From Nitzschia sp. pyKryTriq1 (taxonomy: Eukaryota > Bacillariophyta > Bacillariophyceae > Bacillariales > Bacillariaceae), in NCBI GenBank assembly GCA_956465555.1, contig OY101126.1, positions 1,158,501 through 1,222,500 of the forward strand: 64,000 bases of DNA, given 5' to 3'. The notes under the pieces are model-generated. The model saw only the letters and a list, made by a program, of their open reading frames with translations, ran no database searches and had not been told where the DNA came from. The position numbers and the translations under genes are program-made. Positions 1 to 64,000 of the stretch are shown piece after piece (position 1 is the stretch's first letter; each line of letters opens with the position of its first letter).

Positions 1-393
1 GTCCAAACTATTCAAGGATTTGGTGAGAATGTGAATGATCTTGCCTTTTCTTGGACGAGAAGTCGCAACCCGGTCACTTCTGTCGAGGTCAAAAACCAAG
101 TCTCCCAAGTCCAGGGAATCGTCACTAGACAGAGCCTCGCCCGCCATCCCACCAGACGACAACCCGCCAGAGACATCCCCAAGCGAAGATGATCCACCAG
201 ACAACACACCAAAAGAAACACCTTGGCTACTCTTCCTCTGTGATTGACTCAACATCGGCGGAACAGTGTCCTCATACTCTTCCAGGAATGTATCGTAATC
301 CACTGAAGAACCATCGTCCTCGTCCTCGTCAAGAATGCTGGGTCGAGGCCGACGGGGTCCTTCGTCATCGTCGTTTGGTTTATTTTGTTGCAT
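1..393 (-). CDS. Acidic protein of unknown function, N-terminal part, cut by window edge
   Basis: From the ATG at 393 the minus-strand frame stays open for all 131 codons to the edge of the window, so the gene continues to the left. The visible part starts MQQNKPNDDDEGPRRPRPS, followed by a run of Asp/Glu, a Ser/Gly-rich stretch, and then a more ordered segment ending KGKIIHILTKSLNSLD. It looks like a disordered acidic N-terminus ahead of a folded domain outside the window. No family can be named. Codon use is like that of the neighbouring genes and there are no GTAC-type intergenic words inside it, which supports coding. An intron before the edge cannot be excluded. Confidence 0.6.
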   Translation of the reverse strand, partial: MQQNKPNDDDEGPRRPRPSILDEDEDDGSSVDYDTFLEEYEDTVPPMLSQSQRKSSQGVSFGVLSGGSSSLGDVSGGLSSGGMAGEALSSDDSLDLGDLVFDLDRSDRVATSRPRKGKIIHILTKSLNSLD

Positions 394-2115
394 TTTAAAT
401 CAAGTCGAAAGGCCAATGGTTCTCGCGTTAGACGTTGGACCTTGTGGGAAATTAATGGGAACAAGGAGCAATTCGTTGGCCGATGCCTTGTATTGTTGGA
501 AGAAAATATTATGAGCTAGAGTAGACTCCACTACTAATAGTAGAGAGAATATTTCTCCTGCCTTCGCCACGCCTCTCGTTTCTCGTTCCTCTGTATGCGT
601 CCGCCGCCGGCAGAGAGAGAAGAAGACGACGACCTCCGCAGTTTATTAATAAAAGTACCGGTACGAGGAGCACATACGGTACCTGGTGCGACGACGACTC
701 CTCCTTCCTCCTCCTCAATTATTGTTCGGTTTGATATTTGTTTTGTTCCTAATCCCGAATTGCTTCCGGAAATAATACTTGTAAACTCAAGGAGGGAGGC
801 ACCTTTTTTTCCTCCTTCACAATTATGTAATCCCGGATTTAAATAAGCCCTATTGCTCCGAACGCCTGAAAGATTTCAGGCGGGACGCACTATTTGCTTC
901 CTCGAACCCACAACATTTAGGCCTCACACCTCTGAGAATACTGTACTGGTACTACTGTGGAAGGCATCCATACCTGTACTGGTATTTATAATAACACAAA
1001 ATGTTACTGTAGAGCTTGTACCAGATTCTACAGAGGTCGAGTCATGTGTGTCGAATCACGCGCCCCAATCGTGTGCTGGTTTGGAGTAGGGTTCTGAAGT
1101 TTCTTGCAAGGATGTTCTCCGCAGGTTCTCCGGTGGAAGTTTCCGGAAGTTCCTATGCCCGATTATTGGAAGATCCCGCAACTTCTCAATGTTGATGGGA
1201 GGACAGACGTCTGCTCCGGTACTAAGGAGTCTGTGTGGGGTGTTGGTTGTCCGTGGCAAATTTCTCTTTACTCATTACTAAAATCTTCTTCTTCACTAAA
1301 ATCTTCGTCTTCACTCCACTCTACAAGTTCATATCAGCTCTTCTGCAACACACAAAACAGCAACATGGAAGTCATCACCCAAGAGGAAGATGACCCACCA
1401 AGATCTCGTCGTTGCAGCTCTTCTGCAACACACAAAACAGCAACATGGAAGTCATCACCCAAGAGGAAGATGACCCACCAAGATCTCGTCGTTGCCGCCG
1501 CTCGCCCTTCCGAATAAAATCAGCCCCACTGCAGAAAGGTACTTGTAGCTTTGTATCGCTGCCAAAACAACCCAAATAAAACCTCCACACGACACCAACA
1601 GCTACCATGACGTCCACACCAACAAGAGCAAAAGAAAGGACGTAGCACCATGTACTAAAGTAGTCTCGATATGTCGTATCTCGCGAAGAACGGCCTGTAG
1701 TCTACAGTACTGAGTACATACAGAATAAACCCAAAATCGGACGAAAGCAGACGGTGGGGGTGCACGTTTCTAACGGTACAAGTTCCGCGTATTCGGTACT
1801 CGGCCGTTCCACGTCTCAAAATGTTGCACACGACTGATCCTGTCGATTCTTCTTCATCCTTCGAAAACAGTGCAATTCCACCAAAAACAACGAAGATTAT
1901 TCAGAATAATTCGATCCGTTTCGATCGATGGAAGGGACAATATACGATTGAAAGATAGAATGCCGCGTGGCAAAATGATCGACATTGACTACCGTCGAAG
2001 AAGAAGGACATCAAGAGTATGGCTCTTTGCCGTTCTGCTATGGCTACAATAAAAAGATCGTCTCCTCAAAATTACTTTTTGATGAGCTCTCATAAATTTC
2101 AGAACCCACGAAAAA
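394..2115. other. Intergenic, divergent between partial gene and VIPP1
   Basis: No convincing gene. It holds scattered GTAC-containing palindromic words and a perfect 80-bp tandem duplication (separate entry). Short open frames here have no conserved motif and mostly open with non-ATG codons. Confidence 0.5.
1335..1494. repeat. Perfect 80-bp tandem duplication
   Basis: Copies at 1335-1414 and 1415-1494 are identical by eye. Each contains ATGGAAGTCATCACCCAAG. Since 80 is not a multiple of three, the duplication shifts any reading frame across it. The short ATG frame starting in the first copy reads into the second copy in another frame, so if a small coding sequence existed here the duplication has broken it. 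Identity implies a recent event. Confidence 0.9.
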
Positions 2116-3126
2116 ATGAAAGCATCTCTTCTTTCTTCCAACGGTGTTGTGGCCCTCTGCCTCTTGGCAGGAACCTTTCCTCGCGCCAATGCGTTTCTAG
2201 CGCCTCATCCCAGTTTCAAGACAACTTCGGTGGCTCCACCTGCCGCGCTCGTACTCCCTAACTTTCCTTCATCCAGCCACATCAGTGGTCGTGGTGCTCG
2301 CCCCAGCACTCACCAAAGGAGCAGCAGCAGCAGCAGCAGCACGGTCCTGCATGCCAACTTGGTCGACCGTTTCATCCGCGTGACTCGAGGGAACCTCAAC
2401 TCAATCCTTTCCAAATTTGAAGACCCCGAAAAGGTCATGGATCAAGCCTTGGTGGATATGCAAAACGATATTGTCAAGATTCGTCAGACTTACGCGGAGG
2501 TGACGGCCGGCCAACGTCGTTTACTCTCTCAAAAGACTCAATATGAATCTGTCGCGGATGATTGGTACCGACGGGCCCAACTGGCATTGAAAAGCAGTAA
2601 CGATGGGCTTGCTCGTGAAGCTTTGGCTCGTCGAGAACAGGCTCTTCAAAAGGCGGCTTCGATTCAACAGCAAGTCGACAGTCAAACAGTCAATTTGGAC
2701 AAGTTGTATGAAGGCATGAAAGCCCTAGAATCCAAGATCTTGGAAGCTCAAGCGAGAAAGGGCGAACTAGCGGCTCGCGCCAAGACTGCCAAAAGCACTG
2801 TCTGGGTCAATGACATGTTGAGTGGATTGTCAGGATCGACTTCGATGGACGCCTTTCGACGCATAGAAGACAAGGTGGCGGCGCTCGAAGCTTCCGCCGA
2901 AATCTCTGCAGAAATGTTGAATAATAATTCGTTGCTACTTTCGTCGTCTTCGGACGGCACCACCACCAAAGATGTTGAACTGGAATTCCGACGCTTGGAG
3001 GCCTCGGATGCGGTCGATCGAGAATTTCAAAAGCTCAAGGCGAATCTCAATATGCTTCCGGCATCCAAAACGAAGGATGAGCAGATCCGGATTCCCGTGA
3101 CTGCCTCCGTCTTGAATTACGAGTAA
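2116..3126 (+). CDS. VIPP1: Plastid VIPP1/IM30 (PspA family) membrane-remodelling protein
   Basis: The 336-residue protein belongs to the PspA/IM30 family, ESCRT-III-like proteins that assemble into rings and rods on the inner envelope and thylakoids and are needed for thylakoid formation and membrane repair. The N-terminus is a signal peptide (about residues 1-26) ending ANAF-LAP, an ASAF-type cleavage motif, followed by a Ser-rich transit region to about residue 78. The mature part starts ANLVDRFIRVTRGNLNSIL, then FEDPEKVMDQALVDMQNDI, DDWYRRAQLAL and LAREALARREQA, all diagnostic of the family, and is almost entirely helical. The ATG at 2116 is preceded by an A-rich context and gives the complete targeting signal. 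Single exon. Residues after the core form a short acidic/Ser-rich linker and a C-terminal helix. Family and location are secure; function is inferred by homology. Confidence 0.95.
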   Translation: MKASLLSSNGVVALCLLAGTFPRANAFLAPHPSFKTTSVAPPAALVLPNFPSSSHISGRGARPSTHQRSSSSSSSTVLHANLVDRFIRVTRGNLNSILSKFEDPEKVMDQALVDMQNDIVKIRQTYAEVTAGQRRLLSQKTQYESVADDWYRRAQLALKSSNDGLAREALARREQALQKAASIQQQVDSQTVNLDKLYEGMKALESKILEAQARKGELAARAKTAKSTVWVNDMLSGLSGSTSMDAFRRIEDKVAALEASAEISAEMLNNNSLLLSSSSDGTTTKDVELEFRRLEASDAVDREFQKLKANLNMLPASKTKDEQIRIPVTASVLNYE

Positions 3127-4478
3127 TACTAATGTCTTCGCAATACATTGTTGCATCTACGGTAGTGATGAACAAATCATAGTGTGTTCAGTCTTCCCAG
3201 TTCAACTTATAAACTGCTCAAGAGGTGTGTTCTTCACGACGTCGCGGTAGCAGGTAGCATTGCGTGTCGCGTCGGTAGTCGTTTGCCACCTGATGGTGTT
3301 CTGTACAAGCTACAATTGAACGTTCTGTACCGGTACTGTACCGTATGGTCATCGTCGTCAAAGTCGACGAAAATAAAGCGCCGTTCGTGTGTTGTGTATT
3401 TTGCGAAAAAAGAAGGCAAACTGTACCGGTACCAGGTACTAACTGTACGACGAAAGACGAGCGCGTTTGAGAAAAATTGCACGCCGGCACACACGCACCC
3501 GCCGGCCGGCCACCACACAGTACGAATACAACGAGTACGTACTCGTACCGTACAATAATAAGCGGAGCAGACGCGGAGACGAGAGACGCTGCGCATGAGG
3601 ATGACTCGACAGCCGGCCAGACGGAGTCAGAAGGAGCTTCTAATGGAAGGCGCACGCCTGACAGACGGAGTAATGATGACGCCATCAAATGAATCTGATT
3701 GGTAGATGTGCGGAAGAAATGGCGCGGGCTGCAGAGATGAGTGAGGACGGCGAGCAATCGAAGAGTGATCGCAGGATCATTCGAGATCGATCTGCAAACG
3801 AGCCGAGAGCTCACAATTCTGCAAATCGTCGCAATTCGAGCATGACTCGCACCTTTGCGTGAGATGAGTGAGGACGGCGAGCAATCGAAGAGTGATCGCA
3901 GGATCATTCGAGATCGATCTGCAAACGAGCCGAGAGCTCACAATTCTGCAAATCGTCGCAATTCGAGCATCGAGATCAGTGGAATAGATAGTAGAGTAAA
4001 AGCTTTCCCACCCACCCACACCAAGGGTACGGGCGAGCACTTCCCCGATGAGCCAGTAATTCGAAATTTACTCGAAAATAATGGCAAATCGGGGATCACA
4101 CGCTCTGTCATAGACCAAGTACATAAGGATATACGGACTTGCAGATAGCTTATGGAGATGAGGTATTCCACGTGGAGGTGCGGAGAACAAGGCGCGCGTG
4201 AGAGAGGTGGAGTCTGCAGGAATCCACGTTATTCCCCAAGACTCCGCACGAGATGACGATGAGGCACCTAACAAAACAAAAAAAAGAAGAACAGCATCTT
4301 GCGTCAAAAGAAAAGATGATAGAGTTCCTACCGGTATGGCAGTGGTGGTGTTTCGTTCGTCTTGTCGTTACATTCCCTTTGAAGTCCGTTAGTCTTGAAC
4401 TTAGAACGCCACAACTCTGCACAGAGCACAACAGCAATAACAACAGCTAGTGTCACCACTAGAATCCGGACAGACAGC
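3127..4478. other. Intergenic between VIPP1 and LRR gene
   Basis: About 1.35 kb without a supportable gene. It holds many GTAC palindromes (for example around 3330-3350 and 3421-3440) and a perfect 110-bp direct repeat (separate entry). A 229-residue open frame on the minus strand (3218-3907) crosses both the palindromes and one repeat copy, has no recognisable domain, and is treated as chance. Confidence 0.5.
3734..3970. repeat. Perfect 110-bp direct repeat, 127-bp period
   Basis: Copies at 3734-3843 and 3861-3970 are identical by eye and separated by 17 bp. Each starts GAGATGAGTGAGGACGGCG and ends CGCAATTCGAGCAT. They are non-coding as far as I can see. Confidence 0.9.
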
Positions 4479-5588
4479 ATGGGGGACTACTCTGACGACG
4501 AACATGATGATGCCTTTGATGATTTCTTGGATTCCATCCCTCAATCTCTTCTCGACATGGAAAAAGAGTCGTCGTCTCTCGTCGCGTCGTTGGCCGCCGA
4601 ACTCGACGCCAATGACGGTCCCAACAAAACGATCCAACTAGATCGTGAAGGGTCCTTTGTGCTGGATCAGCCTGTGACGGATGATGTCCTCTACAGTCTG
4701 CCCCAGCCCTTGTTGGAACTCGAAATTCGGTCCAAAGCGAGATTGACGACAGCCACCGCCCGGACGCTGGCCCAAGAAATCGATTGGTCGTTTTTGTTAA
4801 AACTCTGCTTGATCAATCAACCCAAATTAGGTCCTCGGGGAGTCTTGCCTCTTGCGAATGGTTGGAAGACACTGACGCACTTGACGATTCGGCAATGCAA
4901 ATTGGGTCATTTTGGCGTGCAAACGCTGGGACCCCTCTTGCCATCGAGCTTGCGTCACCTCGATCTGGCGGGTAACGACATTGGCCGCGATGGTGCCTGG
5001 AAACTGGCGCGGTACTTACCACCCAACTTGCAGTATTTGGATGTCAGTCAGAACCAAATTGGTGACGAAGGGTGCAGCGCAGTAGCCCAACATTTGCCGG
5101 AGCAAGTATTGAAATTGGACTCGAACCAAATTGGAGTGACGGGTGCCAAAGCTTTAGCCGTGGCCTTGTTAGAAAACAAAGATAAAAAGAAAAATAATGG
5201 TGAAACTGAAAATCATCAGCTACAAGAATTGTGGCTATGCAACAACCAAATCGGAGATGAGGGTACTATCGCATTGACGGAAGCAGTGGATCAGTGCGAA
5301 TCTATCAAGGTTCTGGAGTTGAGTGACAATGGATTGTCGGATTCGCGATTACAATTTGTGACAGTCTTGTTACGACATCGCTCATCGTCGTCCTCTTATT
5401 CTGGCCCGAATGTCATTCTTCCTCAACCAAGCAACAGCATTATCCCCCCAACTTTGCAGAGCATTCTGGATATTGATGAAAAAGCATTACAGAAAGAACT
5501 GACCAATTCGAATGCAGAAAATGGCTCTGCGTGGAAGCATCGATTGCGGCAGAAATTACAAGCGCTGCAAGGGATTGTAGACAGATAA
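4479..5588 (+). CDS. Leucine-rich-repeat protein, ribonuclease-inhibitor type
   Basis: 369 residues from the ATG at 4479 (MGDYSDDEHDDAF). The open frame extends further upstream only with a TTG codon, so I chose this ATG. An acidic, probably disordered N-terminus of about 85 residues is followed by at least five LRRs of the RNI type, roughly 28 residues each: LTHLTIRQCKLG, LRHLDLAGNDIGRDGA, LQYLDVSQNQIGDEGC, VLKLDSNQIGVTGA and LQELWLCNNQIGDEGT, then a last one VLELSDNGLSD. The C-terminus is charged and helical. There is no signal peptide or membrane helix. LRRs of this kind form a horseshoe for protein binding; the partner is unknown. The gene converges on the U-box gene with 198 bp between stop codons. 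Confidence 0.85.
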   Translation: MGDYSDDEHDDAFDDFLDSIPQSLLDMEKESSSLVASLAAELDANDGPNKTIQLDREGSFVLDQPVTDDVLYSLPQPLLELEIRSKARLTTATARTLAQEIDWSFLLKLCLINQPKLGPRGVLPLANGWKTLTHLTIRQCKLGHFGVQTLGPLLPSSLRHLDLAGNDIGRDGAWKLARYLPPNLQYLDVSQNQIGDEGCSAVAQHLPEQVLKLDSNQIGVTGAKALAVALLENKDKKKNNGETENHQLQELWLCNNQIGDEGTIALTEAVDQCESIKVLELSDNGLSDSRLQFVTVLLRHRSSSSSYSGPNVILPQPSNSIIPPTLQSILDIDEKALQKELTNSNAENGSAWKHRLRQKLQALQGIVDR

Positions 5589-5786
5589 GGATTGTGAACA
5601 TGCGGCGTACCACGACCATACAGGTACTGTTTGAGGCGATACCAGTACAAGGGGCAGAATTGCATGTTGCAATAAGGGGTTGCGGTAGAATTTGGTGTTT
5701 CCGATCAGTCAACGTTCGGCTCCGAGCATCTAGAACCTATATGCAAATTTTTTTTATCTTAGTTTGTCATTGACTGAAATCAGGGA

Positions 5787-6770
5787 CTAATTCGGAGTGA
5801 AATCATCATTCGTCGATGAGCAGCCAGTAACCAAGGCAACTCCAAACAAAATTATGACCAGTAGAACCGTCGCGAGGACGGGGACCATCCATGTCATGAT
5901 GGCCAATACAAAGGCCACGATCGTCCAGATGTGGCAGCGTCTATAACGACGAATCCGGCGAAGTCGATTTGCTGCTTCCAATTCCTCCGGTGTGGTCGGA
6001 AAGACAGTAGGGGCCAGGGATCCATGAGAGCTCCCGGTGTCCCCTGTGGCATTCGCCACGGGCGCAGGCTCTTCCTTCCACTGTTTAAAAGTAGGATGCA
6101 CGAGATCGTCACTCTTTCCCTTTTCTTCTTCCATCAAGGCTGCTAGAGTAAGGTTGGGAATCAATTCATCGACCGTCAAAGCCCGACGGGTCACAGGAGA
6201 AGCGCCGTTGTAGCGAATCCAGCTTACAATAGCAGCCTCTTCATAGCTATATCCCTCAGGATCAGTCACTGGAACATGGATCAAACTCAAGGTAATCGGA
6301 CAATAGTATCCATCCGGCAACGGGCGATGATATTCTGAGGTGGTGATGAGTTGCTGAGACAACTGGCGAACGGAGTGCTGGAATCTCCTGATACCCGAAC
6401 TGGTCTTGTATTCTACTGTCTCGTCAATTATAGTTTTGAGGGCTCGATTCTCATAGAGCTTATCGGCGGGGATGTCATCACCAAGGGCGGTTCGTTCGAA
6501 GGACAAACCTTCCGGCGTTACCACTGGGTCGTCAAATACCTTTCCCGTGATGGGGCAATAAAATGCCTTGGGAAACTCAGCCTTTTCGCTGTTACTACTG
6601 CCGTTAGAGTTAAGTTTGCTCGTGCCCTTTCGTATTTCTGAGGAATCGGGCGTACGAACAGCGCCTTCGTTAGTGTCGTCCGGCGTGCCAGAAACGTGCT
6701 CTTTCTCGGTTGTGTGATCAACAACACCCCGTTCAGCATCATCCTGCTTCGGCTCATTTGAAGATTCCAT
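5787..6770 (-). CDS. Double U-box protein with C-terminal membrane anchor (putative E3 ubiquitin ligase)
   Basis: 327 residues from the ATG at 6770 (MESSNEPKQDDAERG); the longer frame to 6896 opens with a non-ATG codon and crosses promoter-like sequence. After about 75 disordered residues comes a first, shortened U-box-like module (FYCPITGKVFDDPVVTPEG...FERTAL), then a complete U-box (YYCPITLSLIHVPVTDPEG, YSYEEAAIVSWI, SPVTRRAL). U-boxes recruit ubiquitin-charged E2 without zinc. Near the C-terminus a 40-residue hydrophobic segment (IWTIVAFVLAIMTWMVPVL then VLLVIILFGVALVTG) looks like two close membrane passes or a hairpin, placing the ligase on a membrane. No ARM or WD repeats are seen. Substrate unknown. 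Confidence 0.85.
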   Translation of the reverse strand: MESSNEPKQDDAERGVVDHTTEKEHVSGTPDDTNEGAVRTPDSSEIRKGTSKLNSNGSSNSEKAEFPKAFYCPITGKVFDDPVVTPEGLSFERTALGDDIPADKLYENRALKTIIDETVEYKTSSGIRRFQHSVRQLSQQLITTSEYHRPLPDGYYCPITLSLIHVPVTDPEGYSYEEAAIVSWIRYNGASPVTRRALTVDELIPNLTLAALMEEEKGKSDDLVHPTFKQWKEEPAPVANATGDTGSSHGSLAPTVFPTTPEELEAANRLRRIRRYRRCHIWTIVAFVLAIMTWMVPVLATVLLVIILFGVALVTGCSSTNDDFTPN

Positions 6771-7833
6771 GGTTGTTAGAGCTAAAGCTAGAATAGCAGA
6801 TTGCAATGTAACAAAAACTAATGTAATGCAATCACAAGAGCAAAGTCTGAAGTGGTGGGTGGTGGGTTGCAGCAGCGTGTACCTGGTACTATGCAAGGTA
6901 GACTTGTCACTACTATTAGAGCCAGAGTAGTGAAGCTACTGTTGACATAAAATCGCACCAAGATCTCTCGGCATAAAAGATTCTCGTGTACGTGTTTACT
7001 GTGCGTGGAAGGATTTCAATTCTCCCTCCAGCGACCTCCACTATTACCGCAGTACTCGTACTGGTAGACGAACTCGTTCCGTCCACCTCCACTAACTATA
7101 CCGCGGTACCAGTACTCGGACAGTACCGCACAAGGTACCTGGTACGTTTGGCGGGAAATACTCCTATCCGACACCGCCGGCCGGCGCGAAGAATAGGATC
7201 GATCCGACCAGATTCGAAAATCAGACTTTTCTCCACCTCTCTCTCCTCTCCCGGTACTTGTAGAGTATAGTACGCGTAATAGTGATCTACAAATCCATGG
7301 ATCCAAATAATTGTCGTTCGTCTGTTCATTCATTCATTCATTCGCAAGATGCAGTCATGGTCATGGAGAGCGCGGCCGTACCAATGCACGGTAGAGGAGA
7401 GCCAGTCGTCGCCAAAGGGTAAAAAGACGTACTTGTAACGACGATGATAATGTCGATCCTTTTCCTTGAGTACTGCAGGATCGGCACGAGGATGGCTATT
7501 TGCAATCCTCTGTGAGGGTGATTCATTTTAAATTTTCTTTATTTTGATAGAAACAAGCTTATTTTAAAAGGATTACTGTAGCACCCCAGCTGCTACTGTT
7601 CCGACACAGTTTCTATGGCTGGTGCCTGAGAGCTCCAAATGCCGCCGCGAAGACGACAACAAAACGTACCCGCAACGTCCATCGGCGACAGTATGGACAG
7701 ATCTTTCTGGGTCGGCGACAGTCCAGCTCCGACATGTAGTGGTACATCCAGTCTACTGGTACCTGCACCCAAGTAGACATCATAACAAATATATCCCCAA
7801 ATAAATATGATTCCCCAGACGCATACTCGCCTT
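6771..7833. other. Intergenic, upstream of U-box gene and downstream of basic repeat protein
   Basis: About 1.06 kb with no supportable gene. It contains dense GTAC-type words (about 7045-7145) and a short CATT microsatellite at about 7325-7343. Confidence 0.5.
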
Positions 7834-9036
7834 TTAAATACTGTATGCCCCTGGAGCTCCTGGAGAAAGCGGTGGGCCACCGGGCCCTCCATCTGGCACA
7901 TGGTGTGGTGGCGGCGGATGAGGGTGGATGGGAGGTGGTGGGCCATGGTGGTAGTAGCCCGGTGGTGGCATGCCATAGTGCATCGGGGGTGGTCCACCCA
8001 TGTGTGGTGGTAGTGGACCCCGTGCGGTCACTCCAGGTCTGCCTCCCTTTTTCACGCCCATGGCCTTGAGACGCGAACGACGCAAGCGGTCGCCTTCATT
8101 CTTGCGCTTTTTGGCACCCAATGCCGAGTCCAAGAATTGCTTTTCGATACGTGTTCGCTTCTTTTCCTCTTTGGCGAGAATCCTATCGATTTCATCCTTC
8201 TTTTCGGAGGCACGGTCCCGACTTCGGTCGTTCTTCTTTTTGCGACGAAGTTGGTGCAAATCAAAGAGTTGTTGCTCTTCGGTAGTCCGTTCTGACTCGG
8301 GTTTCATTTCAATCTGGGCCACGCGTTCGCGTTGACGAGCGGCCCGCAATCGCGATTGAGCGTTCTTGCGGGCACGGCGGTCCAAGACTTCCTGCGATGC
8401 CGGGGCGTTGGGTTTAATGTAAATCTTGAGGCGGCCAGCGGCAGCGCCAGAGTCGTCGGGACCATCCATAGATTCGTCTTCTTTACCTTCACCACCCTCT
8501 GCGGGTGCGGCTTCGTTAGGATGAGGAGGGTATCCGCTGCCCATGGGACTGGAGGGAGGATAGAAGGGGTATCGAGCTCCGCCACGAGGTGGACTTCCCG
8601 CTTCGGAACCAGTGGGTGGCGGGCCATACATTGATGGGTGGTATGGTGGGTAGCCACCGTACGGAGGATAGCCACCGCCATAATACGGAGGAGGGTAGCC
8701 CCCATAGGGAGGATACATGTGATGCCCATACATGTATCCACCGTAGGGTTGTGCGCCTGGGGAGCTCGGTGGGTATCCAGGGGGTGCCACAGACTTGGAG
8801 GCATCGGTTGGAGGCGCGCCCTCTCCTTCTTCGGTAGTCTTTCCTTCTTCTTCCGTGGGCTTGGCTTCAGCATCGCCATCCTTGTCTTCCTCGGCATCAT
8901 TCGCAGGAGTGGCCTCGTCTTCCGCTTCTTCCTCGCCCTTATCAAGCTCCGCTTCTTCGACTGTTTCTTCAGGGGCACTCACTTCAGCCTCTTTCGGCTC
9001 GGGCTTGGCTCGCTTGGAACGGCGTGGACTTGCCAT
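7834..9036 (-). CDS. Pro/Gly/Tyr-rich basic nuclear protein with threefold KN-x3-R-x-R motif
   Basis: 400 residues from the ATG at 9036, which starts MASPRRSKRAKPEPKE, a likely nuclear localisation signal; the frame further upstream opens with TTG. An acidic region (about 15-80) is followed by a PPYGGY-rich low-complexity region (about 85-175), a basic helical region (about 215-330) and a second Pro/Gly/His-rich tail. In the basic region a motif recurs: RKNAQSRLRAARQRERV near residue 224, KKKNDRSRDRASEKKDEI near 268 and KRKNEGDRLRRSRLKAMG near 312. These resemble the DNA-contacting half of a bZIP basic region, but the spacing from Asn to the last Arg is nine rather than eight and no leucine zipper follows. 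A nucleic-acid-binding role is inferred; the prion-like tail suggests condensate or splicing-type proteins. Confidence 0.75.
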   Translation of the reverse strand: MASPRRSKRAKPEPKEAEVSAPEETVEEAELDKGEEEAEDEATPANDAEEDKDGDAEAKPTEEEGKTTEEGEGAPPTDASKSVAPPGYPPSSPGAQPYGGYMYGHHMYPPYGGYPPPYYGGGYPPYGGYPPYHPSMYGPPPTGSEAGSPPRGGARYPFYPPSSPMGSGYPPHPNEAAPAEGGEGKEDESMDGPDDSGAAAGRLKIYIKPNAPASQEVLDRRARKNAQSRLRAARQRERVAQIEMKPESERTTEEQQLFDLHQLRRKKKNDRSRDRASEKKDEIDRILAKEEKKRTRIEKQFLDSALGAKKRKNEGDRLRRSRLKAMGVKKGGRPGVTARGPLPPHMGGPPPMHYGMPPPGYYHHGPPPPIHPHPPPPHHVPDGGPGGPPLSPGAPGAYSI

Positions 9037-10038
9037 ATTATTATTCGTATCTTCTTGTTCTGGAATGGAAACTGTGGTGTCAATAAGCAAGAATGGAAAG
9101 AATGTTCCTTTGGAAAAGTGACTACGATGTACTCGGGTACGTTACTCTTCGAAGCACCCGGTCGAGCTTGAAAGGGTGGATGAAATGTTCTAGCTGTGAA
9201 TGTTACAGAAATGCTAACCTCTAGAGATCGCTGTCTGTACTTGTACCAAGTATATCGGTGTGACTTCTTGGTTGGTTTATGTTTGTGAGAATGCAATAGC
9301 AAGCCTACCTCGGCAGCAGTGGTTCGTCCGGCTACAATAGATGTGCAAGAAAGGATGGCTCGTTGCTTGCTTGCAGCATGCATCGCATGCCGGATCGTCC
9401 TCTCTCGCTCCCTTATTGATGTTGCCTTGCTTGCGCTTTCAGGTGGATGCAGGCTGAAAAGTGAATGTTGTTGCAGGTGCAAAATCCCTCCTCGATGATC
9501 GTTTTTGCGCGCCGGGTCGTCTCTTTGCTCGAAGATAGGAGCCTGATGTAGAATGTTACGATGATCCAGAATTGGCGTGGATGGAAAGCGAGCAATGCCA
9601 GTCTAATTACCAAATCCGAAGGCCGAATGTTCACGAGGGATAGGAGAAGATAGGCGGATGCTTCCAGCGCGGGGTGATGTCATCGTAGGAAACGTACTGG
9701 ATCCTACGAGCGAAGGAAGATTGCATCTTCGCGCTCGCGTCGTCGTCATCGTGGCGCGCTTTTGTGTGTCGTGCGTCGAAGGGCGCTGGCGGGCGGCGGA
9801 CAGGATTGTGCCGACTGGCTCGATCTCACGCCGCGATGAGAGATCTCAAAAGATACGATACCAGGTACATACGCCGTACGCCGCATCGCAGCAAAGGACA
9901 AAGGACGATGATGCTGCTTGATGATTGATGCTCTTTTGTGATGATGATGATGATGTTCGTCTCGACTAACGCCAAACGACCAAGCAGACGAGAAACAAAT
10001 CAATCCATTCCCAGCTCGCTTGATGAGGCCTAGGAGTC
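9037..10038. other. Divergent intergenic region
   Basis: About 1 kb between two divergently oriented genes, so it should hold both promoters. I see no gene and no named regulatory site. Confidence 0.5.
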
Positions 10039-11454
10039 ATGACAGCTTTTGCTCCATCCGAGTTCTCACCCATGACGGGATACTCATGGGAGCAGCGAAA
10101 CAAACAAAAGACGACTCCGTTCGCCGAGTTGGGCAGTTGTCCCTTGAATGGCTGCAATAACGCCGCGACCCCGATTTTTCTCTTGACGTCCTTGGCCTCG
10201 AGCTGGTGCTCCAACAAGGTCCTTTCCACCTGTGGGGCTCGGCGTCGGCGTTGTTCGTTGGTGCCAAAAGAAAAAAAGCGAACACGATCCACACTGCTGG
10301 CCACCCAATCCCTTCGAGGTGGAACCCAGCATGCCGATCATGTAAACGACAAGTCGTCTATCATTTCCGAATTTCCGTCACCTGTGGCCAATCCTCTCTG
10401 GCCGGATGGTGTCAACGAGGAAGATGTCAACGACTTGATTTCAATTTGTCTCCAAGATCCTCAATTGAATATTCGAGGCCTCCCCGATCCACTGGAACGC
10501 CAATTGTACAAGTCCACTATTCGTCTGACGCTCAATGGGATATATCATGGTGTGGCCGCCTGTCATGGACGATCTCTGTTGGGACATTGGATCTCCGTTT
10601 CTCGCACCTCCGAGGGTCTACCGGAACCTCGCAGCGCGTTTCGAGCCGCTTTGAAAGAAGCGATGGAAAACTTGGAGTTTGAGCGGGACGTTGAAGAAGA
10701 TGCCTTGGAGATGGTAGCAGACCGCATGTTAGCCAATCCGGATGTCAATTTGCGCTTTTTGCCCGATAGACTGGAACGCACCTTGTACGTGAATTGTCTC
10801 AAAGTGCTGTTTCGCGTTCTGAATCTCTTGTCGGCTACCATGACATTGACCGTTTGTGGCCATGATATGAGGATACAGTTGCAGACGTCGACACGATATG
10901 CTCTGCAAGAAGCCGCATTGCGACAATCGTCCCAAAATATGAATAAGCTCACAAGCGGTTTGGACTTTGAACAAATCAAGAACTTTGTCCGGGTGAGCAA
11001 CGTTGTGGAATTGAGCTCGGATGATCTATGGTTTTGGCAGCGATGGTGGTCGCGTTGGAACCCAGCACGAAACGAATTAATGGTACAGCTTCATGCTAGT
11101 TTATATTCTTTGCTGTTGAGCATTTTGGATGATTTAATGGATCATACCAGCATTCAAATATTGTCGGATAACATTCGATTTGATGTAGTTCCCGGTGAAG
11201 GCACTGACTTTCCAGAAACGACCCGTTCTACGGATGCAAATCCGCAATTTACAAAGCCAGGGAACCACCAAAAATCATGCGGCCGTCCGTTTCGAGCATT
11301 CCTTGCGACCATCCTTACACTAGGTGCTGGCGTTGCTGCAGGCTTGTCGCTTCAGAAGGTCATTCCACTTCCTGCAGATTTTCCTCTTCTGGAACCACAC
11401 GTGTTGCCTCAAGCGGTGAGGGATTTCATGACACGATCAGAGCTCGAAGATTAG
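10039..11454 (+). CDS. Uncharacterised protein with two related helical modules and C-terminal membrane helix
   Basis: 471 residues from the ATG at 10039. I do not recognise the family. After a basic, Ser/Cys-rich leader of about 85 residues two related segments occur. The first reads DPQLNIRGLPDPLERQLY near residue 152 and the second NPDVNLRFLPDRLERTLY near residue 233; both follow an acidic helix (NEEDVNDLISICL and EEDALEMVADRML). The second continues into a hydrophobic stretch (VLFRVLNLLSATMTLTVCGHD). A single hydrophobic helix near the C-terminus (FLATILTLGAGVAAGLSL) probably anchors it. The leader could be an organelle transit peptide, but no clear signal peptide or ASAF motif is seen. 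Single exon. Confidence 0.75.
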   Translation: MTAFAPSEFSPMTGYSWEQRNKQKTTPFAELGSCPLNGCNNAATPIFLLTSLASSWCSNKVLSTCGARRRRCSLVPKEKKRTRSTLLATQSLRGGTQHADHVNDKSSIISEFPSPVANPLWPDGVNEEDVNDLISICLQDPQLNIRGLPDPLERQLYKSTIRLTLNGIYHGVAACHGRSLLGHWISVSRTSEGLPEPRSAFRAALKEAMENLEFERDVEEDALEMVADRMLANPDVNLRFLPDRLERTLYVNCLKVLFRVLNLLSATMTLTVCGHDMRIQLQTSTRYALQEAALRQSSQNMNKLTSGLDFEQIKNFVRVSNVVELSSDDLWFWQRWWSRWNPARNELMVQLHASLYSLLLSILDDLMDHTSIQILSDNIRFDVVPGEGTDFPETTRSTDANPQFTKPGNHQKSCGRPFRAFLATILTLGAGVAAGLSLQKVIPLPADFPLLEPHVLPQAVRDFMTRSELED

Positions 11455-12126
11455 GAAGAAACACTCATCCCAGCGATACCAGAAAACAAACCCTCGTGGC
11501 GATGAAAAGTATTAGATTGGAGCACCCGATAAACGTTCGTAGCGCACATTTTAGCATATTCATAGCAAGTAATATACCGCTAGTCGCACAGGTACCGGTA
11601 TAGAGTGGTACCTGGTACTTCTTACTCGCAGTTTCTCCGCAGTACGAGTAATAGTTCTTTCTGCGGGATATTAGTTTAGAATGGACTATGATGATAGTCC
11701 TTCCTACAACAAATCTCCTACTTGTACTTTCCACTACTCTCTACTACTCTACTCTAGTAGAGAGAGAGAGTGAGAGTGGACTCCTCTACCGTCGAGAGGT
11801 ACCTACACGCACTTACCTCTACCCGGTACTTTTGTACAACATACGGTCATTTTATGGTCGAATCGGTCATTTGATGGGGATCCGCCGCCCGGCCCCGCCG
11901 GCGGGCGCGATCTCCGTCGGGTCTTCATCGAAAAACTTTGAAGTGCCGATGCGAGATGCGAGTATCATCGGTAGGGGTGAAATCGACGAGGAGAGGAGCA
12001 GTGAGCAGTCGTTTGGAGTTTGGAGAAGTCACATCGTCCTTTCGTCTTCTCACTGCGTTCCTATCCTATTCCCTAACCGATACCGGTACTTCTCAAGCAA
12101 GAGGTACTGGTAGTGTTAGCAGAGGT
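11455..12126. other. Intergenic
   Basis: About 670 bp with no gene. It contains GTAC words (11590-11620), a CTACT/AGTAG-rich stretch and an AG-repeat patch near 11755-11780. Confidence 0.5.
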
Positions 12127-13158
12127 ATGTCATCAAGAAGAAGGTCAGGGAGTAGGCCGGCTGATGATGATGACGCCGGAATCTACGCCGCCCTTGAAAA
12201 GGCACACGGGGAATTGGATCAGGATTGGCAATCTTTTTTTCAGAAATTCCATCTACTTTCAGAGCGCATGGTAGAGGTGGGCAAGGCTTACCGAGAGCCC
12301 TCAATCCCTACTTGCCGGGCCAAATTCCGTGCGTTCCGTACATTGCTGGATGATCTGCAGGCCAATTCGGAGATTATGCAGGTTAAGAGCGAATCCTTCG
12401 ATCGAGCCCTGTTGAGGGTTGACGAGCACGAGGAGGAGCAACAAAGCGAACATGAAGAAGATGATAGAAAACCTGCAGCCAAACACGGTTCTGAAGAGTT
12501 GTCGGAGACCGAGTCAGAGATATCCAAGACCAAAGCCGACGATGAAACCCAGGCAAAATTAGAGCAAAGCACAAGCAATCTCCCAAAAAGGAAAAGGCAA
12601 AAAGTCTCCAACAGGCTACCTGACCAAGCAGGCCCTAATGATACTTTTGAGAGTCAAACACTTGTACTGAAAGATGGCAGGTACCATGAGCAAAGTAAAC
12701 AGATCCATGCAAAGCACTCCTCTGGTCGTCCCCGACCTTCTTTGACCGAGCTTCTCGTAAAAGCAAACAAAGGTGTGGGCTTATTTGCTGACTTCGGTCA
12801 GTCTATGTTTTCCACCAAAGGCGGCAAGATTTCGCAATTAACTCTTTCCATTGAATGGAATGATTTTGTGGGGTCTCATTCGGAGCCTCAAAAGCTTTAC
12901 ATTGGGAACGGACCAATCAAAGAAAAAATGGCTGAGGTGATTGCGAAGACAAGGGAGGAAATCCCAATTTTCTATGACCCCAAGGAGGACACATGTGTCC
13001 ACTATGTCGGTCATTTTAAGGTGGTCCCATCAACTGTCAAGCGATACCCCGGTCCTGATTATTTTTTGTTCAAGGGGAGACCTCGATGTATGTTTGTTGA
13101 GTTGAAGTTCAGTCGGTATGATGACGGTGTTTGTGATGCCATACGAAACGGGGCGTAG
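12127..13158 (+). CDS. Uncharacterised nuclear-type protein with conserved C-terminal domain
   Basis: 343 residues from the ATG at 12127 (MSSRRRSGSRPADDDD). The frame is open further upstream but begins with TTG and crosses a GTACCGGTAC-type word, so the later start is preferred. The N-terminal half is helical (HGELDQDWQSFFQKFHLL...) then very acidic and Ser-rich, with a nuclear-localisation-like PKRKRQK. The C-terminal 110 residues look folded: LTLSIEWNDFVG, KLYIGNGPIKEKMAEVI, EDTCVHYVGHFKVVP, YFLFKGRPRCMFVELKFSRYDD. The HYVGHFKV...LKFSRYDD pattern resembles small beta-rich modules seen in fungal and algal proteins, but I cannot assign a named domain. Single exon. Confidence 0.75.
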   Translation: MSSRRRSGSRPADDDDAGIYAALEKAHGELDQDWQSFFQKFHLLSERMVEVGKAYREPSIPTCRAKFRAFRTLLDDLQANSEIMQVKSESFDRALLRVDEHEEEQQSEHEEDDRKPAAKHGSEELSETESEISKTKADDETQAKLEQSTSNLPKRKRQKVSNRLPDQAGPNDTFESQTLVLKDGRYHEQSKQIHAKHSSGRPRPSLTELLVKANKGVGLFADFGQSMFSTKGGKISQLTLSIEWNDFVGSHSEPQKLYIGNGPIKEKMAEVIAKTREEIPIFYDPKEDTCVHYVGHFKVVPSTVKRYPGPDYFLFKGRPRCMFVELKFSRYDDGVCDAIRNGA

Positions 13159-13634
13159 AGTAGTTGAAAGAGATTTCGATATAAGTGCAACTAGTTGTAG
13201 TCGTCTGTTAGAGGAGTACAAAAATTCTACTTCTGCACGAATGTCCTAGCTAGGCTTTGGATTGTTGACCGGCATGATCTAGATAACGTATTTATTCACT
13301 TGGAGGAGTCCTCTTGTCCGTTCGGTAATCAGCAGCCCTTCCCAGCAGAGAGCCAAAACAGACCAACCACTTGATGCGGAATCGCAAAAGACACCAGCAA
13401 AGAAATGCGACCCTCCTTTTCCAACAAGTAACGATTTACTTTGCGTTGTTGAGGGTCCACATTTGTCAATGTAATAGTAAGTAGCGTGATGATAACAGCA
13501 ACAATGCCCGAGACGGTCAACATGGTATGTAACTTCTTATATTCCTTTTTTATTGTTGGAATGTATGTTGAATATTATTAGTAAAAAATAATTATCTCTA
13601 ACGCATCTTTTCCACGACGCTCATCGCTCGGGTG
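13159..13634. other. Convergent intergenic region with one short ATG frame
   Basis: 476 bp between two converging genes. A 64-codon minus-strand frame with an ATG at 13523 (stop at 13329) encodes a short protein with one membrane helix (MLTVSGIVAVIITLLTITL). It has no homologue I recognise and could be chance. Confidence 0.4.
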
Positions 13635-14651
13635 TTATTGGTTGCTTGTTCGCTTCTTGGATAGAAATCGTTGAACAAAATTTTTCTCAATCCACGGTGT
13701 GGTACTCAATGCCAGACCGATCCGAACGGGGACCGCTAATCGCGCCACGTTGACAAAGGCAAAGGCTTCGGCTCCGAGCTTTTGAAGATCTTCTTGGTTC
13801 GAAAAGTCGGGCCAGTGACCTGTGACTTGGCGGTAGGCCACAACGCACACTGGCACAGACACCGTCCAGAATCCAAATTCCCAAAGGGCGTAGGAGATAA
13901 CCCCCGCAATCCCCGCATCTTTGACTTGTTGCATTAGCCTTTTCGTCTGGCTCATTGTTCCCTCTTTCTTGTCTTCTTGTACCTTCTTACTGCTGTCGCT
14001 AGTACCACCCAAACCCCAACTGACTGGCGCGCTTGTCACTGCTGCTGTTTCGCCAATGGTGGCAATATCATTATTTTGGGTACTCATTGCGGTCGTAGTC
14101 GTCATGGATGCAGGCTCGGCCATTGCTGCAACATTCGTAGGAGAGTAGCTGTTGTTGTTGTTGTTGTTGTTGACATTATTTCCACCTGCCTGCTGCTCTA
14201 CCGTCTGGAAGGCGGCTGTTACTTGTGGTTGTTGTGGTGGTGGTTGTCTCGGTGTTGTCGTTGCTATTGGGTTGATTAACAGATACTGGGAGCCCGACAA
14301 GGTTTCCACCAAAATCACCTCCTTTCCTGCCGCTGCCGCTTCTTCGGGGTTGTTCCTCAAGGGAGACGTGGAAATGACGGAACCATCTTGCCACTGAGGA
14401 TGGTTGCTAATTTTACCCTCCACTCTTCCATTGGGCATGACTCTCCATTCTTTCAAGACGGGTATAGCCATCAATGTAGTAGTGGTAGTAGCAGTAAAAG
14501 TCGATCGAGGTCGTGACGGCATTGTAGCGACTGGTTGAAACGCCAATACTTGAGTGGTGCTCGTAATAATCCTGCAACAGAGGGCGACAATGAGAGTCAC
14601 CGCCAGCACCGCTAGCATGAAGCACTTTGGATGATGATGATTCACCGTCAT
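13635..14651 (-). CDS. Plastid-targeted membrane protein of a plant/algal conserved family
   Basis: 338 residues from the ATG at 14651 (MTVNHHHPKCFMLAV). The first hydrophobic stretch (MLAVLAVTLIVALCCRII) with VLAF-QPV after it is a signal peptide with an ASAF-type site, so the protein enters the secondary plastid. A low-complexity Gln/Asn/Thr region fills residues about 110-225. The last 100 residues are well conserved: KRLMQQVKDAGIAGVISYAL, WEFGFWTVSVPVCVVAYRQV, TGHWPDFSNQEDLQKLGAEA, FAFVNVARLAVPVRIGLALS. I recall a similar DAGIAGVISY...TGHWPDF block in plant plastid proteins of unknown function, with one or two membrane helices. The exact role is unknown. The upstream frame to 14813 opens without ATG and is probably 5' UTR. 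Confidence 0.85.
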   Translation of the reverse strand: MTVNHHHPKCFMLAVLAVTLIVALCCRIITSTTQVLAFQPVATMPSRPRSTFTATTTTTLMAIPVLKEWRVMPNGRVEGKISNHPQWQDGSVISTSPLRNNPEEAAAAGKEVILVETLSGSQYLLINPIATTTPRQPPPQQPQVTAAFQTVEQQAGGNNVNNNNNNNSYSPTNVAAMAEPASMTTTTAMSTQNNDIATIGETAAVTSAPVSWGLGGTSDSSKKVQEDKKEGTMSQTKRLMQQVKDAGIAGVISYALWEFGFWTVSVPVCVVAYRQVTGHWPDFSNQEDLQKLGAEAFAFVNVARLAVPVRIGLALSTTPWIEKNFVQRFLSKKRTSNQ

Positions 14652-14990
14652 AATAGAGCCAAACGATGATTCAAGCAGATCTCTTCCTGTCCTATTCTCA
14701 ACTGATTTTAGATTGAGTGAATGAGAAGGAATGATTATTATTTTATTGGTGGTGGAGGCATCATCGTGATGATCGACCAAATAAGAGAGCGAAAGCAATC
14801 GAAAGATCGGCATCGCATCGCGATGCGTTTTATTGGGATATGATGTGATGCTGTCTTACGTCATTCTGCATCATCGGAAATAAAATGAGCGCGCAGAATG
14901 CGCAAAGTTGACTTGTTTGACTTTAAACTGACTCGAGAAGCAAACGGCCGATGCGACTACTGCGATGCGACGACTACGGATACTCCTCTC

Positions 14991-15021
<31 letters not shown>

Positions 15022-15366
15022 GAAAAAGTAGTAGTAGTACGAGTATGATAGAGTAGCAGTAGCAGTAGCAGTAGCAGAGGCAAGAGACCACTGAGTATCC
15101 ACTATAGCATTGACAACAATGCCTGCAGCAGCTCATTGTGAATTGAAATCTTGCGTGTGAAACAAGTATTCGTAATTCTTGTTTCTTTTTGACTACGTCC
15201 TGAGTACTACTAGTAGTACTATCATCACGGCGTCCTGAGTTCTATGAGTATTATCATCACAGCATTGACGTCGCCGTGGCTCTCTCGTTGGATGGAGGTG
15301 CCCTTTCCAGGGGATGTGGACCGTGTACTTGATTGAATGTAGAGCACGAGTGGCGAGACCCAAGAT
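14652..15366. other. Intergenic with AG and AGTAGC microsatellites
   Basis: About 715 bp between two minus-strand genes. It holds an AG dinucleotide run (14991-15016), an AGTAGC-type run (about 15051-15077) and a CTACTAGTAGTAC word near 15205. No gene is seen. Confidence 0.6.
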
Positions 15367-18192
15367 CTACGAGTAGCCCCATTGAAGCGTCTCGTGAGCT
15401 TTGGGGGTCTCACGAGGAGCACGTTCTTCTTCCTTTTCCTCTTCTTGGATGTCTGGGAGCTCACCTATCGAAGCGCTTGACCTTCTGGAAGCCATGGAAA
15501 AACTCGAGCGATGATTTTCCATTCGTTGGTTTCGTCGGAAACTGGCGGAGAACTCACTAGATTTTTGGGACTCTTTATACTCGGCCATGGCCAAGTGAGC
15601 TTTTGCCACGATCTCTTGTACGGCACGAGAGGATGAAGAACCCACTTCGCGGAGGGAGTCTCTCAGCGAAGACCTATCGGACGAGAAGTCATCTTCCTGT
15701 GGTTGGCTAATCTCGGTGCCAGTGCTTGCTGCGATGAGCTTGGGAACCATGTAAATTCCCAGCGCCGTGAGGACATCCAAACTCAACAAGTAGCTTAACA
15801 CGGTAGAGACGGTGGCCGGATCTAGGGAGTCGTTTCCGCTTTTCACCATCTGATTCCCCACCTCAAAGACAAGGACACGCAAAATGAATAGCACAAAATG
15901 CGAATAGATCATGAGCCCCAAATTGGTTGTCTTGTTGAATTCCCGTTTCACTTTTCGAGATTGAAAGGCCAGAACAGTGGCCCAGAGAATGATGAGACCT
16001 TCCCACGACAATGCAATAACCACCCAGGCAATGGACTCGGAGGAACAGGAGACTGATCTCTGTACAATGTTAATGTTTTCATCCTCAATCAACCGCTTAC
16101 TCTCGGTGTACTGTGGTGGATCCAAAACTGTCCAAATGCTCAGAACGGATATCACTATTAGAAGAATTGGAACAATCGGAAGTGCGAGATCCCGAGGGCG
16201 GAGATATGCGCGTCGACGCCTTTCCTTGGCCAACATCATACTGTTGATCGCTGCAGCTTTCACAAGAAGAGGAACCAACTCGAGAGTGTACCCGATGGAT
16301 ATGAACCAGATTTGTGAGACGCAGATTTGATCCTTTGGCTCCAGTGCCTGCGTGACAGCACCAATAGATACCAAGAATAAGCCAAGAAGAATCAAGGCGT
16401 TCACACTGAACTGGGCATGGTAGAGAATGGCAACCTTCCTCCACCGGTACACGAAATAGAAGCAAACCACAACACAGAACGCGGAGAGGGCTCCTATTGC
16501 GATCGCCACGGCGAATGCCGCCCCTTGGTATCCAGTTTCTCCAACAATAACCCTTGGGTATCCACGGGGAATAAAGCTTGCAAGTTCCTCTCGGTGTTCC
16601 ACAACCCACTTGCAAACGGCATCGCGAGCGGCAAATCCTGTCCGGTCTCCATCGACCCACTCACGGAGCATGATATTCATAGCCAAGTGAGTCACCTTGA
16701 TATTCTTAATTGCATCGAAGCCAGGGCTCCGGTCGGCCTTTGGAATATCAAGATTCAGATCTCTCAACGAGGATGCTACTACCTTCTGAAGTGAATTGAC
16801 TTCGTTGTCGCAAGCACCATTCGGTCCGCCTTGCCTTGTCTCAAGATCTTCGGAGCAACGATCCTCAGGGGCAATCCGAGATGCACGACAGTGGGACGTT
16901 GGGTCCGGAAGGAGGACCTGCTGAAATTCGAAATCGGTTCCCCGAAATTCCTCGATGGTAGCATCTGGCGTCCACCACCAAAAGGCAACATGAGACTTGG
17001 TTGCATTTGCCGCCCTCCAGATCTGAATCATTTGCCCATAGGAGTATCCGCCATTGTGCCCATCGTTTCCCATTGATCGTAGCGCAATATCATTCCAGTA
17101 TGCCTGGGCGTCAACATTTGTGCTCCAAGCGCACGGGGCTCCGACAATGTGGCCCACACATGTGCTTGGGTTCAAGGTACAGTTATTCTCGGGTTTTGTT
17201 TGGAAGTAGCCTTTGAATATACCCGTTTGGAAGTATGTATCTTCTTCACCTACCACTGGTGCTCGCTCGGCAACGTCATCTGGTACCTGACATCTAGTCG
17301 GAGAAACGTCCCGACAATATGTCTCGAAGGTCGTTGGACTTTGAAAGGTTTCAGCCAGTAATTCTCGCCGCCCCGCGAGTCCATGATAGGTTATAAACTC
17401 GGGAAACCTCTCGGCCGTAAACGCTGGAATGTACCAAGATATTTTTCCAATTTGACCATCGTCGTAACTTTGGTCAATCTCACCAGCCAAGAGAGCCTGG
17501 CGCCATTTCTGCTCTTGTCCGATCCACACTTCCGGTAATACATGAACACAAGGTTCTTTCGTCAGCTCGCAGTGTCCTCCCAGCCGGTTCGCTGTTTCGA
17601 TTTCTTCAAAAGCATATGCTTGAGTTGACCAGCTCATCTCACCATCGGGATTATAAAAACTGGCTTGTGGAGTGTCTGGGCCCAATCCAACCCGAACGGG
17701 GACATGGAGGAATTCGCTGAGGAAAATCTGGATAATCCAAGAGTAGAATATAACTGACTCCCAATTTCCATTGTGTACTCGTATTTCGGTGTAATTGAGT
17801 GCGGAGTATTGACAATATTCACCGGAGGTATCGTCACTGTTACAGGCACGGGTGTAATTGTTGGAAGAGCCCTCTTCGCTGCTGTATCTAACGTGATTGG
17901 AAAGGCAGCCGGATAAGTAGGGATTGCTACATTTTAATCGGCTTCCCGAGTCAGACGTGAATTCGAGGCACTTAGATCCTGGCCGGCGTAATGTCTCGCA
18001 GTCACTGTCAGTGGCACACTCGTTAATGGATTGAGCTAGCACCCGAGCGGCTGGCCAGGAGACTGCCAGAAAACAAAGCAGGAGAGCTAAGGCCAGACGC
18101 CCCGCTGTCTTTCTTCGTTTCGCCTTCGGACACATGCACAAATTGCTTCTGGTTTTTCTTGGGATGTGGTCTACTCTTCCTTGGGTCTCCAT
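15367..18192 (-). CDS. Class C GPCR-like receptor with glycine-betaine-type binding ectodomain
   Basis: 941 residues from the ATG at 18192 (METQGRVDHIPRK). A hydrophobic segment (about 31-53, RLALALLLCFLAVSWPAARV) is a signal peptide or anchor. A Cys-rich patch follows (about 57-97, NECATDSDCE...). Residues about 130-540 resemble ABC-transporter substrate-binding proteins of the OpuAC/ProX type: IRVHNGNWESVIFYSWIIQI at the start, VHVLPEVWIGQEQKW, and an aromatic-rich end (HVAFWWWTPD) where such proteins place cation-pi cages for quaternary amines. From about 555 there are seven hydrophobic segments (to about 835) in the pattern of 7tm_3 (GABA-B/metabotropic type), with a basic loop KERRRRAYLRPRD after helix 3. 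The tail is Ser-rich and cytoplasmic. Ligand (betaine, proline, DMSP?) is inference. Single exon. Confidence 0.85.
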   Translation of the reverse strand: METQGRVDHIPRKTRSNLCMCPKAKRRKTAGRLALALLLCFLAVSWPAARVLAQSINECATDSDCETLRRPGSKCLEFTSDSGSRLKCSNPYLSGCLSNHVRYSSEEGSSNNYTRACNSDDTSGEYCQYSALNYTEIRVHNGNWESVIFYSWIIQIFLSEFLHVPVRVGLGPDTPQASFYNPDGEMSWSTQAYAFEEIETANRLGGHCELTKEPCVHVLPEVWIGQEQKWRQALLAGEIDQSYDDGQIGKISWYIPAFTAERFPEFITYHGLAGRRELLAETFQSPTTFETYCRDVSPTRCQVPDDVAERAPVVGEEDTYFQTGIFKGYFQTKPENNCTLNPSTCVGHIVGAPCAWSTNVDAQAYWNDIALRSMGNDGHNGGYSYGQMIQIWRAANATKSHVAFWWWTPDATIEEFRGTDFEFQQVLLPDPTSHCRASRIAPEDRCSEDLETRQGGPNGACDNEVNSLQKVVASSLRDLNLDIPKADRSPGFDAIKNIKVTHLAMNIMLREWVDGDRTGFAARDAVCKWVVEHREELASFIPRGYPRVIVGETGYQGAAFAVAIAIGALSAFCVVVCFYFVYRWRKVAILYHAQFSVNALILLGLFLVSIGAVTQALEPKDQICVSQIWFISIGYTLELVPLLVKAAAINSMMLAKERRRRAYLRPRDLALPIVPILLIVISVLSIWTVLDPPQYTESKRLIEDENINIVQRSVSCSSESIAWVVIALSWEGLIILWATVLAFQSRKVKREFNKTTNLGLMIYSHFVLFILRVLVFEVGNQMVKSGNDSLDPATVSTVLSYLLSLDVLTALGIYMVPKLIAASTGTEISQPQEDDFSSDRSSLRDSLREVGSSSSRAVQEIVAKAHLAMAEYKESQKSSEFSASFRRNQRMENHRSSFSMASRRSSASIGELPDIQEEEKEEERAPRETPKAHETLQWGYS

Positions 18193-19870
18193 TATCGGAT
18201 ACAATCAGCCTGTTGGCGATGACAGCTCAAAGATAATGGAGGCGGGTCTCCAATGTTTGCGGAATGAAGGTTGGGGAGCGCTTCGAAAAAGATGAATATA
18301 ATCCATCATCATCGCATAAATATAGCGACGTCATGAAAAGTCATGAGAACTAAAAATTGAAAAACCAGCCAAAGCCGTGACGCCCGCGCGGGTGGTCTAG
18401 TCAATTAGACTACTCGGACTGTTTTCTAAGGGATCCCCATCACCATGTAATATACATAGCATAATGGAGCCGCAGTGGTCTTGCACCCGAAGGCAGTATC
18501 TCCACGATCCGTCCCCGCAAAGACCCCGGGCTGCACAGACAGTGTCACCGGATTGTCCTTTTTTCAATTAGTTTTTATACGTCAACGAAGCTCACGATAT
18601 TTGTTGCGCTGGCAGGTACGCGTTTTCGGCGAGTAACGATATACAGACATGAGATTATTGCAATGATCCCGACATGGGAATTTCAGACATTTAACGAAGC
18701 TTCACCCGTTGAGATCGCACCGTTCGACCGCGACCGTTGAGAGATACATACAGATACTGTACCTTGTACTGTACCGATACTCGTACCTGTACGGTACTGT
18801 ACTGGTACCGGTACAGTAGGTCAGTTGTGTCGTTGAGATGAACTCCGGTGTAATGGAAAGGACCCGGATATACAATTTTAACGAGCCCGGATATAATTTT
18901 TTGTTAAATTAACAAAAAATTTATTCTATCTGTTAGATTATTATAATAAAACATGAACAAGTTGAAATGAAATATCTCCCTTTGTTATGTATAAGCTCGT
19001 AATTATGGTCCTTCTATAAAGAACGGTCCGTTATTTCCGGGTATGTCATGTCATGGGCAAAACCAGATTATGCAAATTCAGTAGTCTTGAAATCGACGAG
19101 GCAACACTCGAAGTCGTGGTCTCAGGTATAAATTAAAGGCAGCTACGTACGTAATTTTTTGTCAATTTAACAAAATATTTCATCCGATGTACAAGATTAT
19201 ATTTCATTTTTCCTCGTCGGTCAATCTATGCGACTAATATGACTTTCTTTCTTCTACCTTCCGCCCAAATCCGTCTTTTATTTGGCAGAGCCACCAATTA
19301 TGCTACAAGAATCTCTGTCATTCTGTCCCCACTGCGGCGTGAGGGGTGGTACCAATGTCGGAGACACATACATCCTTCCCAGTACGTCAACCCCCACCTC
19401 TCGCGCTCAGCGACGACGCACTTTTAGTGCTACTTGTATGTTGTATCAGCACAACAACAACTACCGGTACGAATACTCCTACTACCGGTACAGACAGTAC
19501 GAACAGAGACTACCGAGTATTATCATATTATGCACAATGCACGTCCACTACTAACAAGAAGCGGCTGGACTATCTCCAATCTATGTAAGGCAAACCATAC
19601 CGGTATAACAGCATATGTAGATCACGTTATTGCAATGTGCCACGCAGCCAGTACAGCTCACTTTTGCCTGTAGTACTTAGAAAATCCTGAAAGACTCTGC
19701 ACCGCCAGCTAGCCCTCCTCGGATGAGCAGCAACAATGTATCTTCACTGTTTTCGCACTCCTGCTACTGTTTAACGATACTTGTATAGTAGTAGCAGTAG
19801 TACTAGTATTGATAACTTGCTGGTGGTCGGGGTGGGAATCATCATGCTGGGTGCTGTCCGTTGCAACCTA
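18193..19870. other. Intergenic, GTAC-word rich
   Basis: About 1.68 kb with no supportable gene or RNA. It contains the densest GTAC cluster in the window (18755-18818) and an A/T-rich stretch near 18895-18955 with TTTTTGTTAAATTAACAAAA-type dyads. I checked the 18420-18560 stretch for tRNA or snRNA signatures and found none that hold up. Confidence 0.5.
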
Positions 19871-20959
19871 CTAGCTTTCGACGCCTTGCTCAGCTCGCAA
19901 CTTCATCAAGTGGAGCAAGATGCGGTCAAGAACCAAAGTCTTGGATCCAGGCTGGCAGTTATGTAGGCAATCGCCATTTTGATGTTCATCCGGTCTGAGA
20001 ATATTCAAGGCGTATGCATCTAAAAGGTCCCAGTCCAATGAAGAGTTGGAGAAGGCCCCAACGACGATCTGGTTTTGTTTTTGAAAGTCGTACCAGTGCC
20101 ACCGAAGCGTGTGCTCGGTATACATCGAACGATCTGTCACATGTTGCTCCATGGCTTGGATGCTCGTGGCGGGCTCGTGGAACCTGCCGCACTCGGGATG
20201 CCCTGGGACGGTGGTTCGCCAAATAAAATGAATCGGGCGCTTCCACCTCTGAAGAATCTCAATGTATTGTTGGATACGAGCCACCAGTCCGTCGTCGATC
20301 GAATACCAAGCCCCTTTATTCATAATTAAAATATCAGGGTCGCCAGCGTGCAAGGTTGAATTCAACTCGCCAGCTCGAATCCAATTACTCCGTCGAAAGT
20401 AGAGCCGAGTTTGACCGCCACAAACCTCAAACTCGAAGGATTTGGGACCCCCTTCTTGAAACGTACTTTCTTCATCAAATGTTGTGACTCCCATCGTGTG
20501 AACTGGAGCCGAGAAATGCTCCATCGTCAACGAGTCACCCAGAAAAGCTACCGTTTTGTTTTGCGCAAGTCGACAGAATTCTGGGGCCGAAAAATCTTCC
20601 AACAAACAATCCGCCGATGGCTGCCAATCGTAAGTGTCCCAGGGTGACACAATGCTGGAATAGCATTGTTTGCGTTCGATTTGCTTTGGCAAATAGGGAA
20701 GCTGGCTGTATTGTCGGGGGACCCACTTTCCTTTGACCAGTTCCGATGGACGGCAAACTCGTCGCTGGATTGGCGGCTTGGGAGAAGGGCGGGAAACAAT
20801 ATCACCACGATGCTGCTGCTGGGCAAAGTGCGTGTCGTCGAATGGTGCGTGTTTGCCGAAAAGTTGTTTCAGTGTCAAGATCACCACGCAGCAGACCACT
20901 GTCATACGACCGAATGGTGACTTCATCGTCGTCAGAAGCCTTTTTTGTTTCCCATTCAT
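19871..20959 (-). CDS. PC-esterase / trichome-birefringence-like type II membrane protein
   Basis: 362 residues from the ATG at 20959 (MNGKQKRLLTTMKSPFGR); the frame beyond it crosses promoter-like sequence and opens without ATG. A short cytoplasmic tail and one membrane helix (MTVVCCVVILTLKQLF) suggest a Golgi type II protein. The lumenal part follows the TBL/CAS1 layout: an N-terminal Cys/Trp-rich region (WDTYDWQPSADCLLEDF), the GDS esterase block FLGDSLTMEH, and near the end GDCLHNCQPG, equivalent to the plant DCxHWCLPG motif that supplies catalytic Asp and His. Plant members O-acetylate cell-wall polysaccharides; CAS1-type proteins acetylate sialic acid. Acting on diatom wall or mucilage glycans is inference. 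Confidence 0.85.
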   Translation of the reverse strand: MNGKQKRLLTTMKSPFGRMTVVCCVVILTLKQLFGKHAPFDDTHFAQQQHRGDIVSRPSPKPPIQRRVCRPSELVKGKWVPRQYSQLPYLPKQIERKQCYSSIVSPWDTYDWQPSADCLLEDFSAPEFCRLAQNKTVAFLGDSLTMEHFSAPVHTMGVTTFDEESTFQEGGPKSFEFEVCGGQTRLYFRRSNWIRAGELNSTLHAGDPDILIMNKGAWYSIDDGLVARIQQYIEILQRWKRPIHFIWRTTVPGHPECGRFHEPATSIQAMEQHVTDRSMYTEHTLRWHWYDFQKQNQIVVGAFSNSSLDWDLLDAYALNILRPDEHQNGDCLHNCQPGSKTLVLDRILLHLMKLRAEQGVES

Positions 20960-22123
20960 TCGTAGCTTATTTTGCGATGCATGGGCGCGGCGACGACGTT
21001 GTGGTTTTTGTCGTATTGTGTACTGTACCAGGTACAGACAGAGTACTGTGCAAGTAAATACTGTACTGCGGTGACCGGCAAGCCAATCTGGGCGCTCTCT
21101 TTCGAGGATCCGGAACAAGTACAGTATGAAGTTGTCGTATTCTCCATTCTAACTCTCTCTACTCTAGAAGAGAGAGAAGAACAGTGGGGAAAATTCCTTA
21201 TTGATTATGCTAATACTGTATTTTAGCATTGTGACTGATTTTTACTTCAAAACAACTCTCCACTGAGGGGGCTCTTTCTCGCTTCGGTCTGCCCGCCCAT
21301 CCTCCCTTTGCTCGCCAGCAAGAAATGCTGGCTGGCATAATATGCATACATTCCTACTACCGGTATAACGGTAGATCATAATATTAGGTGGATGACCCCC
21401 AATGATGACGTGGCCTTTCCGCAAGGATGCGGCACTCTTCCCCTCTATCTACTAGTAGTCTAGTAACTACTAGGATCCAAGATCAAATCATCTTGATCCT
21501 ACGGTATCTTTCTAGTCGGTCGAGAAAACCTGTTCGTTCCGCCCACTTCTTTCTCCAATTTTACCTCGTCCATTACGGATGTAAGGAAACCCCTGGAGTG
21601 ATCTTTCTGGCACTGGTGATGGAGGAGGAGTATTTGATGCCGACATGTTGCCTGCGAAAAACGAAAGAAAAATGGGAGGGGAGGAGGGCGCGCCTTGTTT
21701 TCAGCAAGTCTGGCGCAAGAATTATTCGGATTATCGCTACAGTGCTCATATGGTTGTCTAGAGGTTGTTTTTGTTGCTCTTTTCAACGGTATGTCGCGAG
21801 TAGTCATTAGAGTCATTTTTGGTGTTAAAAAGTGTATCCGAAGGAGTGAAAGTGAACCCGCTGGGGTTCACTTTCGTCACCCCAGGGGTACACTTTTACA
21901 CGGGTTCACTTTTACAAATGAAATAAAAAGTTTGAGACCGGCAGGCTAAAGGATGCTGGGATGATTCTCACTAACATACCCCTCTTCATCGCTCGTCCGC
22001 GCCGACCTGACTAGCACGATCCAAGATGATTCGCTATCTATCGAAAGAGCTCCTTGATGGCATCCTATTACCGGGTACCAGTACAAGTTGCCTTGATGTT
22101 TATTATCAAAATTGTTCAATTAT
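20960..22123. other. Intergenic with an inverted repeat
   Basis: About 1.16 kb without a clear gene. A 127-codon frame at 21427-21810 is Ser/Arg-rich, has no domain and is not supported. A strong hairpin lies at 21848-21875 (separate entry). Confidence 0.5.
21848..21875. repeat. 12-bp perfect hairpin, GAAAGTGAACCC stem
   Basis: GAAAGTGAACCC (21848-21859), loop GCTG, then its exact reverse complement (21864-21875). Related copies GGGTTCACTTTT follow near 21903-21914, so this may be part of a degraded small element. Confidence 0.8.
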
Positions 22124-24704
22124 TTACGCTATTGTTTGTGTAATGTATATTTCATTCGTATCCTGTGGATTGGCCCCTACCCTGGTGATTACCGGGACGA
22201 CATTCATTTGCTCAAGTTTGAGAGATTGCAAACTCCCTCCCGATGATCCCTCAGATTGCTCAGTTTGATAAATACGTGGAGAAAGAAGTGCTGGCGAATG
22301 AATCGCTTTGAGATAGTCCATGTCCTCTTGGTCGACGCCAGCAATCAAGTCATCTAGCGATGTATCATCAGGTGAAAAGAGGACATTGCCAGAGCAAACA
22401 ACTTCACCAGTCATTTCAATTCTTCGTGGAGGAGTAGTGGGCCTCGGCATTTCTTCTTGAGACTTGCAATCAGTGTCAGCACGACTTTCATCTTCCCCTT
22501 CCCCCTTCACACCAACAAATTCTAACTCAAAGATGTCTTCATCTTCACTGGCTTCAGCAAGCTCGACATCGATTATATCTTCATCTTCGCTAGCGTCTTC
22601 GAGATCCGAGTCGTCCATCATAATGACGTCAGAAATCTTGATGATGACATTGCCAACAGTAACAGGGGGCATGAACCCATTCAGTGTCGTAGACAAATCA
22701 GCCGAAGAATTGTGCTCCGATACGTCAATGATGGGTGAAAGCATACCCTGTGGATAATGCGACACCCTTCGTGTATCATTGGGCAAGGGAGATTCTTCCA
22801 GTGATTTGATGCTGCTGCTATCGTGTAGGTCCAACGGAGTATCATCTTCAGAAATCATAAGCTCCTCTGGGTCGCTCACTATGCTGCTATCATCTTGCTT
22901 TTTCATCTTTATTCTTTTGCGAATGTTCTTCCCCGTATATTTTGCAAGTTTGATTGGCTGCTTAGCAGTGTATTTGGCAAGTTTGTAAGGCTGCTTGGCC
23001 ACCGTTCCGATCGCGTTCGTCACATGTTGCAAGCTGGACCGGCGTCGTGGTCGATCACCTCGAGAGACTGTTCGTGTACTAGTCTGAAAACCTTCGACAT
23101 CGGTGTCGATATCGTCATCGCCAGACTCCATTTCAGAAGTTTGACGGGGAGGTGGAAGGCTAGAAGAGGCAACCTTGAAATTGAAATCTTGGTCGTCATC
23201 ATCCGAGGAGTCTGGAAGGCCGTACTTGTACACGGGAGGTGCCCGAGGTAGTGCGGGTGCCAGCGTCGAAAGGCTTGGATCGATGCCGTCGAGAGAATCC
23301 TCGTCATCGTCTTCAGAAGACTTGCTACTTCGTGATCGAACCACTCGCTTGCGAACCTTCTTCGTTGTGTACTTGGCTAAGCGAACAGGCTGTTTGGCCA
23401 GTCTAACGGGTTGCATTGCCAGAACACCAATCGCGTTGGTGACGTGAGATAGACTGCTGCGGCGACCTCGCTTCGAATCTGGTGGCGAAGATGCGCCTGG
23501 ATTTATCTCTCGATCATACCCGTAGCCGTTTCTACTAGACTCGTGGTTGGAATCGTCCCCGCTCTGTCTAGAGGAATGAGCTGGTAGAGGGTTCTCGCGG
23601 AAAGAATCGTCATCGAAATCAGTTGCTGCTGCCAAACCAGGAATATCTTCATCATCCGATGATTGTGGGCGATAGACCGGTGGGCAAGAAGGAAAACCCC
23701 GCGGCGTTCCCAATCCAAAATCCAATTCATCGTCTGATGAGTCACGACTTCTCCTTACACGGCCCACACCTTTTCGAACCTTCTTGCTAGTGTACTTGGC
23801 TAGTCGCACAGGTTGTTTGGCGAGCTTGACTGGCTGTTTGGCCAATGCACCAACTGCACTGGTAAAATGATCCAAGCTGCTCCTTCGATGCTGCCTTCGT
23901 GAAGGGGGAGACTGTGGGCTTTCGGGTTCAAAGTCATTTTGATATGCAATAGAGTGCCGCATTGGTGTTGGCGATTCGCCCCTCCGCGGGGGGAGACCTA
24001 GACCGTTGTCACCCCGATGAGGTAGCTTTGGCAAACAATGGTCTGAGCCAGTAGAACGATTTAGCTCCATTTCATTGCTTCCACTGGCAAATCGATCGTT
24101 GGGTTTCGCATGAAGCGGAGACGCGGGAGCATTGCTATTGCTCGATGCGAAAGGGTTCACCTTGAATTTTTTCTCTTTCTTTTTCTTCTTCGACTTTTGG
24201 TTCTTTTGTTTCCTTCGTTTCACTTTCTTTTTTGACCTTCTCTCGTCCTCAGACTCAATGTCACTAGTTTCGACCCCAATATTTCGAAGTCTATCATGAA
24301 GGAAATTGTGTCAGTCCGATCCAATGAAAGTCCAAGGTGCTACTGAAACCGAAGACGACTCCCGTCACTTACATTCGTTTTCGAACCGCACGAGACATGC
24401 GTTTCAGCTTCTTTCCCACTCGAAGTTTCTTTTGTTTTTCCTCGTACGTATCCAGGTCCATTTTCGTTCTTGTTTGAGCCTCCCAGTCCAACGTAATCGC
24501 TGCGCTATCCACACAATCCATGGCTTTCGAGTCGTCATCGGTCTCATCAGGATCCATGCCGCTCGCGCTCTTTAGATTTCGGAGCGTAAACAACTGGCTC
24601 GGATGGTTTTCTCCAGCCACAATCGGTAACTCGATCACTTCTACTTCCGCGAAGCGAACAGACCGGGAAGGTGCCTCATCCTCCATGATGAACCGGGGAC
24701 TCAT
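22124..24704 (-). CDS. Uncharacterised protein with three long basic QPVRLAKYT repeats (two exons)
   Basis: Exon 1 runs 24704-24373, intron 24372-24291 (82 nt, GTAAGT...TAG), exon 2 24290-22124; the join restores one frame of 832 residues. The start ATG at 24704 gives MSPRFIMEDEAPSRSVRFAE; upstream frame opens with TTG. The N-terminus carries SVRFAEVEVIELPIV, reminiscent of a motif in small diatom proteins. After a Lys-rich run (KSKKKKKEKKFK) come three units of about 40-45 residues, encoded near 23880-23740, 23465-23330 and 23050-22900. Each has RRSSL-x-H-x-TxAxGxxA, then QPV(R/K)LAKQPVRLAKYT, then KKVRK, separated by acidic Ser-rich linkers (SSDDE). The C-terminal part is acidic. The repeats predict amphipathic basic helices that might bind membranes or nucleic acids. 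No known family. Confidence 0.8.
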
Positions 24705-26525
24705 CGCAACGACAACCGGGCTTTGATATCTGATGTCAAGGAGGGATTCCCCTTGCCGGTATCTATGAACCAAATGAGGGAGTTGTCGAGCGTCCAGCGT
24801 CGAGCGTCGAGATTCGGAGCCGAGGGATGATACCGTCGCGAGTAGTCTTGAAATTCACTTTCTCCGCCACTTGTCTCGGCACTTCGGATGATCTGTCGAT
24901 GAAGTGGCGCGCCCTTCACTACCTGAGGGCGCGAAAGGGCTTATGCAAAATAGCACAAAAATGATGGGGCACATTAAAACGATTCAGAAAACTTTATCAA
25001 TGGACATTAGAATAGTGCGACGAATCTCATCGCTTCCTTTACAAGTAGTACAGTACTGTACAATCTGCATCACGGTGCTTGGCCGCTGGATGTGCCCGTA
25101 GCTACTGTAGAGCAAGTACCAAAATAACAATCGAAGCAGTCGACATTGGATCGAACGACAGACGCAGAACGACAGCTACGGGCAACATCGCTGGGGTAAA
25201 CTCTACATATTATTATGATCAATTCAATGCTACCTTTCGAAGCCTCTAGTAGGCGTCGCTCACCGCACTCGTAAAATATAATAGAAAAAAGCTTTTCAAT
25301 AAAGCGTTCGTCGCGGGAATGGTGTTACGGTAGAGCCTTGGATAGACAGGTCTTGACGGTGTCGAGACCCAGCTGGAGAGTCTGTTGATAACGGATCAGC
25401 TTTCCAAAAGCTGATGGAGAATCCCCTGGAGAATCCCCTGGAGAATCCCCTGGAGAATCCCCTGGAGAATCCCCCGGAGAACAGATCCGCCATCCTGGAG
25501 ATTCTGCGCCTCAGATGGTCATCTCATTTGTTGTACTTACCAATACACTATAACCTTCGAAGGAGAGTTAATGAACAGCACAAGAAGCTTTAGATAAGCA
25601 TGGTGCTTGCCTGCTCTAGTAGAGAGGCTCTGGGGTGCCAGTAGAATCAGGACCACAGTAGAAATCTACACAACTATTAGCTAGTACTACCATAGCACAG
25701 AACAATCAGCAACACTACGACCAACAATGGCCGCAGCACCTCTTGTCTCATTCATTTCATTGTTGTGTCATCTTGTCCTTTCTACGTTTGACAAGGGAAA
25801 CGAAGGCATCAACAGGCAATGGCCTGGCCAATGCATCAGCGCGAGGAAGATCTGTCTCAGCTTTGCCTTCTTTAGCTGGGCCGCTTCACTGCAGCTACTG
25901 TCCCTCTTCCGACGTGTTTTACTGAAGATAGCTAGTTACCGATTCCCTCACCGAAACCACAAATAAGATGAGAGATTCGGTTCTGGCTTTCCTGCCGTGG
26001 TGTAGTAGATCTCGATCTCGTACTTGTGTAAGCAGTAACGAGTCGAGTCACGACGTCTGTACGTCGGTCGCTGAACGTCAATAAGCGTCGGTCCCGCCAC
26101 GTCCCGCGGTGCGCAGAGTACTAGAGTATAGGTACCAGTACGGACACCATTCCGCACGCGGAGTCGTCCAGCTACAGTACATACGGTACAGTAACGAATT
26201 GTAATCATTAAAACAAGGATCCTAGTCCTTTCTAATCTACTGTGGGATACCAGTGTCCTAGGTGGCTCCTGGACCCACTTCCAAGTTTGTCCATTCAACT
26301 TGCTTGTCCACGGTATCAATCTCTATTCACAGTCTCTTTGTTGTACATTATACACAACGTCTGCCCACAAACGCAACAAGTAGATGCTTCGGACGAAGTA
26401 CAGTAGATGTGTACTATTGTGCCTGCAACTCTATTCGATATCAAATCCAGTACTGGGAATTTTGAAAAAAAATAAAAATGAACAGTGTAAGACCCAATAT
26501 GAAGCCTGGTATCCTCAACTAGCGG
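24705..26525. other. Intergenic with a 12-bp minisatellite
   Basis: About 1.8 kb. A five-copy 12-bp minisatellite is listed separately. A 79-codon ATG frame at 25727-25966 (MAAAPLVSFISLLCHLVL) has one hydrophobic segment but no other support. GTAC words occur near 25040 and 26130-26190. Confidence 0.5.
25415..25474. repeat. 12-bp minisatellite TGGAGAATCCCC, five perfect copies
   Basis: Five identical units in tandem followed by a degenerate sixth (CGGAGAACAG). Because 12 is divisible by three both strands stay open: minus-strand ATG frame 25493-25296 gives repeated GFSR and the plus strand gives repeated ENPL. Either could be a small repeat protein, but nothing else supports coding. Confidence 0.9.
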
Positions 26526-28908
26526 TCAATCTAAGCCCGGCACTGGGACATACCTGGACATGGTCACAGCCAACTTCAGCTTTTCATGGAGTTCTGCCTT
26601 CGTCTCGAAGAGTGGAAGGTCGATACGATTGAAGCAAGTGCTGCAACAAAGGGAGCAAGGTGGTGAGAATTGAGGCGTCGTCTGGAAGTTCAATACACAC
26701 TACACATAACTTACTGTGCTCGAGGATACAGACACACTTCCACGGGAACTCCGTGAATCGTAAACTTTCGGACATTTCCGTCATTTCCTTGCAAGACGCC
26801 AAACCCTCGAGAGGGCACTCCGGATGTACCTGTGACGAATTGGAGTAATCTAGCCTTCATTTCCTGGTCAAACTCCGAAACCACCTCCCAGAACCATTGG
26901 CAGGTGGGGTGATCGCCGCCAATTTCGTCGTATTCACCCGAATACTCAGTGTGCTCCTTCCAGTCGTCCATATCGATTTCGGGCAATCCACACATGAGCA
27001 ACTCCAATTCTTGAAAGTCGAAAATCGTCAAGAGCGGTTCAGGGATGACATCAAAGAATCCCAACAAGAGTTCGTTTAACTGAGGTTTGACACAGTCCAT
27101 CAATTTGTACTTGAGACAAGCTTCAACGTATTCGGGAAAGTTGTCATTCGTCACCTCAAGGTTGGAACCACCCTTGACCAACTCCACTTCTTCCTTAGCA
27201 CCCATCACCTCCGTGGTGGTCGTAAAGTCCAAACACAGCATTTCCAAATCTTCGCCAGACTCGGCCATGCCCTGGAGCTGCTTGAGATTTCTATAATAGT
27301 CTTCGTCCACACTCTCCAAATCTTTAAACTGAATGGGCCACCCCAACATATGTTTGTAAATGTGCTTGACCATGTGTCCATTCACCAACTGCCGGTCGAA
27401 CATGGCCTTCCCAATAACCCGACCCAGGAATCGATAGTATACTAGATGATCCTCGCAACAAAATTCTAACGACACAACAAGACGACAACGACAATCGCAT
27501 TTGAGCACGAGTGTTCTACATGCTTCCTACAACGACACGATATCCACGAGAAAGTATACGCACCACTGGCTGGATTGATAGTCATACTCATTTGATTGGT
27601 CGTCGAACTCATCCAGAGACCCATATCGGGATCAAAGACTTCTTTGGTAACCAGCTCGAACCATTCTCTTGCCAATCCACCGGCATCGATTCCCATTTCA
27701 CCGATGAATTCAAATCGCCACAATTTCCGCAAATCTTTTCGGGACAAACTCATGACGGCATCGACGGAATCTCCCAAGAGGTATTGTCTTCGTACATTCA
27801 TTCGCATGTGCCCTTCGTTCCATTCGACACACAATTGCGCACAAGTATCTTGGAACCACTGTGCCTTTTCGTCAAAATTCTTGACCTGCGCTTGAGCCAG
27901 ATCCGAGTACGTGACCAAATCGCGACCATCAGTCGATTTGATCTTGGAGTCAGCTACCGCCTCACTGGCGGGTACCAGGGACAAAATGCCCGTTCGGATT
28001 CTCGGATCGTCTCCAGACCGGAATTCGAGTTTACGCACATATGCGGACTTTTCCATATGGAAGCGTTTGTTCAAATCAACATCACCATTGTCATCCATGC
28101 GAATCCATTGGAACTTAAGATCGGTCGCACGGACGGTACGAGTCCAACCATCCTTGTCGTATTTCAGCTTGATCTTTGCGGATTCGTTGGTAATCTTTGG
28201 CTTTTGAGTGAGGGCCAGAGGCAGTTTGAATCGAATTCGTTGTCCGGGTCCGGCATTCGGAGGACACGTGACCAATACACGGACTCCTCCCGCCAACAAG
28301 GCAAAAGGGGCGCCCGGCTTGACTCCCTTGGGGACTTCGACTTCAAAGAGTTGAGTCTTTTCTTTCTCCTTGGGTTTGGGGGGGGGGCCACCACCGCCCA
28401 TGGGAGCATCGGGTGCCGGAGGGCGGGTGACATCACTCGGAGGAGGTGGAGGGACGATCCGCACAGACATACCGGGGCGAGCATTGGGCGGGCAAGTGAC
28501 CATCAATTGCTGCCCTTGAATGGTAACGGGGAACTGCGTTCCACTACGAGTGCCGTCAGGGATGGCGACCATGTAGGCCGCTGGACTGCTTCCTTCGATA
28601 CGTCGGACATTGGGTGAGTCCGGAGGCAGCCTAGGACCTCCGACACTCTGTCCAGGATTCGGGTCGACGGGAACTGTAATCTGGAGGGACTGTCCTGGCT
28701 TGGAGTCAGGTGGACATTTTACTCGCACAATCCGAGAGCCGGCGTAGACTTGGAATTCTTCGCCCGGTTTTACATTGTCGGGCACTGTCACGCGAAAGAC
28801 CGTAGTGTTGCCTCCGACGCTGGAAGCACCTGGGGCACCGCCTTTGTTCTTGCCGGCCTTGGCCTTTTCGTCGCTTGCGTTGGACTTTTTGCGTCCAAAC
28901 AACTTCAT
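26526..28908 (-). CDS. HECT-domain E3 ubiquitin ligase with N-terminal CPP/PG repeats (three exons)
   Basis: Exons 28908-27564, 27465-26715 and 26640-26526; introns 98 nt (GTGCGT...TAG) and 74 nt (GTAAGT...CAG). The join gives 736 residues. Three repeats of about 44 residues occupy 37-80, 111-153 and 187-230; each has a V-P-x-G-V-x-PG start and a CPPxxxPG end, probably small beta modules. The HECT domain fills the C-terminal half: RRQYLLGDSVDAVMSL, FIGEMGIDAGGLAREWF, then across intron 1 NPASEFCCEDHLVYYRFLGR and VIGKAMFDRQLVNGHMVKHI. Across intron 2 the catalytic block RAHTCFNRIDLP forms, with the ubiquitin-accepting Cys at 701; the protein ends VPGLD. The enzyme passes ubiquitin from E2 to its own Cys and then to substrate. 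Both junctions rebuild conserved family sequence. Confidence 0.95.
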
Positions 28909-30872
28909 TTTGGAGAAAAAAGAACTTGGATCACCGGGACACGCAGGGGGGACGAATGGCTATATTTCAATGACTGCCTCCTCGTCCTTTGTTCACACGA
29001 AACGGCTAGAGTGAGAATGTTGTTGTGTTATCAGCAACAATCAGGGAAAGGACTCTCCAAGATGAGCACCACTGCCTATGCAAAAAGACAGGAATGGAAT
29101 GGAATGGAATGAGCACAAACCCAACAACGACGCTTGTTTATTGGGCGTACACACTGTACTTTATGCGAAAGAATGTGCGGCGGCGTGATAGATACTGGGC
29201 TTGTACCAATACTACAGTACAACTATTGTACGAACAAGTACGGTACTGTATGAAAACGGTACGTATGGAAAAAGCAAAAGGGAGGCAGGTTTTGAGGTCA
29301 TACTGTACGCGTCTTTCATCAAGGAACCTGGAGGGTCCAGTTTAAGAAGTTTCGAAGGATAATATCTCTTGAATTCCGTGCATTCTTATTTTGGACTTTC
29401 AATTTCATTGAATGAGGTCTCCTCTACCCGTCACACATTTCACACAACGTGCGCTAAAACGTTTTGTTTCTCCTCAGCCAATGCGTCCTGCTTGCATGAG
29501 TCAAGCCGACAATGCGACGCGACGCGACACGTGCCGGCGCCGCACCCATGGTATATCCAAGGTCAGATTTACGGTCATCCAAGTTCTAATTTTACTTAAC
29601 TAAAATATTGACTCAAGACACGAAAAGACATAATAGGATGACGTCCGTCATTCAGACGTCATCATTACCGTCCGTCATCCGCACCCCCCGTAACAACCAA
29701 AATTGACTCACTTGACCCACACACTCCATCGATTTGTGCCTTGGAAAATGGCTCTTACCCCCCCCCAAATGCACCAGCAGCTGTTGAAGCTTTTGAAGCT
29801 TTTGCGGCGTTGACAGCTTTCGTGGCTTTGGTCTTCGACATGGGATTAAATTACATTGGCAAAAGCCGAAACGACAACATTATGATCATCGTCGACGATC
29901 GACGACCGATGACGAAAAGATATTGGCGGTACAGTAGGGCAGGAATCGTCGGTAGTCTAAAAAGACGACGACAAGAGGGCGAAAGAGTAGATTTGGGTGG
30001 GGCGAAGGAGTAATGGTCGTAGGCGGCGAGAAAGATGATGCTTGTTGTGGTATTTTGCGACCGACACAACAAAAAATGGCGAGAAATCGCCATGGGCGAG
30101 AGAAGGGCGTGACTTTATATATATTCTATGATCCTGAATAAAATACAATTAAATTGGACGGTCTGGTGCATGTGTTTACATAACACATCTGGAATATTTG
30201 GCGAACATTGAGAAATGAGTTGTTTTCATTGGGGCAGCTTGTATGCTTGAGGTGCGCGAGTGTTGTTGATAAAAATCAATTAAGGAGGGTCATTTTTGGC
30301 GTTCTGTGCGTTCCGTTTGGGTGACAGACGGACAGAATAACTTGGAAGAGCGATTTTTGAACTTGGATTAGCGTGAAAATGCGCGGTTGCGCGTGGTAAA
30401 GGCAAAAACTTGGATAAGCGTATGAAGCGCCGGCGCCGGCTGGCCGGCCTTCCTCGCCCAATTTTTTATCAATTTGGCGCGCGCCTCCCTCCGACGTGGG
30501 GGCATTTGCTGGCATTTGGCGGGTCATTTGATTCTAGCCACCATCTCGACGATGACGATGATTCCGGATTCCATTCGTGATCCAAAGAAGATCCTGGGTC
30601 CTGCTGGCGGGTCCTGGGTCTGCGTCATCGATCCCCTTTTTTAGATCGATCTTCGTCTTGCTTGACGATCGACCATGATGAAAATGCGTGAGGATAATGT
30701 ACCAACAAAGCATCAGCTAGCATAGCCACAGCGCATCCAGCTGCATCAGTATTCATTCGCTTGCATCCCCACTAACCACTGCCCACTTCCCGCATCAGGC
30801 TTTCGAAAAGTGACGATTGCTCTCTAAGATTGACCATCGTCCTCTTTGTCGCTGTCTCTACCCTTCACCACC
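28909..30872. other. Divergent intergenic region
   Basis: Nearly 2 kb between the HECT gene and the methyltransferase gene. It contains a GGAAT run near 29090-29110, a GTAC cluster near 29200-29250, a poly-C patch at 29759-29766, and a GC-rich stretch at about 30428-30490. No gene is supported. Confidence 0.5.
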
Positions 30873-31895
30873 ATGTTTCTCCGCAGCAGGGCATCATCGC
30901 TCGTCTCTTGTTATTGTCTCCTTTTAGTTCGAACCTCCACTCCCGTGTACGCCTGGAACGGTGCTTCTTCCTCTAAAAGCAGTGCGGCAACTCGAGCTCA
31001 ATTCTTGTCGGCATCGGCGGCCACCTTTCTCACATCTGCTGGTTGGGTAAGTGGCACAGAAGAGTGCCAAGCTGCCACCGACAAGAAAATGAATAGCAAT
31101 CCTCGATACATCGAGCAAGAGTTGGAAATGAAATATGGAGACGACAAGAACGGCAATCCACGCACCCGTGGCATGCTGGTACGAAGATTAACGGGAGACT
31201 CCACTCCTTATTCCTTCCCCGTCACTCCCATTCGACTCGTCCAAGAATGGCCCAAAGATCCTCCCTTCAAACCCGAAGACTTCTTTCGGTCGGACAGTGG
31301 GGACGATACCAACTTTTATACAGTCCCCCGACTGGTCTATCATATTGATGAACCGGCCGTGGCCAGTCTGACTCAGTATTATCGCAATAATATTCGACCC
31401 AAATCGGATATTTTGGATATTTGCTCCAGTTGGGTCAGTCACTATCCATTGGAATTCCCCAAGACAATGGGCAAGATTTGTGCGACAGGTATGAACGGCT
31501 TGGAACTTCAATTCAATGATCAACTCACGGGAGGCTATCAGGCCAAGGATCTGAATCAAAACCCGAAGCTGCCGTACGCAGACAATTCGTTTGATGTCGT
31601 CACTTGCGTTGTCTCTATTGACTACTTGGTGGATCCGATCCAGGTCCTCAAGGAAGTCAATCGCGTTTTGCGACCGGGAGGCAAAGTCATTCTAAGTCAA
31701 TCTAATCGTTGCTTTCCAAGCAAGGCGATTGCCATGTGGCTCCGAATGAACGATCGTCAGCATTTGGAATTGATTAATGGGTACTTGCAGTATGCCGGAG
31801 GCTTCAAGGACACGAAAGCCTTTGATATCACGGCGACGTTGCCCGATGGAGGCTACCGGGATCCCATGTTCATTGTGGAATCCATCAAAGCATAA
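30873..31895 (+). CDS. Plastid-targeted SAM-dependent methyltransferase-like protein
   Basis: 340 residues from the ATG at 30873 (MFLRSRASSLVSCYCLLLV); the frame upstream opens with TTG. A signal peptide ends PVYAW-NG, an ASAF variant with Trp, followed by a Ser/Thr/Ala-rich transit region and a second hydrophobic segment (FLSASAATFLTSAGWV), so lumen or stroma is possible. The C-terminal half is a class I methyltransferase of the Methyltransf_11 type: ILDICSSWVSHYP (motif I, with Gly replaced so the usual GxGxG is weak), LPYADNSFDVVTCVVSIDYL (motif IV) and VLKEVNRVLRPGGKVILSQS (post motif). Similar proteins of unknown substrate occur in plants and cyanobacteria. The weak motif I leaves room for loss of catalysis. 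Confidence 0.85.
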   Translation: MFLRSRASSLVSCYCLLLVRTSTPVYAWNGASSSKSSAATRAQFLSASAATFLTSAGWVSGTEECQAATDKKMNSNPRYIEQELEMKYGDDKNGNPRTRGMLVRRLTGDSTPYSFPVTPIRLVQEWPKDPPFKPEDFFRSDSGDDTNFYTVPRLVYHIDEPAVASLTQYYRNNIRPKSDILDICSSWVSHYPLEFPKTMGKICATGMNGLELQFNDQLTGGYQAKDLNQNPKLPYADNSFDVVTCVVSIDYLVDPIQVLKEVNRVLRPGGKVILSQSNRCFPSKAIAMWLRMNDRQHLELINGYLQYAGGFKDTKAFDITATLPDGGYRDPMFIVESIKA

Positions 31896-32001
31896 AGCTC
31901 AATCATCATTGGCAATACAGTAAGATGCCATGATCATAAATCAATAACTAAAAGCTAAAGACCCTGATCAGTTCAAGTTTTGCTTATTTTAAAGATACAG
32001 T

Positions 32002-32484
32002 CTACGTCAAAGGTTTCCGCAGATATCGGTGTTTCCTGTTCTTCACTAACGGTGAAGTCGGTAGTGCTTGTAGCATAGCGGCATTGAATTTTTGCAGCTC
32101 TTCGTGGGCGGGCTTGATATTGGTTTTGCGTACCGAAAATGAGGCGGGAGAGCACTCTGGCGAGGGCGAGGAAGAGGATCGAATGGCCCTGGCGAGATCT
32201 AACATATGGCGTTGCATCATCTCGTCCATTGGGGTGTGTCGAAGCCGGGAGGAGTCATCTAATTGGAAGATATCATCTTTCATACATTCAAAACGACTGG
32301 CTTGTGCTTGCACTCGACGTCTCTGCCCGGGCCGTTCTTCTCGTATCCTATGGAGCTCCTCCACGCTGTACCATGTGGCCTGTTTTTCGCTGGCCGACAT
32401 ATCCACTTTATGCAAGTGTTGTCTCACTCTGACCATTCGATCGAAAGATACGGAACGGTCGCTTTCTGTAAGTTGGACTACCAT
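32002..32484 (-). CDS. Small diatom-type protein with SFDRMVRVRQHLH...ATWYS motif
   Basis: 160 residues from the ATG at 32484 (MVVQLTESDRSVSFDRM). The signature is V-S-F-x-x-x-V-R-V-R-x-H-L-H-x-x-D followed about 13 residues later by ATWYSVEELHRIREE. I recall this pattern from many short proteins in diatom genomes, of unknown function. The middle is Arg/Gln rich and the C-terminus has HEELQKFNAAMLQALP. No signal peptide or membrane helix. It converges on the methyltransferase gene with 106 bp between stop codons. Confidence 0.75.
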   Translation of the reverse strand: MVVQLTESDRSVSFDRMVRVRQHLHKVDMSASEKQATWYSVEELHRIREERPGQRRRVQAQASRFECMKDDIFQLDDSSRLRHTPMDEMMQRHMLDLARAIRSSSSPSPECSPASFSVRKTNIKPAHEELQKFNAAMLQALPTSPLVKNRKHRYLRKPLT

Positions 32485-33239
32485 TATGTTCAAATACAAA
32501 GGAAGGAAGAAGGTTGTCCCTTGCTTTTGTGTGATACCTTCTCAGGTGATTATTTTGAGGTAACAAAACAATAGCGATGAATGGAGATGAAGGATGAAGG
32601 ATCAATCATCCAACGTTTGCGTTCCATCGCTTCGTCATGGGTTTATACTGGTATGTACAACTCTTTTACTAATGCTCGCGTTGTTCTCATAATCGTTATT
32701 GGGTTTTTTGCCGCCGTCCTTCGTTAATTATTCCAGATGGTGGTCATTGACCTTAATCATAATCTTGATGGTTCGTTAAGTAATTTGGAAATCGCGAAAC
32801 TCAATTATAGTCTTCTCCACATGAGCTACAGTAGTCGTCATCCACAACTCGTGAAAGGAATATTTTAAAATATATGCCGGCAGGCTAGTTGCGGTGGAGA
32901 CTACCGGTACGGTACTGGTAGTCTACTGTACGTACAACATGCAATCCCGACAGCGCAGCATCATCGATCATGAATGAATCAATCCTGCATGAAGCATAGC
33001 TACTACGAGTAGACTACTGGTACCCCTAGTAGCCATAAACTGTAGCAGATTATGAAGGTGGACTCTCCTATGAGGAGGTACAAGTAGGAAAGAAGTTGGC
33101 AAGTAGAGAGAACCAAACCTTTTTTTAACACAAAACATTTCCTTTCCAATACTAATAGATGACTGTTTCTTGACACCGGCGTGCTATGGCTGTTTTCGAA
33201 CAGTGGCCCGTCCATAACCCCTTCCTTCCGGCGACTTTC
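32485..33239. other. Intergenic
   Basis: About 755 bp between two minus-strand genes with no gene seen. GTAC words cluster at 32904-32940. Confidence 0.5.
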
Positions 33240-35583
33240 TTAGAAGTCCTTGAAGAGCGCCTGTTCCTTTGAATTCAGTGCTCGGCCGGTTTCCTTCTCA
33301 CGCTCTTCCCTGCTAAAGTCTTCAAAGTGAGAAGCATCAAGGGGGTTCTTAATTGTTGGCACCCACGGAGCCTTGAGCTTGTAATTGTTCAGCTTGTCGA
33401 AATCCATGGAATTGAACCATGGATGCTCCTTGACATCCAAGTATCCTCGGCTTAGATTACCCAAACGAGACGACTGACGGCGTGTCAAGAGCTTCTTGAT
33501 CAAATCCCTCGCCTCCTCGTTGACTGTGTTTGGGCAGGAGTACTTGACCATAACAATGCGCTTGAACAAACTCACTTGGTCAGTACCATAGAAGTAGAAG
33601 GGAGAGCGCCCGACCAACATTTCGTAAATCAGAACACCGAACGACCAGTAGTCAACCGCCTTGTCGTGTCCCTTCGACATGATGATCTCGGGAGCCAAAT
33701 ACTCCGGGGTTCCGCATAGCGTATACGTCTTGTCCACGACAATCTTAGCAAATCCAAGATCCACCATGATGCAGTATCCTCTCTCGTCGATGAGGGCGTT
33801 TTCTGGTTTCATATCCCGATAGACAATATTGCGAGCGTGCAAGTGACCCAAGGCCTCCAAGATACAGGCCCCATAGAAGATCGACGAATCATTCGAGACT
33901 CCGTCACGCTTGTCGGTGTGGACGACATTGAAAAGCTCACCTCCTTGGATCAACGGAAGCAGGAGGTAGAGATTGTCGTCGTCTTGGAAACTGCATACAA
34001 GGGGAAGGATGAACGGATGTTCGATAGACGCCATGATCTGCTTCTCACGAATGACACCCTTGACCTGGTTGGCCTGAATGAGTTGGCGCTTGCTAATGGT
34101 TTTCAAGGCGTAGGGAGTCTTATCCTCCAAAGTAGAAACCAACCAAACCTTTCCAAATGCACCTGTAAAAATAAAATCCATCAGTCACGACATTTTGTTT
34201 TTTCCCATTAGACCACCAGCGAATACTTTTAAAAGTGCAAAACTTACCCATTCCAAGAATACGGTGTCTCTTGATATCCTTGAGTTTAATTTCGGTGTTG
34301 AGCGAGGACGACACAAATGGAATAGGCATACCCAGCCTCTTTAGATCACCAATAACATCTTCGATATCGTTTCGACTCAATACGTAGCAAGTTGTGTCTT
34401 CCTCACAAATACAAGTTTCATCACTCTTGTATTCCCCCGAAGCTTTGACTGCTTTGTCGCCGTAGTAGTCTCCACTGCCCAGGAAGAAAATGCTTCCCAA
34501 TGCACTGCTGATCATAAGTTTCCCGTCCTTCACAATATATAAATTCGGCTCCGCCACCTTTCCGGCCTCCATGAGCTTGTCACCTTTCTTGAATTTCTTC
34601 TCCGAGATCATGGCAACCAAATGCTCGTACTCGATACTTAGAAGCTCCGACTTGGCAAAAATGGGAACAGACTTGATGAAGCGCTTTTTGGATTCGAGTC
34701 CCAAGATACTATCCAAGGATCCAATGGTGGTTTCAAAGGTCTCACGATCCACAGCATATGCAACGGTGTCAGTCATGGCAGTGACGTTGGCGGCGCGGGG
34801 CTCTCCCGTCATCAGTGCACGCTCTCCGAACCAATCTCCAGACTTGAGAATTTGATCGGCATAGCTGGCATCGCCCAGTCCAATATCATGGACACGCACT
34901 TGACCATCGCCAATGATGTAGAAGATATCTCCAACATCTCCCTTCTTGACAACAACCTGGCCTGCAGAAAATGTCACACTCGTCAGAACATTGGCGAACT
35001 TGGCGATCAAACCACGATCCATATCTTTGAAAAGAGGGATCTTCGCCAGGGTGTCCACAATACCGCCTTCTTGCTCCTTTGCCGTGCGGGCCAGCAAGTG
35101 ACGGAAGGTTCCCTGATCGACTTTCCAAAGCTTGGTATCTTCGGCGGCAATGCAAGTTGCGGCGCGAGGAGAATCGTAGAGCAGGGCCAGTTCTCCAAAG
35201 GAGGCGCCCTTTCCGCACGATCCGACTTCATTTCCATCTGCCACAAAGTTGATGGTACCGTTTTCTACGATATAGAAAAAGTCACCGACATCTCCCTGGG
35301 TGATAATCGTTTCTCCTTTCTTGGTTTCCTGCTTTTGCATCGCCTTGATCAACATTGACTTTTGCTTGGAGCTCAAATCTCCGAAGATAAAGTTCGCCCC
35401 GAGGGCCCCATCGAGGAATTTCGCATCTTCCGACGTCTTTGGGTAATTGGGAGCCACAAAATCGCCTTCCATATCCAAAAATCGACCTTGGACGGCCTTG
35501 CGATTCTTTACGTGCATTTTAATCTGCTGTTCCCGATTGCTGATCTGGGTGGAATCTCCCTTTTCGGGATCTTGACCGGCCAT
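33240..35583 (-). CDS. Cyclic-nucleotide-dependent protein kinase (PKG-like), three CNB domains plus AGC kinase
   Basis: Exon 1 35583-34248, intron 34247-34163 (85 nt, GTAAGT...CAG), exon 2 34162-33240, together 752 residues; the junction builds the Gly-loop GMGAFGKV. CNB-A (about 65-165) has the canonical FGELALLYDSPRAAT and CNB-B (about 180-290) FGERALMTGEPRAAN, both with the Glu and Arg that bind cyclic phosphate. CNB-C (about 305-415) is degenerate: YGDKAVKASGEYKSD lacks the Arg. The kinase has ALK, YRDMKPEN, DLGFAK in place of DFG, and GTPEYLAPE, and ends with an AGC C-tail. NRKAVQ near residues 27-32 could be a pseudosubstrate. Domain order is that of PKG, with regulatory and catalytic parts on one chain; cGMP rather than cAMP preference cannot be read here. 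Confidence 0.95.
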
Positions 35584-37251
35584 TTTGTTGGTGGGCGTTT
35601 TTGACTTGGACTTGGATGTCTGTATCGAGAGAGCGCGAGGAGACGGATGTTAGTGTTGTGTGCTGTGGATGCTGCTGGCTATCTACTTCTGGATCGATAT
35701 ACAAGCGACGAGCTCGCGAACATGGAGATCCACAGGCGAAAGATTAATTGGATCCAACGACAAAAGCGACGACCCACCCATCCTTCACATCATTTTCACT
35801 GTTACTTACTCCTTTCGGTGTACTAGTAGTCGTAACGCTATTGTTGTTCGCAGATACGTTGCTCTCTGTGGATCCACAACCTCCCATTTCTTGCAAACAC
35901 AGCCAAACTAGATAGTTTTCTGTCTCCCAACTGAAGCAGTGGTGGTTGGTGTCGTTTTCAAGAGAGTGATCAAACGTCCAACGGCGGACTGCGAAGCATC
36001 AGATTTCGTGTGCAGCTTTTATTGTAGCGTAACCGGTACGTAGCGTCCCGGCACGTACACGTACTGGTATTAGCGTCGAATGAACGAAGGCAATCTTTTT
36101 TCAGCTTCACGCACGAATCGAGAACCCCGATTTGAACTTTCAAAAATGCTTGGTAAATAACGTGTCTTAGTATAAATAGTATTGTTGAAGCTAACATAAT
36201 TTGTACGACGTCGGGATAAATGGTAGAATAATACCATTAAAATGCGTAAATAGTCCGAAAAGATTCCTTCTCCTCGAAACGCGCGAGGGCCGCGCCTTTT
36301 TCCACCTCCTACCGGTCCCGGTACAGTGTATGCTGTACAAGTTCAGTACCTGGTGTACCGGTAACAGTATGTACTCGTACCGGTATCTCGCCCACCCGAT
36401 GTCAGCTCACATCTCTCGGCGACTCCTTCGTCATCGCCTCTGTTAGAGACGATCGCGCTCTGCGTTGGTGCGTAGCGATTATTTCTCTAGTCTAGACAGG
36501 CTTGATTGGTGGTAGGGTGGGTTTTTACTAGTCGTCGCGCGGCTCTTTGCAAAGAGCTAGAGCTGCGGGTGGGTCGTGGTGGGCGGGTTTAGCTTTTACT
36601 ATTACTACTTGGTTGCCACAAATTGATAGGTGGAGCGTTGAAGCTTCACCTTGAGCTTTTGATACCGAGAGCGTCTGATTTGTGAAGCCATACGAAGAAT
36701 TCTTCGTACGAAGAATTCTTCGTACAAAAAATTCTTCATACGAAAAATTCTTTGTAGGAAAAATTCTTCGTACGAAGAAATGGCGAAGCCTCTCAGCGCT
36801 CCGGACGATACTTTCCAAACAACCGGTACTGTATGGGGTTTTGGAGCGCCGATACGGAGAATTTTTTGTACGAAGAAATAGCAATAGCAATATCTAATTC
36901 AACGTGGTCTATCTAGCGCCACACAAGAGGCTACTGTAGGACACGAGACGGATCCACGGCTACAACCCTTGTCCCGTTGAATGCTATTTCTTTGTCGAAG
37001 AAATAATCTTTGGCCTGGTAGTCTAGTAGTAGAGCGGCAATAAGCGCTGTAAAACGCGCGATTTTTTTTGTTTAGAAAATTCCCCGGATGCTCCTGCTCC
37101 TCCTCGCGTCATCCTCGCCGAGAGGTGACAGACGGATGGGCAGGCGGGCACAATGCGTTTCTATTGTAAAAATTGTATCCATTATCTCCACTGGGAAGTC
37201 ATCACTACGAGTAGATAGATAGTAGCTATCATACTAAACAATTGTAAATCG
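35584..37251. other. Intergenic with palindromic 16-bp array
   Basis: About 1.67 kb with no supportable gene. It includes the kinase 5' region, GTAC words near 36030-36070 and 36310-36385, and a palindromic tandem array at 36691-36780 (separate entry). Confidence 0.5.
36691..36780. repeat. Tandem array of palindromic TACGAAGAATTCTTCG units
   Basis: Five 16-bp units and a partial sixth. The first two are perfect and palindromic (TACGAAGAATTCTTCGTA); the next three have one to four changes. A related TACGAAGAAAT occurs near 36869. The array can fold into nested hairpins. Confidence 0.9.
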
Positions 37252-38346
37252 CTATGAAACTTTGGCGCTTTCCTCCTTTTGTTTTCGTAGTTGCCATGGC
37301 GTGTTTGGATCTTCCAAAATGGCCCGCAGGCCTTCTCGGTAGGAGGGATAGGCAAGACCCTTCTCAAACAACAGCTCGGCCTTCATTCGTTCATTAGAAA
37401 CTAGCTTTCGATCAGAAAGGCGTCGGCGTTGTCGTTCTTTGGTGAGATTCCGAGTAGACTCCGAGGAGCCTTCACCGCTGCTTGTTGTGGTGGGCGTCGT
37501 TGTCGGTGGTAGCAGTTTGACACCTATCGATTCCAACAAATCGGCCGCATAATTCAATACCACCGAACGTCCCGTGGGCTCATCATCTGCCAAGTTAAAT
37601 ATCCGAGACTGTCGTCTTAATTCACTCGAAGATGATGATTCGCAAGAGAGTTTCATGCTCGATACAATCGCTCTCGCGATATCGTAGGAATGGATCCGAT
37701 TCGTGGGAGATTCTTCTTGTTCTTTTGTCGCGTCGCTAAGGGTATCGGGTCGTTTTCCTGTCTTGTAAACAGTGTGCAATGCCGACCGAGAACTGTCGTA
37801 AATGCCCGCACAACGAAAGATCTGACCTCCCAAGTCGCCAAAGTTTTGTTCGACGGCTCGATAGAGGTCGGCATTGCTGCTTTGCGGAGTGCACAAGAGC
37901 GGCGAGTCTTCTGTGACCCATTCGCCATCATGATTACCGTAAATTCCCGTCGTGGATATCATTCCGATCCAAGTCAAGTCATACGATTGCAAGAGCTTCA
38001 GCACTTGCTCGAGGTTCTCGTCCCGCTCCTTGGGCAATGGAATCGTCCATAACACATGAGAGGCTTCCTTCAGGTGCTCGTCGACGCTAGAAAGCTGAAA
38101 GGGAATCCGTTGAATGCCATCGTCCTCTCCCGACGCGACGGATCGCACGGTTCCTGTCACTCGGTCAAACGACAAGAGTTGCCCCGCCAAGAGGCCGCAT
38201 TCAAGTCCTACGCGCCCGAGGCCCAAAATCAGCAATTTGTCGTTGTTCTTTCGGGGTATTTCCCTCCCTGCTGCCCAAGCGTCCGCATCACTCACCAGAG
38301 CAAGAACGAGGCACAGCCATCGGATATGAAAGGCTGGGAAACGCAT
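37252..38346 (-). CDS. Plastid-targeted NAD(P)-binding Rossmann (atypical SDR, YeeZ-like) protein
   Basis: 364 residues from the ATG at 38346 (MRFPAFHIRWLCLVLALV); the longer frame opens with TTG. The signal peptide ends DADAW-AAG, an ASAF variant. The Rossmann start LLILGLGRVGLECGLLAGQL has the GxGxxG loop. Later SHVLWTIPLP, WIGMISTTGIYGNHDGEWVT (a TGIYG motif with Tyr, as in atypical SDRs of the YeeZ/epimerase type), and RIHSYDIARAIVSSM match sugar-nucleotide-epimerase-like proteins. The C-terminus is Arg-rich with RRRLSDRKLVSNERMKAELL. Substrate unknown. The gene is divergent from the MYND gene with 497 bp between starts. Confidence 0.85.
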   Translation of the reverse strand: MRFPAFHIRWLCLVLALVSDADAWAAGREIPRKNNDKLLILGLGRVGLECGLLAGQLLSFDRVTGTVRSVASGEDDGIQRIPFQLSSVDEHLKEASHVLWTIPLPKERDENLEQVLKLLQSYDLTWIGMISTTGIYGNHDGEWVTEDSPLLCTPQSSNADLYRAVEQNFGDLGGQIFRCAGIYDSSRSALHTVYKTGKRPDTLSDATKEQEESPTNRIHSYDIARAIVSSMKLSCESSSSSELRRQSRIFNLADDEPTGRSVVLNYAADLLESIGVKLLPPTTTPTTTSSGEGSSESTRNLTKERQRRRLSDRKLVSNERMKAELLFEKGLAYPSYREGLRAILEDPNTPWQLRKQKEESAKVS

Positions 38347-38843
38347 CGAGACAAGCCGTCTCCAGAATGAAGTACTTTGGACGGTAAAGAAATGGACAGC
38401 AGGGTATGACCATGGGTATGACGACAATTACAATCGTATCACATCTCCTCACTCCGCGGTACTGTACCTGGTACAGAAGGGAGTAGAAACGGCCTCAGCA
38501 CAGACGGGTCCGTTGAGTCAAAGCCAAATTTGACAACTCCGAATCCGAAATTCAAACATCGCGGCGCGCCCCGACGAAACCAGGGCCCAAACTGCTGAAA
38601 AAAGAGCAACTGCGGTACTCGTACCGTTACCAGTACATTGTACAAGTACCGAAGCAAGCAAGAAGCAATAGAACCGAAACCAAGTCAAACTGGAGCAAGC
38701 CATTGACGTCTGTTGTCTATCCAAACGCTGCACGTACAATAGTAGATGCGTACGTAGGGTAAGCCCTATTCTCATGGAATTGTCTCTAGCTAGAGCGCTC
38801 TTGAACGACGGACAGTGACTAGAGAAGCAAGAACAACGGGCAA
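38347..38843. other. Divergent promoter region
   Basis: 497 bp between two divergent ATGs. It has GTAC words (38460-38475, 38615-38650) and a TAGCTAGAGC patch near 38785. No gene. Confidence 0.5.
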
Positions 38844-39200
38844 ATGAGTCGCTACCCGGCAGGAGAAGACTTGAAAGTTGGGTCCACGGTGAAGCTTTGT
38901 GGCCTGGCGAGTGCGCAAGGACAGCGGCTAAACGAAAAGGTTGGTCAAATCACGAATGATATCCGGGATGAGCGCTTCGCCGTGAAGCTTGTCGCGACGG
39001 GAGAAAAGAAATTGCTGAAACCTCAAAATCTGAGGATCGTATGTAGCTTCTGTCACGCGGACGGCGAAGATTTCTACACGTGCGAAGATTGCATGGTTGC
39101 TCGATACTGCGGGGTCGACTGTCAGAAAAAAGACTGGAAGAAGCAGTCTGATGGCCACAAACAACAATGCAACATACGTAGGGACTTGCTTCCTGGATGA
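38844..39200 (+). CDS. Small MYND zinc-finger protein with SH3-like N-terminal module
   Basis: 118 residues, ATG at 38844. Residues 9-65 form a small beta module (LKVGSTVKLCGLASAQGQRL, NEKVGQITNDI, FAVKLV, KPQNLRI) of the type often paired with MYND fingers in algae. The MYND finger has all ligands: Cys 67, 70, 80, 83, 89, 93, His 105 and Cys 109. MYND fingers bind Pro-rich peptides in partner proteins. Probably a nuclear or cytosolic adaptor. Single exon. Confidence 0.85.
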   Translation: MSRYPAGEDLKVGSTVKLCGLASAQGQRLNEKVGQITNDIRDERFAVKLVATGEKKLLKPQNLRIVCSFCHADGEDFYTCEDCMVARYCGVDCQKKDWKKQSDGHKQQCNIRRDLLPG

Positions 39201-40518
39201 GGACAACAATTGAACTTTTTAGCGTATCTTTGAAAAAGTCCCTGTCGGGTATCGTCGAAGTTTATGGAAACTACTGTTCCGCTCCTTGCTACTACTCCAA
39301 GGGACCCGATGCTTTACGTGGCCTATTTCGATATATCATGGTACGAACTGCGGTACCTCGTCCCTACACTAGAGGTGCCGCCAGATCGCCCAAGAAATGA
39401 TGATGCCACCAACGTCTTCAACTAGAGGAGTCATCTTGTGTCGTTTATTGTTCTTGTGCGAGAACATACTTCCGTTTCTTCTTTTCAATGTTCATTTCGG
39501 TTACATGTTGTAAATACGCTTCTACTCCAGCTAACGTAGTTCCACGCTAGAATAGTTTCTCAAAATACTGGATTCAAAGCAACCCGGTCGCTCTGCAATG
39601 AAAAACACGAAGAGGATATCAAATAATTCATCAAACACAGCTTTTGAAAACAAAATATATTTCTTCATAAAGTAATGATACTGAATGATGCATAACATTT
39701 GTTTGGCAATGGTATCCTGGCAGCTTCGGATGACTCCAAAGTTGAGCATTGGAAATATTCCATGATAATTCGAGTAAATTGCGCGCGGCCCACGTGGTCC
39801 GTGGTCCGCGTGGGCCACCCCGCACCGACGAGGCAATAGGGTGACTCTGCTGTATTGTACCCCGTACCCACGACCCGGCCGGGCGGCCCGGGGTCGGGCG
39901 GCGTCTGTGTACCCGCCGCCCCCTGGGTACGCAAGTACGTAGCGGTACCGTACGTATGCCAGAGCGAGATGATGATTGGATGATATTCTTCAGACTGTTC
40001 TCAGATGAGATTCTTCGTCGCATCGAGTACGCCAGTTACTGTACCGTACCAGTACCGGTAGACAATGGCGCGTGCGAACGACAGTGTCGTGCGCACTGAG
40101 TGGGTGGTGTCTCTCGTACAAATCCTACGTGTGCTTTCCGTTGGCTGGACCAATTTTATCATCGCATCGCTTGACTTCAACACCAACAGCTATTGTTCTC
40201 TAATGCTTGATGTAGAAAAGACATTCCGAGTACTAAAGTCTACTATAAACGGTTCGGAGACTTTGTGATTCCGTACCACAAACTTCTCTGTGGTGAAATC
40301 GCGCACTTGTGATGAGGGGTGATGAGTCGTCGCCGCCGTCGCCGTCGTCGTCTCAGCCAATTTTGTCTCTGGTACCGTTTCTACGTTTTTCTACGGTGCA
40401 ACTCGCCGCAGTCAACCACGGGCACCGACCGCAGCCCCTACTTGTTGACGGCAGTTGCACCGCACGCAGCACACAACAAAAATCACCAAGAACTTACTTG
40501 TACTTTATTACAATCACC
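39201..40518. other. Intergenic, partly GC-rich
   Basis: About 1.3 kb, no gene supported. A GC-rich patch at 39780-39935 with CCCGGCCGGGCGGCCCGGGG-type dyads and GTAC words at 39930-39960 and 40038-40060. Confidence 0.5.
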
Positions 40519-42226
40519 ATGACTTCTAGCCATCCTCCTCAAAACAATCCAGGCTCCAACGCCCCCCCTGCCTCCTTATTCCCTTTACTGCAACAGGCTA
40601 CGAATAGTAGACTTCAGATGAATTCGGCAAGCGGAAGAAGCAACAACGATCAAAATGGAGACCGCTCCGTGATTTCCGGTTGTAAGAATTGTACGTGCGC
40701 GTCGCGTAGAGCGTTAGCCACAATTGTTACGACACTAGTAGTCTGAGCTAACGCCCAACACCTCTTCTTTGTCTCTTCACTTCACTTCTTGTCATGATAG
40801 CAACCTTACCCCAGCCCTCTCGGCAAATGCCTAATATGCCAGGGAGCAACAATCGGGAAGGAAACGATTCATTGTCTCTAGCTTTGTTCGGAAACCTAGC
40901 GAAGCTCGTGGACTTGCAGGGCCTAATGGGAAATAACAGCAACAATAACGGGGGGCGGCTCGGATCGAACAACAACAACTATGGACTCGGCAATGCGCAA
41001 TCCATTGAACAGCAGCTCCGGTCTCTCGGTCTTCCTGTTTCACAGCAGCAAATCAATGCCTTGCTTTCGTCCTCCGGAGGACAACACAAAATGGGTCAAA
41101 GAAGCGCTTCCTCCTCGCTCGCGCAAGCGATGCAGTCCGGAGGAGATTCAGGAGAAGACAACATGTCGGCGAAATTCTCTTTCTCGTCCCGCAACCGGAT
41201 AGGAGATTCCGCCAGTATGCAATCGAACAGTGTCAATACACAGACACGTGTTGCTGTGGTTCCGTGCCGGGCTCGCGGCATGCCAATGGAGCACAACTTT
41301 CAGGTAAGCGCCTGACCCGTGGAACAACACATCAAACAAGGTACTTGATTATTTGGATAAGAACCAATCCGCTCACTCACCCACTCTTTAACCTTTGTTT
41401 ATAGACTGCCTACTTTGAGATTCCAGAGCATATCAAACATGGAGATGGGCTCATCTGTAGCTTCCCCCAATGCCGCAATCGAGGTGTCAAGTTCCTCTAC
41501 TGTGCCTACTGCAAGGACCCTGTCGCGAAGAGAAACTTCCGTGATCGGCACACGCACAATGACCAGGCTGCGAGCAATAAGGTGAATAAGCAGAAGAATA
41601 ATACACCCCAACCACAAAGTGTTGCCAAGAGCACAATGAAGAACAAGGCGACTCATGAAGTCTCGGAAGGTACAGGCTCGAACACTGGCTCGGGATCCTC
41701 GTCCGGTATTCTGGCCGTGGCACCCAAACATCATCACAATAAGAAGCGAAGCGCAGTCAACATTACGAACACTAGTAGTGATGATGCTTCGCGGAGCAAG
41801 CTTGCCAGAATGGATGACGAAAGAAAAGATGCTTGGATTTTGTTGTTGGGCGAAAGACCGAACACTGACCAGAGCGATGACATGTCAGCATGGTTGATGA
41901 AGGTCATGGCTGTGAGTGATCTCAAGAAGCCTACTACAGAAGCTCTAGCTAAAGTGAAGGGTGGTACCCCAAAGAGCAACTCGCCGGAACCGGGCTCCTC
42001 GGGCAGTTCGAATGAAGATTCGAACGAGTCTTCGCCTACTGATGAATCTTCTCCCACTGAAAGCAGCAGCTCCAATGGTGCTGTGAAAGGCGCGAAGAAG
42101 ATGGCTTCATCCGCACCAACCTCGTCTAATGATGCATCAAACGAGGAGAACGAGTCATCTAATGATTCTTCGAGCTCGGACAACCAAGATGATATGGACA
42201 TCAAAGAGATTTGGATACGCGACTGA
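40519..42226 (+). CDS. Diatom-type Cys/His-rich protein (PCRARGM...TAYFEIP), three exons
   Basis: Exons 40519-40681, 40801-41303 and 41405-42226; introns 119 nt (GTAAGA...TAG) and 101 nt (GTAAGC...TAG). The join gives 495 residues in one frame. The N-terminal 200 residues are Asn/Gln/Ser-rich. The conserved block spans the second junction: RVAVVPCRARGMPMEHNFQ then TAYFEIPEHIKHGDGLI, followed by C-x4-C-x9-C-x2-C and an H-T-H pair (YCAYCKDPVAKRNFRDRHTH), a likely zinc site. I recall this block in several diatom proteins. The C-terminal half is acidic Ser-rich with one ordered segment (KDAWILLLGERPNTDQSDDM). A nuclear or regulatory role is inference. Confidence 0.85.
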
Positions 42227-42563
42227 ATCATCTGATGAGCAGCCTTCCCTACGTACTGTTCGAGCCGCCGCGAAGTCGCCGGCCGAGAACGCCACCGGAA
42301 TCTCTGCTTCCAACACCATACCGCAACAGCTGTTGCAGTATTCGTTCTCAATGAATGCTCTGCAGGGTCTTGTAGTCAGAGATAGACACGCGCCCATTGA
42401 ATGTAGTTATCGCACTCGGGGCAAAGACCAGGATTGGACTGTGGTTCTTTTATAAACGTACATGTACGAGCCACAAAAAGAACAGCTGGAGAACAGCTGG
42501 CCTTGGAGCCATAACGATAATCGATCGTCGTTTCGAGAACTAACTACTATTGTATTTTTAAAG
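42227..42563. other. Convergent intergenic region
   Basis: 337 bp between two converging genes. I see no gene or distinctive repeat. Confidence 0.5.
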
Positions 42564-44910
42564 TTACGGGCCCATCTCGCCATGCCCGGTAGCCATTCTC
42601 TGTATTGCTTCCAACGATTTCAGTTCGGCCTCGCAGTTGTTCATGTTCTTGTCGATGGCCAATTTCTCTTCTTCGAGGGCTCCACGAGCAGTAGTCAAGT
42701 TCCCATGCTCTGTATGATAGTTCTTCAAGGTAGCTTCCACTCGTCCTGCAGATTTTGAGTAAGAAATAATCGAGCGACTTATGGTCTGTATCGTGGATTC
42801 CTCTTCCGCCAACATTTCTTCAAGCTCTGCAATTTGCCGACGGATCTTTGAAGCATGACTCTGTTTCTGTCTTAACAGGATGTTACTTTCTTCTTTCGCC
42901 CTTTGAGCTTGCATCAATTCTTCCGTCAGTTCCCGTTCGGCGGAATTCATCGCATCTAGCTTCCCCGTGACTTCGGTCAATTGAATATCTTTTAGTCGCA
43001 AAGCTTGACCGTAGTCCGAGATCTGGTCCTTTAAAGTGTTGATATTGCCGTTCATCTCAATCATTAGCTCTCTTCCTGTCCCTCCAGCAAGATGATAATC
43101 ATTCCCCGAGTAGCGCTGCATCTTATTTGCATAATTGCGCATGTACTCTTCGTCGTTTCGCACTTGATATACACCTGGAGAGTGTTGCTGCGGTATTGAG
43201 CCGGGTGGTGGCTTTTTCCTTCCCGCAGCCATGGCAGCATGCGCCCGTCCATCCGAAGCAACAGCAACAATTTGATCATGGGATTGTTGGGCCGGTCGTG
43301 GTGATGCAGAATCAGGTGGTGGTTTCTTTTTCCCTGCAGACACAGTACCGTGTGCTCGTCCATCCGAAGCAGCAGCAGCAGCAGAAACTTGATGATTCAC
43401 CGACGCCGGATGATTTCGATAGGCTGTAGTAGTCTTACCCGAGACTTCCCATATCCCGCCAACTACTGCTGTTGGTTCGATTTCGTTTCGTGTCTGACGC
43501 GAGCGATGGAACAAAAATCCTCCAGACATGGGAGGTTTGTCTATTACTATCCGAGGATGATTCTCCAACGAAGAAGCAGTCACTTGTTCCTCAGCTTTCG
43601 CAATGTTCTTGGCAGTCTCGGAGTAATTGCGAAACTCTGTCGAAGGGGTCGCTGACGATGCAGCAAGAGTCTCTTGGGTGATAGGATCGTGTTGGCGCTG
43701 GTCCCAACTTGTAGTATCTGTTGTTTTGGGACTAATGGTACCGTCTTGCTTCTTATTATTCCGTTTGTTCTTTCGTAATAATTCGGCCAATATATCCAAT
43801 TTGAGTGGATTGGTTGTGGACTGCGCCAAATCTATAGGTGTCTTGAATTGTTTGTCTTTGGTTTTGACCCCCCGTGGTTCCGAATCAAAGATGGTAGTCA
43901 CTTGACCAATGTCCGTCGCAAAGACAACCATGTAATGGAGTGGTATTCTTCCTTGTGCTTTATCCATCACTCTGGGGCCCGTGGGATACAGTTGGATGAG
44001 TTTCTCCAGGCACTGGGAGGAGTTACTGGCCATACAGGCCCAATGCAAAGGCATTCGGCCGAATGTTTCATCAGCCATTTGAGCTGCCATGGGAAAGGCT
44101 CCACACAACTTTTCCAGAAATACCATCTACGATTACAGTATTAGATTTGGCAAAGAGTCCACAAAAAACAGTTGGATACACTCCGATATAGCAACATTTT
44201 TAAAATGCACGCCATAACACCATAAAACGACGAAAAGTTCACGAGTACAATGCAGTACTTACTGGAGGATTCATTACAATGGCCGCATGCAAGGGATAGG
44301 CGACGGTGGATAAACTCAATAACGTCATCGGTTCTTTGAATCGTGCACATGATGGATCTTGCTCGATACACTGAGTGGCTGGTCCCCATTCGTTCCCCTT
44401 TAGCACATGGTGTATTAATTTCACTGTCAAACTGTTGGAAGCAGTAGTCCGCCGCCGGTCACTACGAGGCCCCGTGCTCGGTGAAGTTTTGGTCCTATTG
44501 GTGGGAGATTGCGGTAGAGGGTGCTGGTTGGAAGCGTGCTGTTCGCGGTTAATGTTGTGGTGAGGATGTGGTGTCGGCGTCGTATTGATAAAATGATCCG
44601 AAGAAAATGGAATGGTCAGTGGTGTATGGAGGGGTGCGTGTTGTTCGTGGGGGGACGAGAGCCGCCGATGGTTGTCATCGCTGGAAGTACCGGTACTACT
44701 TTGTTGCTGTCGTTGCTGAGCATCAGCAGGCCGACCACGAGAGGGGGGCGGAGGAACAACACCGCTGTTATTATTCGTCGATGGCGATGCCGGTGGCGGT
44801 TTGTACCAAATGGCTCCTTCTCCAAGAGGTAGCCCACTGGTCCCACTTTTCGGTGATGTCTCTCTATTAGCCGGACTCTTGCCATCCTGTGCTCTTAGAC
44901 GTCGAAACAT
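42564..44910 (-). CDS. Ankyrin-repeat protein with C-terminal coiled coil (two exons)
   Basis: Exon 1 44910-44263, intron 44262-44127 (136 nt, GTAAGT...TAG), exon 2 44126-42564; 736 residues. The ATG at 44910 (MFRRLRAQDGKSPA) is preferred; two codons upstream (ATG at 44973, GTG at 44982) are possible. A Pro/Ser/His-rich N-terminus leads to an ankyrin region interrupted by the intron: YPLHAAIVMNPP joined to MVFLEKLCGAFP, then GRMPLHWACMASNSSQCLEK and GRIPLHYMVVFA. This spaced ankyrin type is common in diatoms. A basic/Ser linker has two near-copies of SDGRAH...KKPPP, and the last 160 residues form a long coiled coil (LKDQISDYGQALRLKDIQL...). Likely a scaffold. Confidence 0.85.
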
Positions 44911-45551
44911 CGCGGCTTCTTGAGTAGGAGTAAAATTGAAGGTTGCGGTCAAGAAGTGAGAAACAAAAATCATATCGTGCACGTGTGATGTTTACTGTGT
45001 AGATTACTGTAATAATAATCCTGCGCGTGTGACGTGCTGAGAGTGGGAGTGAAGAGTGAAGTTGAAAGTGCGGTGCGTCCGCCGCTTATTATAATACTAA
45101 GAACTATAATACATAGTAATACTAACTGTACTACTGGTATGACTAGAAGGACTAAATTCCCCATTCCCCACGCGACCCGCCGCCGCGCGTGCGGCCATGC
45201 AAAACGACACATTTTTTCTTTATGCTCATCGAAGCAAGACGCAAACGACAAACGCGACAAACGACAAACGATGCTGAAACCAACCAAGAACCGCAAGCTG
45301 AACCAGAACTATTCATACTGATACTGTAGGATGAAACCCATTCTATCAGCATGATCGCTACATGGCATCGACGGCGTACCGGTAGGGATGGCGCATCTCC
45401 TCAACTCAACTCAACTCAACTCAACTCAACTCACCACAACTCACCACAACTCACCACAACAAGACACAAGATACTCCCATAGACTTGTTCGTAATACTCG
45501 ATACGCAAGTTGGCCAGCAACAATCGATTTTCTGACTAACAAATAACAGTT
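44911..45551. other. Divergent promoter region with short tandem repeats
   Basis: 641 bp between divergent genes. Just before ARPC4 lies a TCAAC/TCACCACAAC array (separate entry). Confidence 0.5.
45401..45460. repeat. TCAAC x6 then TCACCACAAC x3 tandem repeat
   Basis: Six 5-bp units (45401-45430) followed by three 10-bp units (45431-45460), 90 bp before the ARPC4 start codon. Confidence 0.9.
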
Positions 45552-46181
45552 ATGTTGGACAGCAGCCTCACTCCCTACCTTACAAAAGTCCGCCATGAGA
45601 TCGAACGCTCTATCAAAAGAATGGAGGTAGCAACATACCCGTGTCGAGAGGGCGGAGGAATGAACAACAACGAGGGGTACCCCATTCGACCGATTGTGGA
45701 ATTCCCTCACCTGGGGCTCGTCGAAACACGTCGAATCCAACATTCCGCCCGCGAGTACTGTTTGTTGGAATCATCCAAGAATTCAGTTCGGTTGAGTTTT
45801 GCGTTCAAGCAACAACACAGTGCTGATGCCATTGATCGGACTATATTGGAGAAATACGTGCGATTCTTTCAACAACGTGCGCCGATCTACGATATCCTGC
45901 GACGAAAGCCTGTTGTTGTTCTTGTTGGAGTTGCCTCGTCGTCCGAGAATAACAGCAACAGCAACAGCAGTACCACCCAGTCTCCTGAGTATGCAGATCT
46001 TCCCGTGTATTCCATTTCGTTTTTGGTGACAAATCACCATGTCCAAAAATACGGCGGGGAAACTGTAGTCGCTACTATTATGAATTTTGCGAGTCGAGTC
46101 GATAAGGAGTGCAGTCACGTCAAGATTTCGATCAACGCACGGGCCAGATTTGTGGCGGCCGAATTTCTCAAAAGCTTCTAA
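45552..46181 (+). CDS. ARPC4: Arp2/3 complex subunit 4 (ARPC4, p20)
   Basis: 209 residues, ATG at 45552. ARPC4 and ARPC2 form the core of the Arp2/3 complex, which nucleates branched actin. The family pattern is clear: LTPYLTKVRHEIERSI at the start, SSKNSVRLSFAFKQ, KYVRFFQQRAPIYDILRRKP, ISFLVTNHHVQ and the end KISINARARFVAAEFLKSF. Typical length is about 168; the excess is two insertions, a Gly/Asn-rich one near residue 33-42 and one of about 27 residues after RRKPV rich in Asn/Ser. Both fall in loops. The presence of ARPC4 implies that the organism has at least part of an Arp2/3 complex. Confidence 0.95.
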   Translation: MLDSSLTPYLTKVRHEIERSIKRMEVATYPCREGGGMNNNEGYPIRPIVEFPHLGLVETRRIQHSAREYCLLESSKNSVRLSFAFKQQHSADAIDRTILEKYVRFFQQRAPIYDILRRKPVVVLVGVASSSENNSNSNSSTTQSPEYADLPVYSISFLVTNHHVQKYGGETVVATIMNFASRVDKECSHVKISINARARFVAAEFLKSF

Positions 46182-47582
46182 CTCTAGACTATTACGTACA
46201 GTAGTACGAGTATGTAACAACATGGAGCTAGCTATAACATTGCCGCCATTACCGCACCAGAAGAATGTTCAAAATACCATGCGGCATAAGACAATAATAC
46301 TAGTCTACTTGTAGGTGAATGTGAATGTGAATGTGGCCATTTTTTTTTTTGAGACAACCGCCTTTCGCGAGAGTTGCGTAGCCCCGCGTAATAGCAGTCT
46401 AAATCTGCCACCAGATAGAAATAAGAAGAACTGGAACTGCATGCATGGAAAACCTTCATATCCAAATTTCCACCAAACAACGCGATTGTTGTTATATTGC
46501 TCGGCGGCGCGAGAAAAGCTGATTGTTGTTCAAGCCAACAACATGATGCAAGCGTATCCAGGAATCTCGGGACCACCAGGTACAAGTTCTGGTACCTGGT
46601 TCTCATACCGCCGGTAGATCTACAAATACGGCGGGACGGAAGCTTGCGAAGGAGGTGTTGAAGATGTTTTTTCTCTCCTCAAGAATTATCATACAGTACA
46701 AGAAGAACTTGTTACTGTACGGTGATGGCTACAAGTACCGCTGTAGTACTCGTACTGTTGATTTTTTGCCACATGCATGTTCAAGAAGGAGGAGGAGGCG
46801 ATGTTTTATCGACTTATGGGCTGGATTTCTTCTTAAATGGCCATCTATCTCACTACTCCAACATCTGCGTCATCATCGGGGCATTATGTGAAGGACACAT
46901 CTGTCGTCTTCTGGTCGTTGCACTCTTGAACGACACTACCGGTAAAGCTACATGCTAAACTGTGGTACTCGGCGTACTCTCGGACTACGAGCTGAAATTC
47001 CGGACCTACCAGAACAACCAAAAACTTTTGGATCTTCGTCGTCGTCGTCGAACTACCTGCTTCACTGTTCCTAACTAATTCTGTGGATTTCTACAGGTTG
47101 AAGAAGGCGCGTTTCTCAATTATCGCATGCACCAGATGCTACGGAACGACTAGTAGGTAGGGCCTCAATTGTTTAAAAAAAAACGAGTAGACTACTCGTA
47201 CCGGCAATATGATGAGAGAATGAGGCGATGTTTTGCGACATATGGACTGGATTTCTTTAATAAGCCCATCTCACTAAGTTCAATGATCAATGACCGAATT
47301 GGATGGCCCTCCTCCCCCTGCCTACTGTACCTACTTGTACAACAAGCACAACATCATGTGCACAGTACTTATACTGAAGGCCCTCCTAAATTCTTCTTCC
47401 ACCACCGCACATGCCACGCAGCCTCGACGATTTCCCTTGCTTCCAAATAACAGCTGGTTTGGTCTTGGCCATCACTACACGCACTTCAGCACACCTGTGA
47501 GAACTCACAATCCCAAAACCGTACCGTTCATCATTGCAAACACCCCGGAGCTACTCTGCATAGTAGAAAGAGGGATACAACC
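46182..47582. other. Intergenic with a diverged duplication
   Basis: 1.4 kb between ARPC4 and the histidine kinase. Segments at about 46792-46865 and 47218-47290 resemble each other (both include AGGCGATGTTTT, then TATGG, CTGGATTTCTT). A short ATG frame at 46725-46958 has a signal-like start and STYGLDFF, also readable in the second copy. No complete gene. Confidence 0.5.
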
Positions 47583-49604
47583 ATGATGGAAGACAAAATG
47601 ATGAGATACGATGACCTGATTATAACGGTTGCTTACTTCTCCATTCCGCTTCAAATTGTGGTGGCTCTGTTGCAATACCCAAGGCTGAGAATGATGCCTT
47701 GGCACATCGTGGTTTTGACTATTTTATTCGCATTGTTTATCTTCCTGTGTGGTACCGGTCACTTGTTCCGGTGTATGGGAATGAACTACGGGACAGTCTT
47801 CGACTCTCTGAACATTGCGACGGCGGCTGTCAGTTTGATTACCGCCCTGTATCTTCTCCCGCTGATGCCCTACTTGTTCGCCTCCTTGGATAAAACCTTG
47901 GAGTCCGAGAAGGAGTCCAAGCGAAAGGTTCTCACCTTCATGAGTTTCTTGTGCCACGAGATCCGAAACCCTCTTTTCGCCATCACGTCAACCATCACTT
48001 TCATGGGCGACGACAACACCCTTTCGGAGGAACAGAAAGACTCCCTGGACTGCATCGAGCAGAGCGCTAACCTAATGCTCAGACTTGTGAACGATGTCCT
48101 GGACATTTCCAAGGTGGAGTCTGGGAAGCTTCGACTGGAGCAAACGCCCTTTGAACTTACCAAAATTCTCCAAGGGGCCGCATCCAGCATGAAGACTGAC
48201 ATCTATCAAAAGCACGGGAATGCCGTCTCCTTCGAAGTGGAAATGGGCCCGCGAGTACCACGGGAGGCGATCGGGGATTCGGTACGCCTTCTTCAGATAG
48301 CTTACAACCTTCTCAGCAATAGTGCCAAGTTCACAGACCAAGGCTTTGTCAAGTTCTCAGTGGATATTGTGCCGATTTGCAAGGCGCTGAAGCGCAACTG
48401 GGTTCAAGAGGGCCCAATCAAGGAGCTGATGAGAAAGAAGTGCAGTGATGAGATGGACGCATCCGCTGAAACAGAATCTTGCTCTGGTTTCTCATCGAGG
48501 AGGGAAGACTTCTCAATTGCTTTGCTGCAAGCAGAAGAAGGTCGAGCCGACGACGAGCCATGTGGTTACAACACTGTTGTTTTGAAGATGGAGGTCCAGG
48601 ACAGCGGCGTGGGCATCAGCCCCGAACGTCAAAAGCACATCTTCCAGCCCTATTCTCAAGCCAAGCTTTCGGACTACCGGAAGCATGGTGGTACGGGGCT
48701 AGGACTGAGCATCGTCGCCAGACTCGTCGAACTCATGGGTGGAAGCATCCATATGGAGTCTGAGCTGCACCACGGTTCAACTTTCACTGCCTACGTGCCT
48801 CTGAAAGTCCATGCAAGCTTCACGGTAGATGGAGCTTGTGGAGCAGCACCACTTGATACCAACACATCCAAGCCGAAAGAGTTTTCGGCCCTCATAGGCA
48901 AGGCCCTGTCAGTCGCTATCACTGGCACTGAAGGGAGTACCGGCAATGACAATGACAATGAGAGCGAATCGCTAACGGGCACTTGCGAAAGGAATTTCCC
49001 ACGAGTCGTCAACCAGAGCATGAAATGGGCGGGGCCACTGTCAACTTCGACGAAGAATAGCTCTCCCCCCAAGTTGAGCGTTCCCAGTGCGCCAGCAAGA
49101 ACTCCTGCTTCTCGAACGCCTCCGCCTCCTGGGAAACCTGCTAAAAGGGACGCAAAAGCGTCTCCTACCCAGACCAAGTTCGAATTTGATCACAATGAGA
49201 ACATTGTTCTGGTTGTCGACGACAATGCTATCAACCGAAAGCTGCTTGGTCGTATGCTCAAGTACTTCAATCTTCAATGCGTCTTTGCCGAGAACGGCAA
49301 AGAAGCTGTCGATTTCGTTGAGACGAGTCGCAACTTTACTGGGGATTCTACTTCTCCCAACATTGGTTTGATTCTGATGGACTGGAGTATGCCTGTGATG
49401 GATGGATACGAGGCCACCATGGCTATCCGATCCATGAAGCTCGATGTCCCAATCGTGGCTCTCACGGCGTGTGCACTGGAAGAAGGTCTTCAAGAGCTCA
49501 CCAAGGCAGGATCCAATGAGATCAAAACCAAGCCCATTCTGAGAGACGAACTATTCACAATATGTAACCGCTATCTCGTCGAATGGAAATCAACACATTC
49601 GTAG
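47583..49604 (+). CDS. Ethylene-receptor-like hybrid histidine kinase
   Basis: 673 residues, ATG at 47583. Three membrane helices (about 12-34, 40-62, 75-99) match the ethylene-binding domain of ETR1: D11 and Y18 in DDLIITVAYFSIPL, and Cys 56 and His 60 in FLCGTGHLF, equivalent to the copper ligands Cys 65 and His 69. No GAF domain is present; the H-box (FMSFLCHEIRNP, His 125) follows almost directly. The ATPase core has the N box LLQIAYNLLSNSAKFT, G1 QDSGVGIS and G2 GGTGLGLS. A Ser/Pro-rich linker leads to a receiver domain (IVLVVDDNAINR, phospho-Asp 600 in LILMDWSMPVMDG, IVALTA, KTKP). Similar domains in cyanobacteria sense ethylene or light; ligand is inferred. Confidence 0.9.
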   Translation: MMEDKMMRYDDLIITVAYFSIPLQIVVALLQYPRLRMMPWHIVVLTILFALFIFLCGTGHLFRCMGMNYGTVFDSLNIATAAVSLITALYLLPLMPYLFASLDKTLESEKESKRKVLTFMSFLCHEIRNPLFAITSTITFMGDDNTLSEEQKDSLDCIEQSANLMLRLVNDVLDISKVESGKLRLEQTPFELTKILQGAASSMKTDIYQKHGNAVSFEVEMGPRVPREAIGDSVRLLQIAYNLLSNSAKFTDQGFVKFSVDIVPICKALKRNWVQEGPIKELMRKKCSDEMDASAETESCSGFSSRREDFSIALLQAEEGRADDEPCGYNTVVLKMEVQDSGVGISPERQKHIFQPYSQAKLSDYRKHGGTGLGLSIVARLVELMGGSIHMESELHHGSTFTAYVPLKVHASFTVDGACGAAPLDTNTSKPKEFSALIGKALSVAITGTEGSTGNDNDNESESLTGTCERNFPRVVNQSMKWAGPLSTSTKNSSPPKLSVPSAPARTPASRTPPPPGKPAKRDAKASPTQTKFEFDHNENIVLVVDDNAINRKLLGRMLKYFNLQCVFAENGKEAVDFVETSRNFTGDSTSPNIGLILMDWSMPVMDGYEATMAIRSMKLDVPIVALTACALEEGLQELTKAGSNEIKTKPILRDELFTICNRYLVEWKSTHS

Positions 49605-50190
49605 CAGTTATGGTGATCAACATCATCATACACCACCAGGGCTGCTATTGGATCGATCTTCTCGTTTTGTCGCGCAAGAACGAACGGAGGAACGCATCCT
49701 GGTCCTATTATTTTTCGGCAATAACACACAGCGCCCGGGTCATGATCCGTTGCTAGCAAAAACCTATCTATCACAACAATGTACAAATACATGGTTTCCT
49801 CTATTAAGACATTATTTCATCATTCATAATTCATACACGTGTACATGACGGTAGACACCATGTTCATTACTGTATTGTTATTGATGCTAATCCTACGTAT
49901 TACCTGGTGCCGCCTCGGTAGCTGCCTGCGTAGACGCACGACAAAATGAATGTGCGCGAAACCCCCCCCCATTCTCGCCCTTTTTTGGCCCGCATTCGCG
50001 CACTTGCGCAAATGCCCCCCCCATTCTCTCACTTCATTCTCGCACTTTTTTTAATATTCATTCGCGCCCCTCTTGAGACGGCGCGAAACCCCCCCATTCT
50101 CGCCAACCTTTCGCGCCCGGTCGCGAATCCCCCACCATTCTCGCCTAACGAAGCGTTTGCTGTCCGCTCCAAGGAGAACGGCCGCAAGGG
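49605..50190. repeat. Intergenic with C-rich interspersed repeat
   Basis: From about 49955 to 50146 a unit like GCGAAACCCCCCCATTCTCG occurs four times (about 49955-49980, 50008-50034, 50079-50104, 50123-50147) with varying C-tract lengths and spacer. It abuts the copia remnant, suggesting a shared degenerate element. Before 49955 I see no feature. Confidence 0.6.
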
Positions 50191-50757
50191 TTGGCGTGGC
50201 CAGACAGGCAATGCACGCCGACGTTGGGTACACTTCCAACCTTAGTACAGGCCGCCGAAACGGGTACCCGTTGGGCCTTGTTACAAGACCCAACGTTCTT
50301 GCTTCGAGAGACGAAAACTCCTGAGGGCATTGCCATCATGGAGGCAACTCGCCAGTTTGTCTCTGCCGCTTGGGGGAGACTACCGCGTTTTAATGGTTTG
50401 GCTGAGCGGAGGATCAAGGAGCTACAAGCGATGACTCGGGCTTCCTGGATCTTCGCAAATCATCGCTGGAAGGGAGCAATAACCGCCAACTTATGGCCGT
50501 ACGCTATGCGAATGGCAAACGAGTCGATCAATGCATCCCCGATAATGAATGACGAAGCGAAGCGATCACCCGATCAAATGTTTTCAGGATCAATGGTGTC
50601 ACCAAATCCAAAGCATTTCAAGCCATTTGGTTGTCCAGTCTACGTTCTAGAAGAACCATTGCAATCGGGAAGACCACACCACCACAAGTGGAAGGAGCGA
50701 TCACACGTAGGGATCTACCTTGGATCCGTTCACTACTATATCTTTACTCTCGGATAG
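50191..50757 (+). mobile_element. Ty1/copia retrotransposon remnant, integrase C-terminal region
   Basis: One open frame of 188 codons, opened by a non-ATG codon, matches copia pol integrase: FNGLAERRIKELQAMTRASW, ANLWPYAMRMANESIN, RSPDQMFSG, KHFKPFGCPVYVL, KWKERSHVGIYLGS. This is the end of the integrase core where copia elements continue into reverse transcriptase, but the match stops there and the frame closes. Gag, protease and reverse transcriptase are missing, so the copy is dead. Resemblance is to diatom CoDi-type elements. The first 45 codons do not match and may be another frame or flank. Confidence 0.8.
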
Positions 50758-51341
50758 TTGATCTCGAGAGGGAGTGAGAGATTATCTGAGTCCAGGCAGT
50801 CAAATCCCTTCCGTTGAAAAAGTCATAATTCAACGGAAATGACCGATGGGCGAGATACAAATCCTCGAGACAAAAATGTCCTCAAACAGCGAGCGAAAGC
50901 TCACTCTCTTTTGTTATCTTTATCACTGTGATCTCTCTTGATCATTATAACTATAATCAATCGACATCTGCTGCCCCCATATCGAATAGGCCTTCCCTTC
51001 TAGTATTACTATTAGTTGTCAGGGAGAATCCATTCGGTATTTTCTCAGACCCCCCCCCCCCGCGGGCGCGCGCGCAAGTGAAACTTCCCACCAAGATCGC
51101 GGAAGAAGAACACGCAAACGAAAATCTTCGCACCGCGATCCGCATGCATGCTATGTTGTAGTCGACTGTAAAATCTCGTCATCAAATCTTTTTCAACGAA
51201 CACAACGCAACGACGAACGAAGAACAGAAAGAACACACTTGGTAGATAGCTACGGCATAAAAGGGAACAAGCAAGAAGCAAAACCATCGAAGATCTATCA
51301 AACAGAAGCCCAAAAGAAGTAGTAGAGTCGTCCCTGCAAGA
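50758..51341. other. Intergenic after copia remnant
   Basis: About 585 bp. Possible retroelement tail (AACGGAA repeats near 50811-50838), a C11 tract at 51051-51061 followed by CGCG repeats. No gene. Confidence 0.4.
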
Positions 51342-53344
51342 ATGTTGCTGTTACGTTCACAACGTGTATTACAGAGAGTCGTCGTCCATCGGACTCTTCA
51401 TCGAATTAATACTAGTAGCATCGCACCCCCATCGCGACGATGCTTGGTTTCGCGCAGCTTCTTGGGCAGGGGGAGCGCTCCTCGAAATCTAGGAGGTCGG
51501 TCGCGCCGTCCATTTTCCGCAAACGTCTCAAATGGCCCAGAAGTAGTGGAAGTGGACAGTGGCAGTATGCATGACTTGTGTCGAAAACACATGGAGCTTC
51601 CAGCGCAAGAATTCGCATTGGGATGTAAGTTTCAATGCAGCGGAGAAGTATTGTTACGATTACTGTTGGGTGCCACGAACACTGTCAACCTCAACTCGCA
51701 ATCCTTTGTTCGTATTCCTTAGGTAACTTTCTGTACCAAGTGGCACTTGGAGTACAACCCGAGCAGTTGGAGACGATTCTGAAAGATCGGCCGAGTCTCG
51801 TCAATTTCCGTAAGTGATTGCTGCAGTTTCCCAGCATGCGATTTTCTCCCTCACCTGCACTTGAGTTGATATTCTCACATTGTTGTTTCTGTAGGAGATT
51901 ATGACCGGCGTACGGCTTTACACATTGCAAGCTCTGAAGGACATTTAAAGATCTGTGAGTTGTTATTAGAGCATGGGGCGCATATCAATCGTTCCGACCG
52001 TTGGGGTGGATCTCCCTTGGACGATGCTCATCGGCATCGGCACCCTGAAGTAATGAATTTGCTTCGACTCCACGGCGGCACCTTTGGAAGTCCCTCTCAG
52101 GCAAACAATTTTATAACCGCCGCGTCGGAAGGCGATATAGACGAAGTTCAAGCCCTCTTGGATTATGGAAACGTCGATATAAATCAAGGGGATTATGATC
52201 AGCGGACGGGTAGGTGACTTTTCTCGGACTTCGTGCACAACACTCTCCGTGTCTGACTTGCATTTCCCATTGATTTATAGCTTTGCATTTGGCTGCTGGC
52301 GAAGGAAGAAGCGAAATTGTCAAGCTATTGTGCGAAAGAGGTGCCGATGCGAACGTGCAAGATAAATGGGGAAATCGTCCCCTCGACGATGCCGTGAGTG
52401 CGAACCAGAAGTCGTGTATCGAAGTACTCGAGAAGTTCGGTGCCAAGCAAGGTATATCCGGCAGCAGCGCGGCTGCGACAATGGGACAAGAGGCTCTCCT
52501 CGACTTGATGCAGACGTACGGCAAGATACGAAACGGAGTGTTGAGTATGGACTGGCATGATGTGAAGGACTTATTGGAGGGATCTGGGATTGAAGCGACA
52601 GATGAAGTCGTTCGGACACTATTCAAAGTTACTGATGACGATGGCTCGGGTGTCATCAATACGGAGGAATTTTTGACGCACCATGAAACTTTCCTCGGAG
52701 GCCGTCCTGCTCGTATCATTCTGGTGGTGGGTGGACCGGGCAGTGGAAAGGGTGTATTAAGCGAACGCTTGGTAAAGGAATGTGGAGTGGTTCATCTATC
52801 CTCGGGAGAAATGTTGCGTGATGAAGTCGCACAAGGGGCAGAACTTGGAAAGCATGTAGAAGAAATAATGGAAAGTGGGGGCCTTGTCAGCTCAGCTCTC
52901 ATGGTTACCTTGATGCAAAAACGAATGAAGGATCATCCAGGAAAGCGAGTATTGTTGGATGGCTTCCCACGAAGCCGCGAAAATGCTGAAGACCTAATGA
53001 CACTTTGTGGAAAGCCCGAGCTAGCTTTGCATCTTACCTGCGACGATACGGTTCTACTGGAACGTATCATGAAACGAGGGGAGAGTGGCGAACGGGCCGA
53101 CGATAACTTCCAGACGGCCCTTCAACGGATTCGAAACTATCACAAGTATCATCATGTAACTCTGGATTTTCTTCGAGAGCAAAATGTTCCTGTCGTCTTC
53201 CTCGACTGCTCTGCCACACCTGATGTAGTATGGGAACAGCTTCGCTCGATTGGTAGACTCATGAGATCCGCAGTGCGACTGGCAACAGGCAACTCTTCGA
53301 CACCGTTTCCGGACGGTGAAACGACGGCGTCTTCCACACATTGA
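51342..53344 (+). CDS. Ankyrin / EF-hand / nucleoside-monophosphate kinase fusion (four exons)
   Basis: Exons 51342-51624, 51723-51809, 51895-52209, 52281-53344; introns 98, 85 and 71 nt with GTAAGT, GTAAGT and GTAGGT donors. Joined length 582 residues. A basic N-terminus (MLLLRSQRVLQRVVVHRTLHR) looks like a mitochondrial presequence. Ankyrin repeats lie at about 125-285 (RTALHIASSEGHLKI, WGGSPLDDAHRHRHPEVM, ALHLAAGEGRSEIVK, WGNRPLDDA). A single EF-hand follows with a canonical Ca2+ loop DDDGSGVINTEE. The rest is an adenylate/UMP-CMP kinase with P-loop GGPGSGKG, NMP site LSSGEMLRDEV, DGFPRS and a short LID KRGESGERADD. This order suggests Ca2+ and protein binding controlling phosphoryl transfer between nucleotides; it is an unusual fusion. 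Confidence 0.9.
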
Positions 53345-53530
53345 CCTGCTTGTGTCTACGCATAGTAGCGCAGAGGGCTTTTGCTCCCGCCTTTTGCTAT
53401 TTTTACTCTTTTTTTCCTGGAACTGTGTAGTCCAAAAGACCTGCAAATACGCAAATTTGCGTTGCTACTCTAAAAGTACTAGCACCGCCCATAACCAATC
53501 AAGTCAAGATTAGGATCCTTGTCTACCCGT

Positions 53531-56500
53531 TTACTCTTCCTTGTGTTCCGCCTTCTTTTTCTGGTAATCTCCAATACTAATGAGACCTCCCACGAATTCG
53601 TCTTCCATCAGGCTGCCTGTCAAACTCTCCAGAGTCATGGACGGATCAATTCGATCCAAATCGTCTACTCCCACCAAAGTGCCATCCTCTTCCACTATCT
53701 TGTTGGCTAAAGCCGCAATGCCTTTGGGCAAGCTTTTCAAACGTTTGGCTCGAATGCGAGTAGCAAAAGCTTGGGAAGACGCATGGTCATGTTGTTGGGC
53801 AGATTCCATTACGTTGCGCTGAAAGAGCTTGGTAGCGCGTTGGTTTAAACGAGCAAGGCCTTCCAAGTTAAAGACCATGGCTTCCAATTCCGCCAAAGAG
53901 TGGTAGAGAGGAGCATACAAAGGATTGATTTCCATTCCTTCCTCCAAGACTTCGCGAGCGTCATTGAATTGGCCTTTCTGGACCAAATATTCACCCAGTC
54001 GCCGATACAGCTCGGCGTCATTCGGGGCGCATTCAATCCCCCGCCGTAGATACAGACTGACCAACCCACCATTGCCCTGAGCCTCTTCGATTTGAGCTGC
54101 AATCAGCCATCCTGATCCATTGTTCTTGTTGCGAGTGAGTGCTTCCGTTATTAACTTTTTAGCATCCATATAGTTGCCCTCTCTAAGTTCCAACAGGGCC
54201 CATCCTTGATAGAGAGGAACATGATTCGGAGCTTTCTGGAGACCAGCCGCGTACAAGACGCGAGCGTTATGAATGTTGTCCTTTTTGATTTCCAACGAAG
54301 CATATCCGTGCCAGAGGGCACCATAGGTGGGAGCATTACGGATGCCCCCTTGAAATAATGTGGATGCTGTTTCAAAGTTGCCAGCTTTGGTTTCCATGAC
54401 TCCCCAGGCTTGCCACCCTTGGGCGTGTTTTCTGTCACTCATGACAGATCGTTCAAACAATCCTCGCGCGGCATCCTCTTTACCCAATTTCATCTCACTC
54501 AAAGCAGCACCAAGCAATAGTCGCGAAGAATTCCCACACCGTTGGATTCCATCCTGAAAGACTTCCAGAGCAATCGCGGGACGATTGCTATTCAGTTCCA
54601 GCATACCCAAAGTGTGTGATAGAAATTTGGCGCGCTCTCGATACGTAGAGTCAGACCCCATTTCTTTAGCACGCACCTGCTCTAACCCCTCTTCCAGTAT
54701 GGAGCGGGCCGTATCCACATTGCCCAGGGATAATTCAAATTTTCCATAGCCATGATACAGAGACGCCGTATCGGAACAATTTGCCAGGACTCCCCTCTGA
54801 AAGACAGCGCGGGCAGCGGCAATATTCCCGCTCTGGAATTCAGCATTACCGTAAGCATTGTAGGCGGGTCCGTGGCGAGGATCCAGCAACAGTGCCTCTT
54901 CGAACAATCCTCGGACATGCGCAAAATCAACCGGGCGTTGATGCCGAAATTCTAGCATGGCATAGGCCACCAAGGTTGCCGCGCAAGGTTCCAATCGAAG
55001 ACTTTCACTGTACAATCGCCGGGCAGCCGTATAGTTGCCTACTCGTTCTTCCACCTTGCCTGCCGCTTGAAAGAGCTGTTGCGGAAGAGAAAAATACGAC
55101 ACGATACAACACAACACAACAAAAGAAATGAGAATTGATCAAGCGCAGTGGTAATTGCAACTGTGCTACGTTTTCCTACGTACCGCGTGATCGAGAGGAT
55201 ACATTTGCATGCCTCGCTGGAGAACTTGACGAGCATTTCGAAACCGTTTCGCTTTGACTTCAATCTGGGCCAATGCATTGAACACACGACCATCGGTGGG
55301 GTCCGAGGGAATTTGATCATTTGTCTCGATTTCCTTGCAAGCGTCTGCCAACCGCTTAGCCGTTACTCGGTTGCCTTGGGGCGAGTCTTTCTGCATACGA
55401 CCTTCCAAACGCGCCAGGGCGACATTGGCCAGACTGGATCCTGGACTGAGTTTCAGGGCTAAATTTAACAGCTTCTTGGCTCGTTCCAAATCCTGAAAGT
55501 ATCGTTCTTCCAGCCAGGCCGATGCCAGATAGACTTCAATTCGATCCTTTTCTTTGGTTAACTTGTCCACGTGCCGTGCATACAATTCCCTAGCCTCTTT
55601 TGGCTTGTTCTGGCTAATCAAGAGTTCCCCCAAGGAGCACACCAGTGCCGCGGTCGAATGATTGGTCTCCAAAGCGGCACTGAATAGTTCGGTAGCCCGC
55701 GAGACTCCACCATGTCGCTTGTGATACAATCCAAACGCATGACAAACGTAGGGATTCTGTGGATCCAGTGCCAGAGCTTCCTCAAACAATTCTCGGGCTC
55801 TCTCATAATGACCTCTGGAATCCTCGTAGACAGCCCAGGCCTGCCATAAATGGACCGACTCTGGACAGTTAGTAGTACCCAATGCAAACGCTAGCTGCGC
55901 TCGCGTCTGTTGGTCCGCGTCGAGTGATGATGTTGTTGTTGCGGCTTCTGTCGTTGCTGCTGCCGCTGATGATGATGATGATGTGGTTGTTGCGGGCGCC
56001 AAATTCTTGTTTGTGGACTCTCTTCGAGCCTCGAGTCGGGCGAGGGCTAGATGACTGTGAGCATCCTTGGGTGCCTTTTCTAATATTTGAGAATACACAG
56101 CCGATGCGTCACTCCACAATCCTTGTCGTTCCATTTTCTTGGCATCTTGGAACATGGATTTGATGCCGCCATGGCTATTCTTTTTGTAGTAGCGTTGCTG
56201 TTTTCGTCGAGTATTATCACTGCTGCTTGTTTTGGAGCCAGAAATCGACGAGCTATCGCCTTGACGTCGACGATGATGTTCGTCCGAGGGATTGCTCTTG
56301 CCCTTGCCCTTGCCGTTTTCGTTTTTGTTGTCGGAGGCGGATGGAATGGTCGATGATGTTTGGGGAGAAGTAGAAACAAACAGGGGAGTTGTGGCTGAAG
56401 AACGCTGTTTGCGTTGCGGAAAGAACTGGCGAACTGATGGTAACGTGGACGATGGAGTGGGCGGCGAAATGGAATTCCGAGGCCGAGACATTAAGTTCCA

Positions 56501-56602
56501 GCCACTGGCTCCGTCATACGCCACGAAAAGAAGGACCGACATGAAAGCAACAGTCGCATCTCGTTTCCGCCGCCGCTCTCGAAAGTATAATCGCCCTGTC
56601 AT
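53531..56602 (-). CDS. Plastid HAT/TPR-repeat protein, HCF107/MBB1-like (two exons)
   Basis: Exon 1 56602-55184, intron 55183-55076 (108 nt, GTACGT...CAG), exon 2 55075-53531; 987 residues. The ATG at 56602 gives MTGRLYFRERRRKR and a hydrophobic stretch (VAFMSVLLFVAYDGASGW), a signal peptide with ASAF variant. After a disordered Ser/Thr region about 16-18 helical repeats run from residue 150 to near 880. Many are half-a-TPR type with W-x-A-W/Y and R-x-L-[FY] pattern: LWQAWAVYEDSRGHYERARE, FQAAGKVEERVGNYTAARRL, LWHGYASLEIKKDNIHNARV. This is the layout of HCF107 and MBB1, which bind and stabilise plastid psbH/psbB mRNA ends. The C-terminus is a charged tail. RNA targets here are inferred. Confidence 0.9.
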
Positions 56603-57150
56603 GATTGATGACGATTTTCTGATGATGAAGAGGATTGATTCAGCCACGCGAAGGATGACAATGACTTTGTTCTTCGTCGTCCATGCAAGGTACAAGTAGC
56701 CTTTCTAAAAGCAAGCAACTCTAAAGTAACCAGCAAACATTCCTTCCACGCATCGCTATCGTCTCTACCTTTACCCTCGTGATAGCGAAAACAAAAACGT
56801 CACACAACAAAGCCCACATCACTAACTGCACTCTTCTGCACCACTCTCCCAACCACACGCACAAACAACAAGAATTATTGGGTGGCGCCCGTTCTGCTTG
56901 CGCTCTGGAGGAGCGGCATCCTCGCTCACATCCTTCAGCCACTACTACAGTAATTGAGTACCAGGAATCAATCTGGCCAATCAAAATGGAGGAGGGACGA
57001 ACCACCACAACTCCCGGAACATGGACAGACACCAACATCATTGTGGACTGACGACTCTTTCGACTGGAAATCGAAGAGGCGATGAGAGCGGATGGGCATG
57101 AGGAGTAAAGTACAGCGGGACAAGGATCGCTAAAAACAGTTCTTATATAT

Positions 57151-58390
57151 GCCTTGTCCCGGCGTTGTCCCGCCCCTCGCGATTTTTTGAGAGGCCATTT
57201 GACACGTCAACACGGCCTTTTGCGGACCCTTGTCCCGCCCTTGACCCCACAGTTCCTGTTGTCCCGCCCTTCTTCCGCCCAAATAGCCTCTATAGGCCGT
57301 ACATTTTCCCTTGTCCCGCCCCTTGTCCCGCCGCTGTCCCGCCCTTCTTTCCCCTTTTATAACGGTTCTGTACTGTTATCCCGCCCCTGTCCCGCCCCCC
57401 GTCCCGCCCTTGTCCCGCCCCCCGTCCCGCCCTTGTCCCGCCCCTCTTGGGTCGAACGAGTCCTACAACGACGAACTATTATTAGTGGTACCAGTAATAT
57501 AGCAACATTCATTCGTATACTAGTATAGATTTCTACAACCCTTCCCCGCTCTCATCCCCCGGCCTAATATATTACTTGCCCGCCCAGCAGGCTGCACACC
57601 ACTTTACCAGAAGACAACCACCACAATAGTGGAATGGCGTCTCCTTTGTGGGTCTTTTTTTGATCCCACAAATACAACAAGTCTTGTATTCGTTCTCGGA
57701 CATACCTCTCTTGACTAAATCCCTTCTCGATGGTTCGTTCACCTTGGTTCCAGATATGCAAACTTCGTGTTACCCGCAGCGGTGACGACGTTGGGGCGTA
57801 CTTGCACACACGGTCAGGAAATAGGTTGATTGTATTAGTATAGTTTGTTATTGTTGTTGGTTGTGAAAATATAATATCCAGGAGCGCTGTAGGATTCAAC
57901 ACAATTCCCAACGTAGGGTAAATTTTGCAGAATTTACCCTACGTTGGGAATTGGGGGGGGCGCCAAAGATTGAGAGCGCGCTGCGTTCCCGTACGGGAAT
58001 ACAGTAGGATTGTACATTGTTCTGTCCTCTAAGAGACATCATCACTTACAGTTAAAAATAGGGTTATATTTGATAAGCCCTGAGGAACAAAATTTTGGAT
58101 AACGGTAATTTGCGGGAATGGGCGGAATAAGGGCGGGACAACAGGTTGTTTGTACCGCCCAATTTCCGCCCCGGGAAGCGGGAGGCCTTTTGTTTCCAAA
58201 AAAGGTACTGAAATAGATCTCAAAAAAGAAGGGCGGAATAGGGGCGGGACGAGGGCGGGACAAGGGCGGGACAACGGGTGACACGTCATGTACGACATGG
58301 AAAAATATCAAAACGTCAGCACTGTCCCGCCGGCGGGACAAGGGCGGGACGGGGGGCGGGACAACGCTGCCTTGTCCCGCCCTTATTCCG
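57151..58390. mobile_element. Possible foldback element with TTGTCCCGCCC arms in opposite orientation
   Basis: Left arm 57151-57447 has at least ten units of (C)TTGTCCCGCCC(C) on the plus strand. Right arm about 58112-58390 has mainly GGGCGGGACAA, the reverse complement. Spacer of about 660 bp holds a 23-bp perfect hairpin. Inverted minisatellite arms are the hallmark of foldback-type elements, but no transposase or target-site duplication was identified. Confidence 0.5.
57902..57953. repeat. Perfect 23-bp hairpin with 6-nt loop
   Basis: Left arm 57902-57924 and right arm 57931-57953 are exact reverse complements, with loop TTGCAG. The stem includes CCCAACGTAGGGTAAATT. It is followed by a G-run (57953-57960). 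Confidence 0.95.
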
Positions 58391-58636
58391 TAACCTTCCC
58401 GCTGTGTAACTGTAGGCTGGTACGAGTAGCGAGTAGCGAGGGATGATTGGATCCTCTCCTCTCTTGTTGTGTTGCTGTGCTTTGTGGGGAGGAGCGGGGG
58501 CGTCGCTGTTGTTGCATGGTATGCATGGGGGGATTATCGACACAACTACCTGGTACCTGGTACTCTACTTGATGATCCAATCCGACCCACTGTACAGTAG
58601 TAGGACCTACGACACAGTATTAGTAGAGTAGCCGAT

Positions 58637-58668
<32 letters not shown>

Positions 58669-58800
58669 ATCGATCCATCTGCAGAATCCAAACGCCATAA
58701 CCGGTAGTGTATCATAAGTGTATTCTATTGTGTGCACAAAAACGCAGTACGAGTGCAGCACATACAGTACATCAGTCAGGGCCAGTACACTACCGGTATT

Positions 58801-61800
58801 ATGTTACGAGTCACTCCCATTTACGGCAGTCAATGGCACTCGACCGGCGCAGCCATGAGAGGATCTTGTACGCTCGTCGAGTTCTCCCATGTCAAGGTCT
58901 TGGTGAATGTGGGCATGCCGGATACAACCAGTCATACTGCGAATACCGCTACTGCTACTACTACCAGTGCTACTGCTACTCCTACTCCTGCAAATCCTGC
59001 TACTACTAATCTGCTCCCCCCACTCCCACCGCACGATTGTCTCGTGTTGAGCGATTCGACGCTTGCCAGTTTAGGTGCTTTGCCGCTGTATTGTCAAGCC
59101 CATCCGGACACACCGATCTACGCTACCTTTCCGACCGTCAAAATGGGTCAAATGACATTGTGGGATTATCACGCCCATTTGAGTTTGGATGGAGGTCGGC
59201 CTCCCTTTACGCTCGAACAAATGGACGCGGCCATTGCCCGCCTCCAAACCATCAAGTATTCGCAAGCTATCAACATCAACAATATGGTAGTATCCACAGC
59301 GTCAAAGAATATAGTACCGGTAGCTGATGGCGGTATTTCCATTACGGCCCACCGTGCGGGACATGTGGTGGGAGGTGCCTTTTGGGTGTTGCAACGCATC
59401 CAGGATGAAACGGTCGTGGTCATCACGTCCACGTATTCGATTGCCAAGGAAAAGCATTTGGATTCCTCGACATTGCTTCAATATGGAGCAACGCCCGATG
59501 TGTTGGTGACGCGACCGGGAGGACCGGCCTTGCCTCTGGTGCAAGAATTGTTGGCACAGGACAGTAGCAGTAATTGGAAATTGCCCGTCCTGACCAGTCA
59601 AGCCCAAAAGCAATTGACGGAAAGTATCATGAGCGTACTGAGACGCGACGGGAATGTCTTGCTTCCTTCCGATGCCGCCGGCCGAGTCCTCGAACTCATC
59701 CTACTCTTGGATCAACATTGGGAAAAACAAAGACTTGGTGGGACGTACAATTTAGTGTGGTTGGGGCCCATGGTGGGAAATACCTTGGATTTTGCACGGT
59801 CCCAATTGGAATGGATGAATGGTGTCTTGGGGAATCAATTTCAAAAACAACAGGGATTGCATCCCTATGCCTTGAAACGAGTACAATTGTGTGCCAGCGT
59901 GTCGGAACTCGAAACCTTTTTGGTCAATAATGCCAATCCCACCTGCGTGGTCGCCAATGGTATGACTTTGGATCATGGACCGGCCCGGGATTTGTTATTG
60001 AAATGGGCGGACAATGACAATAATGCCATTTTCTTCACCGATACCTCTCAATGTTGGGAACGAGATCCCGCAGATGGAGGAGTAGGAGGAAGCAGTGATG
60101 CCACTACTGCTATGATTGGTACCAACAACAACACCGGCGGTACTACCACCACTAATATGGACATGGCACCCTCGTCGTCATCGTCGCTCCATCATCCAGC
60201 CGTTCCATCGCCGGCAGCCGTATTGCCGAATATCACTACCACTAGTGCTGCTGCTCAACCACCACCGCCAGGAGTAGTCACTGCAGCCGATGCCGTTGCG
60301 GCGGCAGAAGAAACGGAAGAAGCCGGGGAAGAGGATGATACGGCCAATCGTGGCCGTCTTATTCCCAAAGCCAATGCCTCCAAATTTACAGCCGCGTATC
60401 AGTTGCTTCACTATTGGTGTCAAGCCAAATTGCAAGGACGTGAAATGGACGACAGTATTGACGTGGATGTTTTGGTACCCCGTCGAGCACCCTTGACGGG
60501 GATCGAATTGGCACAATTTCTGGAACTGGAAGAACAAGCCCGTTTGTCCAAACGAAAACAAGAAGAACAAGCCGCCATGTTGCGGCAAGTCGAATTGGCC
60601 AAGGGTCGATTGAGACTGGGGGAACAAGAAAAAGAAGAACAACACCGGCGGCAACAAGTCGTTCAGAATCCCAATCTCAAATTCTTGAGACCCAAAAAGA
60701 AGAGTCGATTTGATTCCAGTTTGTTTCTCAAATTCTCCAAGCCACTTCATTTGACATTTGTAGTCAAGGAAGATGCTGTGGGAATTGGACAAACGGATGC
60801 GGCTTTGACAATGGGAGAAATGACCTCGAATGAAAATATCACGGAAGATGATTATGGCATTGCCGTCCAACCCGATCATTTTGTGGATATTGTCACGGGA
60901 GTCGATCCTAGTAAATTTGCTGGAGGATCGGGACGGATTGGAGAAGAAGTCTTGAGGAGAGGATTCGGATTTGGAACGGTGGATGGGAACAAGGAGAACT
61001 CGAAAAGCAAACGAGGAGATAATGCGACCGGCGAAGAGGGCGAAGACGAGTTGGATGAGCGAGGATTGGAAGCTATGGATTTGTCGGAAGGAAGGGGGAT
61101 TATTCGGGGACGCCAGGGTCGTCCTCCGACCAAAGTCACCACAGAAACCCGGCGAATCCAAGTATTTTGTGAAATTGACTACATTCCATTGGAAGGACGC
61201 GTGGATTCGCGGGCGGCCCGACAATCTGTACGAGCCTTGCAGCCGCGGCAAGTAGTTGTTTTAGGTGGTACTCAACCCATATCAGCCACAACGACATCCA
61301 AGAATGACAAACAAAAGAATAGCGCCATCGAAATGACAACAGATGAAGTCCGTATCCTGGCAGAGGCGGCCGAGTCCTTTTCCAGCACAGCTAAGAAGGT
61401 ATTTTGTCCTTCCGACACTGAAACCGTCGAATTGAAGGTAGGACATGCCGCCTATTCGGTTCGTTTGATTGCGACGCCTTATCGTCCCAAGGATGAACGA
61501 GACCAAGAAGGAGAGCCACCAATTGCAGTCGAATTACACGAGGCCAAGCTCGGAGCTTGTACCGTGAGCTTCTTGGACCACGTTGCCACGGGACAACGCG
61601 TGGCTCTGGACGGTTCTATTGTACTAGCACCACGTGCCAAGGCGTCCAACCAATTGTCCATCTACTTGAGTGATGGAGAAGTCCTCTTGACGGATCTACG
61701 GACGGAATTGATTGCTCAAGGCATGAAAGCAGAATACAGTACACATTCCGGGTATGCAAGACTAGTGGTAAACGGCAAAGTGGTGGTAAAGAAGGACAAG

Positions 61801-61890
61801 GACTCGGGGAGGGTCAATGTCGAAGGACCTCTTTGCGAAGACTTTTTCACAGTACGATCGATTGTGTGCGGCCAATTTGTGACTCTTTAA
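58801..61890 (+). CDS. CPSF2: Cleavage and polyadenylation specificity factor subunit 2 (CPSF100/Cft2-like)
   Basis: 1029 residues from the ATG at 58801 (MLRVTPIYGSQWHSTG); an upstream TTG/GTG-opened extension is ignored. CPSF2 is the inactive metallo-beta-lactamase/beta-CASP partner of CPSF73 in mRNA 3'-end cutting. Core: VEFSHVKVLVNVGM, HDCLVLSDSTLASLGALPLY where CPSF73 has HxHxDH (so metal ligands are absent as in the family), ITAHRAGHVVGGAFWVLQ, VLELILLLDQHW, and the family's C-terminal YIPLEGRVDSRAARQSV and QPRQVVVLGG. The end LTDLRTELIAQGMKAEY...LCEDFFTVRSIV matches CPSF100 C-termini. Low-complexity inserts occur near 63-90 and 470-535, and a charged helix near 590-640. Single exon. Confidence 0.9.
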   Translation: MLRVTPIYGSQWHSTGAAMRGSCTLVEFSHVKVLVNVGMPDTTSHTANTATATTTSATATPTPANPATTNLLPPLPPHDCLVLSDSTLASLGALPLYCQAHPDTPIYATFPTVKMGQMTLWDYHAHLSLDGGRPPFTLEQMDAAIARLQTIKYSQAININNMVVSTASKNIVPVADGGISITAHRAGHVVGGAFWVLQRIQDETVVVITSTYSIAKEKHLDSSTLLQYGATPDVLVTRPGGPALPLVQELLAQDSSSNWKLPVLTSQAQKQLTESIMSVLRRDGNVLLPSDAAGRVLELILLLDQHWEKQRLGGTYNLVWLGPMVGNTLDFARSQLEWMNGVLGNQFQKQQGLHPYALKRVQLCASVSELETFLVNNANPTCVVANGMTLDHGPARDLLLKWADNDNNAIFFTDTSQCWERDPADGGVGGSSDATTAMIGTNNNTGGTTTTNMDMAPSSSSSLHHPAVPSPAAVLPNITTTSAAAQPPPPGVVTAADAVAAAEETEEAGEEDDTANRGRLIPKANASKFTAAYQLLHYWCQAKLQGREMDDSIDVDVLVPRRAPLTGIELAQFLELEEQARLSKRKQEEQAAMLRQVELAKGRLRLGEQEKEEQHRRQQVVQNPNLKFLRPKKKSRFDSSLFLKFSKPLHLTFVVKEDAVGIGQTDAALTMGEMTSNENITEDDYGIAVQPDHFVDIVTGVDPSKFAGGSGRIGEEVLRRGFGFGTVDGNKENSKSKRGDNATGEEGEDELDERGLEAMDLSEGRGIIRGRQGRPPTKVTTETRRIQVFCEIDYIPLEGRVDSRAARQSVRALQPRQVVVLGGTQPISATTTSKNDKQKNSAIEMTTDEVRILAEAAESFSSTAKKVFCPSDTETVELKVGHAAYSVRLIATPYRPKDERDQEGEPPIAVELHEAKLGACTVSFLDHVATGQRVALDGSIVLAPRAKASNQLSIYLSDGEVLLTDLRTELIAQGMKAEYSTHSGYARLVVNGKVVVKKDKDSGRVNVEGPLCEDFFTVRSIVCGQFVTL

Positions 61891-62028
61891 GTCTACTAGA
61901 ACAACAGTAAAACAATGTTAGCGCGTGGACACTCTAGTAGAGTGCTAGTAGACTAGTAGAGCTTCGCGAGACTCAGGAATAGTCGCAGATCGATAGATAT
62001 CTCTTTACAAAGTGTTTACGCCATTTTC

Positions 62029-64000
62029 TCAAGAATATTGGCTACCCATGGTATACGGGTCACTCCGCTCACTCAGATCAAAACTTTGGAAATCCAATGA
62101 CGTTCCCGATTGATTGAGCTGGTGCATGGTCAAGGATTGTCGTCGGCTCATTCCAGTAAACATGGATCCTCGTCGTTGGGGCAAGGCTGGCAGGGCATCC
62201 GAAGCACCATGTGCACTAGATGCCATGGCTCCCGGAGCACTTTTGCGCCCACGACGAGGAGCACGGCGAGGTTGACGTGGCTGTGGTTGAAAGTCTTCTC
62301 TCGAGCTCGTGTCATCGTCAGACATGGGATGCAATGGTACCGTCAGCTGGTGCTGGCGTGGTGGCTGCATCATTCGATCGGAGGCATTGGATATACTTGG
62401 TTCGACGGCGGCTTCATGTTCCCATCGGCCACGTCCATTCGGGGGAGCAGCCGCAGTCGTCGACATCTGCATTGGCGGTGGAGCTGAGGCTGCACCTACA
62501 AGTGGGACCACTTGTGTAGGCGGCTCTTCTTCCGGTCGTCGTGGTATTCCCCACATATCAAACATTCCCGGACTGTCCCCATTGGAGGTAGTACCGGCTT
62601 TTCCTTCGGGGACCTCTTCAATGATATCGTTCAATCTCGTTCCAGGCATATGGTTTCTAGAATCTAAATTGTGAGTTTGTAAGAGATCCCCCAAGTCCTT
62701 CAGTACAGACTCCAATGCCGCGACAAATCGACTAGTCTGTCGACGTTTACTCGTGGCACAGTAATGGAGAGAATGATCCTTGATGATGTATCCAATTCCA
62801 AATCCATCGGGAACGACTGGTGCTATTCCAAAGAGTCTCAAGGAGGGATTTCCACAATTGGCGGCCAACAAAATGCTGTGATTGAGCATGAGCCATGGTT
62901 CGGATTGGAAAAACTCGGGCGCCGGTAGCCCATTCCGTTCTGCCATGCATTTCAAAGCGTACAAATGTCGATCCACACCCCGACCGGCGGAACACTCCTT
63001 CACCAGCCATTGGTGCACCGAAATGGCCCGCTTCAAGATGGCCAGTTTGGACAAGGGCTGGGCTTTGGCGTCAAAGAAAATTTCGCACAAATTCTTGGCG
63101 GGCAGAGTGGCCGATCGCATGGCTTCACTGCGTCCATGATAAAACATTTTAGTCAGGACGGGTTCGTACACGCACACCATTTTCCCATACAGTTTGTAAT
63201 ACGCCAGCATGATACTCATTTGGATCAACGAATCGGGGCTGAGATTGTTGGCAACAATAAACTTTTTGCCGTAATCTCGAAACACCAACACTTTGGTATC
63301 ACTGGCCAGTATTTCATCCCCGAGGGCCGTTCCTGCATGATAAATCTTCCGGCGGACGCCATCGGGGATCTCAAAAGTGATTTTCTTGGGCAAGACATCG
63401 AGGTCAGGTCGGTCATTCGATTGAGAGCTGTCCATATTTAAATTTTTTCCGGCCCTTTCAATCGGGGCATCGACAATATTAGGGATCTTGCCGTGGGTGG
63501 GTAAGGTTTTGGTGATGGATTGCAGGAATCGCACCACAGTTTCGGCGTACATGTCCGAGACTATCCGCAACGCTGTATGGCTATCAATCGCCGAATTCTC
63601 AAAATTGACCCCGGCAGTCCCATCGCCACTGACGATAATTTGAAGTTTATCATACCATCGATTGCAACCACTTCCAAACGGTGTGGAAGTGGTGGTGGCA
63701 GCATTATTTTTAGTACCCCGTGCTGGTGATGGTGCTTGAGGAGGGTCAGAAATCTCGGAACCAGAAGAAGAAGAAGAGGAATCGGATGATGATGATTCTC
63801 CTTCGTCGCCGCCGTCGTGTGTGTAGCGATTGTATTCTTCATGATCGACATTCACAGTTCCATGAAGTATATTCGCTGCCTTTTCATTAATGGAGGAGGA
63901 GGCCGAAAGGGTGTCGGCGTCGTCCAAGACCAACACAAAGAGTGCGCTATCGACAATGGTCAAATATTGTGCATTTCGTTCGCCTTGCACAAGCTGCGTA
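62029..64000 (-). CDS. Choline/carnitine acyltransferase-like protein, partial, catalytic His replaced by Asn
   Basis: Open from the stop at 62029 to the right edge; the start lies outside. Numbering from codon 63990, NRWYDKLQIIVSGDGTAGVN and then FENSAID replace the usual FEHSxxDG: Asn 132 stands where the catalytic His normally is (codon AAT at 63597-63595), while Asp four residues later is kept. Other family marks: RDYGKKFIVANNLSPDSLIQ, AYYKLYGKMVCVYEP, GRGVDRHLYALK, DGFGIGYII and CATSKRRQTSRFVAALE, where the carnitine-site STS is ATS. A Ser/acidic low-complexity insert (about 50-105) interrupts the domain, and the last 200 residues are Pro/Gln-rich and disordered. Family members move acyl groups to carnitine in mitochondria or peroxisomes; this one may be inactive. 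Confidence 0.85.
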   Translation of the reverse strand, partial: TQLVQGERNAQYLTIVDSALFVLVLDDADTLSASSSINEKAANILHGTVNVDHEEYNRYTHDGGDEGESSSSDSSSSSSGSEISDPPQAPSPARGTKNNAATTTSTPFGSGCNRWYDKLQIIVSGDGTAGVNFENSAIDSHTALRIVSDMYAETVVRFLQSITKTLPTHGKIPNIVDAPIERAGKNLNMDSSQSNDRPDLDVLPKKITFEIPDGVRRKIYHAGTALGDEILASDTKVLVFRDYGKKFIVANNLSPDSLIQMSIMLAYYKLYGKMVCVYEPVLTKMFYHGRSEAMRSATLPAKNLCEIFFDAKAQPLSKLAILKRAISVHQWLVKECSAGRGVDRHLYALKCMAERNGLPAPEFFQSEPWLMLNHSILLAANCGNPSLRLFGIAPVVPDGFGIGYIIKDHSLHYCATSKRRQTSRFVAALESVLKDLGDLLQTHNLDSRNHMPGTRLNDIIEEVPEGKAGTTSNGDSPGMFDMWGIPRRPEEEPPTQVVPLVGAASAPPPMQMSTTAAAPPNGRGRWEHEAAVEPSISNASDRMMQPPRQHQLTVPLHPMSDDDTSSREDFQPQPRQPRRAPRRGRKSAPGAMASSAHGASDALPALPQRRGSMFTGMSRRQSLTMHQLNQSGTSLDFQSFDLSERSDPYTMGSQYS

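Follow-up and report, generated by a model that had tools for sequence, protein, structure and literature searches.

A class C receptor-like protein of Nitzschia sp. pyKryTriq1 with a predicted quaternary-amine-type binding head

The window, a 64,000-nucleotide stretch of the diatom Nitzschia sp. pyKryTriq1 (contig OY101126.1, positions 1,158,501 to 1,222,500), carries on its minus strand an unbroken frame of 941 codons plus stop (15367..18192), with the ATG at 18192 and the stop at 15367-15369. All features of this gene given below lie on the same strand. Related proteins include P0002 from a public assembly (99% identity) and P0003 from another source (74% identity); P0002 is 922 aa long, which fits a start at Met20. 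Residues 1-53 (18034..18192) form a signal-peptide-like region with a hydrophobic core at 33-51 followed by VLA-QS, in keeping with the signal peptide proposed in the initial annotation and with Met20 as an alternative start. A cysteine-rich module (residues 59-128, 17809..18018, 7 Cys), modelled as a block at pLDDT 80-95, precedes the substrate-binding-protein-like ectodomain of putative quaternary-amine (OpuAC/ProX/DmpX) type (residues 136-544, 16561..17787), inside which a weaker hydropathy peak occurs at 146-171. The chain then continues into a seven-transmembrane (7TM) domain (residues 559-818, 15739..16518) and a cytoplasmic tail (residues 819-941, 15370..15738). Elsewhere in the window, we noted a hybrid histidine kinase that combines a receiver domain with an ETR1_N domain like that of ethylene receptors (47451-49604, plus strand), three cyclic-nucleotide-binding stretches in one ORF (34120-35649, minus strand), and an adjacent ORF pair with TPR/HAT-like repeats that is possibly one gene (53531-56704, minus strand).

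The 7tm_3 domain (PF00003) was the sole Pfam domain detected in the window protein (E 5.8e-33, profile positions 7-251 of 251), its 115 bits exceeding the cut-off of 33.5. Hydropathy analysis placed seven membrane segments after the large extracellular head, centred at ~569, 604, 634-646, 678, 733, 767, and 807, in agreement with the seven 7tm_3-like segments named in the initial annotation. The closest solved chains to this region are GABA-B subunits (E 4.2e-12, or E 6.8e-30 with a 24-row profile). For residue counts we used a 111-row alignment that combines the window protein with eight source-genome ORFs, some partial, and with those of the relatives collected at that stage that exceed 780 aa; its counts describe related sequences, not independent events, with shorter proteins excluded. 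The extracellular-loop cysteine pair (C624 and C716) is kept in 111/111 rows and the TM7 PK motif nearly so (P817 in 107/111, K818 in 109/111), both being named as class C features in the accessible text of PMC3727952. K645 in TM3 is likewise retained. By profile match and residue pattern, we assign the region to the class C 7TM proteins. A full-length model made without an alignment reached a pLDDT of 37.4, too low for the model to be used. Pfam detected in the window protein no catalytic domain after the 7TM of the kind that defines a GPCR-bigram, and the tail is without a Pfam domain at the place where paralogues carry an inositol-polyphosphate-phosphatase (INPP5)-type domain and a C2 domain.

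The OpuAC/ProX-like region of the initial annotation proved more difficult to place. Its motifs were all found in the ORF translation (NGNWES at 141-146, VWIGQEQKW at 222-230, and FWWWTPD at 404-410), but the window protein has no match to PF04069 (OpuAC) at E<=1, and the likeness instead emerged through relatives, profile-profile alignment, and the predicted fold. Pfam gave no OpuAC match in the source genome, where the paralogue L025 scored 19.9 bits, just below the gathering score. Among 24 relatives scanned, five matched OpuAC at E<=0.1, and relative P0005 scored 26.8 bits, above the gathering score of 21.2. Given the lack of a PF04069 match in the window protein itself, we call its head a diverged relative of OpuAC rather than a Pfam member. 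A 10-row ectodomain profile (A2) retrieved no PDB sequences at E<=10, so the link to solved structures requires profile-profile or fold comparison. When a portion of the ectodomain was compared by tblastn with plasmid records, one 49-residue match appeared at E 8, which we took as noise.

Named records supplied the bacterial reference sequences, among them E. coli ProX and several plasmid genes, with PDB sequence searches identifying L054 as DmpX-like (E 9.5e-64 to 7yle) and L050 as TmoX-like (E 6.1e-80 to 4xz6). The bacterial profile (A5) comprised 35 rows, mostly DmpX-like together with TmoX- and ProX-like sequences, and leans to DmpX given that 30 of the 35 were chosen from the 120 listed among 1543 L054 relatives. 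Using hhalign, the diatom heads (105 rows) aligned to this set over 285 columns with a probability of 97.1, E 5.8e-11, and a score of 85.8, while 60 column-shuffled profiles scored <=30.4 and a reversed profile 20.1. The 62-row alignment A1 gave E 2.8e-9 against the bacterial profile and E 8.9e-8 against five bacterial rows only. We then compared a model of the ectodomain, built with 61 of 85 relatives as input (alignment A1), to solved structures. Its best Foldseek matches were quaternary-amine, sulfonium, and amine-oxide binding proteins, with maltose-binding-protein chains mixed in below rank 22 at lower probability and an rmsd of ~20. The model thus presents the head as a two-lobed type II fold of the quaternary-amine class, neither LIVBP-type nor other than a binding protein, as the initial annotation had anticipated.

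The binding pocket of RnDmpX comprises Trp35, Thr64, Trp84, Glu113, Trp152, Ala153, Tyr200, and Trp202 in the available text of PMC10030565, and the letters of the printed 7yle sequence match those numbers. Mapped to the window protein through L054, the cage tryptophans align with W144 (Trp35; 17761..17763), W223 (Trp84; 17524..17526), W356 (Trp152; 17125..17127), and W407 (Trp202), the last lying in a W405-W406-W407 run (16972..16980) whose W405 aligns with Tyr200. All four cage tryptophans therefore appear, by alignment, to be kept. Tryptophan is found at the first three in 96/96 (rows with a residue there), 105/106, and 103/109 rows, respectively, placing them among the family's most conserved residues, and at position 407 in 72/110, with an aromatic residue in 104/110. 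Dropping 16 of the 111 rows for gaps leaves 95 complete ones, of which 58 have W at each of the four positions and 87 an aromatic residue at each. Elsewhere in the pocket, Ala153 is aligned to S357, Thr64 to T174 (62-row A1 alignment) or D173 (105-row alignment), and Glu113, which makes a water-mediated contact, replaced by I251.

The Tyr200 position bears on the choice of ligand. In RnDmpX, this residue contacts the sulfur of DMSP, and replacing it by Ala or Phe eliminated binding of DMSP, according to the available text of PMC10030565; the same source states that TmoX, which by our alignment has F there, does not bind DMSP. Tyr200 is absent from the window protein, with W405 in its place and Tyr in only 8/110 rows, which weakens DMSP specifically as a ligand. 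We infer, as the initial annotation also did, a ligand rather than observe one; the conserved cage suggests that it is likely an onium solute, with DMSP not specially favoured among these. BCCT-family transporter matches at two loci of the source genome indicate that the alga may handle such solutes. A head of the same quaternary-amine-class fold could also serve a different ligand, for example ergothioneine, a polyamine, a derivative of an amino acid, or a cue tied to mating or to bacteria. We regard this as fairly unlikely, since the window protein retains all four tryptophans and its nearest fold matches have onium binding in common.

A further consideration comes from the cytoplasmic end of TM6, where an acidic residue is a feature of the GABA-B subclass. 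In the window protein this residue is absent, with lysine (K754; 15931..15933) at a site that is E or D in 106/111 rows, and we have consequently filed the protein as class C and not as a GABA-B receptor. The window protein shares its lysine at this site with just two of the 111 rows, P0002 and P0003; the eight other aligned sequences of the source genome have E or D. As the acidic site is called crucial for GABA-B activation in the accessible part of PMC3727952, a role as a partner or otherwise non-signalling subunit, comparable to one of the two GABA-B halves, with the paralogues doing the signalling, is a live rival to a receptor that signals by itself. One substitution does not, however, show a loss of coupling, and the TM3 lysine (K645) and the PK motif are retained; on balance, we consider the partner-subunit role unlikely.

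Two other readings of the head fare worse. At 492 residues with 18 cysteines, the ectodomain exceeds the matched DmpX, TmoX, and ProX proteins (290-309) by nearly 200 residues, and might on that account be a ligand-free remnant that serves only structure or adhesion; the conservation of W144, W223, and W356 makes this highly improbable. A LIVBP/ANF-type Venus flytrap, the usual class C architecture of animals and one found in L038, L045, and L046 of the same genome, was rejected with near certainty for the window protein, given no PF01094 (ANF_receptor) match at E<=1 and top fold matches, in the model, to the quaternary-amine class.

Other 7tm_3 ORFs of the source genome bear a variety of heads. 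A Pfam survey of 10 ORFs from 18 non-family stretches revealed ANF_receptor, Peripla_BP_4 with or without Peripla_BP_1, SBP_bac_1/8, and 5′-nucleotidase C-terminal domains, and one upstream ORF gave a PDC-type match below its cut-off. In one case (L042:964-3969, minus strand, C13), a class C 7TM is accompanied by tandem binding stretches, Peripla_BP_4 (best 117-392) and Peripla_BP_1 (465-619). On C2, a 5′-nucleotidase C-terminal domain lies ahead of a class C 7TM (L039:452-5455, plus strand), and a match to the same domain occurs in the ORF immediately upstream of a 7tm_3 frame (L044:2571-3848, minus strand).

The domain order of the window protein is observed repeatedly, both in paralogues and across other diatoms. 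An ectodomain search returned 85 proteins at E<=0.001, of which 76 carry a precomputed PF00003 match, a pairing of head and 7TM that is beyond chance. Within the source genome, where 40 7tm_3 matches merge with their neighbours into 36 places, all 14 ectodomain matches (nine loci) lie 13-34 bases from a 7tm_3 match. Relatives named among the matches listed (120 of 147) come from Nitzschia, Cylindrotheca, Seminavis, Pseudo-nitzschia (to which we assign the label Psemu1), and Corethron. Corethron is a centric diatom, and the family is therefore not confined to pennates. Nine relatives had no precomputed 7tm_3 match. Eight of these were aligned (P0065 was left out): P0067 ends before the membrane segments, and the other seven extend into the first or the first two. 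We read them as probable truncated models, not as soluble forms. Separately, equal 7tm_3 scores and frame lengths recur across contigs of the source genome (C3:3190300 and C1:4326968; C2:1434812 and C7:2492310), perhaps reflecting duplicated contig parts.

Some family members carry effector domains in the same chain. In two paralogues on C1, the head and 7TM are followed by an inositol-polyphosphate-phosphatase-type domain and a C2 domain, namely L023:2251-6957 (plus strand, phosphatase E 1.4e-45, frame of 1569 aa) and L024:1923-6581 (minus strand, E 5.1e-48, 1553 aa). A script-based check found GDLNFR, PSYTDRIL, and SDHKP, which we take to be the INPP5 hallmark motifs, intact in both. Precomputed Pfam annotation places the INPP5-type phosphatase family in 10 of the 85 relatives, and a nucleotide cyclase plus phosphodiesterase (PDE) after the same head and 7TM in P0082 (Nitzschia sp. 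Nitz4) and P0084 (Seminavis robusta). A quick-method tree drawn from 55 of the 111 rows brings the 12 phosphatase-tailed rows together in one starred group and the two cyclase-tailed ones in a second. Two changes explain all tails, with shuffled labels equally clustered in 27 and 31 of 500 trials, a weak test given the few labelled rows. We did not equate P0084 with the SIP+ pheromone GC/PDE of Seminavis, as the latter are described with two predicted membrane segments in the available portions of PMC4726125 and PMC8027222.

The combination of an OpuAC head and a class C 7TM is not itself new. Six OpuAC-7tm_3 proteins of the fungus Allomyces macrogynus, with the same pairing of a PF04069 head on a class C 7TM, were named in 2012 (PMC3251606); these are fungal proteins recognized by Pfam search, and the accessible text describes no fold, cage, or effector tails for them. 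Anaerobic gut fungi also have class C 7TMs that bear a type II binding domain, similarly without a nine-cysteine domain match, but in the available text this head is described as resembling sugar-uptake proteins in every case (PMC5168858), in contrast to the putative quaternary-amine type of the window protein. The class C GPCRs that Port et al. reported from diatoms in 2013 lie near GABA-B, some with binding-protein heads, and share the PK motif and paired cysteines; their heads are PBP1/class C-like or ABC-sugar-like, and a quaternary-amine head was not found in the accessible part of that paper (PMC3727952).

The bacterial DmpX, TmoX, ProX, and OpuAC proteins (PF04069) share with the window head its predicted fold, profile homology, and, in RnDmpX, the four-Trp cage, whereas the window head is eukaryotic, cysteine-rich, longer, lacking the equivalents of RnDmpX Glu113 and Tyr200, and joined to a 7TM, where the bacterial proteins serve an ABC transporter. 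GPCR-bigrams join a 7TM and an INPP domain in one chain, as in L023 and L024, or a cyclase and PDE, as in P0082 and P0084, although the window protein differs from them in having no enzyme tail. In the available text of PMC5784254, oomycetes and Nannochloropsis are the only sources listed for INPP fusions, and oomycetes the only one for fusions with AC or PDE. Our searches of the PMC literature, with subscription papers outside their scope, found in the texts available no description of a quaternary-amine class C head in diatoms. OpuAC with GPCR returned, besides PMC3251606, only PMC7952708, which in its accessible text concerns residue pairs for single-molecule methods; class C GPCRs in diatoms returned only PMC3727952; a diatom GPCR-inositol-polyphosphate fusion returned none; and diatom, dimethylsulfoniopropionate, and GPCR together returned only a review of coral-reef fungi, as far as its text is available. 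What appears to be new is therefore the putative quaternary-amine head, its cage, and the effector-tailed sisters in diatoms.

Our preferred reading, which we hold to be probable, is that the window protein is a diatom class C (GABA-B-like) receptor whose Venus-flytrap-like type II head of the quaternary-amine class binds a methylated-onium zwitterion and drives the 7TM. This small molecule, which could be glycine betaine, choline, TMAO, or possibly DMSP, would enter the cleft between the lobes, where the cage of W144, W223, W356, and W407 would grip the onium head. In class C receptors, closure of the flytrap drives the 7TM. By analogy with those flytraps, we infer that the lobes close on the ligand and that this movement, probably within a dimer, is transmitted to the 7TM joined directly to the head. 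Coupling would then proceed to a G-alpha, a match to which is present in the source genome (C3:961023-962186, E 2.9e-94, two stops read through). Paralogues with the same head carry effectors of their own, the inositol-polyphosphate-phosphatase-type domain with C2 or, in two other diatoms, the cyclase and phosphodiesterase.

A broader reading is possible, though we hold it as doubtful. The proteins may form an expanded and old diatom receptor family for methylated onium osmolytes (betaine, TMAO, DMSP, or choline), its marine-bacterial-type head recruited apart from the LIVBP recruitment in animals. In some members, binding might directly switch the in-chain inositol-phosphate phosphatase or cyclase/phosphodiesterase, such that the cell would need no G protein to detect osmolyte that leaks out of neighbours, damaged cells, or bacteria.

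In the sea, algae and bacteria exchange betaine, TMAO, and DMSP. Bacterial uptake proteins for such solutes are known (PMC10030565, in its available text), and if the head still binds, the alga could sense these marine solutes. The diatom family supplies definite genes with a testable pocket, and the presence in one genome of class C 7TMs under several binding heads and before effector tails bears on the origin of class C receptors.
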